Shown here piece after piece: positions 1 to 64,000 of a stretch of DNA of 64,000 nt; the stretch's first letter is position 1; every line of letters begins with the position of its first letter. The position numbers were made by a program, and so were the translations under genes. The stretch spans positions 40,219,120 through 40,283,119 of the forward strand of contig NC_080421.1 in assembly GCF_029873635.1 (NCBI RefSeq), read 5' to 3'. The stretch comes from Malania oleifera (Eukaryota > Streptophyta > Magnoliopsida > Santalales > Ximeniaceae). The notes under the pieces were generated by a model, which ran no database searches, was not told the DNA's origin, and saw nothing but the letters and a program-made list of their open reading frames with translations.

Positions 1-1695
1 TTTTCTCTGACCACAAAAGTTTAAAATACTTTTTCACCTAGAAGGAACTAAACATAAGGCAGAGAAGGTGGTTAGAACTTATTAAATATTTTAACTGCAC
101 TATCAGTTACCACCCAGGGAAGATGAACGTGGTAGTTGATGATATGAGTAAGAAGTTTATGGGACCAGCGTTGGCAGCTATGGAGATCCAGTATCCGATT
201 ATGATGGATTTGGAGAGACTCGGCATTGAATTGGTCGAGAGTGGTTCTCAAGCTTGTATTGCTAGTTTAGTGGTGCAACCTACCTTACAGGAGAGGATTA
301 AAGCTTCTTAGAAGGAAGACCTAGAATTAGCAGAGGTGATGGAAAGAGTACAGAGTGGTCAGGGGGAGGAATTCAGTATTGCAGATGACGGAGTTTTGCG
401 GTTCCGTTCTAGATTATGTGTTCCTGCCAATGTTAATATGAAAAAGACTATTTTAAAGGAGGCTCATAGATCTTTGTATATAGTTCATTCTAGTAGTACG
501 AAAATGTATAAGGATTTATGAGAGTCGTACTGGTGTAGTGGTATGAAGAAAGAGATCGTTGAGTATGTAGCCCAGTGTTTGACGTGCCAGTAGGTAAAAG
601 CTGAACACCAGAGGCCAACAGGGCAACCATTATTTATCCCAGAGTGGAGATGGGATCATATATTTATGGATTTCGTTTCAGGGTTGCCATTGGCATTGCA
701 TGGCTAGAATGCAATTTGGGTGATTGTGGATCATTTGACTAAGACCACCCATTTCCTTCCCATCAAGATCAACTACTCCATGCACAGGCTAGCAGAGATA
801 TATATTCAAGAAATAGTTCGTTCTCACGGCGTGCCAGTGTCTATAGTGTCAGATAGAGACCCACGTTTCACGTTATGATTTTGGAGAAGTTTGCAGGAGG
901 CTTTAGGGTCTTAGTTATCTTTTAGCACAACATTCCATTCCCAATCAAATGGGTATACTGAGAGGATGATACAGATACTAGAAGATATGCTCTGAGCGTG
1001 CATGTTAGATTTTGGGGGTAGTTAGACTCAATTCATGCTGCGGGTGGAATTTGTGTATAATAACAGTTATCATACCAGCATTAGCATGGCACCGTTTGAA
1101 ACACTGTACGATAGGAAATGTCATTCTCCTTTTTTCCTAGGATGAGATGTGTAAGCAGTGAGTTGTGGGGCTAGAGCTTGTTCAGCAAGCGCATGATAAG
1201 GTTCGACTTATCAGAGATAGAATCAGTGCAACATAGAGCCGACAGAAGAGTAATGCCGATAATTGCCGCAGGAATTTGGAATTTGATGTTGGTGACTATG
1301 TATTTTTTAAAATAGCTCCACTAAAAGGGGTTATGCGATTTGGGAAAAAGGGTAAACTTAGCCCTAGGTTTATCAATCCATTTGAGATTCTAGAGAAAGT
1401 GGGGCCGGTTGCCTATAGGCTAGCATTGCCCCCTGTGTTGTCTAGAATCCACGACGTATTCCACGTTTCCATGTTGAGGAAATACGTCCCATACCCTTCT
1501 CACGTGATCAGTTACGGTGAATTAGAGCTCAGTGATTCACTAACGTATGAAGAGGTGTCAGTACAAATTTTGGATAGGAAAGAACAAGAATTATTTAATA
1601 AGAAGATTCCTCTGGTGAAAGTCTTGTGGAGAAACCATGCAACAGAAGAAGCTTCTTGGGAGCTCGAGGAACAGATAAGGCAGAGATATCCATAA
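1..1695 (+). pseudogene. gypsy I pol remnant: RNase H tail, integrase, chromodomain-like C-terminus
   Basis: The first 150 bases encode the RNase H end, with a [12 protein letters not shown] segment and YHPGK. An integrase zinc-binding region follows (HRSLY...H about 460-490, then CLTCQ about 575-595). The catalytic core keeps MDF (about 665) and SDRDPRF (about 850). The longest open stretch, 1276-1695 (139 codons), is the integrase C-terminal region and ends in VKVLWRNH...EASWELE, a shortened chromodomain-like tail as in gypsy II and III. In-frame stops occur at 309, 519, 591 and several later places. Many fit CAG to TAG or CGA to TGA by comparison with gypsy III. It cannot make a working enzyme. 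Confidence 0.85.
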
Positions 1696-1950
1696 TTATT
1701 CAGGGAAGTGTAATAGTAGGTAATGTTTCTTTTGCAAGTACATGTAGCGGTTTAGTTAATAAGTAGTCTTTTAGTTTTGGGAGAAGTTTATTTTGTATAT
1801 GTAATCTCCCAGGACTTGGGATGTAACCCCAGTATTCCTCCGCCATAAGTGAGGGTAAGTAATAAAATAAGTAAACTGTTTTTCCTTTAAGGGATGATGA
1901 GTTATATAAATAGCAAATTTTGAGGATGAAATTTTATAAGGAGGGGAGAA
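1696..1950 (+). other. gypsy I 3' non-coding region with conserved block and PPT
   Basis: Non-coding link between the pol end and the 3' LTR. Positions 1796-1860 hold a block (GTAATCTCCC ... GTAACC ... CCATAAGTGAGGGTA) that recurs at 26150-26200 and 43250-43310 at the same place in gypsy II and III. A GAGGATGAAATTT motif leads into the purine-rich AGGAGGGGAGAA at 1939-1950, directly before the LTR start. This is the expected PPT for plus-strand priming. Confidence 0.82.
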
Positions 1951-2018
1951 TGTAGTGACCCAAAGAATTATGGTATTTAAATAATAAAGAAGAAGGAAAA
2001 AGGAAAATGAAACAGGGC

Positions 2019-2222
2019 CTCATCAACGAACACAGAGGATTTGTCGACGAAAGCACATGAGGGGCTCATCGACGGGGACGTGTCTCGTCGATGAGAGGAT
2101 ACCGAGAGGAAGTTTTGGCAATTCTGAATTTTGTCGACGAGGGGAGTGTTCGTTGATGAACTGCCTTCTAGACCTCATCAACGAGGTGACGTGGCTCGTC
2201 GACGAATGTCAATGTATAAATA
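2019..2222 (+). promoter_or_regulatory. U3 array of eight palindromes plus TATA box (gypsy I)
   Basis: Eight 12-bp copies of a degenerate palindrome, consensus TTCGTCGACGAA, start at 2019, 2040, 2065, 2084, 2130, 2149, 2174 and 2195 (steps 21, 25, 19, 46, 19, 25, 21). A TATA box (TATAAATA) lies at 2215-2222, nine bases after the last copy. Most differences from consensus are CG to TG or CA, as expected from deamination of methylated cytosine. Position and geometry suggest an upstream promoter element bound by a dimeric factor; that is inference. Confidence 0.72.
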
Positions 2223-2594
2223 GGCCTAAACTTCATTTTTTGGCCAAAAACTCACGCACAACTTTCATTTTCTCTCTCATCTTCGGTTTCCCATCCTTCT
2301 CTCTTGATTTTTGGGTCTATTCTTCTCTGGATCGATGATCTGAGGCCACCATGACACTCCTAGGGAAGTTCCTTGCATATCACTAGAGTTGGTCGTCGGT
2401 GGGATGAGCTTGAAATTCATCGTAGATTCCAGGTAAGGCTTTTTATTTGGAATTTGGCTTTACTGTAGTTATAGGAAATGTTATATATGAAGAAATACTG
2501 AAGTTTAGTTCTAGAAGATGTTGTTTTCAGAGTATTGAACGGGGAACCCAGCCGGTGTTGGATTGCTTGTTTTAGGAGCTTTCTCAGGAATCAG

Positions 2595-3639
2595 GTAAGG
2601 GGATAAACTAAGTTAGTTGTTTTATGAAAATATATGTATAATTTTATAGCATTGGATTTCAGGAATACATATGCATTATGTTAGGAAATACCGCTATAAA
2701 TGATGATATGTTCTGAATATACATAATACTCATTCTGTGTGGCATGAGTAGAATTTATGATGAAATACTATTTTTTAGGATAATGCTAAATGATATGGAG
2801 TTTTATATGTATATCAGCGTACAAGCCAAGGATGTTTTTATATGATATACCGGCGTACGGGCCAAGGATGTTTTTACACGATATGTTGGTGTATGGGCCG
2901 AGCTTGTTATATGATGTGCCAGCGTGCGGGCTGAGCTCTTATTGATATGTGATATGGTGTACGGGCGGTGATTGATAAAATATGAAATGTCGGCGTACGG
3001 GCTGATGATTTTCACGTTATACATGAAATGTGATATGATGATATCGACTTGACGATTATTATTATGGAATAGCAATGTATCACAATTTGAAATATGTTAT
3101 ATGTTATCAAAACCTGGTTGGCTTGGTTTAGGCTTTCACTTGCATGGTACCGTAGTTATGTGTTCATGATCATCATGATATTTGTGTTATCGTTGTCGTG
3201 CGGAGCAGCGTGAGCATGGATAGTTGATATGGTTTATTGAAGTGTTGGCACCCTTGGTGTACGGACCAGGTTTCGCAGACCCATTGTACTTACAGACTGT
3301 ACTATTGACTTGGCAGTGGTCGACCAGCCATTGTTAGGTCCCGTCTTCGGGCCACACAACCCAGTCATGTGGGGCTAAGACATGACACCAGCCAGCTAAC
3401 CTTCCAAAGTACGTTTTGTATTATTATTATATGAGATGAATTATGCTTATGGAAAACCAGTATGTTCTGTTATGCTATGATTATCCATGTTTTCCCCATA
3501 AATGATATAGACAATTTTACTAAATATGCTTATGTATGCTTTTATGTATAACACGGAAATACTCATGTTGCCACACACTGATATTAGTTTATTTCCCTTA
3601 CTAAGAGGTGTCTCACCCCAAATTATATGAACATTTCAG
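2595..3639 (+). other. Putative leader intron inside the gypsy I LTR
   Basis: A consensus-like 5' splice site (TCAG|GTAAGGGG) at 2595 and a 3' site (ACATTTCAG|G) ending at 3639 bound 1,045 bases downstream of the TATA box. CTTACTAAG and GTGTCTCACCC lie 15-45 bases before the acceptor, as in the other gypsy-type LTRs. The segment contains the minisatellite. That it is spliced is inference; conservation of both boundaries across families is what the sequence shows. Confidence 0.5.
2812..3010 (+). repeat. LTR minisatellite with GGCGTACGGGCC core
   Basis: About five or six degenerate units of 30-45 bases, each with a core like GGCGTACGGGCC followed by AAGGATGTTT or GAGCT and a TATGAT(A/G)T spacer. 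It occupies the same position in the LTR as the GGCACGAGGCCG minisatellite of gypsy III. Open frames through it reflect repetition and not coding. Confidence 0.75.
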
Positions 3640-3698
3640 GAGCCCCAGATAGGAGGGCAGATAAAGCTCCGCAGAATAGTTATAGCTGATCTACCTAT

Positions 3699-5953
3699 TG
3701 ACCTTATTGGTCACACCCGGTTTTGATTATGACAAATACTCATTGCGTCTAATGGGTGTTTGAGGTTTTTGGGCAGGAACTAAGATTGTTAAGATCAAGA
3801 TGGGCACAAAGCAAGTAAAGCCTAAAGACCAATTTATATTCAGTGTTGTAATATATTTCATTTAATTGATCTGTAATAGTAAGTAGGGCTCTGGTTTGTT
3901 ATAAGCTCACACACATCACATGTATGATTTATTTCATAAGCTCAAACAAATCGTAAATGAGAAATGACCTTAGAAAGACCTTAGGGTTTTCCCTTCGGTC
4001 GACCGACACTGGACTTTTTCGGTGTCTTCAAAATTGAATCCTAAATGACCCTAGGACGTACACATTTGCACCAATGTTTGATAGGCACTTGAATAGGGTT
4101 TGTATGTTTCAAGACGAGACCGAAATGCACACTTGGTGCACTTTCGGTCGACCGGCCAACTCAGTTCATTTTGGCCTGGTTGACCGAACCAAGCCTGGGT
4201 CAACAGTTGACCAAGGTCCTGGTTGACCGAACCAGGTAGTTCAAAAAGCCCTGGTCGACTGAAACCTCCCTAGGTCAAATATTTGAGCATCTGGTCGATC
4301 GAGACAAAAACGAACTCCAACTACCTGGTCAACCAAGGGTCCTCGAGAGAAATCCCAATGGTCTGGTCAACCGAACCAGCCAAATCAAAATGGCCCAGTC
4401 AACCGAACCTCGGAAATTTGAAAAATTGCCCTCTCCTGGTCGACCGACCACTCAGTTCAAAATTCCCCTGCTCGACCGAACCATATGAGACCTAGTCGAC
4501 CAAAACATTTCTGGTCGACCGGACCTCTCGGGTTGCCCTGATTTTTACCACAGTTAAACATTCTTTAAACATGGTTAAAATGCTTTAAACATCATTAAAC
4601 TTCCCTAATAATACCCAATAGGTCCCCAACGGTCATATTTTCTCCCATGTCTATATATATGAGATCATTTGTGAAAATGAAACATGGATTAGCTAGTTTG
4701 ATTAGGAGAGAATTCTCTAAAAACCCAAAAGCCTATACTACTCATTTTTTAGCCTCATTGACTCATGCTTACCTTCTATTAGTGCCTACATCATTTGTAA
4801 GTGGATTGAGTGTTTGTTTCCATAGGTTTGCTCTCCTTGTCATGCTTGGTTGATATGTTTTTATTGAGAGCAAAACCTAAGTACTCTTAGGGGGCTTCAT
4901 TAATAAGTCTCTCCTAAGAAGACTTTTATTTGATCTTCTAAGGTTGTACATTCATTGCAATATCTTGAGAAGATCGTATAATATTTTGGTTGCAAAATCC
5001 TTTCATCATCATTTTCAAATATCTATTGTGTTTTATACTGAAATATATTTGAAGAGATATTTGTACGTCTGATAGTGATCTTTGTTGCAACATTCACTCA
5101 CTCATATATTTTGCTAAATACAAAGATTACACATATTTTGCAAACCAAGCATATACATCATTTGATACTTACATGCTTGAGACACTCTGCTGATTGAAAT
5201 ACTTAAGACTTGACATCTTTGTGTGAACTTATTGGCTGAATATCTTATGATACAAAGATTGCTTGTTCGACACTCTCATGTACACATTACACTGATAGAA
5301 AATACCCTTGAGAGTTGAACTATCTAGACCACACTGAGCTTACATATTGAATCATATTGTGGTGTATGTTATTGCGCTTATTTGGGTACATATCTTCTTT
5401 ACATGAAAGCACAATCACTGTACCATTTGATTATATACACACTTGTTGTATTTCCAGGCACGGGCCTGAAGAGGGAGACTAGCCCTAGAATAGTTCCAGA
5501 TTGGCTTAGACCCGGTTAGGAAAGCTAGGTGCGTCGTTCTATTAAGGCGTGTAGGTTGAGGTCAGCCCTGCTAATTGACCTGGTTAAGGTTGAGGTCAAC
5601 CCTGTGTTAATTTGACCTTGTTGTAAATGGTGCCACTCCACCCTTAAGTGAGCTATTAGTGGAATCCTCGGGCTTGCGAGCTAGAGGCGGGGACGTAGGC
5701 ACAGTTAGTCGAACCCCAATAACATATCGAGTGTTTGTTTATATTTCTGCACTTTATATTTACTCACATGTATGTTATTATGTGGATGATGCGCTAGATT
5801 TAAATTTATGAATATTATATTTATCAATGTATTTGGAACTACATAGAAAGACCCTAAGTTTTAATATCTTGCCAACATTTAGTTCATCCTAGGAGAAAAG
5901 TTTAAAATTCCAATTCACCCCTCCCCCCTCTTGGGAATACACCAATTCTAACA
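3699..5953 (+). mobile_element. Unit A: solo-LTR-like insertion in the gypsy I LTR
   Basis: Starts TGACCTTATTGGTCAC and ends ATTCTAACA. CTAT flanks both sides (3695-3698 and 5954-5957), consistent with a short TSD. It is 2,255 bases long without coding potential. Shared family marks are a GTTTTGAT-ATGACAAA segment near the start, a GGACGTAGGC ... GTCGAACC motif near 5691-5715, and CAATTCACCCC...CCTCTTGGGAATACACC at the end. Units B, C, D and E carry the same marks. No PBS, PPT or internal terminal repeat is visible, so a solo LTR is the simplest reading; a LARD with lost ends is an alternative. Confidence 0.72.
3994..4525 (+). repeat. Array of GGTCGACC palindromes in unit A
   Basis: About thirteen copies of a motif near CTGGTCGACCGAACC (palindromic core GGTCGACC) occur at irregular spacing, for example near 3994, 4142, 4176, 4219, 4251, 4291, 4363, 4394, 4436, 4468 and 4511. 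Variants are mostly CG to CA or TG. Unit C has the same motif; unit E has a different palindrome in the corresponding zone. Confidence 0.7.
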
Positions 5954-6264
5954 CTATCCTTTCTAAAAGGTGAGTATTTTAGATACTTTTAGATACTTTT
6001 TGGGCAGAGACCCTAAGACTATTTTAGATACTTCTAAGATGTGTGTATCTATATGATGGTTTTAGTAAACTCTGGTATTGTCTAAAATGGTACGTTGGGA
6101 TGTATATGATTTTATGTTTCCTACTGCTTAGGCTTCCGTGTTGTGCTTCAGATGTATCCCTGGTACCCACAGGTTCAAGTTGATTATGATCGACTGGATT
6201 TATTATATTGGTTTTATTATCATAAAGAAAAATAATAATATGGTAAAATAAGCAGGTCGTCACA

Positions 6265-7221
6265 ACTTGTGATTTCTAGATTTTGCTAAAAACTCTCATT
6301 TTCTTGTTTGATTGTGATATTAATTTTTTGGAGAGTTTGGCTTAGGTTTATCCCACATATTTCAATATTATAAATCTTGTATTGGGATAAACTAGCAAGC
6401 TTATGATATTTTCATTGTTATTGCAAGTGTCTCATAGCTTTGATTTTGTTGTGTAAAATATTTTCTACAAGCCAAAATATTTTTCAAACTACTCGTGTGT
6501 GTATTTCATTAAAGGAAATCTTTTGAGTTAATTTGAATATTTGACTAGCATCTTTGAAACTCTAATTGAACATTGAGATTTAATATAAACCTGTTTCAAA
6601 GATACTGCTTGTTTAGAACACTCTTGAACATTATTGTCATCATATCTTGTTGAGTGTTATTTGCACATATATTCACATCATTGAGCTTACACTATATTCA
6701 TATTGTTGATGTGTGATTGATTGAGTATATTGTACGTATTGGGGTACATATCTGCTTTACTTGAGAAGCATAATCACTGTACCAATCATGTTGTGAAAAA
6801 TTTTGTTGTATTTCCAGGCGTGGCCTGAGGGGGCGGTAATCTAGCCCATAAGGATTGTTAAGGCATTCTCCGCCCCGCAAGGAGAATTTGTAAAGGTTGA
6901 GGTCAGCCCTGTGCTAATTGACCTAGTTGTATTAGGTGCCGCTCCACCCAGTAAGTAAGCTTTAGTGGAATCCTCGGGCTTGCGAGCTAGAGGCGGGGAC
7001 ATAGGTGTAGTTGGCCGAACCCCGATAACATATCGTGTGTGTTCTTTACATTTCTACAATTTATTTACTACATGTGTATTTTTATTGTGAATGATCGAGT
7101 TTATTTTTGTATGGACAGACCCAAGGTTGCGTAATACTATTGATTTGGTTTAGCCTAGGCAAAAGTTTTTAAATACCCAATTCACCCCCCCCCCCCTCTT
7201 GGGAATACACCATGACTAACA
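6265..7221 (+). mobile_element. Unit B: 3' part of another solo-LTR-like unit
   Basis: Aligns by eye with the last kilobase of unit A. It has GGGTACATATCTGCTTTAC near 6740, TTGTATTTCCAGGC near 6807, GGTTGAGGTCAGCCCTG near 6895, GGGGACATAGG...GGCCGAACCCC near 6996, and a C-rich CCTCTTGGGAATACACC end with terminal CTAACA at 7221. The left part is cut off by the end of gypsy I, so gypsy I most likely inserted into B and the rest lies left of the window. B itself interrupts the 5' LTR of copia III. Confidence 0.7.
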
Positions 7222-7413
7222 TGTGCAGTGGAGAAGAGGGAGAGTAACAAATGAGAGAAGAACAAATTGTGTATTTTGAGAGTTCTTTTTTGTATTTTTC
7301 ATATTATTATTGAAATCAAAGAGTGTTTGTGTGCAGTTGAGTATTTTCTCACTGAGTTTCAATCACAACTAGTGATTGAGCAAGTCCCCTCTACCCATTA
7401 GTGGTATAAGAGC
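7222..7413 (+). repeat. 5' LTR remnant and PBS of copia III
   Basis: 7222-7400 matches the final 180 bases of the 3' LTR (9837-10018). It is followed by TGGTATAAGAGC (7402-7413), a one-mismatch version of the initiator tRNA-Met PBS. Between the PBS and the pol remnant (7414-7625) is a non-coding leader with a T run at 7468-7489. Confidence 0.82.
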
Positions 7414-7625
7414 GCCATGGTTTACCGAAATTTGACAAATAGAGGCGAACAGAGAGGAATTTTAATTTTTTTTTTTTTTTTTTTTTTTTCAGATTTGAAG
7501 TTGCTTGAAATCCATTTTTGAGCATACCATCACATAGATTGAATTGAGACGAGTCTATAGGTGAAAATCGCATCTCAAACGTAGTCTGAATACCTTCCCA
7601 CACACTCACACGCGCCAATAGCTAA

Positions 7626-9628
7626 TAGTGCGTCATCGAGACATGCTACACACGCCGCCGCGAGTGTTAACTGATGAGAAGTGTATCCTTATTGGATATG
7701 GCGATAGCACCATGGGATATCAACTCTACAATCCCATCAATAAGAAATTCATTTTTAGTCTGGATGTCACTTTTTAAGAAAATAAATCCTAGAAGTTGGA
7801 CCAGGCTAAATCTTCCAAAGATGCAAAATTGACTCTTGAAGGAAAAGAACCCACACAGACAAGAGAAGTGGCTACTGAGTCACAAGTTCCCTAGTTACAA
7901 ACACCTCCACACGGTTTCCATTCACCACAGAGGAATGGAGCTTCATCACCAATTGAGCATGAAATCTCAAACACGAGACCTAAAAGAGCCCGTACCCTAG
8001 CTAATATGTATGAAAATACAGAACCTATGGAAGAGTATGTTACTCTATACTTTCTGTTGTTGACTAGCGACCCTGTTAGCTTTGAGAAGGCTAACAAAGA
8101 GAACAAATGGAGAAAAGTGATGGATGAGGGGATTCATTCCATTGAAAAGAACAAAACTTGGGAGCTGACAAATCTCCTGAAAGACCACAAGACTATTGGT
8201 GTGAAATTGGTCTAAAAGACCAAAAAGAATGCTCAAGGAAAAGTCCAGAGATACAAAGTAAGACTTGTCGCCAAGGGCTACAGGCAAAAAGAAGGGATTG
8301 ATTATGGAAAAATATTTTCCCCAGTTGCGAAGCTTAAGACTATCAGATTACTAATTTCACTCTCTGCACAAAATGGCTGGAAGATTTACCAGCTAGACAT
8401 GAAATCAGAATTTATGTACAGTTTATGGAAGAAGAGATCTATATCGATCAGCCACTTGGATATGTGAAGAAGGGCAAAGAAGATAGAGTGTATAATTAAC
8501 TGAAGAAAGCATTCTATGGCTTTAAGCAGGCACCTCGTGCGTGGAACATGATGATTGATGACTATTTCCAAAAGAATAGATTTGAGAAGTGTCCTACGAG
8601 CGTGCGTTATACGTAAAGATGGAGATAGATGGAAGCATGCTGACTGTTTACCTATATGTTAATGATCTGATCTTCACCGGCAACAGCCCAGAGATGGTTT
8701 CTATTTTCAAAAGGAGCATGGTCAAAGAATTCGAAATAACGGATATTGGCCAAATGGTTTATTTCCTTGGTATAGAAGTAGTGCAAAGCGAGAAGGGAAT
8801 CTTCATCTCCTAGAGCCACTATGCAAAAGAAATACTGAAGAAGTTTGGGATGGACAACGACAACCTTATGACAACTCTGGTTGAAATGGGATTGGAGTTG
8901 AGAAAGAATGAGCGAGGAGATGTTAACCCAACATATTTCAAGAGTCTAGTTGGAAACTTGAGGTATTTGACATGCATTAGACCAGACATATTCTATGGAG
9001 TTGGACTTGTTAGCAGGTACATAGAAACTCCTAACCAATCCCATCTAAATACAAGGAAGAGGATACTCTGCTATGTCAAGGATACCATCACTAATGGTAT
9101 GTTCTATTCATCGAGAGGTGATTGCAAACTTATTAGCTATTCAGATAGCAATTGGGGAAGGGATCTTGATGAAAGAAAAAGTACGAATGGATTCACATTC
9201 TTCATGGGAGATATAGCGTTTACATGGTCATAAAAGAAGCAACCCATCGTATTGTTGTCGTCATGTGAAGCTAAGTATGTTGCTGTCGGCTCAGCTATTT
9301 TTCATGGTGTATGGATCAAGAATGTACTGAAGTATCAAGGATTTCTCCAAGATGACCCCACAAAAATCTACATTGACAATCAATCAGCGATTGCACTTGC
9401 GAAGAGTCCAGTCTTCCATGAAAGAAGCAAACATATTAAGATTCGGTATCATTTTATCAGGGAACATGTCAAGAAGAAAGAAGTGGAGCTAATGTCTTAT
9501 AGAACGTATGATCATATTACTGATATTTTCACGAAGCCACTTAGGCATGATATTTTTGCAAGACTAAAGAAAATTCTAGGAATAATAAAGCCAGTAAAGT
9601 CAAGTTTAAGGGGGGATGTTGAATATTA
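7626..9628 (+). pseudogene. copia III pol remnant: integrase C-terminus, RT, RNase H
   Basis: Near 7672-7775 are integrase C-terminal residues (EKCILIGYGDSTMGYQLYN). The RT domain runs from about 8050 to 8850 with stops at 8213 and about 8500. The catalytic YVDD box is altered to YVND near 8660. Further open stretches, 8850-9233 and 9252-9629, cover the C-terminal RT and RNase H (YSDSNWG, LSSCEAKYVAV, KHIKIRYHFIREHV, DIFTKPL). Stop codons and the Asp to Asn change at the active site make it inactive. The absence of upstream domains is a deletion, because the leader and PBS are still present. Confidence 0.85.
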
Positions 9629-10018
9629 AACTTGTTGTACTGCAGTGGAGACGTCGGCAGCCACCTCCACCAACCCTAGCTCACTTTTGTTAAATTGTTG
9701 AGCTACAGTGGACATGTAGGCAGCCACCTCCACCAACCTCTGCCCACCTCTGTTGAATTTAATCTCCACCTACCATCCCCATCCATGGCTATATATATAT
9801 ATGGAGATGTGTGTGTGTGTGTGTGTGTGTGTAATAAACATGTGGTGGAGAAGAGGGAGAGTAACAAGTGAGAGAAGAAGAAATTGTGTGTTTTGAGAGA
9901 TTTTTTTTTGTATTTTTCATATTATTATTGAAATCAAAGAGTGTTTGTGTGCAATTGAGTGTTTTCTCACTGAGCTTCAATCACAACCAACGATTGAGCG
10001 AGTCCCCTCCTCCCATCA
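9602..10018 (+). repeat. PPT and 3' LTR of copia III
   Basis: The PPT (AAGTTTAAGGGGGGA, 9602-9616) precedes the LTR start TGTTGAATATT at 9617; the LTR ends CCTCCCATCA at 10018 (402 bp). It holds two copies of a GTGGA-C-GTCGGCAGCCACCTCCACC-like segment (about 9644-9672 and 9707-9740), a short TA run, and a (TG)n microsatellite at 9809-9832. Confidence 0.85.
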
Positions 10019-11502
10019 ATCAGTATGCATACAAAGAATTAACTAATTAATTAAAAGCATAATGTTAGAGTGATTTAACTTGCTATCAACTTTGTCATGG
10101 ATTCTTATTTAGGAAGTTTGTTAAAATTTCTTACTGTAGATGATGGAAATTAAATAATAATAAATAAATAAATAAATAAGCTACCTTCATAGAGACTGTG
10201 GACTTCAAGTGCCTTCCACGTGTCTTATTAGTTATCCCTATCAATTGTCTTCGCTAGCTCTTAGACCAAATTGTTTTTCAATCTTACAAGAGAAGCAAGG
10301 CAAGGGTACTAGGTAGTTGAAGTAAATGGTTGAATTAAGTACCAGATTGTCTTTTTGGTAACAAGTTTCATTCTCAAATATTTCCAAAGTTGTTTGGGTA
10401 ACTTAGAGTCTCCCATAAATCTTTTCTTTGTTAGCCTCATTGATTTTTATTTTATTTTTTTGTTCTTAATGTACGAAATTCAATGATCATGTTAATTTAT
10501 TACTTTGACACACATGTTTAGTTTTTCAAGAGCCCGCCCTTTACAATTGTCATATATTATCAACCACTAGTGTTTATTTAATAACCAATATTTTTTCTAT
10601 CTAATAGAGTTAAGGCTCTTCGCATGCCTCTTTTCTTCTTCATGTGGTTTCCTTTTATTTTGTGACCTTTCCTCTTCCTATGGAATTTCCTCAAGGTTTC
10701 TATTCCTAAGGCCTTTTCATTTATTTCCCTTTCAATTATTTAATTTGTGTATTTGTCTCCATTGTGGTGTAATTTGTGGCTAAGGGAACTACTGAACCTT
10801 CTGCATCTTCTTTCCTTCCAAATCTTCTTTGCCCCCCGCCTCTTCAATTCACATCCTATGTCTAAGAGAGGCCATATTGTTGGAACATCTTTTTGTAAAG
10901 AGGGCGGGGAAGATCTTCACTAGTGACTAGTGACAGTTTTTTCGCAAGGTCTAAAGGCCCGTCTTTTCTCATCTAGGGATTCTTCCAATACTATTGACAA
11001 TACTAAGGCCTTTGTTGACACATAGAAGCTTTCAATGGATGAAATGGAATGCCCACTAGCTATAACCAATGTTCTCACCTTTAACGACATTCCTCTCCTA
11101 ATTTGACAATTTCATATCAAACACCCAAAAACTATTCCCTATGGATTTCTAAGCAAGATTTGCAAGTATTAGATCTTCCTACACTTGGGAGATTTTGTCT
11201 AACAGGAACTCCAATTATGTCAATCCCAAATTCCTAACTTCTTGATACTTTTGACTTAAAATTAGTTTGAATAAACAATCCAACTAGGATTTTTGTCAAT
11301 CTTAAGGTAAATATTATGTCAAGATAATCATTCTTACGGTACGTTAATTTGTTCCCTTATATGTGTGTTATAATAAAAAATTCGTATTTGCATATGAGTT
11401 TCAAGTATCAGAAGTTCTAAGATCCAATCTCTTTATTGTTCAATGAAAAGAGAGGAGATAAAAGAGGAAGAAGGCATGCTACTAAACAAGGCTTCTAGGG
11501 AA
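10019..11502. other. Unassigned AT-rich spacer
   Basis: No coding region longer than 60 codons, RNA gene or terminal repeat was recognised on either strand. It contains a short AAAT-type microsatellite (10155-10180) and pyrimidine-rich stretches (10640-10860). It may be original target DNA between copia III and copia I, or a very old repeat. Confidence 0.5.
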
Positions 11503-11750
11503 TGTAAAGAAATAGAAGAGAGAAAGTGTTTGAAAGAATTCTGTATTTCTCATTGATTTTCTTATAGCTTACATGCAGTATATATAAACACATTTTCCAC
11601 TGATTTATTAATATTCAAATTCAAATTCAAATTCAAATTCAAATTCAAATTTAAATTCAAATTCAAGTTTGAAGTCTTCATAATCATATCTCCTAATCTC
11701 CAACAGTGATTTCAGTTGAAATCACTTGATCTTCTACACTCCCCCTCAAT
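11503..11750 (-). repeat. 3' LTR and PPT of copia I
   Basis: Read on the minus strand it runs from TGTAGAAGATCAAGTG (at 11738) to TTTCTTTACA (at 11503), 236 bp. It matches the 5' LTR at 50583-50862 except for a shorter AAATTC hexanucleotide tract (about 11617-11667). The adjacent minus-strand TTGAGGGGGAG (11739-11750) is a typical copia PPT. Confidence 0.9.
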
Positions 11751-11857
11751 CTGAAGGGGATATCATGAATATTTAGATTGGATTGAACATCTTGAAACTT
11801 CTTTGGTGGTAATGGTTTAATTAGTTCATCTGCTAACTGATCACGACTAGAGATGAA

Positions 11858-13192
11858 CTAAACTATTAACTGTTTGTGGTGGACTTGATCTCGAACAAAA
11901 TGAAAGTCAATCTCTATGTGTTTTGTTCTTACATGAATCACAGGATTGGAAGTGAGATAAGTGGAACCAATGTTGTGGCACCAAAGAATAAGTGGTTGTC
12001 GAATAGAAATTTCAAGTTCAGTTAAAACTGACTTGATCCACATTAGCTCGGCTACAGTGTTTGCCAGTGTCTTGTGTTTAACCTTAGTGTTGGTACGAGG
12101 CATTGTTGGCTGCTATTTACAGCGCCACGAGATCAAGTTATGACCATGATAAATACAATAAGCACCCACATATCTTCTATCACCCCTATCTACTGTCCAA
12201 TTTGAGTCTAAGAATGCATGAAGTTTGAAGTCTACAGCATTAGAGATTAGCAAGCCTTTTGAAATTGAATGTTTAAGATAACGAAGTATTCGCTTTACGA
12301 CTTGCCATTGTGATTCAAGAGGATTATGCATAAAATTGTTGATCACTTTGTGGACTACAAAAGCCAAATCAGGTTGTGTAAATGCAAGGTATTACATATT
12401 GCCAACAATACTTCTATAAAGGCTTGCATAAGCACACGATTTGCCATCTATGGAAGTGAGATTGCAAGTAGAAGCCATTAGGCTACTGCATGGTTTGGCC
12501 TGATCCATGTTGCTCTTTTTGAGCAAATCCACTATGTATTTGCGTTAAGTAAGATAAAGACCTTCACTGCATCTAAGTGCTTGTACACCAAGGAAAAAGT
12601 TAAAAGGGCCCAAGTCTTTGATAGAAAATGCTTCTTTTAAGCAAAGAATTACTCGATTGATGGTAGCCAAACTTGATCTAATGATTAATATGTCATCCAC
12701 ATATATTAAAACATAAACACTTGTTGTTTTTGTTTTAAGAACAAATAGTGAAGTATCAGCTTTGCTTTCATAGAAGTGCAATGACTTTAGCTTGTCTGAA
12801 TGTTTAGAAAACCAAGATCGAGGAGCTTGTCGCAGTCTATATAGTGATTTATGTAACTCACAAACATGACTTGGAAATTGAGGATGAATGTAGCCTTGTG
12901 GTTGAGTCATAAAAACTTCTTGAAGATCATTGAGCAAAAAGGCATTTTGCACATCAATTTGGTGAATGGGCCAATCAAGAGCAACTACAATTGAAAGAAC
13001 AAATTTAATTGTGGCATGCTTAATAACTAGGCTAAATGATTCTGAAAAATCAATTCCTTCTTGTTGATGGAAGCCTTTGATGACTAGTCGAGCTTTATGA
13101 CACTCAATAGTCCCATCAGCTTTTCTTTTAATTTGGTAAACCCAACGACATCTCACAATTTTTGTACCTAGTGAGTGTGGAACTAAGGACCA
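11858..13192 (-). pseudogene. copia I RT and RNase H segment
   Basis: Minus-strand reading: WSLVP at the right end leads into CRWVYQIKRKADG (about 13150) and the RT palm with intact IYVDDILI (12690-12705). Then come SIKDLGPFNFFLG, a connection, and RNase H pieces (DSNWTVDRGDRR about 12190; TKHIEIDFHFVRDQV about 11900). It is broken by stops near 12545 and 12110. The upstream RT start is across gypsy II, at 28467-28560. Although YVDD is preserved, the frame cannot be translated through. Confidence 0.87.
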
Positions 13193-13272
13193 TGTAGAGA
13201 CCTGAATCTAGAAAATAAAGAAATAAATGAGAAAATAAGGAAAGGGAGGATAAAAAGGGGATTTCAGCAAGC

Positions 13273-13486
13273 TTTGTCGATGAGTCCCCTCTATCCGTCA
13301 ACAAAGGCCCTTTAGTGGTTCATCACCAAATTTCAGAGCATCGTCGATGACGAGATCCAGAACGACCGAAAATATTAGGCAGTTCATCAATGAAGCCCTT
13401 TGTTCGTCAACGAACGGCCTTCAGTAGTTCGTCGACGAAGGTGCCATTCGTCGACGCATTTGACTGGGTCAAGGGGTCTATAAATA
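13273..13486 (+). promoter_or_regulatory. U3 array of eight palindromes plus TATA box (gypsy II 5' LTR)
   Basis: Copies of the TTCGTCGACGAA-type palindrome start at 13273, 13294, 13319, 13340, 13383, 13403, 13428 and 13447 (steps 21, 25, 21, 43, 20, 25, 19). TATAAATA follows at 13479-13486. The copy at 13428 matches the consensus exactly. The geometry is almost the same as in gypsy I and in the LTR at 45936. Confidence 0.72.
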
Positions 13487-13522
13487 GAAATTTTGTTTGC
13501 TTCTTCATTAAGAAACATAATC

Positions 13523-16069
13523 TATAACGCCCCGAAACCTTAAACCCGGGTCCGGTACGTTATACCCGATAAAATCCCTGATAATCCATAATCCATAATA
13601 TATGCAGCGGAAATATAACCATAATCTCCATATAACATAATATCGGAGTTTACTAATTCTAACTACCAACCATAATAAATTAATCATCCACTAGTATTCA
13701 AATATATACACGTCTCCAAAACATTATCCACTAATACTAGTATGTTTCACAACTATCCTTTCATAACCGACTTAAAACATAAAATATACATATCAGAATT
13801 AACATAAAAATATACCCTTTTTCTTATATCTTCAAATAAAATGTTATAAAATCTTGAGCTCTTAAAGCTCGATCTCGAGGAATCCTGAAAAAAAAAAGAA
13901 TTCATATTCGGGTGAGACACATCTCAGTAAGGGAACAAACAATATATTAAACTCAGCATGTGGCCATCATGAGATTATACATATCATTTTATAATATTTG
14001 CAAATCATTAACATAATACTGAAAGTCATTTTCTGATCCTAAACAAACACATGCCAATGTTTAATCCACGAGATTACCCGAGGATAGGGGTGATTACCCG
14101 TCCATACAAGTAGCACCATTCTGCTCTGATATATTTAGCAACCCGAAAGTCACAATTTAAGCATACCAAGGCACTCACCTTACTCAGTAAGCCCTCAAGT
14201 GTTAGATTGATCTCGTACTCACGCATTCAACAATAGTTTACCGGCAAAGGCCCTAAGGATTGAGAATTCTACCCGCCCATACAAGTAGGTTCCCTCTGCT
14301 CTAGTGCGTTATGTCGCTACTGCCACATCTGAAGCTACTAGTGCACTCGCCTTACTCAGCAAGCCCTCAGGCGAAAGGTACGCCTCGCCCAATCGTAACA
14401 TGTTCTACGTACATACATACTTTTATTATCATAATACATCATTCTATTCTGTCATTATACATTCATGCACATTCATTCATGTTCATAACTTAACTTTGCA
14501 TTTCGTTTCACTTTAAGTGGCTCTTTCCCATTTACATCATTTACATTTTTCATTTCATTTCATTGTTACTTCATCATCATTTCATTGCATAACATTTCAT
14601 TTCATTACTTCGTACTACAGCTAGTCTTTAGCCATCATCAGTTAGTTTACGTAGAAACGTGCTAAATCTGCTAACACAGCTCCTTTTAGCTGTCATCAGT
14701 TAGTCTACACAGAAGTGTGCTAGATCTGCTAACATGGCTCTCTTTCAACTGTCTTACATTTAAATGGTTGCATTTAACATACATACGCAACATTGTCCAT
14801 ATCATATTTTATTCTCAATGTTTTACTTACTTAGCCTGCATCTCATACATTTAACATATAATTTGCACAGATTCTCATGCCACACAATTTAGCAATAAAA
14901 TTCATACACTGCCTGTAAAATAAGTCAACCAACATTTAGTGTTTATATACTGAAAATACCTTTCATTTCTTACTTAATTATCCTAAAAATATTTTTCCAC
15001 TTTCATCAGTTCATTTTCGCATATACATATCTAATAAACAACCCTAAATTCGAAAGAAATATAATTTAAATAGTTGGCATTTTACCCATACCGAAACATA
15101 TACACGTACATATAACACAATTTATTTTTTCATTAAATTCATAAAAATTCTGATTTAATATATATTTTTTCCCTTACCTGGTTTTTTGAACTACGCCAAC
15201 AGGGACTCCGAAAAATACCTGCGGCGCTCACCCGGACCCTGAAATTAAATTCCTAACTCCAATAAATTATTCCTGAATAAAATTTTAATTTAATACTTCC
15301 TATGGCCATAATTCATAAATAAATAAATATACCCTTAAATTTAGCCAAATTGCTAAATTTCCCAAATCCCACTCTCGCTTTGGAGTAGGACCTAGAAAAC
15401 CCCAATTGAAAATTTATCTACGTCAAAATGGCAACAACGACAACTAAGACCCCATGGTGGTGTCTGATCGTCGATTCAATAGCATATTTAACCAGAAATT
15501 GAGAAATTGGGGAAAAATTATCTTTCACCAGGAGCAGTGCCTAAGCCGTTCCCACGACAAATCTGCTCCAGTAGAAATGTCAGCAGCGGAACCAAGATTA
15601 AAATGGTACCTTCCGTTTCCCGATCCTTCGCAAACTCACCGAGTAATTCAGAGAATGAGAGAGATGGAGACGGAGGTGGCTGCGCGTGCTGAACGCAGGA
15701 AAGTTTGCAGAGGGGCGTGCCTGACTCCTTCTCTGTTCTTCTTCCTTCTTCTTTCTTCTTCTTCTTTCTTCTTTCTTCTTTTTCTTCTTTTATCTTCTTT
15801 TACTTTACTTTATATATATATTATATTAACGTACTATATAAGTGTATATATGTATATTTCTCTTCTTTCAATTAGTTTTTTTTTTTTAAATCTAATGTAA
15901 AAATATTTAATTTAATAACTAATTATTTAATTCATGTTATTTAATTTAATTTCTTTAATTTTAATTTAATTTTTTTCCCACGCCATTCCTTTTATTTATT
16001 TATCTGTTATTTTATTTATTTTTATTTTTCTAAATTATTTTAATCCCTTTAAATTTTCGAGTCTTTACA
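13523..16069 (-). repeat. 3' LTR of the LARD-like element
   Basis: Plus-strand limits are TATAACGCCCCG (first G changed to A) and GAGTCTTTACA. On the minus strand it contains the intron-like segment (15177 down to 13885), a two-unit repeat of about 60 bases near 14620-14750 (TCAGTTAGTCTAC ... GCTAACA), and a TTC-rich tract at 15730-15800. Short open frames inside are repeated in the other LTR and have no protein similarity. Confidence 0.88.
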
Positions 16070-16780
16070 TTCTCCCCTCCTTAAGAAATTTCGTCCTCGA
16101 AATTTGTTACTCGGTCTTTCATTCCCATAATTTTACAATTTACTATACCCCATACTATTCAATAAATATGTCTCCCAAATAAATTTTTGCATCATCAATA
16201 ATTAAATAAAATCATCATCAACTTCAACATAAATTCATACCTGCCCTCTTGGCTTTATCTGCCTCATCCAGGACCATCGTATAACCACATGCTCGTCCAC
16301 CTGTACCTAGTGGTATCTCCTGATTTCTCCTAATACCATAACTTCATACTATACATTTCCATATACTCCAATTGAAATATCAAACACCCAAATTGACCAC
16401 AAACCATTTAATCACATCAATTAAATTATTCTCCTTCAAAGATTTTTCTTCCTAGATCAACCAACCTAACCTTCGAGTTCAAATTCCAAGTTCGAATTTC
16501 TCTACTCGGAAACATCACCATCGATGGATTTACCATGATTTTCTAAAGCTAGCAACTTCTTCAGAAAAACACAGAAGACCATCAAGGGATTTCTGCCCTC
16601 AAGCTTATGAAACACAACTCAGAATTCCTAACGGTATCTTAATCTACCCATTCATATCCTTATCGCAACTCAATCCTATACTCTGGTATAAATCCTTCCT
16701 AACCTAAAACTCTAATATTTCTTTATCCAAGCGATGTGAATCTAATCACACTTCTGGCTGGACATTGCTCTGATACCATC
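16070..16780 (-). other. LARD-like interior: PPT, conserved leader and PBS
   Basis: The minus-strand PPT (GGAGGGGAGAA) abuts the left LTR at 16070-16081, and the PBS TGGTATCAGAGC (16767-16778) lies two bases from the right LTR. There is no open frame of note. Positions 16505-16609 resemble the gypsy II leader at 21311-21414 (shared TTCTGTGTTTTTCTG, AGAAAATCATG, TGTTTCCGAG). This is a candidate packaging or dimerisation signal; its function is inferred. Confidence 0.8.
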
Positions 16781-19079
16781 TGTAACGCCCCGAAACCTTA
16801 AACCCGGGTCCTGTGTGTTATACCTGATAAAATCCCTGATAATCCATAATCCATAATATATGCAGCGGAAATATAATCATAATCTCCATATAACATAATA
16901 TCAAAGTTTACTAATTTTAACTACCAACCATAATAAATTAATCATCCACCAGTATTCAAATATATACACGTCTCCAAAACATTATCCACTAATACTAGTA
17001 TGTTTCACAACTATCCTTTCATAACCGACTTAAAACATAAAGACATAAAACATAAAATGTACATATCAGAATTAACATAAAAATATACCCTTTTTCTTAT
17101 ATCTTCAAATAAAATGTTATAAAATTTTGAGCTCTCAAAGCTCGATCTCGAGGAATCCTGAAAAAAAAATGAATTCATATTTGGGTGAGACACATCTCAG
17201 TAATGGAAGAAACAATATATTAAACTCAGCATGTGGCCATCATGAGATTATACATATCATTTTATAATATTTGCAAATCATTAACATAATACTGAAAGTC
17301 ATTTTCTGATCCTAGACAAACACATGCAAAAGTTTAACCCACGAGATTACCCGAGGATAGGGGTGATTACCCGCCCATACAAGTAGCACCCTTCTACTCT
17401 GATACATTTAGCAACCCGAAGGTCACAATTTAAGCATACCAGGGCACTCACCTTACTCAGTAAGCCCTCAAGTGTTAGATTGATCTCGTACTCACGCATT
17501 CAACAATAGTTTACCGGCAAAGGCCCTAAGGATTGGGAATTCTACCCGCCCATACAAGTAGGTTCCCTCTACCCTAGTGTGTTATGTAGCTACTGCCACA
17601 TCTGAAGCTACTAGTGCACTCGCCTTACTCAGCAAGCCCTCAGGCGAAAGGTACGCCTCGCCCAATCGTAATATGTTCTACGTACATACATACTTCTATT
17701 ATCATAATACATCATTCTTTTCTGTCATTATACATTCATGCACATTCATTCATGTTCATAACTTAACTTTGCATTTCGTTTCACTTTAAGTGGCTCTTTC
17801 CCATTTACATCATTTACATTTGCCATTTCATTTCATTGTCATTTCATCGTCGTTTCATTGCATAACATTTCATTTCATTACTTCATACTACAGCTGGTCT
17901 TTAGCCATCATCAGTTAGTCTACGTAGAAAAGTGCTAAATCTACTAACACAACTCCTTTTAACTGTCATCAGTTAGTCTACACAGAAGTGTGCTAGATCT
18001 GCTAACATGGCTCTCTTTCAACTGTCTTACATTTACATGGTTGCATTTAACATACATAAGCAACATTGTCCATATCATATTTTATTCTCAATGTTTTACT
18101 TACTTAGCCTGCATCTCATACATTTAACATATAATTTGCACAGATTCTCATGCCACACAATTTAGCAATAAAATTCATACACTGCCTGTAAAATAAGCCA
18201 ACCAACATTTAGTGTTTATATACTGAAAATACCTTTCATTTCTTACTTAATTATCCTGAAAATATTTTTCCACTTTCATCAGTTCATTTTCGCATATACA
18301 TATCTAATAAACAACCCTAAATTCGAAAGAAATATAATTTAAACAGTTGGCATTTTACCCATACCGAAACATATACACGTACATATAACATAATTTATTT
18401 TTTCATTAAATTCATAAAAATTCTGATTTAATATATATTTTTTCCCTTACCTGGTTTCTTGAACTACGCCAACAGGGACTCCGAAAAATACCTGCGGCAC
18501 TCACCCGAATCCTGAAACTAAATTCCTAACTCCAATAAATTATTCCTGAATAAAATATTAATTTAATACTTCCTATGGCCATAATTCATAAATAAATAAA
18601 TATACCCTTAAATTTAGCCAAATTGCTAAATTTCCCAAATCCCACTCTCGCTTTGGAGTAGGGCCTAGAAAACCCCAATTGAAAATTTATCTACGTCAAA
18701 ATGACGACAACGACAACTAAGACCCCGTGGTAGTGTCTGATCGTCGATTCAATAGCAGATTTAACCAGAAATTGAGAAATTTGGGAAAATTTTTCTTTCC
18801 CCAGGAGCAGTGCCTAAGTCGTTCCCACGATAAATCTGCTCCAGTAGAAATGTTGGTAGCGGAACCAGGATTCCAATGGTACCTTCCGTTTCCCGATCCG
18901 TCGCAAACTCGCCGAGTAATTGAGAGAATGAAAGAGACGGAGACGGAGGTGGCTGCGCGTGCTGAACGCAGGAAAGTTTGCAGAGGGGCGTGCCTGACTC
19001 CTTCTCTGTTCTTCTTCCTTCTTCTTTCTTCTTCTTCTTTCTTCTTTCTTCTTTTTCTTCTTTTATCTTCTTTTACTTT

Positions 19080-19138
<59 letters not shown>

Positions 19139-19373
19139 TTATATATTATATTAACTTTCTATATAAGTGTATATATGTATATTTCTCTTCTTTCAATTAG
19201 TTTTTTTTTTTAAATCTAATGTAAAAATATTTAATTCATCTTATTTAATTTAATTTCTTTAATTTTAATTTAATTTTTTTCCCACGCCATTCCTTTTATT
19301 TATTTATCTGTTATTTTATTTATTTATTTTTTTCTAAATTATTTTAATCCTTTTAAATTTCCGAGTCTTTACA
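16781..19373 (-). repeat. 5' LTR of the LARD-like element
   Basis: Starts TGTAACGCCCCG at 16781 and ends TCTTTACA at 19373 on the plus strand (2,593 bp). It differs from its partner mainly by scattered transitions and an expanded (TA)n tract at about 19085-19150. Its intron-like boundaries on the minus strand are donor 18450 and acceptor 17158, 1,293 bases apart, the same length as in the partner LTR. Confidence 0.88.
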
Positions 19374-19378
19374 TAATC

Positions 19379-19403
19379 TCTCTCTCTCTAAACCACGCCC
19401 ACA

Positions 19404-19475
<72 letters not shown>
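19379..19475 (+). repeat. CT microsatellite in the gypsy II 5' LTR
   Basis: Two (TC)n tracts separated by TAAACCACGCCCACAC. The 3' LTR has the same arrangement at 26672-26740 with fewer units. It lies just after the TATA box, so it would be in the transcribed leader. Confidence 0.85.
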
Positions 19476-19477
<2 letters not shown>

Positions 19478-19793
19478 GAATTCTCGCCACTCATTGACAG
19501 ATTCAACAATCAAAAGTTATTACGAGAGTCTAGGGGAGATTCTCTGCAAGTCTAGTGGAATAGATCCTTGATCTGAGCTTTTCGGGCATTACTCCAAAAT
19601 CAGGGTAAGTAGGTTATTTTAAGTCTTTGTGGTTGTTGTGAACTATAGGAAGGCCTAGGGAATGATTAATGCATGGTTGCTCATCTAGAGTTTGTGTTGA
19701 TATATTTGGGGAAAATGTGGTTTCAAGATTTTGAACTACAATTGTCGTAAGGCATGGAGTTTGGGGTTTCCAATGGGCTTTCTTGTAAGTCAG

Positions 19794-20860
19794 GTAAGGG
19801 GATTTGTCTTACATCAGTTACTTTTGAAATCTAAATCGGTTAAACTATATTTTATGGTTTTCGAAAAATTAGGGTTTTGGGGTATGGTCTCCATTTTTAT
19901 TTAAACTTATATATTCTTATTATATTAAAGGTTGGAGATGCTTGAACCCTTGTTTTTAAACTAAATGATATTTTTTGAACCATTTATTATATTATAGCAT
20001 ATTTAATCAAATGAGTGTGACGTGGGATGGTAAATGTGAATTAGCTGAACTAGTGAAATATTTGTATGAGATATGGGAACTGGAGTTCCAAATTGTTTTC
20101 AAGAACTATGGAAAATGAGATGTCGGTTTAAGACTGAGGCCTGTGAATGCCTGGTAATGTCGATGAATGAATCAGTTTGTGAAAAATACTAGAATTGGTT
20201 AAATGTTTTATGGAATGAAGATAGGTTACTGTGCTTTCATTATAAATTGTATATATGATGTATGAACCACCTGAGGAACTAGTTACTATTGGAGCACAGT
20301 ACCATTGCTAGTGGGTGATACAGTGCAACCCACACCTTATTGTTAAGGGGGGTATCTGAAAAGTCGATTGGTGACTGGCTCTGGTGTATGATTCAGGGTG
20401 GGTTTGACCAAAGCGGACTTGTAACATTGAAATGATTAGACTAGTTGGCCTCCAGAGCTAGATTAGGTCTACAGACCGCATAACTCGTACCATAGGGGAA
20501 GTAAATAGGGTTCATGTGGTGTTCCAAGGTAGGGAGGAGTTTGATATGCATATACATGATTTAAAAACAAAATGGACAGAATTACAGCTTTGAGTATCGA
20601 GCCGAAGGATTTGCAGTGTATGGGCATGTATCCTACCCCAACCTTGGGAACTCTCGCTTGTAATGAGCCACACTATCTTTTACAGGAATTATATACATAT
20701 CTTCGATATTACAGGGTTTAGAATATTTTAAATGCGTAATTCATTTTACTTAAACTTACTATTGTCTTCTGTTGGAATAAACTCATATGATCACACACTA
20801 ATGTAATCTAATCCACCTTACTAAGAAGTTTTTCACCCCAATATACAAATCTTGTTTCAG
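19794..20860 (+). other. Putative leader intron inside the gypsy II 5' LTR
   Basis: Donor-like GTCAG|GTAAGGGG at 19794 and acceptor-like CTTGTTTCAG|G at 20860 are 1,067 bases apart. CTTACTAAGAAG lies about 40 bases before the acceptor. The 3' LTR keeps the donor (27056), but its acceptor AG has become AT near 28121. An earlier donor-like GTAAGT is at 19605. Confidence 0.48.
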
Positions 20861-21191
20861 GTCCTACAAGAAACCGAACCTAGCATTCTAGAGGATTTTG
20901 GAGCGTAGTGTTTTGTGAGATTTGTAAGTACTGGACTATGGTCAGGTTATCTTTTTGGGATTGTAATAGAAACATTGGAAGTATTTATGTAATAGTATTA
21001 ACTTAGAACTCTGGTATGGTATTTTAAGAATGAAACTTTTTAGCTGCTTTATTGTATGTTGTTTATGGAAAGGGCAACCGCAAACCCTTCGAGGTCGAAC
21101 CCTCTTATTTATAGTATCAGAGAGTATTTTTTTTTTTTTTATGTTATGTTTTCTAGCACTCCGAGCCCATGTGGAGGGTCGAGGCGTTACA

Positions 21192-21570
21192 GTTGGTATC
21201 AGAGCAAACCAGATTGTTAGGTTTTGTAGACTTGGTTAGACGAGGTTAGGAGGTCATACTAGGGTATAGGAAGATAGGAGCGAGTAGAATGGGAATGTTG
21301 AGTTTTTCTTCGTAAGCCTGGAGACAGAAATCCATTGGTGGACTTCTGTGTTTTTCTGGATCAGTCGATGGGTTCAGAAAATCATGACAATCCATTGATG
21401 ATTTTGTTTCCGAGTGGAGGGGCGGAACTTGAGTCAGAATTAGGGTATTAACCTGGCAAAGTATGTCGTCATTAGGGAGGATAAGTTATTAAAGTAAATC
21501 AAATGGTATTGTAGTTGTAGCAGGTATATAAGTACTAAGATTCTAGACAATTTTCTTAATTGTCTCTTCG
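21192..21570 (+). other. PBS and leader of gypsy II
   Basis: TGGTATCAGAGC at 21194-21205, two bases after the LTR, is complementary to the initiator tRNA-Met 3' end. The leader contains the block 21311-21414 that is shared with the LARD-like element. The first Met codon of the gag reading is at 21571. Confidence 0.85.
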
Positions 21571-22600
21571 GGATGGAGTCTAGGGATAATACTGCCAACG
21601 CTGGAGGCATTAGTAGCGAGGGAGCTGCCCATGAGGGTGGCAGTGACTCTATAGTAGCGTTTTGGGACTTCGTCTAGCAATTTATGACAGAGGTTAGGCG
21701 AAATGCGAGGAGGCAGGACCGTCCCACGACTGAGCTAAGAGGTTCTATTGATCAGTTCACCCGACTAAAGCCTCCTACCTTCACAGGGAGTACAGATCCA
21801 ATCCGTGCAGAGAATTAGATTCGGGAGATCGAGAAGATCTTGGCTATTTTATGTTGCATAGATGAGCAGAAGGTGCTCTATGTGGCATTCAAGTTTACTA
21901 GAGAAACCGAGAGATGGTGGGAATCGGTGAAGCTGCTTGAGGCACAGACATTAGTGTCGGTGGTGATGACATGGGGTTGTTTCAGAGAGGTGTTCTTTGA
22001 GCGATACTTTCCAGCCATGGTCAGGAATGCGAAGATGGAGGAGTTTATAATCCTGACTTAGCGGCAGTTGATAGTGCAGCAATACGCTACCAGATTCATG
22101 GAGTTGTCTTACTTTGCTTCGCTTATGGTACCAGACGAGGTGAGGAAAGCTTGTAAATTTAGAATGGTCTGAAGAAGGAGATCCAGAAGCAAATGGAGAT
22201 ACTACAGATTTAAAACTTTGCTACGCTAGTGGATAAGGCCACTGTGGCAGAGGAGAGCCTACAAGAGGATACAAAGGTTCAGATTCCGAAGAAGAGGCCA
22301 ACACCTTCTAGTTCATATTCAGGTGCGAGGTAGAGTTCTTGGAGGAAGTATGAGCACGATAGAGGCCAGCATCTAGATATAGGTGCTAGGGCATTTCAGG
22401 GTACCACATCACACCATGTTTGCCCTAGGTATAGGAAGTGGCAGTCGGGAGAATGCAAGGACGGACCAAGTGGTTGCTACCGATGTGGTCAGCCCAGACA
22501 TAAGACGCAAGAGTGTCGCATGCTATCAAATTTTTAACCTCTACAATAGCAGTATCGTGGTGATAGCCAGGCACCATGTGGAAACTACCAGAAGGGTATA
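21571..22600 (+). pseudogene. gypsy II gag remnant
   Basis: Encodes the retrotransposon gag (capsid) domain: FTRLKPPTFTGSTDP near 21755, EIEKIF, then ERWWESVKLLE and QQYATRFMELS. An intact CCHC zinc knuckle (CYRCGQPRHKTQEC, CX2CX4HX4C) lies at 22475-22516. Stops occur near 21817, 22059 and 22170, and the frame shifts between capsid and knuckle. In life it would package element RNA in cytoplasmic particles. It is followed directly by the protease region. Confidence 0.85.
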
Positions 22601-22609
22601 ACTCAGGCG

Positions 22610-24520
22610 ATGGTATATTCTTTAATTCCTAGAAATGTTGAGAACGCTGCTGACGTGATGAAAAGTACTATTTCTATTTTGTTAAATAGTGCCACTGTAT
22701 TATTTGATTCAGGTGCAACACATTCCTTCATTTCTCATGAATTCATTAAGTTATGCGGGGTAGAACCACAGTCGTTAGATGTTGAGTTAGAAGTGGTCAC
22801 ATCAACAGGGGCAGGGATAGTGTGTAACAAAATAATCCGAGACTGTCTAGTAGAGATTCAGGGGAGAATGATACCTGTTAGTTTGGTTATATTTGATATG
22901 CATGGCTTTGATCTTATTCTGGGTATGGATTGGTTAGCATCCAGTTATACGAGTATTGACTGCCATAGGAAGGAGGTAGTGTTCCGACCTCTTGGGGAGT
23001 CAGAGTTTATATTTGTTGGGTTGTGTGTGCACTCTGCACCATGGATCCTTTCGGCCATGCAGACGAGGAGATTACTTCTAGAAGAATGCTAGGGTTATTT
23101 AGCATTCATAAAATAGGCATCGAGGGAGGAACGTAAACTGGAGGATATCCCCATGGTGGGGGAGTTCTCAAATGTGTTTCCAAAGGACTTGCCGGGATTG
23201 CCTCCTGATCGTGAGGTGGAGTTCGCTATAAGGTTGACTCCAGGCACGGCATCGATTTCAAAAGTTCTGTATCGTATGGCTCCAGCAGAACTAAGGGAAT
23301 TGAAGGAGCAGCTACAGGAGCTACTAGATAAGGGTTACATCTGACCGAGTGTTTCACCCTGGGGAGCACCAGCATTATTTGTAAAGAAGAAGGATGGGTC
23401 GATGAGGATGTGCATCGACTACAAAGAGATTAACAAGGCGACAGTGAAGAACAAATACCCGTTACCCTAAATAGATGATCTGTTCGACCAGTTACAAGGC
23501 ACATATGTTTTCTCTAAAATCGATCTGCAATCCGAGTATCATCAGCTGAAGATGAAAATGGAAGACGTACCAAAAACTGTATTCCAGACTAGGTATGGCC
23601 ACTATGAATTTCTGGTTATGCCTTTCGGATTGACCAATGCTCCTACAACATTTATAGACTTGATAAACAAGGTGTTCCATAAGTATCTAGATCAATTCGT
23701 GTTCATTTTCATTAACAACATCCTAGTTTTTTCAAGGAGTCCCAAGCAGCATGCAGTTCATTTGAGGTTGCTACTTTAGGTACTTAGGGAGAAAAAGTTG
23801 TTTGCAAAGTTTAAGAACTGCGAATTGTGGTTGGAGCAAGTGGTATTCTTAGGGCATGTAGTGTCCAAAGAATGGGTGTCAGTGGACCCAAATAAGATAG
23901 AAGTGGTGGTGGACTGGACGAGATCGAAGAATGTTCAGGAGGTTAGGAGTTTTCTGGGTCTTGCAAGATACTACCGATGGTTCATAGCAGGGTTCTCCAT
24001 ACTATCAGGCCATTAACATGACTCACAAGGAAGAATGTAAAGTTTGAATGAACTGATGAGTGTGAGCAGAGTTTTTAGGAACTAAAGTAGCAGTTGGTTA
24101 CTACACCAGTTCTGACTATTCCATCAGGGGATGGTGGATTTGTAATCTTCAATGATGCATCTAAGAAGAGTCTTGGGTGTATTCTAATGCAATAGGGAAA
24201 GGAAATTGCTTATGCTTCTCGTCAACTGAAGGAGTACAGTAAGAACTACCCGACACATGATATGGAATTAACAGCGGTAGTGTAAGCATTGAAGATCTGG
24301 AGGCACTACCTGTGTGGTGAAAGGTGCGAGGTTTTTACCGATCATAAAAGTCTTAAATACTTTTTCACCCAAAAGGAGCTGAACATGAGGCAGAGGAGAT
24401 AGTTGGAGCAGATAAAGGACTACGATTGTACCATTAGTTACCACCCAGGAAAAGCTAATGTGATAGTTGATGCTCTAATCCAGAAGTCAGTGGATGCGTT
24501 AGTCTCAGTAGTGGGTGTTT
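22610..24520 (+). pseudogene. gypsy II protease, RT and RNase H remnant
   Basis: The protease motif FDSGATHSF is intact near 22702. RT follows ([11 protein letters not shown] near 23201; [11 protein letters not shown] near 23620). The RT catalytic FIDD box reads FINN near 23708, so both metal-binding aspartates are replaced. RNase H shows TDHKSLKYF and YHPGKAN (24338-24460). There are stops near 23089, 23341, 23468, 23777, 24014 and in the RNase H domain. Even read through, the RT would lack activity. Confidence 0.87.
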
Positions 24521-24534
24521 AGCATCAAATTGGT

Positions 24535-26012
24535 ATGGACCTAGAAAGGTTAGGCATGGAGTTAGTGAAGGGGAATCATCAGGCTTTCATTACTAGCTTG
24601 GTAGTGCAGCCGACCTTACGGGAAAAGATCAGAACAGCTCAGATGAAAGAATCAGAGCTGGTCGAGGTTATAGAGGGAGTGCAGAATGGGTTAAAACTGG
24701 ATTTCAACATCTCAGATGATGGGATGTTGAGATTCCATACCAGGATCTACATATCGAATGACGCCGAGATCAAGCGGGTCATTCTAGATAAGGCACATTG
24801 TTTGCTCTACATAGTACATCCAGGAAGTACAAAAATGTATAGTGATCTATAAGAATCTTTCTGGTGGTCTAGTATGAAAAAAGAGATCGCCCATTTCATA
24901 GAACAGTGCCAGACATGCCAGCAGGTGAAGGCCGAGCACCAGAGGCCAACTGGACGATTGCAACAACTTCTTATCCCTAAATGGAAGTGGGACCACATTT
25001 CCATGGACTTTATCACAGGTTTGCCATTAGCACTTCACGGGTTGAATGCGATTTGGGTTGTGGTTGACAGATTGATGAAGATAGCCCATTTCATCCTAAT
25101 TAAAGTCAGTTGTTCCATGGATAGGCAGGCAGAGCTATATGTTTAGGAAATTGTCAGATTGCACGGGTTACCAGTGTCTATTGTTTCAGATCGAGACCCA
25201 TGGTTTACTTTCTAGTTCTGGAAGAGTCTTCAGGAAGCGTTAGGATCTCAACTCACATTTAGTATAGTGTTTCACCTGCAGACAGATGGTCCATTAAAAA
25301 GGACCATCCAGATCCTAGACTATATGTTACAGGTGTGTGTACTGGATTTCAGTGGCAATTGGATCAGATATCTACCATTAGTTGAGTTCGCCTACAACAA
25401 TAGTTATCAAGCCAGCATCGAGATAACACCGTATGAAGCACTATATGGTCGGAGATGCCGATCTCCATTATATTGGGATGAGGTCAGTGAGCAGCAAATT
25501 TTAGGGCCAGAGTTTGTCCAGCAAGCCGCTGAGAAGGTCCAGGTTATCAAGGAGAGAATAAAGACAGCTCAGAGTCGGTAGAAAAGTTATGCGGATACTC
25601 ACCGACAGGAGCTAGAGTTCAAGATAGGTGATGCTGTATTTTTTAGGATTGCCCCGATGAAAGGGTAAATGATATTTAGGAAAAAGAGGAAGTGAAGACC
25701 TAGGTACGTCGGGCCATTTGAAATCCTAGAAAGAGTTGGTTCGATGGCGTACAGGATAGCATTACCCCCAGCACTGTCTAAAATCCATGACGTATTCCAT
25801 GTGTTCATGCTTAGGAGATATATCCCAGATATTTCACATGTAATCAGTTATGAATCTTTGGAGCTCGGAGATACCAATTCAGATCCTAGATCATAGAGTG
25901 CAGGAGTTACGTACGGAGAGAATTCTGTTAGTAAAGGTACTGTGACGTAATCATGCAGTGGAGGAAGCTTCATGGGAATTAAAGTTAGAGATATTTTAGA
26001 AGTATCCATAGT
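24535..26012 (+). pseudogene. gypsy II integrase remnant
   Basis: Zinc-binding region with H...H near 24795-24825 and CQTCQ near 24908. The catalytic core keeps MDF near 25003 and SDRDP near 25188. The third acidic residue, expected in the ERTIQIL motif, is Lys (KRTIQIL near 25300). The C-terminal region (RPRYVGPFEILERVG near 25700) leads to a decayed chromodomain-like tail. Stops occur at 24850, 25144, 25213, 25579 and later, with a frameshift after 25870. Confidence 0.85.
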
Positions 26013-26335
26013 TATTCAGAGATGCTCAAAGCTAAACAAGTGAGTAGAGTGGTAAGTAAGTGTCAGTTTATATATATAGTGTTTAAAGTAGGTTTGTTTA
26101 TAGCTTGGTGTATGTTTGGTCTTCAGGAGAGTTTTGTATGCATATTGTAATCTCTCGAGACAGTGTATGTAACCATGATATTCCTTCACCATAAGTGAGG
26201 GTAGGTAACAAATTTGGGACGGGGCTACTATGTGGGTAGCTATTGACTCTTCGGTAAAGATGGATTATGAGATAAAGAGGTAATTGGCATTAGTTAACAA
26301 ATTTTGAGGACAAAATTTCTATAAAGAAAGGAGAT
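26013..26335 (+). other. gypsy II 3' non-coding region and PPT
   Basis: Contains the block conserved with gypsy I and III (TAATCTCTCGAGA ... GTAACC ... CCATAAGTGAGGGTA, 26150-26200). ATTTTGAGGACAAAATTT leads to the purine tract AAAGAAAGGAGA ending just before the LTR at 26336. Confidence 0.82.
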
Positions 26336-26669
26336 TGTAGAGACCCAAATCTGGAAAATAAAGAAATAAATGAGAAAAGAAGGAAAGGGAAAATAAAAAG
26401 GGGATTTCAACAAGCTTCATCGATGAGTCCCTTGTGTTCGCCGACGAAGACCCTTCAGTGGTTCGTCGCCAAATTTTAGAGCATCATCGATGAAGAGATC
26501 CAGAATGACCGAAAATATTAGGCTTGGAGTTCATCAACAAAACCCTTCAATCGTCGACGAATGACCTTTAGTAGTTTGTCGACAAAGGCACCATTCGTCG
26601 ACGAATATGACCAGGTCAAGGGGTCTATAAATAAAAATTATGTTTGCTTCTTCATTAAGAAACATAATT

Positions 26670-26705
<36 letters not shown>

Positions 26706-28461
26706 AATCGCGCCCACACACTCTCTCTCTCTCTCTCTATGAATTCTCGTTGCTCATTGACAGATTCAACGATTGGAAGTTACTACGAGGGTCTAGGGGA
26801 GATTCTCTATAAGTCTAGCGGAACAGATCCTTGATTTGAGCTTTTTAGGCGTTACTCCAAAATCAGGGTAAGTAAGTTATTTTAAGGCTTTATGGTTGTT
26901 GTGAACTATAAGAAGGCCTAGGGAATGATTAATGCATGGTTGCTGATCTAGAGTTTGTGTTGATCTATTTGGAAAAAAGTGGTTTCAAGATTTTGAACTA
27001 CAACCACCGCAGGGCGTGGAGTTTGGGGTTTCTAGTGGGCTTTCTTGTAAGTCAGGTAAGAAGATTTGTCTAACATCAGTTACTTTAAATATGAACCAGT
27101 TAAATTGTATTTACGGTTTCGGAAAAATTAGGGTTTTGGGTTATGGTCTCCATTTTTCTTTAAACTTATATATTCTTATTATATTAAAGGTTGGAGATGC
27201 TTAAACCCTTGTTTTTAAATTAAATGATATTTTGCGAACCATTTATTATATTATAGCATATTTAATCAAATGAGTGTGACATGGGATGGTAAATGTGAAT
27301 GAGCTGAACTGGTGAAATATTTGTATGAGATATGGAAACTAGAGTTTCAAATTGTTTTCAGGAATTGTGGAAAACGAGATGTCGGTTTAAGATCGAGGGC
27401 TGCGAATGCCTGGTAATGCCAATGAATGAATAATTTTGTGAAAAATACTGGAATTGCTTAAATTCTTTATGGAATGAAGACAGGATACTGTGCTTTCGTT
27501 ATAAATTGTATATATAATGTATGAACCACGTAAGGAACTGGTTACTATTGGAGCACGGTACCATTGCTAATGGGTGATACAGTGCAACCACACCTTATTG
27601 GTAAGGGTGGGTATCTGAAAAGTCGATTGGCGACTAGCTTTGGTGTATGATCCAGGGTGGGGTTGACCAAAGCGAACTTGTAACATCTAAGTGATTAGAC
27701 TGGTGGGCCACCAGAGTTGATCGGGTCTATGGACCTCACAACCCATACCATAGGGGAAGTAAATGGTGTTCATGTGGTGTTCCAAGGCAGGGAGGAGTTC
27801 GATATGCATATACATGATTTAAAAACAAAATGGGTGAAGTTACAACTTTGAGTATCGAGTTGGGAACTCTCACTTGTAATGAGCCGCACTATCTTTTATA
27901 GGAATTATATGTATATATATATATATATTTATATATTTATATATTTATATATTTATATATATCTTCTATATTAAAGGGTTGAGAATGTTTTAAATTCGTA
28001 ATTCATTTCAGTTAAACTTACTATTGTCTTCTGTTGTAATAAACTTATATGATCACACATTGATGTAATCTGATCCACCTTACTGAGAAGTGTCTCACCC
28101 CAATATACAAATCTTGTTTCATGTCCTGCAGGAAACCGGACCTAGCATTCTAGTGGGTTCTGGAGCATAGTGTTTTGTGAGTTTTGTAAGTACTCGTCTA
28201 AGTACTTGACTATGGTCAGGTTATCTTTTTGGGATTGTAATAGAAACATTGGAAGTATTTATGTAATAGGATTGACTTAGAACTCTTGTATGGTATTTTG
28301 AGAATGAAGCTTTTCCGCTGCTTTATTGTATGTTGTTTATGGAAAGGGAAACCGCAAACCCTTCAGGGTCGAACCCTCTTATTTATGGTATCAGAGAATA
28401 TTTTTATTTTATGTTATGTTTTTTAGCACTTCGGACCCACGTGGCGGGTCAAGACGTTACA
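26336..28461 (+). repeat. 3' LTR of gypsy II
   Basis: TGTAGAGACCCAAATC to AAGACGTTACA, 2,126 bp. It contains the same modules as the 5' LTR without the LARD-like insertion. An AT-rich expansion (27905-27965) and loss of the intron acceptor AG distinguish it. Open frames at the CT tract are repeat artefacts. Confidence 0.88.
26416..26633 (+). promoter_or_regulatory. U3 array of eight palindromes plus TATA box (gypsy II 3' LTR)
   Basis: Palindromes start at 26416, 26437, 26462, 26483, 26530, 26550, 26575 and 26594 (steps 21, 25, 21, 47, 20, 25, 19), with TATAAATA at 26626-26633. It is the partner of 13273-13486; the two copies have mutated separately, yet spacing is kept. Confidence 0.7.
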
Positions 28462-28466
28462 AACCG

Positions 28467-29369
28467 AGTACCATTTTGTAGCAATGCATTAAATTCTTTG
28501 TTCATAGCTTCTCGCCAAAGAATTGATTTTGATGCTTCAGTATTAGAGCTTGGTTCTGCAGTTGTGATGGATCTTTGGGCTAGCAATGTTCAAGGTAGTG
28601 GATGCCTAACATATTCATCTGATTGCTTGCCAGGTTTTTGAATATTATTCTTTGATCTTGTTGTCATGGGATGACTATTTGTTACAAGATTTGAAACATT
28701 GCTATGAGATGGAAAAACCAAGGCTAGCTTTGTGATTTGAAGCTGATCTGTAGTAGCTAGTGGATCGATATCTTCATCTAGACCTAGAGAAAGAGACAAG
28801 CAAGGTACAACTGCTATGCTAATCAGAATATGGTTAGATAGCAAATCTGTGGAGCTGAGAGGAAGTGAGACATTGATATTGGGAGGAAGGGGAACAAATT
28901 ATGGCTTAGAGAGATGGGAAGTATTTTCTTTGGTGTATGGAAAAAGTGTCTCATTGAAAACCACATGTCGTGAAACATAAATCTTTCCAGTAGAAAGATC
29001 AAGGCACTTGTACCCTTGATGATAGAGACTATAACCAATGAATAAGTATGTTTTTTAGCGGAAATTAAGTTTGTTTGTATTGTAAGATCTTAGGTTAGGC
29101 CAACATGCACAGCTAAAAACACGCATAAAAGAGAAATCAAGCATGTGGTTATATATAATTTCATAGGGATATTTTTGCTTCAAATTAACAGGTGTTGGAA
29201 GTCTATTAATAACAAATACAGTTGTTTGAAAAGCATATTCCCAGTATAGCAATGGTAAGTTTGAGTGTGCTACCATGCTTAATCCAACTTCGACAATGTG
29301 TTGATGTTTACACTCAATAGAAGAGCGAACCAATTTGTTGATGAGTATATAGGCATGCTAGTCGATGAT
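28467..29369 (-). pseudogene. copia I integrase C-terminus, linker and RT start
   Basis: Minus-strand reading begins at the right with YTHQQ (about 29350), a one-base frameshift, then KHQHIVEVGLSM (29275-29310) with the integrase catalytic Glu region altered. YAFQTTVFVINRLPTP and FSCACWPNLRSYN follow. A low-complexity linker leads to WREAMNKEFNALLQNGT, the RT start, next to the gypsy II insertion. Stops and frameshifts are present. It continues at 11858-13192 on one side and 35644-35952 on the other. Confidence 0.86.
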
Positions 29370-29568
29370 TGTTGGAATTGGTGTGATCCCAAGAGGGGGG
29401 TAAATTGGGTTTTAAAAGCTTTTTGGCTAATTTAAACATTTCTTCGATTCACCACAGATCATATCTCATTCAATGCACACGCGTGTATGTAAAATAATTA
29501 AACTATGAGTTCAGGCATACACGTTTGCTATAAAACTCATTTAAATTAAATGTGTGCATGTAAATAAT

Positions 29569-31736
29569 TGTAACGACCCCGACCCACCATGTGGGCCCGG
29601 AGTGCTACTTTAGTGATGTTTGTATACCTAATACCTTATTCATCATATATATATAAAACACATATATGCAGCGGAAGTAAAATACAAAATCCTCAAATTA
29701 CATTACCAAAGTTCTAACTATCTTTATACACAAATATATCCATTTTCACATAATTACATCCTATAAAACTAAGCAAAAATAAAATCTCTATCTACACACT
29801 ACCTATATAAATTTACACCTCTAACCCGGCTCCTCTAGCCTGCTAGACCGGATTTCTAGGATTTCCTGAAAAGTTAGTTTGTAAAGTAGGGGTGAGGCAT
29901 AACTTAGTAAGTGAAAGACTAAGTTAATGTCAGTGTGTGGCTAGCATGCATTTAGTGTACAGAAAATAACCAGTTCCCTAAGTAGATAAACACATTTATG
30001 AAAACATTCTTATTTTACACTCACACACACAATTAGCCGAGGATAGGGAAGATTACCCGCCCATACAAGTTGCTTCCCTCTTCTCTAATACCATTACTAG
30101 GGCACTCGCCTTTCTCAACAAGCCCTCGAAATTATCTTGCTAATTATTTGTATTCACATAAATTAACAGATATGCATATAAGACACTCTTTGTGACAAAC
30201 ACACCATTTACTTCCCCCATGGCACGGGTTGTGTAGCTTGAAGGTTGGACTAATGTCCTGAGGGATCCACCCATACAATAGTCATCTGTTCTCTCTGCTA
30301 AAATACTCCGCAGGTATATGCAGCTCCAACTGCTAGTCCGATTGCCCTCACCCAGGGGGTGCATTCACCTCACGTAGGCAAATCGGACAAGGCCACCCTA
30401 CACCTCTCAGCACAGGTGTGGGTGCACACGGCCACATAACAAATCTCTAGAAATGGTATCGTGCTCACAATACACTGGTCCCCAAGGTTCCTAAAGCATA
30501 TCATGCAATTTAGATAATAAAAAATATCATTTAAAACATCAATTCATATATATTTCCTATTATTCCAAAAACCTGGGCCCCGACCACAAAATACAACCCA
30601 ACATATAGCCTTCAATTAATACTCGGCCCTCAGCCATCATACTAAATTCCTGCATTATTCACAAGCAATTCCACTATTTTTCGCAACAATTCCAGTATTT
30701 CACAAATAGTTCCAGTATTTTGAAAACAATCTCAAATCTAGTTAACAATAAATCCTACCAAATAATTATCTACCACACGATTTTAACATTTAAACATAAC
30801 CATATAAACCACCGTTCATTTCTATTCAAAATACCATACCATATATCCTAAGTTTGTAAAATCTATTTCGAACGATTGGCTTTTGAAATAACCTTCAAAT
30901 TCTTAAATAAATATATATATTAATTTAATCAGTTCAAATTAAATAAAATTCTTGACTTAACTTAATCCCCTTACCTAATTCCTAAAAAGCCCAGTACACC
31001 CTGGCCTACGCCCCGCAGCGTTCAAAAACTCTTGAACCCTGAAATTCAAATTTAACCACATTATTCATCGCAATTCCCATAATAACTTTCTTTAAAATTC
31101 CCCTAGACTCTAAACACCCTAAATAGCCTAATAAAGCCTAAATTATTAAACTTACCCTGATTTAGGATTAGTACCTTGGAACTCCAAAACTCGCTCTAAC
31201 TAGATTGTAGAGAATCTCCTCACGATTCTCCTGACAATTTCCATTCATTAATTGGGCTTATAGTTTAATAGAAACTAAGGTAAGTTTGAAAATTGGTCTT
31301 ACCCCAAGAGATATGCCTACGCCACACTCCCACGATAGATCCGCTCGAGTAGAAGTGTCGATGGTGGCGAACAGAGCCCAACGGTATTTTAGGATTTTTG
31401 ATCAGCCGAATATCGGAGACGAGATTAAGGAGAGTGAGAGAGAGGATACGAGGACTGAAGATGCGCAGCAGGGAGGGGGCGGGGGCTTCTCTACAATTTC
31501 AATCCTAAGATTTCAATCTCAAGATTGAATTCCATTACCTAATATATATTATTATAATATTTATATTATTATTATATTATATTATTTAATTAATAATAAT
31601 AATAATTTAATTACTTTATTTATTTATTTTTTTAAAAAATTTTAATTTTAATTTTAATTTTTTTAATAATACTTTTTTTAATTAATTTTTTATTTTATTT
31701 ATTTATTTTCATTTTTATTTTTTTAGGATCACTACA
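29569..31736 (-). mobile_element. Gypsy-type solo LTR
   Basis: Plus-strand limits are TGTAACGACCCC and GGATCACTACA, 2,168 bp, flanked by perfect TSD ATAAT (29564-29568 and 31737-31741). On the minus strand it starts TGTAGTGATCC and ends GGGGTCGTTACA, the pattern of the other gypsy LTRs. It also keeps the CACAACCCGTGCC block, GGTGAGGC near 29900, and intron-like boundaries (donor 30974, acceptor 29876). No PBS or PPT lies outside it, so it is a solo LTR left by LTR-LTR recombination. Confidence 0.87.
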
Positions 31737-32734
31737 ATAATAGTAACCATAAATAAACAAACATACACATAGAAATTTAAGTGCAGAAATATAAATGAGA
31801 TAGAGAGAGAGTGACACACGATATCTGTTATTGAAGTTCGGTCAAACCAGCCTACGTCCCCGTCTTGGGCATACCCCCCAAGGATTACACTAACTCTGCT
31901 TACTTAAACGATCGGAGTAGAAGCCATTACAACCTCTCATTACGGGGTGAGGTAAACCCCAGCTCAATTTTAAGGTTGGGCCCAACTAGTCTCCCTTACA
32001 GGGCGGAGACTCTTTAGTTCAATTTCCAGGCTAAATCCAATCGGTCTTACTTACAGGGCTCAGACTCCCCAGTTCAATTCCGAGTTGAACCCAACCGATA
32101 CATTAAAAACATTTTTCGTACATATAAACATGCTTCTAAAAATACAAGTAGAGATGTACACATTAATGCTCAAATACATGCACTCCAATATGATATGAAA
32201 TATATGCTCAGTAGAGTAAGGGTGTTTTTCAAAATAATATTTCAACCTTTGAAAATAATTTGTACGATGAACACTCAAAGGTTTTGACCCTAACAAAAAC
32301 ATTCTCCCTTAAATTATTTTCAAGAAATCATATGGAAAGAACCAAGATTTACTCTCAAGAATGATTTTAAAACAATGAAAAAAATAATTAGAGTAAAATA
32401 CTTTTGATGAAGTAAATGCCCTAAATAAAAATTCTCTTTCAAAAATGATTTTTCAAGTGAATGAATGAATGAAAGAGATTTTGAAAGAGTATGAAAAAGT
32501 TGCCCCAATGAAAGATTTTTGTAATGAAAAATTAGTTTGGGGAAACTTTGATAAATTTAGCCCAAAATATTAAAGAGAAAATTTTGGCTAATCAAGGTTG
32601 CTAATCTAAGTTATGGAGGGGGTATTTATAGATTTTCAAGAAAATTGACTGTTAAGGGAGGCGCTCGGTATTTTTCAAATTGTTTAATGAAAAAATTAAG
32701 CTTAATTAGTGCTGGAAAATAACCCAACCCGAGA

Positions 32735-33048
32735 GGTTCAATTGACCATAGAAAAGGTTCGGTTGATCATATTAATAAGTTCGGTCAACCATGGCCATTT
32801 TGAACTATGGATTTGGTCGACCGTTTCAAGGCAATTCCGAACCCTTCGTAGGTTCAGTCGACCGTGGCTTAGGTTTGGTTGACCATCTTTGAGGTTTGGT
32901 CGACCGAAGCTATTTTGAACTATGAGTTTGGTCGACCAACTTGGTGAAAAAGTGAATTGTTATAGTTCGGTTGCCCGAGGAAGGTTAAATCAAAAACAAG
33001 TCGGTTGACCAAGGAAAGTCAAACTATTGACTTTTCAAGGTTCGGTCG
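32735..33048. repeat. GGTCGACC palindrome array in unit C
   Basis: About ten copies of a GGTTCGGTCGACCGAA-type motif at irregular steps (for example 32756, 32780, 32815, 32852, 32894, 32927, 32968, 33000), with three or four more at 35098-35206 beyond nested unit D. Variation is mostly CG to TG or CA. Confidence 0.68.
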
Positions 33049-35097
33049 TGTTGGCCTTATAAGGCTTAAAATCTTGTTATCTTGTTTTGATGCTAACAAA
33101 CAAGTGAAATTTAATATAATTGTATGAGTAATGATATTTCAGGATTCATATATGTGAAAGCAAGGTCAAAGTGCTCACAAGGATCAAATGAAGCTTAAAT
33201 GAGCCAAGACATGAATTACTTGTTGAAGAACATGAGGACATGAATAAGTTGTTGAAAGCCAAGGCATATTAAAGGCAAAAGATCCAAAGAAAGGCAAAGT
33301 AAGAAAGCTTAAAGAATATGGAAGCTTGAAGAAAAGATTGATTCAATCCAAGGACAAGGCATGAAGACTCAAGAACTTAGAATGTTAATATTTTAGAAGT
33401 CTTATGTAAGTGTTTTAATGTTTAAAATATCATTTGAAATATTTTGAAGCTCTTAGGTTAACTTCTTAGACCTAGATACTTTTTAAAATACCTTAATAAT
33501 ATTTTTATAATGTCAAAAATTATTTTAAAAAGGTTAGAATTATTTTTGGAATAAAGAGCACCAAAAAGAGTTTTTTTCCCAAATGCTGTCAGTTTTTATA
33601 CAGCTGCATTGAGGTGAATTTTTACCTATCAAAAACTCATTATTTTAAATATTGGTAAACATTAAAGTTGTAGAATTTTCTCTTAGCTTTCTTTTGACAC
33701 CAAGAATAAGTTATACAAAAAAATTGATGGCCAAAACACTGAAACGGGGTCATTGCTGTCAGACATTTAAAAATTGTTCAATGGGCAAATTTTTAAAATT
33801 CTAATGTTTTAAATTATAGCCGTTTGAACCTTAAATGTTCTAATAAATAGGGAAATTCTTTAAGGAAACTTTTTCAAGTTTGAAAGCCTATAAATACATG
33901 GTTTTGCAAAACAAATAAAAAATTAAGAATTGAAAAATCTGTTTTGAGAAGTTGAAAGTATTTTTGTTCTTCCTAAGTTCTCTTGCTCACTCATTGAAAA
34001 ATCCTTTTGCTGAGAACTCTGAAGTGTTGATCCTTCTTCCTTTGAATTCCTACTGCTAATCCTCTTTTAAGAAGGATATTGGTGAATTCTACACTTGAGC
34101 TTCATTCTATTTCCTATTGATATTTTACATTTAAGTATATAGTGTTGAAATTGTACTAACTTGCTCTTTGAGAGAGTATACTTGCACGCAGATTTTATCT
34201 TATGTTTCTTGTAGTTCATTGACGTTCCAAGGTGTTTGGATTGTTGGCTAAGCAAGGGGATATTGCTTAGAGAGGCAGACTCTAGCCTATGTAAGAAGTG
34301 ACCGAACGAGGGAATATCGTTTGGTGAAGGCAGACTCTAGCCTTAACCAAGGAGTGTTGTAATCGGTTTTGTTCCACCCGTCAATGGAACAGGTTTAGTG
34401 AATCCTTTGGTGGTTTGCCAAAGGCGAGGACGTAGGCTGGGTATAAGCCGAACCTCGTAAAAATCTCCGTCTCACTCTCTCTTTCCCTATTCTTTAATTT
34501 CAGTTCATATACAACTGCGTGGATGATTTAAATATATAAATTATACATACTATGCATATTTGGAAATTAAGTAAACTTAAAATCCAATTTTGATTTGGGT
34601 TGCGGAAACCAAAAGGGAGTACGTTGGTTACACCATATCTTGCGGAAACCATACGAGAGTACGTTACTTGGTTAACACCCCAAAGATAAATTTACCAAGA
34701 GTTTATTTGAATTCTAAATATTTGAAAAGAGTGATTGGATTTATTTATACAAGGCTTTACTTCAGTAAGCATAAATTATAATTCATAATCACAGGGCTTA
34801 TATAAACAAACAAACTATCTCAAGATCTTATATTACCAAAGTGCTGAATACTTTATATCTTTGTTTGGTTGTTTGTTGTTTAACTTGTACTTGGCAAATA
34901 AATTGATTGTTTGGTTTGAAGATTGTGTTTAATTGATTGGATAAAAGAACTAAGTTCTTGATTGATTAAGGAATTAAAAAAACAAGTCAAGAATTGGTTA
35001 AAAGAAATAAAAGAAGTTTAAGGTATTTTAAAAGAAATCAAAAGAAATTTTTAGAATCCAATTCACCCCCCCTCTTGGGAAGCTATTCCTAATTTCA
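33049..35097 (+). mobile_element. Unit D: solo-LTR-like insertion inside unit C
   Basis: Starts TGTTGGCCTTATAAGG and ends CTATTCCTAATTTCA, 2,049 bp, with perfect TSD GGTCG (33044-33048 and 35098-35102). The target is itself one of the GGTCGACC motifs of unit C. It carries TTTTGATGCTAACAAA near 33090, GAGGACGTAGGC...GCCGAACC at 34428-34456 and CAATTCACCCCCCC...CTTGGGA at its end. It lacks the GGTCGACC array. No coding region is supported. Confidence 0.83.
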
Positions 35098-35643
35098 GGT
35101 CGACAAGGCATTTAACACACCAAGAGGTCGGTCGACCGAGCTATGGTCAACATTTTGACTCCGGAGCAAACAGTGGTTCGGTCGACCATCAAATATGGTC
35201 GGTCGACCGAGGGTGTTTAAAATTCCAATTTTGCCCCTAAATTTGACCTAATTAATTCTAAACCTTCTGTATGATTTTGATGTTTATGAAAAAGGTTTTT
35301 CATAGGTATATTAAGTACCCAAAGGTCATTTGGTTCCCTATGGTCAAACTACGGTCATTCTAAGCTTTCATCCATATCATGCAGATGCATGCATTATTAC
35401 AAACCAAAAAAATAAAAATTAAATGCAATACAAGTAGAATCAAAATGTCTTCTTCTTTCGCTCTTCATTTTCCATGGAATTCGCCAAGAAAGTGTGAGCT
35501 TTATGTTCTTGCTTGCATTCATTTTTTGGTATCTTATGTTCGTGCTGAAATTAAAAACTTGTTCACACACTAAATGCGCACATACGATACTAGTGCTTTG
35601 TTAGCATCAAAATAGGGATCAAACTCAAAAAGTCAACAATGAT

Positions 35644-35952
35644 AAATTCCAATTTGTGTAAAATAAGTATTCAAGCATCAAAATTCTCCACCCCAATCAA
35701 ACTAGACAGATTTTATTTTTCGTTCAAAGTGTTTTTCAACGTAGGCTTCAAACTGAAGAAAGATTGATTCAGCTTTGGATTTGGATTTCATTGGAAATAA
35801 CCAAACAAACTTTGAACAATCATCAATAAAACTAACATAATATTTCGCACCAGTGGTAGAAGCCATGGGTGTTGGTCCCCATACATCACTAAAAATTAAA
35901 TCCAGAGGATATGAAGAAACATAAGTTGAATACTTAAATGGCAAGTCATGGC
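35644..35952 (-). pseudogene. copia I integrase core segment
   Basis: Minus-strand reading from the right: HDLPFKYSTY, then FSDVWGPTPMAS with the first catalytic Asp (about 35890). YYVSFIDDCSKFVW and FERKIKSV follow, then a stop before FDWGGEF, the second Asp region (about 35690). The right edge is the gypsy III insertion and the left edge is unit C. One TAG and one TGA break the frame. Confidence 0.86.
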
Positions 35953-36122
35953 TGTAAAAACCCCAAAAACAAAGATATAAAAAAATTAGTGGATTGATTT
36001 CCAAAAAAAAAAAAAAAAAATTAATTAATTAATTAATTGGATTTAAAAAAAAGAAAAAAAACTAATTAAAATTTATTTTTATTTTATTAATAAAATATAT
36101 TATTATTAATATTAATTTAATA

Positions 36123-36171
<49 letters not shown>

Positions 36172-38345
36172 ATCCTGAAGCTTCAAAGAAGCTTCAAGAT
36201 GAAACTTTTTATTAAAAGTTCTCCTGCACCCCTATCTTCTTCTTCTTCTTCATTCTTTTCTTTTCTTTTCTTTTCTTTTCTTATTCTTCTGCAACGTGAA
36301 CTCTCTTTCTCTCTCCTCACGTTCTCTCTCCCTCTCTCCTTGATTTCGTGATGAATTTTCGCCCAATCGGAAATCCGAAGATACCACTGAACTCCATTCG
36401 CCGCTACCATCATTTCTACCGGAGTGGATCGATGGTAGGAGCGGCGTAGGTGTATTCCCTGGGGTAAGTCATTTTCCCCTTTTTCTTTAATTTCTTGCAA
36501 AATATAAGCCCAATTGACGAATGAACACCACCACGAGAATCTAGGGATGATTCTCTACAAGTCTAGTGGGACGGAATTCTCGTGGGGTTGTCGGACCAAA
36601 ACCCCAAATTTGGGGTGCGACGATTATTAAGGGACTTATTTTTAATTAATTAGCATTAATTTATAAATGCTAAAATATTAAGCATCTGGGGCTGAAGTAG
36701 GATTTCTGGAATTTAGGGCTTGGGTGAGCGCCGCGGGTATAATTTTGGGACCCGCAGGAAAAATTTGAAAAATTAAGTGGGGATGTTAAATAATAGTTTA
36801 AATATTAATTTGAGGTATATGGAGCCTAGGGAAGGTTAGATGAGTATTATTTTGGAGAAATAGATTAATTAATCTGAGAAAAATGTAAATTGCAGGAATT
36901 AAATTTCGGGCGCCAAGGGTGTGAAATTTTGCGTCCTAACGAATTTCTCAGTAGCAAGGTAAGAGAATAAACTAAAGCAGTAATTTTCCATACAAATTAT
37001 TATTGATTATGAGTAAATTTATTTTCAGAAAAGCATATGTTATATTATGTATTACGAATGAAATGTACGATTGGGAAAATACTGCTATGATGATTAAAAT
37101 GTATATGTATGTATGAGATGTAAGGAATTTACGATTTTAGAATATGAAGTATAACTTTTAACAGCATATGTGTGGCATGAATATTATTTTATGTGAAATG
37201 TATTATGATGTGAAAGATTCTACGAACCAAGCATGATTTCAGGTATTATGAAAATATGAGTTATGTTGTGATGGTTTTGACGATTATGTGATAAATGATG
37301 TATTTTCAGAATATATATACCTGAAACAATTTTAGCGCGAGGCCATATATTTATGTTATCGGCACGAGGCCGTATTTATGTTATCGGCACAAGGCCGTAT
37401 TTATGTTATTGGCGCGAGGCCACGTATTTATGTTTTCGGCACGAGGCCGTAATGATGTTATATATATGATCATGTATTATATGTTATCACCACCAAGATG
37501 TTAGTTTAGTTCAGTTCAAGGGCTCGGTACCGTAGCTATATGTGTAGATCAGATATCTACGTCAGATTAGTGCTAACCATCCCACGAGGGGATGGGAGAT
37601 GGATAGTCGATGTGACTTTTAGTAGAGTGTGGAAGTCCACCTGGCAGTCTGGACCAGGGTGTGGCGAGCTCATCGTACTTACAGACATATTTGATTCGAC
37701 AGTGGTTGGCCAACCATTGTCGGGTCCCGCCTTCGGGCTGCACAACCCGTCATGGGGGGTAATACATGACACCAGCTAGCTATTCATCCTAGGTTTGTTT
37801 TCAGTACTACAATTATAACAGATGATTTTATGTATGTTATAATTTATTAACAGATGTGAAAATATATGTTTATCCAGTACGATATGATGATGTTTATAGA
37901 ATTATGAAATGTACTGTATACGTATAAATGCATTAAATATTCATGTTGCCACACAGCTGTATTTAGTTTATTTTCCCTTACTAAGAAGTGTCTCACCCCT
38001 AAACTTAATTAATTTTTCAGGAACCCCTAAGAAACCGGCGGGCTAGAGCCGCCATTGAGTGATTGGAGCTTCCCTACTAGAAGGGTAAGCATTGAACTAG
38101 GATCGGGAGTTTTTGTTATTTAATCCTAGTGTTATTTTGACTTTTGGGGGTTGTATATCATAACAGTATTTTGATGTTATAGAAAGCTCGGGTATTATGT
38201 TTTATGATTGGATGTTTGAGATTTTATATTTACTGCTGCTAGGTTTTCCGCTTTGTTTGATAGGTGTCCCCGCTACCCACGGGGTCGGGTTGACCATTTT
38301 ATTTATTATGTGATAATTTATGTTAAGAAATTTAGGGACGTTACA
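35953..38345 (+). repeat. 5' LTR of gypsy III
   Basis: TGTAAAAACCCC to GGGACGTTACA, 2,393 bp. It contains A-rich and (ATT)n tracts (36120-36170), a double GAAGCTTC palindrome (36178-36198), donor-like GTAAGT at 36474 and GTAAGAG at 36959, a minisatellite, a CACAACCCGTCATGGGG block near 37740, and acceptor-like TTTTTCAGG at 38020. It lacks the TTCGTCGACGAA array. The intron-like span 36959-38020 is 1,062 bases. Confidence 0.9.
37333..37460 (+). repeat. GGCACGAGGCCG minisatellite, 5 units
   Basis: Five units of about 25 bases (core CGGCACGAGGCCG, spacer TATTTATGTTAT). The matching tract in the 3' LTR has eight units (44791-44998), so copy number changed after insertion. Confidence 0.88.
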
Positions 38346-38650
38346 TTTGGTATCAGAGCCTAGGATACTAGGTTCTGTAGACTCTAGAGTGCAGCAATAA
38401 TAATACCAAAGTATAGGATAAGGGAATTTGTGGTCTAGTTTTGTAGTCTAGATGCAGGACTTCCATGGTGGTTTGTGTGATTTTCCTGAGGTGACGACTT
38501 CAGGAAATTCATTGTAAACTATCGTCGGGTTGGGTATCTAGGTTGCAGGATTGAACCTTGAATTAAGATCAAGAGTAACGAGTTAATTAGGAAAATATAC
38601 CATATGAGTTGAGTGATATGTATAGAGAATGAGGTTTTGAGTTAAGTTAC
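38346..38650 (+). other. PBS and leader of gypsy III
   Basis: TGGTATCAGAGC at 38348-38359 is the initiator tRNA-Met PBS. The leader runs to the gag ATG at 38651 and has no open frame. Part of it (about 38455-38500) faintly resembles the leader block shared by gypsy II and the LARD-like element. Confidence 0.85.
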
Positions 38651-39700
38651 ATGTTTTTCAAGATGGACCTTGGTGGCAATAGTGCCCACGCCAGTGGGAG
38701 TGAGGGTGTTGGACACTCGGGCACTGCGGGTAGTGACTCAGACGCCGTCCTACGCGTAGCACAGCAAGTGATGGCAGAAATTGCCAGGAGTTTGAAGGAG
38801 CAGGGTGGTCCATCTGTAGGCCACAGTTGTACGATCGAGAAGTTCATAAAGATGAATCCTCCAACTTTCTCAGGGGGAACGGATCCTACAGTTGCTGAGA
38901 ATTGGGTGCAGGAGATGGGGAAGATATTTGCAGTACTGCAGTGTTCAGAGGAGCAGAAAGTACTGTTTGCCACCTATAAATTGACTAGAGAGGCCGAGAG
39001 GTGGTGGTCGGTGATGAGAGTATTAGAGTAGCGGAGGATTGTACCTCTAGAGATGATGTGGGAACGGTTTAAAGAAACATTCTTCGACACGTATTTTTCA
39101 GCCTCCTCCAAGGAGGCTAAGATTACGGAATTCCTGAATCTGAACCAGGGACAGCTATCAGTGCAACAGTACGCGACGAGGTTCGTCGAGCTATCTCGTT
39201 TCGCCCCGTACATTATTCCAGATGAGGCAAAGAAGGTACGACAGTTTGAAAGAGGCTTGAGGAGAAAAATTTACAAGTAGGTATCGATATTGAAGTTGCA
39301 GGACTTTACCGAGCTGGTTGACCGAGCCACTATAGCAGAGATTGGTGAGCGATTGGAGGCTAAAGAGCAGAGGCAGAAGAAGAGATCCATACCTTCTGAT
39401 TTCCAGCAGGGAGTCGACCGTGCTGCGTGGAAGAGAGGTGGCTATTATAGGGACCAGAGATAGAAGACCGGGAATCACGGTTTCCAAGGTGCACAGCCAT
39501 CTCCCGCTAGCCCATCTTGCAGGAAGAGACACCTGGGAGAGTGTCGTGCTGGGCGAGGTGTCTGCTACAGGTGCGGGGAGCCAGGACATTTGATGAGGGA
39601 GTGTCTGAAATAGACTGGTACTGCTCCTAGACCTGCACGAGGAGGTTACCAGGCACCACGAGGAGGTCAGCAGAGGAATACGGCCCCAACCAGAGTTTTT
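38651..39700 (+). pseudogene. gypsy III gag
   Basis: Starts at ATG 38651. The gag domain shows MNPPTFSGGTDP (near 38855), QEMGKIFAVLQC, EAERWWSV and QQYATRFVELS. A CCHC knuckle, CYRCGEPGHLMREC, lies at 39563-39604, followed by a Gly/Arg-rich stretch. Four in-frame TAG stops (39029, 39278, 39461, 39611) all fit CAG to TAG; no frameshift is present. It is continuous in frame with protease, so gag and pol form one open frame in the ancestor. Confidence 0.9.
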
Positions 39701-39703
39701 GCT

Positions 39704-41560
39704 TTGACGTCGGGCGATGCTGAGGCGGCAGGAGATGTGGTGACAGGTACTGTTTCAATGCTGTCATTTAAAGCTACGATTTTGTTTGATTTTGGGGCAA
39801 CGCATTCATTTATCACCCGGGATTATGTTAAATTATGTGGGTTTGAGCCTCAGCAGTTAGAAATTAGTTTGTCTATTGCTACGCCGACTAGGACCGTAGG
39901 GGTATGTAGAAAGGTACTCAGGGACTGCCTAGTGGATATTCAGGGGAGGTCTTTTTTAGCTAATCTGGTGGTTTTAGACATGCATGGGTTTGAGGTAATC
40001 TTGGGCATGGATTGGCTAGCTACCCACTATGCTAGCATTGATTGCCATCAGAGAGTGGTAGTGTTCAAACCTCTAGAGGGACGGGAGTACAGATTCGTGG
40101 GATCACGTGTGCGCACCCCACCTCAGTTATTATCTGCTATTCAAGTGCATAGATGGCTATTAGAAGGTTGTCAGGGATATTTAGCCTATGTGAAGGCTGT
40201 ATCAGAAGGGGAACTGAGGGTGGAGGATATCCTAATGGTGAGGGATTTTCCTGATGTATTTCCCGAGGATTTTCCGGGACTACCTCCTGATCGGGAGGTA
40301 GAGTTCGTTATTGACCTAGTTCCGGGGACAGCGCCGATTTCAAAGGCGCCGTATAGAATGGCACCGGCAGAGTTGAAAGAATTGAAAGAGCAGTTGCAGG
40401 AGCTATTAGATAAGATGTTCATTCGGCCCAGTGTGTCACCCTGGGGAGCACCGGTGTTGTTTGTGAGGAAGAAGGATGGCTCGATGAGATTGTGCATCGA
40501 CAATCGAGAAATAAATAAAGTAACTATCAAGAATAAATACCCACTCCCACGTATTGATGATTTGTTTGACCAGTTACTGGGGACACAAATCTTTTTGAAG
40601 ATAGATTTACGCTCTAGGTACCATCAGGTGAAAGTCAGGGCAGAAGATGTTCAGAAGAAGGCATTCAGAACATGATATGGTCACTATGAATTTCTAGTTA
40701 TGCCGTTTGGGTTAACGAATGCTCCTACAGTGTTTATAGATCTTATGAATAGGGTTTTTCACCAGTACTTGGATCGGTTTGTGGTAGTATTTATTAATGA
40801 TATACTGGTGTATTCGAAGAGTCCAGAGGAGCATGAGGAGCATCTGAGTATAGTGTTGCAGGTGTTGCGAGAGAAGAAGCTATATGCAAAGCTCAAGAAG
40901 TATGAGTTTTGGCTGGAACAGGTTACCTTCCTTGGACACGTTATATCCAAGGGTGGTATTTCTGTTGATCCGAGTAAAATTGAGGCAGTAGTAGACTGGG
41001 TACAACCAAAGAACGTGCACGAGATCAGGAGTTTCCTGGGATTGGTTGGGTACTACCGTAGGTTTGTTGAGGGCTTCTCTCGATTGTCAGGCCCGTTGAC
41101 CAGATTGACCAGGAATGGAGCGAAGTTTGAGTGGTCTGATGAATGTGAACAGAGCTTCCAGGAGTTGAAGCAGCGACTCATCACTACGCCTGTGTTAACG
41201 ATTCCTTCAAGAGAAGAGGGGTTCGTAATTTACAGCGATGCGTCCCATAAAGGGCTCGGATGCATGTTGATGCAGCGGGGGAGAGTGATAGCCTATGCCT
41301 TACGACAGTTGAAAGAATATGAGAAGAACTATCCTACCCACGATCTAGAGTTGGCGGTAGTTGTTTACGCGCTGAAGATTTGGAAGCACTATCTATATAG
41401 GGGTAGGTGTGAGATATTTACTGACCATAAGAGTTTAAAGTATTTCTTCATGTAGAAGGAATTGAATATAAGGAAGAGGAGATGGTTGGAGCTAATAAAG
41501 GATTACGACTGCACTATCAGCTACCACCCGGGAAAGGCTAATGTGGTTGTTGATGCTTTG
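39704..41560 (+). pseudogene. gypsy III protease, RT and RNase H
   Basis: Same frame as gag. The protease active site reads FDFGATHSF near 39785, with Phe in place of Ser/Thr after the catalytic Asp. RT runs from about 40280 ([13 protein letters not shown]) through [13 protein letters not shown] and PFGLTNAP. Its catalytic box is FIND near 40790, first Asp to Asn. RNase H follows ([47 protein letters not shown]). Stops are TGA at 40673 and TAG at 41453 only. Both active-site changes and all stops are single transitions. Confidence 0.92.
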
Positions 41561-41579
41561 AGTCAGAAATCAGTGGAAT

Positions 41580-43132
41580 CATCTATATCTGTAGTGGAGA
41601 TTCAACATCTGATTCAAATGGATCTGGAGAGGCTCGGTGTGGAGCTGGTAGAGGGGGATCACCAGGCATTCATTGCTGACTTGGTTTTGCAGCCGACTCT
41701 ACAGGAGAGGATTAAAGCAGCTTAGAGGAATGATGCAGAACTAGTAAAGCTTATGGGAAAGGTACAGGATGGTCAGGAACTAGAGTTCAGCATTTCATAT
41801 GATGGAGCCTTGAGGTTCCGTACCAGGTTATGCATTCCTGCCAATCCTGAGATCAAGAAAGTCATTCTGGAGGAAGCACATCGATCCCTATATATTGTAC
41901 ATCCGGGTAGCACTAAAATGTACAGGGATCTCCGAGAGTCCTTCTAGTGGAGCAACATGAAGAGGGAGATAGCTCAGTTTGTGGGTCAGTGTTTGACATG
42001 CCAGCAAGTGAAGGCTGAGTATCAGAGGCCGGCAGGATCGTTGCAACCACTCCACATTCCTGAGTGGAAGTGGGAGCATATAGCGATGGATTTCGTCTCA
42101 GGATTACCGCCAGCATTGCATGGACAGGATGCTATTTGGGTAGTGGTGGATCGATTGATGAATACTGCCCACTTTTTTCCGATCAGAGTTAGCTACTCCA
42201 TGGACAGATTGGTTGAGTTATACATCCAGGAGATAGTTAGACTCCACAGCGTCCCAGTGTCCATAGTTTCAAATAGAAACCCACGATTCACATCTCGTTT
42301 TTGGAAGAGTTTGCAAGGGGCCATGGGTTCTCAGTTGTCATTCAACACAGCTTTTCATCCTCAGACTAATGGACAGACAGAGAGGACGATACAGATTTTG
42401 GAGGATATGCTGCGAGCATGTGTGTTGGATCTTAGAGGTCATTGGATGCAGTATTTGCCACTGGTTGAGTTTGCGTATAACAGCAGCTACCAGGCCAGTA
42501 TTGGGATGGCACTGTATGAGGCACTCTATGGAAGGAGGTGCCGATCCCCGTTGTATTGGGATGAGGTTGGTGAGAGACAGGTGTTGGGACCAGAGCTAAT
42601 ACAGCAGACTCAGAATAAAGTCAGACTCATCAGAGACAGGATCAGGACAGCGCAGAGCCGGCAGAAGAGTTATGCTGATACTCGTCGGCGAGAATTGGAG
42701 TTTGACACAGGAGATCATGTGTTCCTGAAGGTGGCACCGCTGAAGGGTGTTATGAGGTTCGGGAGGAAGGGTAAGTTGAGCCCTAGGTATATTGGACCAT
42801 TCGAGATTCTTGAGAGAGTGGGTCCAGTTGCCTATCATTTGGCATTACCACCGGTCATATCTAGGATCCATGACGTATTCCACATTTCTATGCTGAGGAA
42901 ATATGTCCCAAACCCCTCCCATGTGATTAGATATGAAGGACTGGAGCTAGGCGATACTTTAGTTTATGAGGAAGTGCCAGTGCAGATTCTTGACTGGAAG
43001 GAACAGGAGCTATGCACGAAGAAGATTCCACTGGTAAAAGTTCTGTGGCGCAACCATGCCATTGAGGAGGCTTCTTGGGAACTAGAGGATCAGATGCGCC
43101 AGAGATATCCGCACTTATTCAGTGGAGTTTAG
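41580..43132 (+). pseudogene. gypsy III integrase with truncated chromodomain-like tail
   Basis: Same frame again. Zinc-binding His pair near 41878-41905 and CLTCQQ near 41995. In the catalytic core the first Asp (MDFVSGLP, near 42088) and Glu (QTERTIQILEDML, near 42378) are kept, but the second reads SNRNPRF (near 42272), Asp to Asn. The C-terminus contains GKLSPRYIGPFEILERVG and ends in VKVLWRNH...EASWELED...LFSGV. After TAG stops at 41723 and 41945, the last 391 codons are open to the natural stop at 43132. Confidence 0.92.
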
Positions 43133-43397
43133 AGCTGAGCCAGTCATGTGAATGGAATAGTATTGTAGTTTTTATTTGTATAGTGTAACGTAAGATAGAT
43201 AGAGTTTTTAATTTTGAAATGTGAATGGTTTTGGGGGAATTTTGAATAGTTGTAATCTCCCAAAACCCTCGTTGTAACCACGGTATTCCTTCGCCATAAG
43301 TGAGGGTAATCAATAAACATTGGAAGTGTTTTCGCTAAGGAAGAAAAACAGAGGAATGGCAAATTTTGAGGACGAAATTTTTATAAGGAGGGGAGAA
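43133..43397 (+). other. gypsy III 3' non-coding region and PPT
   Basis: Holds the conserved block TGTAATCTCCC ... GTAACC ... CCATAAGTGAGGGTA (43250-43310), then ATTTTGAGGACGAAATTT and the PPT AAGGAGGGGAGAA at 43385-43397. Confidence 0.86.
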
Positions 43398-43594
43398 TGT
43401 AAAAACCCCAAAACCCAGAGATATAAAAAAATTAGTGGATTGATTTCCAAAAAAAAAATTAATTAATTAATTAATTAATTAATTAAATTTTTAATTATTT
43501 AATCGGATTTAAAAAAAAGAAAAAAAACTAATTAAAATTTATTTTTATTTTATTAATAAAATATATTATTATTAATATTAATTTATTATTATTA

Positions 43595-43637
<43 letters not shown>

Positions 43638-45882
43638 ATCCTAAAGCTTCAAAGAAGCTTCAAGATGAAACTTTTTATTAAAAGTTCTCTTGCATCCCTA
43701 TCTTCTTCTTCTTCTTCTTCTTCATTCTTTTCTTTTCTTATTCTTCTGCAACATGAACTCTCTCTCTCTCTCTTCACGTTCTCTCTCCCTCTCTACTCGA
43801 TTTCGTGACGAATTTTTGCCCGATCGGAAATCCGAAGATACCACTGAACTCCATTCGCCACTACCGTCATTTCTACTAGAGTGGATCGGTGGTAGGAGCG
43901 GCGTAGGTGTATTCCCTTGGGTAAGCCATTTTCCCCTTTTCCTTTAATTTCTTACAAAATATAAGCCCAATTGACGAACGGACACCACCACGAGAATCTA
44001 GGGATGATTCTCTACAAGTCTATTGGGACGGAATTCTCGTGGGGGTGTCGGACCAAAACCCCAAATTTGGGGTGCGGCGATTATTAAGGGACTTATTTTT
44101 AATTAATTAGCATTAATTTAGAAATTTTAAAATATTAAGCATCTGGAACTGAAGTAGGATTTCTGGAATTTAGGGCTTGGGTGAGCGCCTCGGGTATAAT
44201 TTTGGGACCCATAGGCAAAATTTGGAAAATTAAGTGGGGATGTTAAATAATAGTTTAAATATTAATTTGAGGTATATGGAGCCTAGGGAAGGTTAGATGA
44301 GTATTATTTTGGAGAAATAGATTAATTAATCTGAGGAAAATGTAAATTGCAGGAGTTAAATTTCGGGCGCCAAGGGCGTGAAATTTTCTGTCCTAACGAA
44401 TTTCTCAGTAATCAGGTAAAGGAATAAACTAAAGCAGTAATTTTCCATACAAATTATTATTGATTATGAGTAAATTTATTTTCAGAAAAACATATGTTAT
44501 ATTGTGTATTATGAATGAAATGTACGATTGGGAAAATACTGCTATGATGATTAAAATGTATATGTATGTATGAGATGTAAGGAATTCACGATTTTAGAAT
44601 ATGAAGTATGACTTTTAACAGCATATGTGTGGCATGAATATTATTTTATGTGAAATGTATTATGATATGAAAGATTCTACGAACCAAGAATGATTTCAGG
44701 TATTATGAAAATATGAGTTATGTTGTGATGGTTTTGACGATTATGTGATAAATGATGTATTTTCAGAATATATATACCTGAAACAATTTTAGCGCGAGGC
44801 CATATATTTATGTTATCGGCACAAGGCCGTATTTATGTTATTGGCACGAGGCCAAGTATTTATGTTATCGGCACGAGGCCGTATTTATGTTATCGGCACG
44901 AGGTCGTATTTATGTTATTGGCGCGAGGCCACGTATTTATGTTTTCGGCACGAGGCCGTAATTACTATATTTTTGGCACGAGGCCGTAATGATGTTATAT
45001 ATATGATCATGTATTATATGTTATCACCACCAGGATGTTAGTTTAGTTCAGTTTAGGGGCTCGATACCATAGCTATATATGTAGATCAGATATCTACGTC
45101 AGATTAGTGCTAACCATCCCACGAGGGGATGGGAGATGGATAGTCGATGTGGCTTTCAGTAGAGTGTGGACGTCCACCTGGCAGTCCGGACCAGGGTGTG
45201 GCGGGCTCATCGTACTTACAGACATATTTGATTCGGCAGTGGTCGGCCAACCATTGTCGGGTCCCGCCTTTGGGCTGCACAACCCGTCATGGGGGGTAAT
45301 ACATGACACCAGCTAGCTATTCATCCTAAGTTTGTTTTTAGTACTACAGTTATAACAGATGATTTTATGTATGTTATGATTTATTAACAGATGTGAAAAT
45401 ATTTGTTTACCCAGTACGATATGATGATGTTTATAAACTTATGAAATGTACTGTATACGTATAAATGCATTAAATATTCATGTTGCCACAAAGCTATATT
45501 TAGTTTATTTTCCCTTACTGAGAAGTGTCTCACCCCCAAACTTAATTAATTTTTCAGGAGCCCCTGAGAGACCGGCGGGCTAGAGCCGCCATTGAGTGAT
45601 TGGAGCTTCCCTACTAGAAGGGTAAGCATTGAACTAGGATCGGGAGTTTTTGTTATTTAATCCTAGTGTTATTTTGACTTTTGGGGGTTGTATATCATAA
45701 TAGTATTTTGATGTTATAGAAAGCTCTGGTATTATGTTTTATGATTGGATGTTTGAGATTTTATGTTTACTGCTGCTAGGTTTTCCGCTGTGTTTGACAG
45801 GTGTCCCCACTACCCACGGGTTCGGGTTAACCATTTTATTTATTATGTGATAATTTATGTTAAGAAATTAAGGGACGTTACA
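43398..45882 (+). repeat. 3' LTR of gypsy III
   Basis: 2,485 bp, same ends as the 5' LTR. The length difference comes from the A/T-rich tracts near the start and three extra minisatellite units. The intron-like span is 44416-45557 (1,142 bases). A short frame at 45107-45316 also occurs in the 5' LTR (37540-37779) and is not a gene. Confidence 0.9.
44791..44998 (+). repeat. GGCACGAGGCCG minisatellite, 8 units
   Basis: Eight units of about 25-27 bases, the counterpart of 37333-37460. Individual units carry private changes (GGCACGAGGTCG, GGCCAAGT), so units have been gained, lost or reshuffled since insertion. Confidence 0.88.
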
Positions 45883-45887
45883 ATAGC

Positions 45888-45935
45888 TTTTGGCCTTCTG
45901 ACATTCAAGGCACACAGAATGCTTTTTATTGCTTT
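45888..45935 (-). pseudogene. copia I pre-integrase zinc-binding fragment (48 bp)
   Basis: A 48-base island of copia I between gypsy III and the next insertion. On the minus strand it encodes HSVCLECQKAKS, the CX2C half of the HHCC motif in the pre-integrase region. It shows that two large elements inserted only 48 bases apart. Confidence 0.84.
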
Positions 45936-46048
45936 TGTAGAGACCCGAAAAATTAAAACTATTAAAATAATTAGTAAAGGAAAATAAATAGAATATATAA
46001 ATAAATAATAAGGGAAAAGGGAAGATTTAAAATAAAAATACAACAGAC

Positions 46049-46266
46049 CTCGTCGAAGAATCTTTTGTCTTCGTCGACGAGTGCCCTTCTGGAGATCGTC
46101 AACAAAGTTCAGTCCCTCATCGACGAAGAGATCCCGAGTGAGTGAATTTCAGATTTTAGGTTTCCTCGACGAATGCATCTTCTCATTGATGAATTCCCTT
46201 CTGTGGTTCATCGACAAACCCTGTCTTCTCGTCAACAAAAACACGCGGCAACATCATGTATAAGAA
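46049..46266 (+). promoter_or_regulatory. U3 array of eight palindromes plus TATA-like box
   Basis: TTCGTCGACGAA-type palindromes start at 46049, 46070, 46095, 46116, 46162, 46182, 46207 and 46228 (steps 21, 25, 21, 46, 20, 25, 21). A TATA-like TATAAGAA is at 46259-46266. Sequence between the palindromes is mostly unlike that in gypsy I and II, yet spacing agrees to within three bases at every step. Confidence 0.72.
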
Positions 46267-46519
46267 TATCTGAGGTTGCTTCACTGTGAAGAAATTCATT
46301 CTTCTTTGTTTTTCTCTCTCTAAAACGGTTTTCTCTACCTTCTCTCTAAGATTCTGGTTGATTCAGATGAACCCTGTCTTCTCGTCAACAAAAACACGCG
46401 GCAACATCATGTATAAGAATATCTGAGGTTGCTTCACTATGAAGAAATTCATTCTTCTTCATTTTTCTCTCTCTAAAACGGTTTTCTCTGCCTTCTCTTT
46501 AAGATTCTGGCTGATTCAG
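46217..46519 (+). repeat. Tandem duplication of about 153 bp
   Basis: 46217-46369 and 46370-46519 are near-identical (AACCCTGTCTTCTCGTC ... CTGATTCAG), differing at a handful of bases. The unit includes the last palindrome and the TATA-like box, so the core promoter and transcription start region are doubled. Confidence 0.88.
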
Positions 46520-48604
46520 CCTAAATCCACAAACGAAAACCGCTACGGTGTTCTAGGTTAGATTCTCAACACATCTAGCAAAGCAGATTTCTAAACTGGG
46601 CTTTCCAGACATCGCTCCAAAGTTGAGGTAAGGGTTAGGATTCTTAGTTTTTGGGGTTTAATATGTTTATTCAAGATTTATGAGTTAATTAAATGTTGAA
46701 ATAATAGGTTATTTGGGGTTTATTTGATTAAACTATGGTTTTTGAATCAGGGTTCGAGTGAGTGTCATAGGCATCATTTTGGGGTCCCTACTGGCGTAGT
46801 TTAGGAAACCAAGTAAGGGGAATATATTAAACCAGGATTTTTTAGGAAATATTTGGTGAAAATGGAAATATTATGTATATATGTATATGATTTTCATATG
46901 GGTTCTGAAATGCCGACCATTTGATTAGTAAATTTCTGGGCCTTAGGTTGTGCTACTAGATATTATTTACAAAAATGGAAAGTTAAAATGACAGATTTTC
47001 TGGATAATTGTCTAAGAAATTAAATGTATATTTTCAGTAAATGAATGATGAATGTGGGTTGGCTTATTTTACAATACACGTATGAAATATGTTGTTAAAT
47101 TGTGTGGTATGAGTAAAATGAAATTTTTGTATTGAACTATGATATATGTATGAGATGCAGGAAATACTATAGAGGCATTGAGAATTTAAATTTGATTTGA
47201 TTTTTTTTGCATGTGTTTGATAATGTTAAATTATAATGTATGGTTTGAGAACTCCGGTAGACCAGAAAAGGGAACAGTACTTTTGTGGGTATTTGTGGAA
47301 GTGGTAGTGCACCCACACATCTTAGAGAGAGTGTGGAGACGGGATGGTCAATTGTGTTAGGAAGGGTAGAGTCCCCCTGGAGTCTAGATCAGTATGGGAA
47401 CAGCCAATCGGACCTACAGACTATAGAATGTGGTTGATTTAACTCTAGAGGGCCAACCAGGGTTTAGTCCAACCTTCGGGCACACAACTTGTTATGGGGC
47501 GAAAGCATGACTATGATTTTTCACCGGTATAGAGAGTTCTAAATGCATAATTGTTATTTTAACCATTGATAATAAAAGAACAACAGATATGGGAATAGCA
47601 TATATGAGAACAACGGATATAAGAACAGCAGACGAGAATGATATGAAAACAGAATATGTGAAAGCATACATGAATATATGAATGAGAAATGTAGAATATG
47701 AATGTGAAATGTGAAGTGAATAATACAGAGATAACAGATACAGAGTAAAAAAAATGTATTATATATTGCATTATAGTATGTATTTGAGGCGAAGTATACA
47801 CTCCGCCTGAGGGCTTGCTGAGAAAGGCGATTGCCCTGATAGGTATCAGATGTAGCTACATTAGACTGCATAATATATTAGGGTAGAGGGAAGTTACTTG
47901 CATTGGTGGATAATCTTCTCTATTCTTGGGAACTTCTGCCATTAAACCTTTGTGTGAATGCGTGAGTACGAGATAAACTAATCACCTAAGGGCTTACTGA
48001 GTAGGGTAAGTGCTCTGATATGCTTCAGTTGTGATTGTAGGTTGCTTAAGGTATCAGAGCAGAGGGGTGCTACTTGTATGGACGGGTAAACACGCCTATC
48101 CTTGGGAACTCTCTTTGATAAAATACCTTACAAGTGTTTGGGTAGGAACAGAGAATGATTTCATAATCATGGTTTCATTTGAAAATAATGAATATATGTG
48201 TGTATATATATATATATATGTTGTACTTAAACCTCATGATTTTCACACTCTGATTTAATGTATTCCATCCTTACTGGGATGTGTCTCACCCGATAGTTGA
48301 ATTTTATCTTTTTCAAGATCTTCGCATGATCGAACTTAGTGAGCTCGGGGCTGGTATAACATTTTTGAAAGAAAGAGAGGGTATAAACTTTGGTTATAAT
48401 TTTTGGGGTTGTAATATATTTATGTTTTCAGAGTTGTGAATATTCGTTAATACTAGATGTTGGTATATACTTTTGGGATTATATAGGTAGAAACTCTAGC
48501 ATATTATGGAAGAATTGTTATTATTTCCACTGTATAACTGATATAGAGCCAGGTTCAGGTAAATGGAATATGTGGCACCCACTTGGTGGGTTCGGGGCGT
48601 CACA

Positions 48605-48724
48605 AGGTGGTATCAGAGTTATATTTCAAATAACACTCCGGACCCTAGTTTCAGGTCCAGGGCATTACATTCTGATACCAAAATGTAACACTCAGGACCC
48701 CAGTTTCGGGTCTGGGGCATTACA
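48605..48724. repeat. Two 41-bp LTR-end-like repeats around a reversed PBS-like site
   Basis: 48629-48669 and 48684-48724 are direct repeats of about 41 bases (ACACTC-GGACCC ... GGGCATTACA). The second is a complete TG...CA unit. Between them lies TCTGATACCA, the complement of the PBS core TGGTATCAGA. On the minus strand the order is LTR-like end, PBS, LTR-like unit, as if the extreme ends of a minus-strand LTR had been joined. Confidence 0.65.
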
Positions 48725-48729
48725 TTTTT

Positions 48730-48774
48730 CTATTGGAAAATTGGTCCATGAAAGAACTTTGTTGACAATGGGTG
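48730..48774 (-). pseudogene. copia I pre-integrase fragment (about 45 bp)
   Basis: Short copia I island between the gypsy-type solo LTR and the small solo LTR. The minus strand encodes PIVNKVLSWTNFPIE, which continues the RRLGHAST segment at 49239-49263 and precedes the CX2C fragment at 45888-45935. Confidence 0.78.
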
Positions 48775-48974
48775 TGTTGAGCTTTGTGGAGCCTATTTTT
48801 GTTTGATCCGGATGATGATGATAATGACCTAACCCGAATTAATGCTACATGGTTTTTAATGAGATAATTATATCCTAAGGCTTAGTCTATTGAGCGAAGG
48901 CTTGTAGCCCATTCTAAACCCTTTGCGCAGCATATAAAATGATTATTTTTTAGGTGATTAGGTTAGGCCGTCAT

Positions 48975-49043
<69 letters not shown>

Positions 49044-49233
49044 AAATCATTGTACAGCGCACTCTCTGCATTTTTCTTCCTAATAATAGTGAAATCCCTA
49101 CAACTCCATGGACGTAGGCAAAATTGTCGAACCACGTAAATATTGTCTTGTGTGTGTGATTGTTTTTATTTAGCGTGGACTTTTTCTCTATTTTTGTTCA
49201 TGAGATTTGGGAATTTCGTGTTAATTCCGAACA
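48775..49233 (+). mobile_element. Short solo LTR (459 bp), copia-like
   Basis: Starts TGTTGAGCTTTG and ends AATTCCGAACA, flanked by perfect TSD GGGTG (48770-48774 and 49234-49238). It holds a long (GA)n microsatellite (48978-49045) and GGACGTAGGC...GTCGAACCACG (49112-49137), a motif typical of copia-type LTR 3' ends as I know them. There are no PBS, PPT or internal sequences, so it is a solo LTR or a TRIM LTR. Orientation plus is inferred from that motif. Confidence 0.85.
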
Positions 49234-49238
49234 GGGTG

Positions 49239-49701
49239 TGGATGCATGTCCAAGTCGACGATGTCATTCACGAAGAGAGACACGTATAGTTGAGAGAGCA
49301 TGTGGACAGCGTGATTTGAATGTAAATTGATAGAGTCCATTACTAAGATGTCCTTGATGATGTACTTTCTCTAAGTAATCCTTCACAAGAAAGAATTGGT
49401 CATGAAATTCCAAATAAATATGGTTGTCAACACAAAATTTTTGAACAAATAACAAATTCTTTTGAATTTCTGGGGCAAGAAGAACTTGATGAAGAACAAA
49501 GGTAGAGTTGGCAATGGAAAGTTTAGTGGAACCAGTTTTAGAGATTTGCAGACCTTGGCCATTTCTGACTTGAACATGATTTGTACCATGATAGTCATCA
49601 TTTCTAAGGTTCAAATTGTTGAGATCATTGGTCACATGGTGCGTTGCACTGGTATTTGCATGCCAATTAGTTTCCCAATTTCCAGCAATAGTAGCGATCA
49701 T
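49239..49701 (-). pseudogene. copia I protease and pre-integrase segment
   Basis: Minus-strand reading. NWHANTSATHHVTNDL near 49650 is the protease region with the expected D(S/T)GA replaced by NTSA. Then come the middle of the domain (NLLFVQKFCVDNH) and the pre-integrase start (SLRE, a TGA stop, RRLGHAST near 49250). The stop is where Trp of WH(R/N)RLGH is expected. It joins to 48730-48774 across the small solo LTR. Confidence 0.83.
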
Positions 49702-50543
49702 GGCTTGTTTAAGTAGTTATTATCAGTGTTATGAGAAGTAGTATTGAAACCACCACGATTTCCACGCCCCCTCCCTTGAGGACCACCTCTTCCTCAATTT
49801 GTAGAGTTTTGATATTGTCTTTGTGCAACATTAACAGACGTTGGTTGAACTGGAGATGAAAGCTAATGTTAAGATTGACGAACCTTTATTGTTGGCAAAA
49901 AAGAATAAATTTCTTCTATTGTAACATTGTTGATGAGGACAAAAATTGAGGCTACAAAGCTATCATATTTTTGACTTAATCCTGCTAGCACAAAAGTGAT
50001 ATCATCTTCACAAGCCATAGGTTTTCCTGCAACACCTAATTCATTAGTGAGTTTCTTAATGAAAAGAAAATATTTGGTGGCAAACTTGCTGCCTTTTGTT
50101 ATAGTTGCAAGCTGTATGCGAATTTGCATAGTCCTTGGACGATACCTTGAGGAGAAATTTTCGTTTAGTGCATGCCAAACAGCATAGGAAGTAGTATAAT
50201 TTACTACCTGAGCAAGCACCCCTTCAGTAAGGGAGGACATTAGTGTACTGAGAATAAGATTATCCTGGCGCATTTAGTGAGAGTGGGCAGGATTTGGTGT
50301 TTTAGATATAACACCACTATCATGATGAGATACAAAGATGGTGTGGGGAGGCTTGGGCATGGTACCATCAAGATATCTAAAGAGGTCTTGACCACGAAAG
50401 TAAGGCACCATTTGTGCTTTCCAAAGAATGTAATTGTCGAGATTTAGTTCGACAGTGACCACATTGGACATAGTGATGACAAAGGGAGATTGTGAGTGTT
50501 GGTTATCGGTGGTAGTAGAGGAAATTGGAGAGGAGGAAGACAT
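49702..50543 (-). pseudogene. copia I gag
   Basis: Start ATG at 50543, 27 bases after the PBS. The N-terminus is Ser-rich, then LDNYILWKAQMVPYFRGQDL, a UBN2-type copia gag domain (WxALxxxFSSRYRPRTMQIR near 50150, LAGLSQKYDSFV near 49960). A TGA near 50274 and other stops break it. Downstream there is a Gly/Arg-rich stretch (RGRGN-type, near 49770), but I see no CCHC zinc knuckle; it seems to be lost. Confidence 0.84.
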
Positions 50544-50569
50544 GGCTTAGACGTTGGTCTTTTTACGGC

Positions 50570-50862
50570 GACTCTAATACCATGTAAAGAAATAGAAGAG
50601 ATAAAGTGTTTGAAAGAATTTTGTATTTCTTATTAATTTTCTTGTAGCTTACATGCAATATATATAGACACATTTACAACTGATTTCCTAATATTTAAAT
50701 TTAAATTCATATTCAAATTTAAATTGAAATTCAAATTCAAATTCAAATTCAAATTCAAATTCAAATTCAAATCTAATTTCAAATTCAAATTCAAATTTGA
50801 AGTCTTCATAATCATATCTCCCTTCAGCAATGATTTCAGTTGAAATCACTTGATCTTCTACA
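50570..50862 (-). repeat. 5' LTR and PBS of copia I
   Basis: LTR 50583-50862 (280 bp, minus strand TGTAGAAGATC to TTCTTTACA). The PBS on the minus strand, TGGTATTAGAGTC (50570-50582), immediately follows. An AAATTC hexanucleotide tract at 50693-50796 is about 45 bases longer than in the 3' LTR. Frames reading as LNLNLN or EFEFEF come from this tract. Confidence 0.9.
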
Positions 50863-52305
50863 ACTTTGAACCCATACAAACTCATATTTCCATATCCATC
50901 ATCAATATCAATACTAGTAAAAAAAGAAACTCAAACAACGATGAAGTTTAGTTGTTTTGCATAATATATATTGCTAGTGATAGGTTTTGAAAAGTAAAGT
51001 GCAGTCCCAAGAGGGGGGTGAATTGGGTTTTAAAAGTTTCTTTTAACTCCTTTTATAGATTCTCAACTTATTGTAAGTTTAGTACTCAAACAAGGATAAT
51101 TTGAATTACAATTTCAGTTAAAAATCAATATTCACTTTTAAAACTTTAAGAATGAGTAAATCAACTTGATCTTGCAGTAATGTCAATTAACACCCAACCA
51201 ATAAATTGATTCAATCAACACAAACCAATGATTCACAATGCCATGCTTTCAGCTTTTGAATCATTCAAACCCCTCAACAAGATAACCAAAACAAGATTCA
51301 CACTTAAAGAAAGAATTCAGCAAAGCTTTCGAAATTTAGCGATTAAGCAACTCAAAGTAGAGTTTAATAAAAGCCTTGTTTTAATGAAACACAATTGAAA
51401 ATTTCAACACTCTTTTGAAACTCAGATTTTAAATAAACTTTCAATTAATAAGTCTTTGGTGTTAATCAATCAACATACACCCTTATGATTTCTGCAATAA
51501 GTATTGATCAACCAACGTACTCCCTTTTGATTTTCGCAATCCCAAAGTCAAATTAATTTTTGGTTTATTCAATATCCAATCCACACAATTTATATATTTG
51601 AAATTAACAACCACACAGTTATATATGTGCAGTAATTAAAGAGAGTTTAGGGAAAGAGAGTGAGACCAAGTTTCTTATGAGGTTCAACTTATACCCAGCC
51701 TATGTCCTCGTCTTAGGCAAGACCACCTAAGGATTCCTCTATAGCATTCCTTTACAAGCGAAACAAACTATTACAATCCCTTCTTTAAGGGTGGAGCCCC
51801 CTTTCCAAGCGATGCCCCACGCTCGATACAATAATCCAACCAACCTTGAATCGTCAAAAACTACAAGAGAAACAAGAAACAATTTGATGTACAATAACAC
51901 TCTCAAAAGAGTAGATTAGTACAATTGAAATCTATATACTTCAATCAAAATCACAATATAGAAAGATAAAGCTCAAGTATATGTATCACCAAGGTTCTTT
52001 CTTAGATTGAATAACTCAGTAAAAATGCAAAGACCTATGAGCTTTTCTCAGCAAAATCACATCAAGTAATTCAACAAGAGTACAGGCAATGTAGCTTTGA
52101 AGAGTAGAAAGAATTTGATTGATTTGTTGCTTGTAGGTTGTTGGTGTATTTGATCCTTGGTGTTAATCATGTATTTATAGAAATTAAAGAGTATTTTTTT
52201 TGTGTTATCCAAGTTGCTTGGAGTATTCTCCAAGTTTTCTCAAAGTTTGGTGGCCAAGAAATCACTTTTGGAAAGTTTCCTAACTGTTAAAATTTGAACT
52301 TCGAA

Positions 52306-52467
52306 GGTTCAGGCACCTGAACTCAAAGGGTCAGTTGCCTGGACTTTAAATTTCAGCAAATTTTGAAGTCAGTACACGGTCAGGCAGCTGAGGTTACTAG
52401 GATCAGGTGCCTGAAGTGGTTATGTCTACTGTTCAGTCGCCTGAACAGACAAGGTCAACTGCCTAAC
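52306..52467. repeat. Array of CAGGCNCCTG palindromes in unit E
   Basis: Six copies resembling GGTTCAGGCACCTGAAC occur near 52306, 52329, 52379, 52400, 52431 and 52453. They lie where unit C has GGTCGACC copies, so the palindrome has been replaced while the array architecture is kept. Confidence 0.66.
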
Positions 52468-52920
52468 AACTTTGATCACCCTTCAGTATTTTGGTCATAA
52501 CTTTTTCTACACAATTCAAATTAGATGTTCTTGGTATCAACAGAAATCTAAAAGAAAATCCCACAACTTTCATGTTGAATACTTTTTAAGATAAGGAGTT
52601 TTTGATAAAGAAAATTACACACCAATGCAGATATAGAAAAAATAACAGAATTTGGAAAAATCCTGTTTTGGTGCTTTTCATTCCAAAAATAATTTTAACC
52701 TTTTTGAAATAACTTTTGACCTTATAAAAATATTTTCCGAGTATTTTAAATGGTATCTAGGTCCAAGTAATTAACCTAAAAGTTTCATGTATCCATATTG
52801 AAATTGCTTGAAGTACTTACATAAAGACTTCTCAAGACTTTGACATTTTAAGCACTTAAGTTTTCATGTTTTTCCATCTCTTGAGTCTATCTTGACTTTC
52901 AACTTCAATTCACTTTAAGT

Positions 52921-53208
52921 TGAAGAAGGGAATGCAGAACAGAGGGAAGACAGATAGCAGTAGAATTCTCCCGCATACTTTTCTGTATTAGATCAGCAAA
53001 TATATATATATATATATATAGTATAAAAAATGGAATCAAAATGGTTAAAGGCTAACTACAGGAATAAAAAAAATAGTTATTCCTAACAAATCCCTGTAAC
53101 AGAATGGAGAAAGAACGAAACAAAATAAAATAAAATAAAACAAGAATTTTGCAGGTACGGTTATGAGCAGTTGCCTGCAACCAGTTCAGGTTTCTTCATT
53201 CTTCAACA
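52921..53208 (-). repeat. 3' LTR of copia II (3'-truncated)
   Basis: Matches 57851-58180 of the 5' LTR, with a shorter (TA)n tract (52989-53010). The terminal TGTAAGAATTTGACTC...AGAG part present at 57786-57850 is missing. Confidence 0.87.
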
Positions 53209-53272
53209 GCCCCCTGCAAGATGGAGAGTAGATGTCTTCTACTCCCATCTTGGATAAGCATGAATAAAAGGC

Positions 53273-54799
53273 CTATGAGCCTAAGGTCTTTATGAGAATA
53301 TCTGCCACTTGCAACCTGCTTTCCATATGTTTTGCTGAGATGCAACCTTCTTGAATCTTGTCTCTAATTAAATGACAATTTATTTCTATATGCTTTGTCC
53401 TCTCATGAAATATGAGATTTGTGGCAATGTGTATAGCTGATTTGTTATCACAGAACAAGGAAGCAGCATGTGAATGAGCAATTTGTAGATCGTTAAGTAG
53501 ATACCTCAGCAAAGTCAATTCACAGCTCACATTTGCCATCGTGCGGTAATCTGCCTCTGCAGAAGACCTAGAGACCACACTTTGTTTCTTTGATTTCCAA
53601 GACACCAAGGATCTCCCAAGGAACACGCAGTAGCTTGTCACAGATCTTCTAGTGTCTGGACAAGCCCCCCAATCTGAATCACTAAAACCTCTAAGATGGA
53701 TTTCTAAGTCCACTAGACAGAACAAACCCTGCCCCGGTGACCCTTTGATGAACCGCAGTACCTTGTGGGCTGCCTGCAGCTGTGGCACCCTTGGATTCTT
53801 TATGAATTGGCTTAGCATTTGGACTGATTGAGCTAATTCAGGCCCGGTTATGGTCAAATACAATAATCTACCGATCAATCTTCTATAAAGAGCAGGCTCA
53901 GGAAGTAATTTCTCTTCTTCTTTGGACATTCTCACATTTTGATCCAAGGGAATCCTTGCTGGAGTGGAGCCAATGGTACTCGAGTCTCTTAAAATGTCCA
54001 AAGCATATTTACGTTGACATAAATGAATCCCCCTTGCTGTCCTTGCCACTTCAATACCCAGAAAATACTTCAGCTTGCCAAGGTCTTTGATTTTGAATCG
54101 ATCATCAAGAGACCTCTTCAATTGATCAATTTCATCCATGTTATTTCCAGCAACTATTATATCATCCACATATACAAGAATAGCTGTGAAAGAGCCCTCA
54201 GCTACCTTTGTGAACAAGCTGTAATCTGCCTTGGATTGAATATATCCTTGGTGAGTGATGAAATTTGAAAGTTTTGAGTACCACTAACGTGAGGCCTGTT
54301 TGAGGCCATATAAACTTTTGTTTAATTTGCATACTTTTCTTCCACTTTCATTGGGATACCCCAGGGGCAACTCCATGTACACCTCCTCCTCCAAATCCCC
54401 ATGTAAGAAGGCATTATTGACATCAAATTGTTGTAAGAACCACCCTCTTATTGCTGCAATGGCTAACAAGGTTCTCACAGTAACCATTTTTGCCATTGGA
54501 GAGAAGGTTTCATGATAGTCCAACCCCTCTTGCTATGTGTACCCTTTAGCAACAAGCCTGGCCTTGTTTCTTTATATGCTACCATCAGCAAGAAATTTGA
54601 TTTTGTAAACCCATTTACAGCCTATTGGTTCCTTGTCAAGAGGTAAATCCATAATAATCCAAGTGTCATTGAGTTCAAGGGCAGCAATTTTAGCCTTCAT
54701 GGCTTCGACCCAGTTGGATGATGTACTTGCCTCTAGGTAAGTTGTAGGTTCAGTGTGTGAAGTTATGGAGGTCACGAAAGTCTTGTGAGGTGTAGACAA
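53273..54799 (-). pseudogene. copia II RT and RNase H
   Basis: Minus strand. ALELNDTWIIMDLP and GCKWVYKIKF start the RT (54600-54720), then [18 protein letters not shown] and LYGLKQASR. The 314-codon open stretch 53273-54217 has intact VYVDDIIVAG (54161-54172) and RNase H motifs GFSDSDWGACPD, SRSSAEADYR, DNKSAIHI, ERTKHIEINCH and ADILIKTL. Stops lie near 54290 and 54525. RT and RNase H active sites look intact, so this is the least decayed copia enzyme in the window. Confidence 0.9.
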
Positions 54800-54916
54800 T
54801 TTATCATAAGATATGGTGGCACTTCGAGGAGAAGGCTTACTTGATGAGATCTAGTCCTTCTGCTTGTCCAAGTTCTGAGATGGGGAAATGAAGGATGATT
54901 GCTAACATATGAAATC

Positions 54917-56233
54917 CTACAAATGAGTGGGAGCTCTCCTTATTCTGGTTGATTTTCTAGGTAAGTGTGTACGGGTGTTGTCACTAGCTTCTATTTTTGG
55001 TTTGGAGTTGTTTTGGGAACTAATCTGTTCATTGCTTTGTGAATCAGATAATGTAGCAGGTATTTGTTTAACTTCTAAATTGGTATTGGGGTTGACAGTG
55101 TCTATGGAGTGATTGTGAATAGGCAGAGCAGGAACAGAAATGACAGGGTTTTGAGTAAAACTTAACTCATTTGGACTTGGTGGTGAATTAGTGTTGCTGA
55201 AACTAGTATTAGGATGACTGATTTTATTCATTTTGATTGGAAAAACAATTTCATGAAACACAACATTTCGAGAGATGAAGATCTTCTTAGTGTCTAAATC
55301 CAGAAGTCTATATCCTTTGACACCAAAAGGATAACCAATAATTACAGACTTTCTGGACCTTTGATCAAATTTTTGTCTGCCATTAACTAAAGTGGTAGCA
55401 AAGGCCAAGCACCCAAAAACCTTTAGATGGTTATAGCTGGGTTTCTTTTTGAACAAAACCTCAAAAGGGCTTTTATGATTTAATAATGGAGATGGAGTTC
55501 TGTTAATGAGGTATACAGCCGTAAGAATGCAGTGGTTCCAATATTTCAATAAAATGCCACTTTGAAATTTTAATGCTCTTGCAACATTTAAAATATGTTG
55601 GTGTTTTCTTTCAACAGTGGCATTTTGTTAAGGTGTCTCCACACATGTCCTTTGGTGCAAAATTCCATGTTTTAGATAAAACTCTTTAATGTCAAACTCA
55701 CCTCCATTATCACTTCGAAAGGTTTTTACTTTTGTTTCAAATTGGGTTTCTATCATCACAAAAAAATTTTGTAAATTGGTGCTTGCTTCTAATTTCAACT
55801 TCAACATATAAGCCCAGGTACACCTACTGAAATCATCCACAATAGTCAAAAAATACCTGCAGCCATCATGACTAATCTCATTACATGGACCCCATATGTC
55901 ACAATGTATCAGCTCAAAGCATTTCTTAGATTGATGTTGACTAGTTGGAAATGGTCGCTTGTGTTGTTTAGCTAGAGGACAAATGAGACATGGGTTATCA
56001 TCAGAAGGTTTTGGTATGTTGATTTTGGTATCTGTGTCAAAGTAAGAGGAATGGCCTAATCTATAGTGCCAGAGGTCAAAGGAATCACTGCTGTTGCTGA
56101 CAGAAGCTGAAAAACCAATTTTGAGGTTATGTTTGGATAGAGCATCAGATAAGGCTGAAGGAGAGACTTCCTCTTGCAGCATATGATAGAGTCCTTGCTT
56201 CACTTTACCCATCCCAGTCGTTGTCCAAGTCAA
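54917..56233 (-). pseudogene. copia II integrase
   Basis: Minus strand. LWHYRLGHSS and CLICPLAKQHK (zinc-binding, near 56075 and 55990), CDIWGP (first Asp, about 55895), FRSDNGGEF (second Asp, about 55715). Then a TAA stop, probably CAA to TAA, and TVERKHQH (Glu region, about 55605). The C-terminus ([34 protein letters not shown]) extends to 54917. Catalytic residues are retained; the frame is closed by the stop. Confidence 0.88.
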
Positions 56234-56239
56234 AAGGTC

Positions 56240-57769
56240 CTAAATATAATAGCAATCAAAAAAGAAAACAAGGCAATAATTTAGTTCTTGAGTCATTTTC
56301 TTTGCTAAAATCAGATTAAAGGAAAATTTGGGTACACAAAGAGCATCGTGCAATGTAAGATTCTTGGTGACCTTGGTTGTTCCTATGTGAGTAACAGGAA
56401 CAATCTGACCATTTGGTAGAGCTACAAAGGAGGAAATGGTGCTCTGGATGGAATGAAATAAGGAGTTGGAGCAGATCATATGGTATGTTGCTCCAGTGTC
56501 AATAATCCAAGGAATTTCTGAGACATTGCTGGATTTGGAAGTAAAAACAGAAAAACACAGAGATATACCAGAAATTTTGTGGTTATTTGTATCTGAGGAT
56601 GAAGGTGTGACCATGGCATGATTTGCCAAGGGAATGAAAGCTTGGTTGCCTGAGATAGGTTTGAGGAGAGCCAGAAGTTGAGTATACTGCTCTGGTGTCA
56701 ATGACATTTGAGATTTGTCGTTCAGAACCCCCTGCTCAGGACCAACAGTTGCATTCACATTTGACAGATTTATGACATTTATGTTCTTCTCTTGTCCTTT
56801 CTACCCTGCTGGGTATCCATGCAATTTGTAGCATTTATCTGATGTGTGGCCTGGCATTTGGCAATGAGTACATGTGGGTTTGTTCGGATTTGCTTTGAAG
56901 CATCTCTCTAGAGAGTGCCCTGATATTTTGCAGAAGGTACAATAATACCTATCCTTCCTTTGTTGCCCAAGAGATTGTTTGCCAAAATTCCCTTTGCTCA
57001 CCAAAGCCATAGAATCACTGCCAAGGTTGTTTGTAGAGATTTACCTTCGCTTTTCCTCTTACTGGATAATGGAGTAAACCTCATTCAAGCTGGGAAAGGG
57101 TTTGATCAGCAGTATCTGTGCTTTAATAGCTTTGTACGTATCATTGAGCCCCATCAAGAACTTCATTACACAATCCCTTTGCTGATTCTGAACTACAACT
57201 CTTAACCCTCCATGGGTACACTCAGGAATTGATTCATAGTTGAGTAATTCATCAAGCAAGGTTTTGAGTTTAGAGAAATAAATGCTTACTGAGTCTTGAT
57301 CTTGCTTGAGGTTTGTGATGCCTTGCTTCACCTCAAAAATTATGGGAGCATTTTTTTGAGCAAAACGTTGCTCCAACTCCAACCAAAGTTGATGCATAGT
57401 TTCTACATATGTGGTGTTGGATTTGATATCAATCATCATTGTGTTCTGCATCCACGTTATCACGATATCATTGCACCTCAGCCAATGTTCCATTAGAGGA
57501 TCATTGGGGTCAGAAGGTTCACAGATGGTACCATCAATGAATCCGAGTTTGTTCTTGATCGGCAAAGCCCTCTTCATGGATCTAGCCCAAGAATAGTAGT
57601 TGCTACAGTCCAAGGTGTGTGTGACGAGCATAGCACCTGAACCATCGCTACTGCCAATAAAATAAGGACTAGTGGGTTGCGTTGGGTCGTGAGGAACAGC
57701 TTCTGGTGAATTGGTGTTTGGTGGTGGATTTGGAGGAGTGGTTTGGCTGGTATTGAATGATTCATCCAT
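56240..57769 (-). pseudogene. copia II gag and protease
   Basis: Gag ATG at 57769, just after the PBS. The gag domain has NYYSWARSMKRAL and LKTLLDELLNYE. Two CCHC knuckles, CTFCKISGHSLERC and CTHCQMPGHTSDKC, lie within 56800-57010, followed by YKLHGYP. The protease motif PWIIDTGATYHM is intact near 56490. Stops after VYSIIQ (57059) and GYPAG (56801) fit CAA to TAA and TGG to TAG. An open frame upstream of 57769 is only a (TA)n artefact. Confidence 0.88.
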
Positions 57770-57770
57770 C

Positions 57771-57928
57771 GTGGCTCTGATACCATGTAAGAATTTGACT
57801 CTGCTGTTGTGAGTGAGAAATGCTGGGCTGCAATGAATCAAACACAGAGAGGAGAAGAAGGGAATGCAAAACAGAGGGAAGACAGATAGCAGTAGAATTC
57901 TCCCGTATACTTTTTTGTATTGGATCAG

Positions 57929-57992
<64 letters not shown>

Positions 57993-58180
57993 ATAAAAAA
58001 ATGGAATCAAAATGGTCAGAGGCTAACTATAAGAATAAAAAAAAACAGTTATTTCTAACAAATCCCTGTAACAGAATGGAGAAAGAATAAAACAAAATAA
58101 AATAAAATAAAACAAGAATTCTGCAGGTATGGTTATGAGCAGCTGCCTGCACCCAATTCAGGTTTCTTCATTCTTCAACA
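57771..58180 (-). repeat. 5' LTR and PBS of copia II
   Basis: Plus-strand limits TGTAAGAATTTGAC (57786) and CATTCTTCAACA (58180), 395 bp. On the minus strand TGGTATCAGAGCCAC (57771-57785) follows directly. A (TA)n tract (57931-57987) is expanded relative to the 3' LTR. Confidence 0.9.
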
Positions 58181-58738
58181 TTATGAGATCTTCTTTCTTT
58201 GGAGTATAGGCTTTCAATAATCTTTGTGTGCACTTGACCTTGTATTTACATATTTGAGTCTTGAAATGTCATCACTTAACCAAATATGTTCAATTCCTCT
58301 GATTTGTTATCATCAAAACAAGATTTTAATTCTCATAAGGCCAACAGGTTTAATTTATATATCTAGCAAATCCTAAATATCCAATTCATATAATATTATT
58401 GCTTCAATGACCATAGACTCTCCAATCTCATATAAGATAAACTAACTTTTCCTAATTGCTACAAAGATCAATCACATGTCATTTAACCTTTCGCTTTCTT
58501 TTGGAGGACACTCTCTCATCTTCACCTCCTTGTGAAGTACTCTCACCCCTCAACTCACACCCTCTTGACATGGGCTATTTTTTTTTATCACATCTAGAAA
58601 TCGTATAACTTATGGTTGTGACAAATTGTTTCCTTCTTTTTAAAAGCCTAATGAAAAATTTCAATACAACATCACTTCCTAGCACCCAAGACTTCCAATC
58701 TCAAAATTGACCAATTTTTGCAGATGCTATTCCATGGT

Positions 58739-58925
58739 TGAACTTGTTCTAATATATGTCCTTCTAGTTAAATTGGATCAAACCCTAATACTACTTTGTA
58801 AGAGTTTTTTTTCCATTTTGAAGGATTGAACTTGTTCTAATATATGCCCTCCTAGTTAAAATTGAATCGAGCTCTAAAACCACGACTTCTTTAGAGTTTT
58901 TCCATTTTGAGCTAGTTTTGATACA
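58739..58925. repeat. Degenerate tandem repeat and possible minus-strand PBS
   Basis: Two related units of about 95 bases (TTGAACTTGTTCTAATATATG ending near 58758 and again near 58855) are followed by GACTCTAATACCAT (58949-58962). On the minus strand that reads TGGTATTAGAGTC, the PBS form used by copia I. No LTR end could be defined beside it, so a retroelement remnant is only a possibility. Confidence 0.4.
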
Positions 58926-59578
58926 CACAATCTTCTAGGATCAAACTAGACTCTAATACCATTTATTAGAATCATGATACGACTTTATTAGGCAAGATGG
59001 TGGGCAAAAAAATAAAGAGAATTGTCGCACACAAAATAGGGTCATTATTCTTCGAGGAGGAGTTACAATCCCTCAATCACTTAATCAAATACTTACGTTG
59101 ACCTTAATTATTGTCTATCCCACACGATGGCTTTTATACATATTTAATTTATAACACTTTCAACATATGAATCATCCTCACTTCAGGCACGGCATTTATA
59201 CATCTTCATAAATATTTTGCACAATGTCCTAATTAAGTACACACATGTTACTTACATACATAATTTTCTAAAATCATGACATAAAATTATGTTTACCTTC
59301 TTAACATTCTATCCCTTTTTTCCAATTGCTAAAAAACCCTAAGAAAAGGACAATGCTTTAGTAAAGCTTAAGTGCCTCTTATACATGTTTTCATATAGCT
59401 AGGAGCTTATTAAGTTACCAAAATATAGGAGCTTGTTCTCGTACCATTCTAATTGGATTCACTAGGTCAATTTACATCACTTCTTTAATAAGAGCAACAT
59501 TGAATTTTATGTACTACATTTGCTTTTCCTTGGAAGATATTTTTGGGAGCATGAATTTTAGGCGAAGTGTATTTAAAG

Positions 59579-59580
<2 letters not shown>

Positions 59581-59636
<56 letters not shown>
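59581..59636 (+). repeat. (GA)n microsatellite
   Basis: About 27 perfect GA units. Frames reading as RERERE or SLSLSL on either strand come from this tract. Confidence 0.97.
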
Positions 59637-59638
<2 letters not shown>

Positions 59639-61090
59639 TTAGATGTTGAGAAGAAAGAAAGTGAAGAAAAATTAATAGTACAATCAGCAAGACAACTAAG
59701 GCACAATAAAAAATTATCACTCTATGTTCGGAGAAGTCTTGAATTTGAATTTGTATTGAATTTGGACAAGATGTAATACAAAATTGTATTGAAGTTGATC
59801 CAAATCCACTCAAATCCAAATCTAAGGTCAAATTTCATACGAGACTCTGTCCTTTGTTGAATAAAGAATTCCCAAAACTCGGTAGGCTTGTAACGACCTA
59901 ATTGTATTTGTTTAATTTCAAGAAACAAAACAAAATATGGGAGGAAAAGGGGCTATAAAGAAGCAGCAGGTTTGTGTTTCTTCATGCCATGGCACAAACA
60001 AAATCATATTATATTTTGTCCAATTCCAAATATAATGTTTGGATCCAAACTCTTGACTCCTAATCTATAAAATCATATGCGATCGAGAGTGTATTGCTGC
60101 TATCGCAACCTCCGAGTCGATTGATGGGTTTTTTTTTTTTTTTCTAATCTTTTGAGTTCTATTTAGATCCAAGCAGACCCAAATCCAAGAACTAACCTAT
60201 GCTTTGAAACAAAACAAAATTGTTGTACACTGATAATTTTTCAAATCAAAACAAAAGAAGAAAAAAAAAATTAAACGAAAGAATTAAAAAGATTAAAAAA
60301 AAAAAAAAGCCGTAGGCGGAAAAAGATTTAAAAATTCAGTAAATTAAACAAATGCAGGTATCATGTTTATATATAATGGTTACCTAAAAAAATTGTGTAC
60401 CTGCAGAGTACTTTAAATTAAATTATGCGATTAAATCTAAGAGAAGAATGGTCGGAGGTTAGGGTGTGAAAGTGAAGTTGCTGTTATTATTATTATTATG
60501 CTTATTATCATCATCATCAATTTTTTATTTTTCAGCTTTTCTATTTGAGTGGATTCTCCTGAGATTTGGGTGAGGTTGGGGGGAAGACAGCTGATTACAC
60601 TTGGAAGGAAGGGGAGTTTTTGTTAATGGCACAAGATATTGAATAGACATTTTAAAATATGATAAACATGGGCTGCTTTTATTATTTCAAACGGATACAA
60701 TTATGAATTATTAAATAATCATCAGGGGCACAAATTACAATTATTGTCTGTTGGCGGCGCAGGCACTGTTGAAGACTCAAGTTGGATTTGTGTGTGTGGT
60801 GCGTAGGTTGGTAGGAGCCCATGTGGAAATGGTAGTTGCTCCATTCCCATCATCAGAAAAAACAGAAGATGCCCAAGTGCAGCAGATCTACGCGGTTCTA
60901 TTTAGGAGATGCAGCAAATATTCACTGTGTATGTGAAACAAGGGATTCCAAAGATTTCTTTCCCATTCACAAGTCATAAACCCTAAACACACCTAAACCT
61001 CACCTTTGTGAACCAAAAGGAGGGTGGTGTTGATTGTTCATCCATATGCATGGCAGCATAGATCTAGTTGTAGTGCAATAGTAAGAATCT

Positions 61091-61092
61091 GC

Positions 61093-61154
<62 letters not shown>
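61091..61154 (+). repeat. Compound (TG)n(GA)n microsatellite
   Basis: About 12 GT units pass directly into about 20 GA units. No gene feature is associated with it. Confidence 0.96.
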
Positions 61155-61158
<4 letters not shown>

Positions 61159-62905
61159 AGTTTAAGGATGAAGGGGTTATTTATTACTTACGTTGTGTTT
61201 GGTCGCATAGATTTCAGGTCATGAATTTAGATCTGTGTGAATTTGAACAATCTTTTCACCATCTTAGTGAGATGAGAATTTCATGTTAACCCAATAATAA
61301 ATTACTATTCATAGATGAATCTTCATCTCATCTTTTAGCGAGGTGATCTTCCATCACTCTAAAAAAGTTATAAAATTAATTTATCCTTATACCAACACCG
61401 AATGCATAAAAACACCTCCATTTTGCATTTGTTGATTATATATTGTATTATAGAATAATAATTATATCAAGTATGTCTACACACACTTATATATATCTAA
61501 TACATAATAATTCAAAAATTCATGCAAAACATTAAATAAAATAATAAATAAATTTGATGAATTTAATCATATAACTCAGACTTCTACTATTACATTACAT
61601 GGTAAGTGACCATGAATTCTCAAAGCATACCAAATATGTTAATCCTTGACTTTTGGAACTTTAAGTCTTACAATTTGAATCTATTACCTTAGTTACAACA
61701 AAGGCGCTCTTGCAATTATGTCTTACATATAATAACCCAAAATGATAGATCTAATACTTCAAATTATATGGAACTTTAGCAATTTGCATTAAATCTAACA
61801 TTTTTTTTGCAAAATAAAATTTGAAACTTTTGGGAATCTCATTGTAAGTGAACGAGTGAAATAGATATTCAAAACAATTTGTAGTTTCTATATGATACCT
61901 TTTTCTACAATTGTTTTTTAGCAACTTCTTTTCATTGAATATCTACGGACAAGCATATATGAACCTCCAAATTAAGCTATCAATGAACCTTTACATAAGA
62001 TTAGTATTCACGAACTAATAAAGAGCTAACCCAAAAAACAAATAAATGAGTTAATTCATGAGTCTACTTTGAGTTTAACCCAATTCAAGTTGGGTTTCAT
62101 TTATTCAATAAGACGTAATTTACACTTAAATTTGGCTCATTAACGCTAGGAGTGAAGCGCAAAGCTCCTAGCTCCATAAGAACACTTTACCCATTTTCAA
62201 TCCTAAATACAACATATTTATCTTAAAGATGTAAGTCAAGGTTGACATAAAATATATTACAATGGAATTACGGATAACTAACTGTTCCATATATTTTTAA
62301 CTCCGATAGGATTTACGAGAGTGGAACAAGATGAGGATAGGGTTGATTAGGTTATTACGACAACATAAATTAGACTTCGGCAACTCAAGTTTTTGCTAAA
62401 TAAATCGTACGTCGTCACTACATCTTTTTAGGGACAATATGTCGATTCATCGGTCAAAGTCTTGTCAATGAAGTCTTTAAGAACGACACAAAGGGGGTCA
62501 AGAAAAAAAAAGAGAATTTCCTTGTGGCAAACATTTTAGGATCATGGCTAGATGTTGCTAAAGATTTAATATGTTGCACAATGTAGGCGACTAGGTGTGT
62601 TCATAGAACTCTACCCAACCCAAGCATCTTAACCCAACCCAATTTAAATTGCCTATAAAGAACAATTTCATAAATTTTTGGGTTGGATTATGCATTGTAC
62701 GCAAACCTAACAAGTGGGTCATATGATGAGTTCAGGGTACAAACAACCCAACTAGGTCCGATCAAAATTATAGTGGCAAAAAAGTAAAAGAAATAACATA
62801 AATGAAAGGAGAGAAGGTTGAAAGTTACATATTATGTACGCTACTTTGAGGCTAAGGTTTCTTAGATAAAGTATTTGTAGTTCAATCCAATAGAGACTTA
62901 GTTAG

Positions 62906-63468
62906 TGTTGGGTTATCCCACATCAGTTTGTGGAAGGGAATGGTGGCCAATTATTAAGTGTGAGGGAAAGTCTCACTCCTTGAGCTACCTTTTGGGGTTG
63001 AGAATGCCCTAGACCACCTCACATTGGTATCAGAGCCTGGTTCACCAACATTCTCCCTAGTGTGCCGTGCCAAGGGAGACCCCGATGGTTGCATTGCCAG
63101 GAGAGACCCCGATGTGTGAGGGGGAGATTGTTGGGTTATCCCACATTGGTTGTGGAAGGAAATGGTGGTTAGTCATTAAGTGTGAGGGAAAGTCTTACTC
63201 CTTTAACTAGATTTTGGGGTTGAGAAGACCCTAGACCCCCTAACATTGATATCAGAGTCTGGTTCGCCAACATTCTCCCTAGTGTGCCGAGCCGAGGGAG
63301 ACCTTGATAGTTGTCTTGCTAGGAGAGATCCCGATGTGTGAGGGGGAGATTGTTGGGTTATCCCGCATCGGTTGTAGAAGGGGCTGGTGATCAGTTATTA
63401 AATATGATGGAAAGTCTCACTCCTTGAGTTAGCTTTTGGGGTTGAGAAGACCCTAGACCACCTAACCA
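62906..63468 (+). mobile_element. TRIM element with three LTRs
   Basis: Three LTRs of 117-118 bp (62906-63023, 63129-63245, 63351-63468), each starting TGTTGGGTTATCCC, alternate with two interiors of 105 bases. Each interior begins with a PBS-like site (TTGGTATCAGAGCCTGG at 63024; a TTGATATCAGAG variant at 63246) and ends with the PPT GTGAGGGGGAGAT. The first two LTRs end in ACA; the third ends CTAACCA. No coding capacity, as expected for terminal-repeat retrotransposons in miniature. Flanks GTTAG and ATAAC do not make a clear TSD. The 3-LTR form probably arose by unequal recombination or insertion of one copy into another. Confidence 0.88.
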
Positions 63469-63779
63469 ATAACCAATCCACCTAAGTGTCAAATCGATCT
63501 AAAACACATCCAATATGGTCCAACTTAAGTTTGAGTTTTTTTTTTTTTTTCTCCCCCAAACCAACCCTATAGGTTTGGTTGGAAATTTTAGTTTAGCTGT
63601 ACACAACCCAACCCACAAACAACCCTACAAGAAACAATATTTTTCTATTTTTTGGTATATGAGAACTTAAAAGAACAAACTAAGACTAACAAAAAACACA
63701 CCAAACAAATCTTCAACCAAAAATGATTTCAACTCATCTCGAGGATGAAGGGAAAATTGTTCAAACCAAAAAATGACAT
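63469..63779. other. Spacer after the TRIM
   Basis: AT-rich DNA with a T run (63537-63550) and ACCCAACCC-type sequence. A repeat of about 50 bases (AACCAAAAATGA ... GAGGATGAA) occurs at about 63714 and 63763. No gene is recognised here. Confidence 0.5.
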
Positions 63780-63998
63780 CAATATAATTCATTTGGAGGA
63801 TGAAAGGAACTTCTTTAAATTGATGTTGATAATATCTTATTCTTTTTTTCCAAGGCATCTATACAACAATTACCTTCACCAAACACATGCTTAAAAATTA
63901 CCTCCCACTGTCTTTGAATCAAATGGTGAACATCTAACATAAGTCTTGTGAAATAAGGATGTTTGTTAGGATTTTTCGACTAGATGAGATTTAGTGCC
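63780..63998 (-). pseudogene. RNase H-like fragment, probably LINE-derived
   Basis: Minus-strand reading from the window end: ALNLI, a TAG stop, NPNKHPYF, then LMLDVHHLIQRQWEVIFKHV and FGEGNCCIDAL (63865-63880 encodes GEGN). This layout resembles the C-terminal RNase H-like (RVT_3) domain common at the end of plant L1-type LINEs and in related host-encoded proteins, where the segment before the last Asp reads HVxREGNxxAD. Here Asp is present (CIDAL). The fragment is cut by the window edge and has a stop near 63980. LINE origin is inference. Confidence 0.55.
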
Positions 63999-64000
63999 TC

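Follow-up and report, generated by a model that had tools for sequence, protein, structure and literature searches.

Regulatory regions of LTR retroelements can carry repeated protein-binding sites, as in tobacco Tnt1 and Tto1, which have repeated activator boxes in U3, and in Drosophila gypsy with its su(Hw) sites. These boxes and sites resemble the putative binding-site array described here in being repeated within LTR-element regulatory regions, and they differ from it in motif, copy number and host. A closer system is found in Sireviruses. Passages of Bousios et al. (2010; PMC2829016) describe repeated Sirevirus LTR motifs that are palindromic and CpG-rich and occur at least eight times in each element. 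Most of these motifs cluster within the first half of the LTR, ahead of a conserved TATA box, and a regulatory role was suggested. The same passages report the repeated motif as Sirevirus-specific within the Ty1/copia set of that paper, note a CGG-CCG core signature in 12 of 13 motifs, and give the Vitis motif as CGGTCGACCG (Table 3 of that paper). The Sirevirus palindrome cluster of maize lies in the LTR cis-region and is discussed in passages of PMC5311732 and PMC10760457 as a possible silencing target.

The window analyzed here is a 64-kb stretch of DNA that belongs to a flowering plant by its retroelement relatives and is dense with nested LTR elements. Eight TTCGTCGACGAA-type sites lie directly upstream of a TATA-like box in four U3 regions of this window. 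Compared with the Sirevirus motifs as presented in those passages, these sites are likewise dyad-symmetric, are found in eight copies in each of the four LTRs, and form a CpG-rich block upstream of the TATA-like box. The GTCGAC center is common to Vitis CGGTCGACCG and the gypsy array motif. Unlike the Ty1/copia Sireviruses, the array hosts are gypsy elements with a sub-threshold chromodomain match. Their core, TCGTCGACGA, has the form CG-T-CG-A-CG and lacks the CGG-CCG signature, and the eight-site grid, which hardly varies, does not start 200–400 bp into the LTR as in the Sirevirus description. The maize motif given in the cited passages (CACCGGAC...GTCCGGTG) comes from a non-gypsy element, and the gypsy arrays have no structure conserved among copies. 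The array is best read as a gypsy counterpart of the known CpG-rich palindromic motifs of Sireviruses.

A literature search on gypsy or chromovirus LTR palindromes and on the motif string, with subscription journals mostly outside its scope, returned no account of the array, and the palindrome passages found in PMC11302176 are unrelated to it. The preliminary description of this locus named no earlier report. That holds for this motif in the literature searched; features of this kind, however, are known from Sirevirus LTRs through the passages of PMC2829016. The three-core pattern was found in 4 viral and 26 genome stretches of public contigs, and 26 of these 30 have exactly three cores per 190 bp. 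None of the four densest stretches (L019, L022, L024 and L029, with 6, 7, 6 and 4 cores) is LTR-array-like: the L022 repeat is inside an ORF, L029 looks coding, and L019 and L024 are Nostoc repeats. All 26 genome-contig records are titled as prokaryotes. The two Nostoc contigs contain GTTTTGTTGACGAAAC-like units repeated at 20–22 and 41–42 bp steps.

Array hosts and layout

The array carriers represent three lineages: gypsy I, element A and LTR B (Table 1). The gypsy I integrase matches PF24626 (Tf2-1-like SH3) with an E value of 2.1e-27. The chromodomain PF00385 matches the two integrases scanned too weakly to pass its curated cut-off, with E values of 0.002 in gypsy I and 0.16 in element C. 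The array hosts are plant gypsy elements, probably chromoviruses and possibly Tekay-like. Element A encodes an RVP_2 protease and aligns with element C over 3.6 kb at 67%; its 5' LTR is broken at about 13521 by another element. Element C serves as an array-less control. Its ORFs contain RVT_1 followed by RNase H, and a protein search with its integrase ORF returned plant retroelements from many flowering plants among the best 120 of 7970 matches. No internal part of LTR B was identified in the 64-kb window. An Rfam search gave nothing at gathering thresholds.

Table 1. Positions of arrays, TATA-like boxes and host elements in the 64-kb window. Intervals are distances in bp between successive site starts.
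Feature	Position	Strand	Description
Array I	2019..2206		Gypsy I 3' LTR; starts 2019, 2040, 2065, 2084, 2130, 2149, 2174, 2195; intervals 21,25,19,46,19,25,21
Array A5	13273..13458		Element A 5' LTR; eight sites; intervals 21,25,21,43,20,25,19
Array A3	26416..26605		Element A 3' LTR; eight sites; intervals 21,25,21,47,20,25,19
Array B	46049..46239		LTR B; eight sites; intervals 21,25,21,46,20,25,21
TATAAATA	2215..2222	+	8 bases beyond last site of array I
TATAAATA	13479..13486	+	20 bases beyond array A5
TATAAATA	26626..26633	+	20 bases beyond array A3
TATA-like TATAAGAATA	46259..46268	+	19 bases beyond array B
Gypsy I	1-1950 (internal part); 3' LTR from 1951
Gypsy I LTR U3 start	1951..2225	+	Begins TGTAGTGACCC; purine tract AAGGAGGGGAGAA just before
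Gypsy I integrase C-terminal part	1276..1695	+	Tf2-1-like SH3, then sub-threshold chromodomain match
Element A	5' LTR from about 13193; 3' LTR about 26336-28463
LTR B	Starts about 45937		Begins with TGTAGAGACCCG; gypsy assignment from U3 only
Element C	LTRs 35953-38345 and 43398-45882 (3' LTR 43398..45882)	+	Array-less control gypsy
CGGTCGACCG-type palindrome array	3996..4521	+	In putative Sirevirus-like LTR
CGGTCGACCG-type array	32739..33011	-	Minus-strand TATA-like box at 32623-32631
Three CGGTCGACCG-type sites	35129..35209		Just beyond polyC integrase-signal-like end at 35066

Each array begins about 68–112 bp into its LTR and ends 8–20 bp upstream of the TATA-like box. TATAAATA is absent downstream of array B, and TATAAGAATA stands in its place. 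The motif is CG-T-CG-A-CG with flanking T and A. Sites differ from TTCGTCGACGAA at 0–4 positions, and 8 of the 32 are perfect palindromes over at least 10 bp. A strict CpG-tolerant core, TYRTYRAYRA, was used for counting. It has 36 matches in the window, 24 of them inside the four arrays, and reaches a maximum of 7 per 190 bp; 100 dinucleotide shuffles gave a mean of 8.7 matches and never more than 2 per 190 bp.

These data refine the preliminary description of the array. The eight 12-bp sites reported in gypsy I are present at the intervals given, but most sites are imperfect palindromes, and the gap to TATAAATA is eight bases rather than nine. The same grid was claimed at three further places. 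Each has eight sites, but A5 and A3 belong to one element and the count of lineages is therefore three. Agreement of the intervals to within three bases is correct relative to gypsy I, but the central intervals of the two element A LTRs, 43 and 47, differ by four.

Repeats of other kinds were also observed in these LTRs. A 153-bp tandem duplication (96% matches) at 46217-46519 in LTR B copies the final site of the array together with the TATA-like box and downstream sequence, leaving two tandem TATA-like boxes. Short GGCACGAGGCC-type and GGCGTACGGGCC-type repeats occur within the LTRs of element C (44790-45000) and gypsy I (2801-2950), and the gypsy I repeat at 2801-2884 was scored by Tandem Repeats Finder.

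Conservation of sites and spacers

Sites and spacers were compared between the three lineages of this one window, both ungapped and in the same alphabets, raw and purine/pyrimidine. Raw site identity was 0.69 (I-A3), 0.74 (I-B) and 0.76 (A3-B), compared to spacer identities of 0.33, 0.40 and 0.54 for the same pairs, the last value indicating that A3-B spacers retain some homology. The purine/pyrimidine values were 0.97, 0.97 and 0.94 for sites and 0.53, 0.61 and 0.68 for spacers. Replacing A3 with A5 (I-A5, A5-B) gave raw identities of 0.67 and 0.70 for sites and 0.39 and 0.50 for spacers, and purine/pyrimidine identities of 0.96 and 0.93 for sites and 0.52 and 0.67 for spacers. The between-lineage range in the reduced alphabet is thus 0.93–0.97 for sites and 0.52–0.68 for spacers, and the raw site range of 0.67–0.76 is well below this CpG-corrected figure. 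Gapped spacer identities (0.57, 0.58 and 0.66 for I-A3, I-B and A3-B) were close to the shuffled means (0.59, 0.57 and 0.63). Residual homology was detected in spacer 4 (A3-B, P <0.001; I-B, P 0.013), in spacer 2 (P 0.034–0.055) and in spacer 6 (A3-B, P 0.012).

The non-CpG core positions 2, 5, 8 and 11 match the consensus in 24, 23, 23 and 23 of the 24 sites of arrays I, A3 and B, or 93 of 96 cells, and the outer positions 1 and 12 match in only 12 and 18 of 24. Between lineages, sites of the same rank are no more alike than sites of other ranks (P 0.28–0.77), whereas within element A they are more alike (P 0.011). This pattern would follow if all sites were constrained to match a single target. 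On these sequence comparisons, the conserved unit is the site and not the spacers.

CpG decay within the sites

The arrays contain 13–17 CpGs each, and the 69 bases that precede each array have none. Most fall in sites: 14 of 17, 12 of 16, 14 of 15 and 12 of 13 in the four array spans. The 32 sites comprise 96 CpG positions, which read CG in 52 cases, TG in 14, CA in 28 and something else in 2. TA would be expected at 4.2 of the 96 positions if both sides of a CpG had decayed independently, and none was observed, which is the pattern left by single deamination of a methylated CpG. Variation of the sites at their CpGs is nearly all decay of single CpGs. The two LTRs of element A were identical at insertion, so the finding that 12 of their 17 within-site differences are CpG transitions shows this decay directly. 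We infer that the apparent R/Y degeneracy of the sites arises largely from decay and not from flexibility in binding.

CpG decay suggests that the sites are methylated, which also fits the idea that hairpins formed by the palindromes in read-through RNA give rise to small RNAs and promote silencing by the host, as has been proposed for the maize Sirevirus palindromes. In Sireviruses the palindrome regions are small-RNA hotspots according to passages of PMC5311732 and PMC10760457, and arrays I and A3 fold more strongly than shuffled sequence (z -4.9 and -3.9). However, folding is not conserved: it is weak in array A5 (z -1.6) and no better than in shuffles in array B (z -0.1), though both retain eight sites, and a stretch of the array-less element C LTR gives z -1.5. 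Elements should also lose a hairpin liability, yet the sites are kept. A stable RNA structure kept among the copies was rejected on these four z values. The folding probably arises as a side effect of palindromes that are still fresh, and we consider silencing through hairpins an unlikely account of the array.

Spacing, helical phase and symmetry

Intervals 1, 2 and 6 (21, 25 and 25 bp) are identical in all four arrays, so three of seven are unchanged across the three lineages. The spacing was evaluated with a simple simulation that used an indel rate of 0.048 per substitution, measured outside the arrays in three LTR pairs of the window (19 indels). Indel sizes were drawn from the 19 events with the element A U3 pair (one 4-bp indel) left out, and deletions were capped at spacer length. 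Spacer branch lengths of 0.2–0.8 were chosen as a range and unfitted, giving branch sums of 0.7–1.7 substitutions per site. At least three intervals stayed unchanged in 58–95% of simulations (P 0.58–0.95). An absence of any interval range above 2 bp occurred in 1–16% (P 0.01–0.16), and a range sum no greater than the observed 6 in 1–19%. All three measures became ordinary when indels longer than 8 bp were disallowed, with the no-long-indel measure at P 0.62–0.82. Under this neutral model, the lack of long indels between lineages appears somewhat unusual and a constraint on spacing is possible, but common ancestry and a scarcity of indels account for most of the geometry.

The preliminary description took the fixed geometry as a product of selection for same-face binding, with the spacing itself as the signal. 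The invariant intervals, the missing long indels and flanks that vary more than the grid (68, 80, 80 and 112 bp from LTR start to first site in I, A5, A3 and B) agree with this proposal, but the count of unchanged intervals is ordinary at the measured indel rate and does not serve as proof of selection. Helical phase also argues against it. R at 10.5 bp is 0.08 for array I, 0.11 for A3 and 0.31 for B. The 25- and 46-bp steps correspond to 2.4 and 4.4 helical turns, and the sites of array B fall at 0, 2.0, 4.4, 6.4, 10.8, 12.7, 15.1 and 17.1 cumulative turns. Doublets are spaced by about two turns internally (19–21 bp) and are rotated relative to one another; placement on one face is at best true inside the doublets. 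The change in the central interval between the element A LTRs points the same way, although it arose after insertion and is weak evidence. Selection for a same-face grid is, in our estimation, very improbable.

The two halves of the array had been described as near mirror images. Spacers have no mirror similarity in any of the four arrays (P 0.67–0.89), and the halves look mirrored because 21, 25, 21 is itself symmetric. Spacers 2 and 6 are alike in direct orientation in A5 (P 0.0035), A3 (P 0.008) and B (P 0.002), with P 0.70 in array I. The direct test on all three spacer pairs gave P values of 0.005 (A5), 0.027 (A3), 0.079 (B) and 0.155 (I). Since the joint test is significant only in element A, these comparisons suggest at most a duplication of a half-array.

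Such a duplication raises the idea that a site-plus-spacer unit was passively amplified and merely survives, with neither sites nor spacing functional. The direct likeness of spacers 2 and 6 and the agreement of the unchanged intervals with neutral indel expectation are both consistent with it. In the absence of constraint it is difficult to account for the gap between site and spacer identity in the purine/pyrimidine alphabet and for the near invariance of the non-CpG core positions. Tandem Repeats Finder, run on I and B, found no array whose period is the site unit, and its sole row touching B is the 153-bp duplication starting at the array end. Passive amplification with no function for the sites seems to us unlikely.

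Absence of the array from element C

No array was detected in the LTRs of element C, where the U3 is AT-rich and contains only AT-only core matches (36084, and TTATTAATAA at 43550). The K values for 3' pol are 0.36 (I-C), 0.41 (A-C) and 0.46 (I-A), and gypsy I is closer in this region to element C than to element A. The two elements that have both the array and pol are therefore the furthest apart. For three taxa in an unrooted comparison, this suggests that the array either is ancestral, with loss or replacement in element C, or moves as a module. The array-less state of an element with pol this near to gypsy I also indicates that the array is dispensable for some related elements. Elements C and gypsy I have a common purine tract and similar pol, and their U3 regions (43398-43700 and 1951-2225) look unrelated. 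Judged from these alignments, U3 may be a module with an evolution of its own.

A second type of array in the window

The Vitis-type motif CGGTCGACCG, allowing for CpG decay, has 24 exact-core matches in the window compared to a mean of 2.9 in 100 shuffles, and its density reaches 11 in 400 bp compared to at most 2 in shuffles. The three stretches listed in Table 1 contain 22 of the 24, and with up to one mismatch they hold 15, 10 and 3 matches. The minus-strand array has intervals near whole helical turns (21,22,32,41,21,21,32,39,34; R 0.72, n=9), and the plus-strand array is not helically phased (R 0.20, n=14). The region 4130-4530 folds strongly (z -4.7), as a palindrome-built motif would. 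The hosts of these arrays are putative Sirevirus-like elements.

Five polyC-CTCTTGGG signals resembling the C-rich integrase signal that Sireviruses have at their LTR 3' ends were observed on either strand, at 5923, 7185, 29388, 35066 and 51006, using a polyC pattern that we defined ourselves. The polyC end at 5923 is downstream of the plus-strand array, and for the minus-strand array the nearest downstream signal on the same strand is the one at 29388, about 3.4 kb off.

Discussion

The reading that we favor, and hold with moderate confidence from the sequence comparisons, is that the U3 array provides a dimeric host factor with sites that are prone to methylation, and that it acts as an upstream regulatory module. 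The array is probably functional. A dimeric host DNA-binding protein would sit on the sites and would drive or gate transcription from the TATA box, with eight sites providing redundancy. Methylation of the 24 CpGs would block binding, and deamination of the methylated CpGs would erode silenced copies. The interval grid probably goes back to an ancestral event in which a site-plus-spacer unit was duplicated, and a low indel rate would be the main reason for its persistence; exact spacing need not be functional. The preliminary description had also proposed a U3 enhancer bound by a dimeric factor. Conservation of sites against diverged spacers fits dimeric binding and sustains that part of the proposal, whereas the spacing and phasing evidence offered for it does not hold. 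Several points weigh against the regulatory-module reading: the sample is three lineages in one window of one species, raw site identity is well below the CpG-corrected value, A3-B spacers retain homology, and element C has no array. The likeness of the eight sites may also stem in part from amplification of a single unit, and the same data fit, in part, a silencing target.

A broader scenario is that two unrelated superfamilies of one plant genome, chromovirus-type gypsy (CG-T-CG-A-CG) and Sirevirus-like copia (CG-GT-CG-AC-CG), converged on GTCGAC-centered arrays with three evenly placed CpGs, which one class of methylation-sensitive host factor would read in deciding between on and off. Gain or loss of the U3 module would then be uncoupled from pol, with element C as an example. 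We offer this scenario as speculation that is unlikely to hold.

CpG-rich palindromic LTR arrays, reported as a Sirevirus hallmark within Ty1/copia, now have a gypsy counterpart. The putative binding factor could be sought with a defined 10–12 bp probe. The occurrence of gypsy and Sirevirus-type arrays in one window suggests that plant retrotransposons share a type of methylation-prone control switch.
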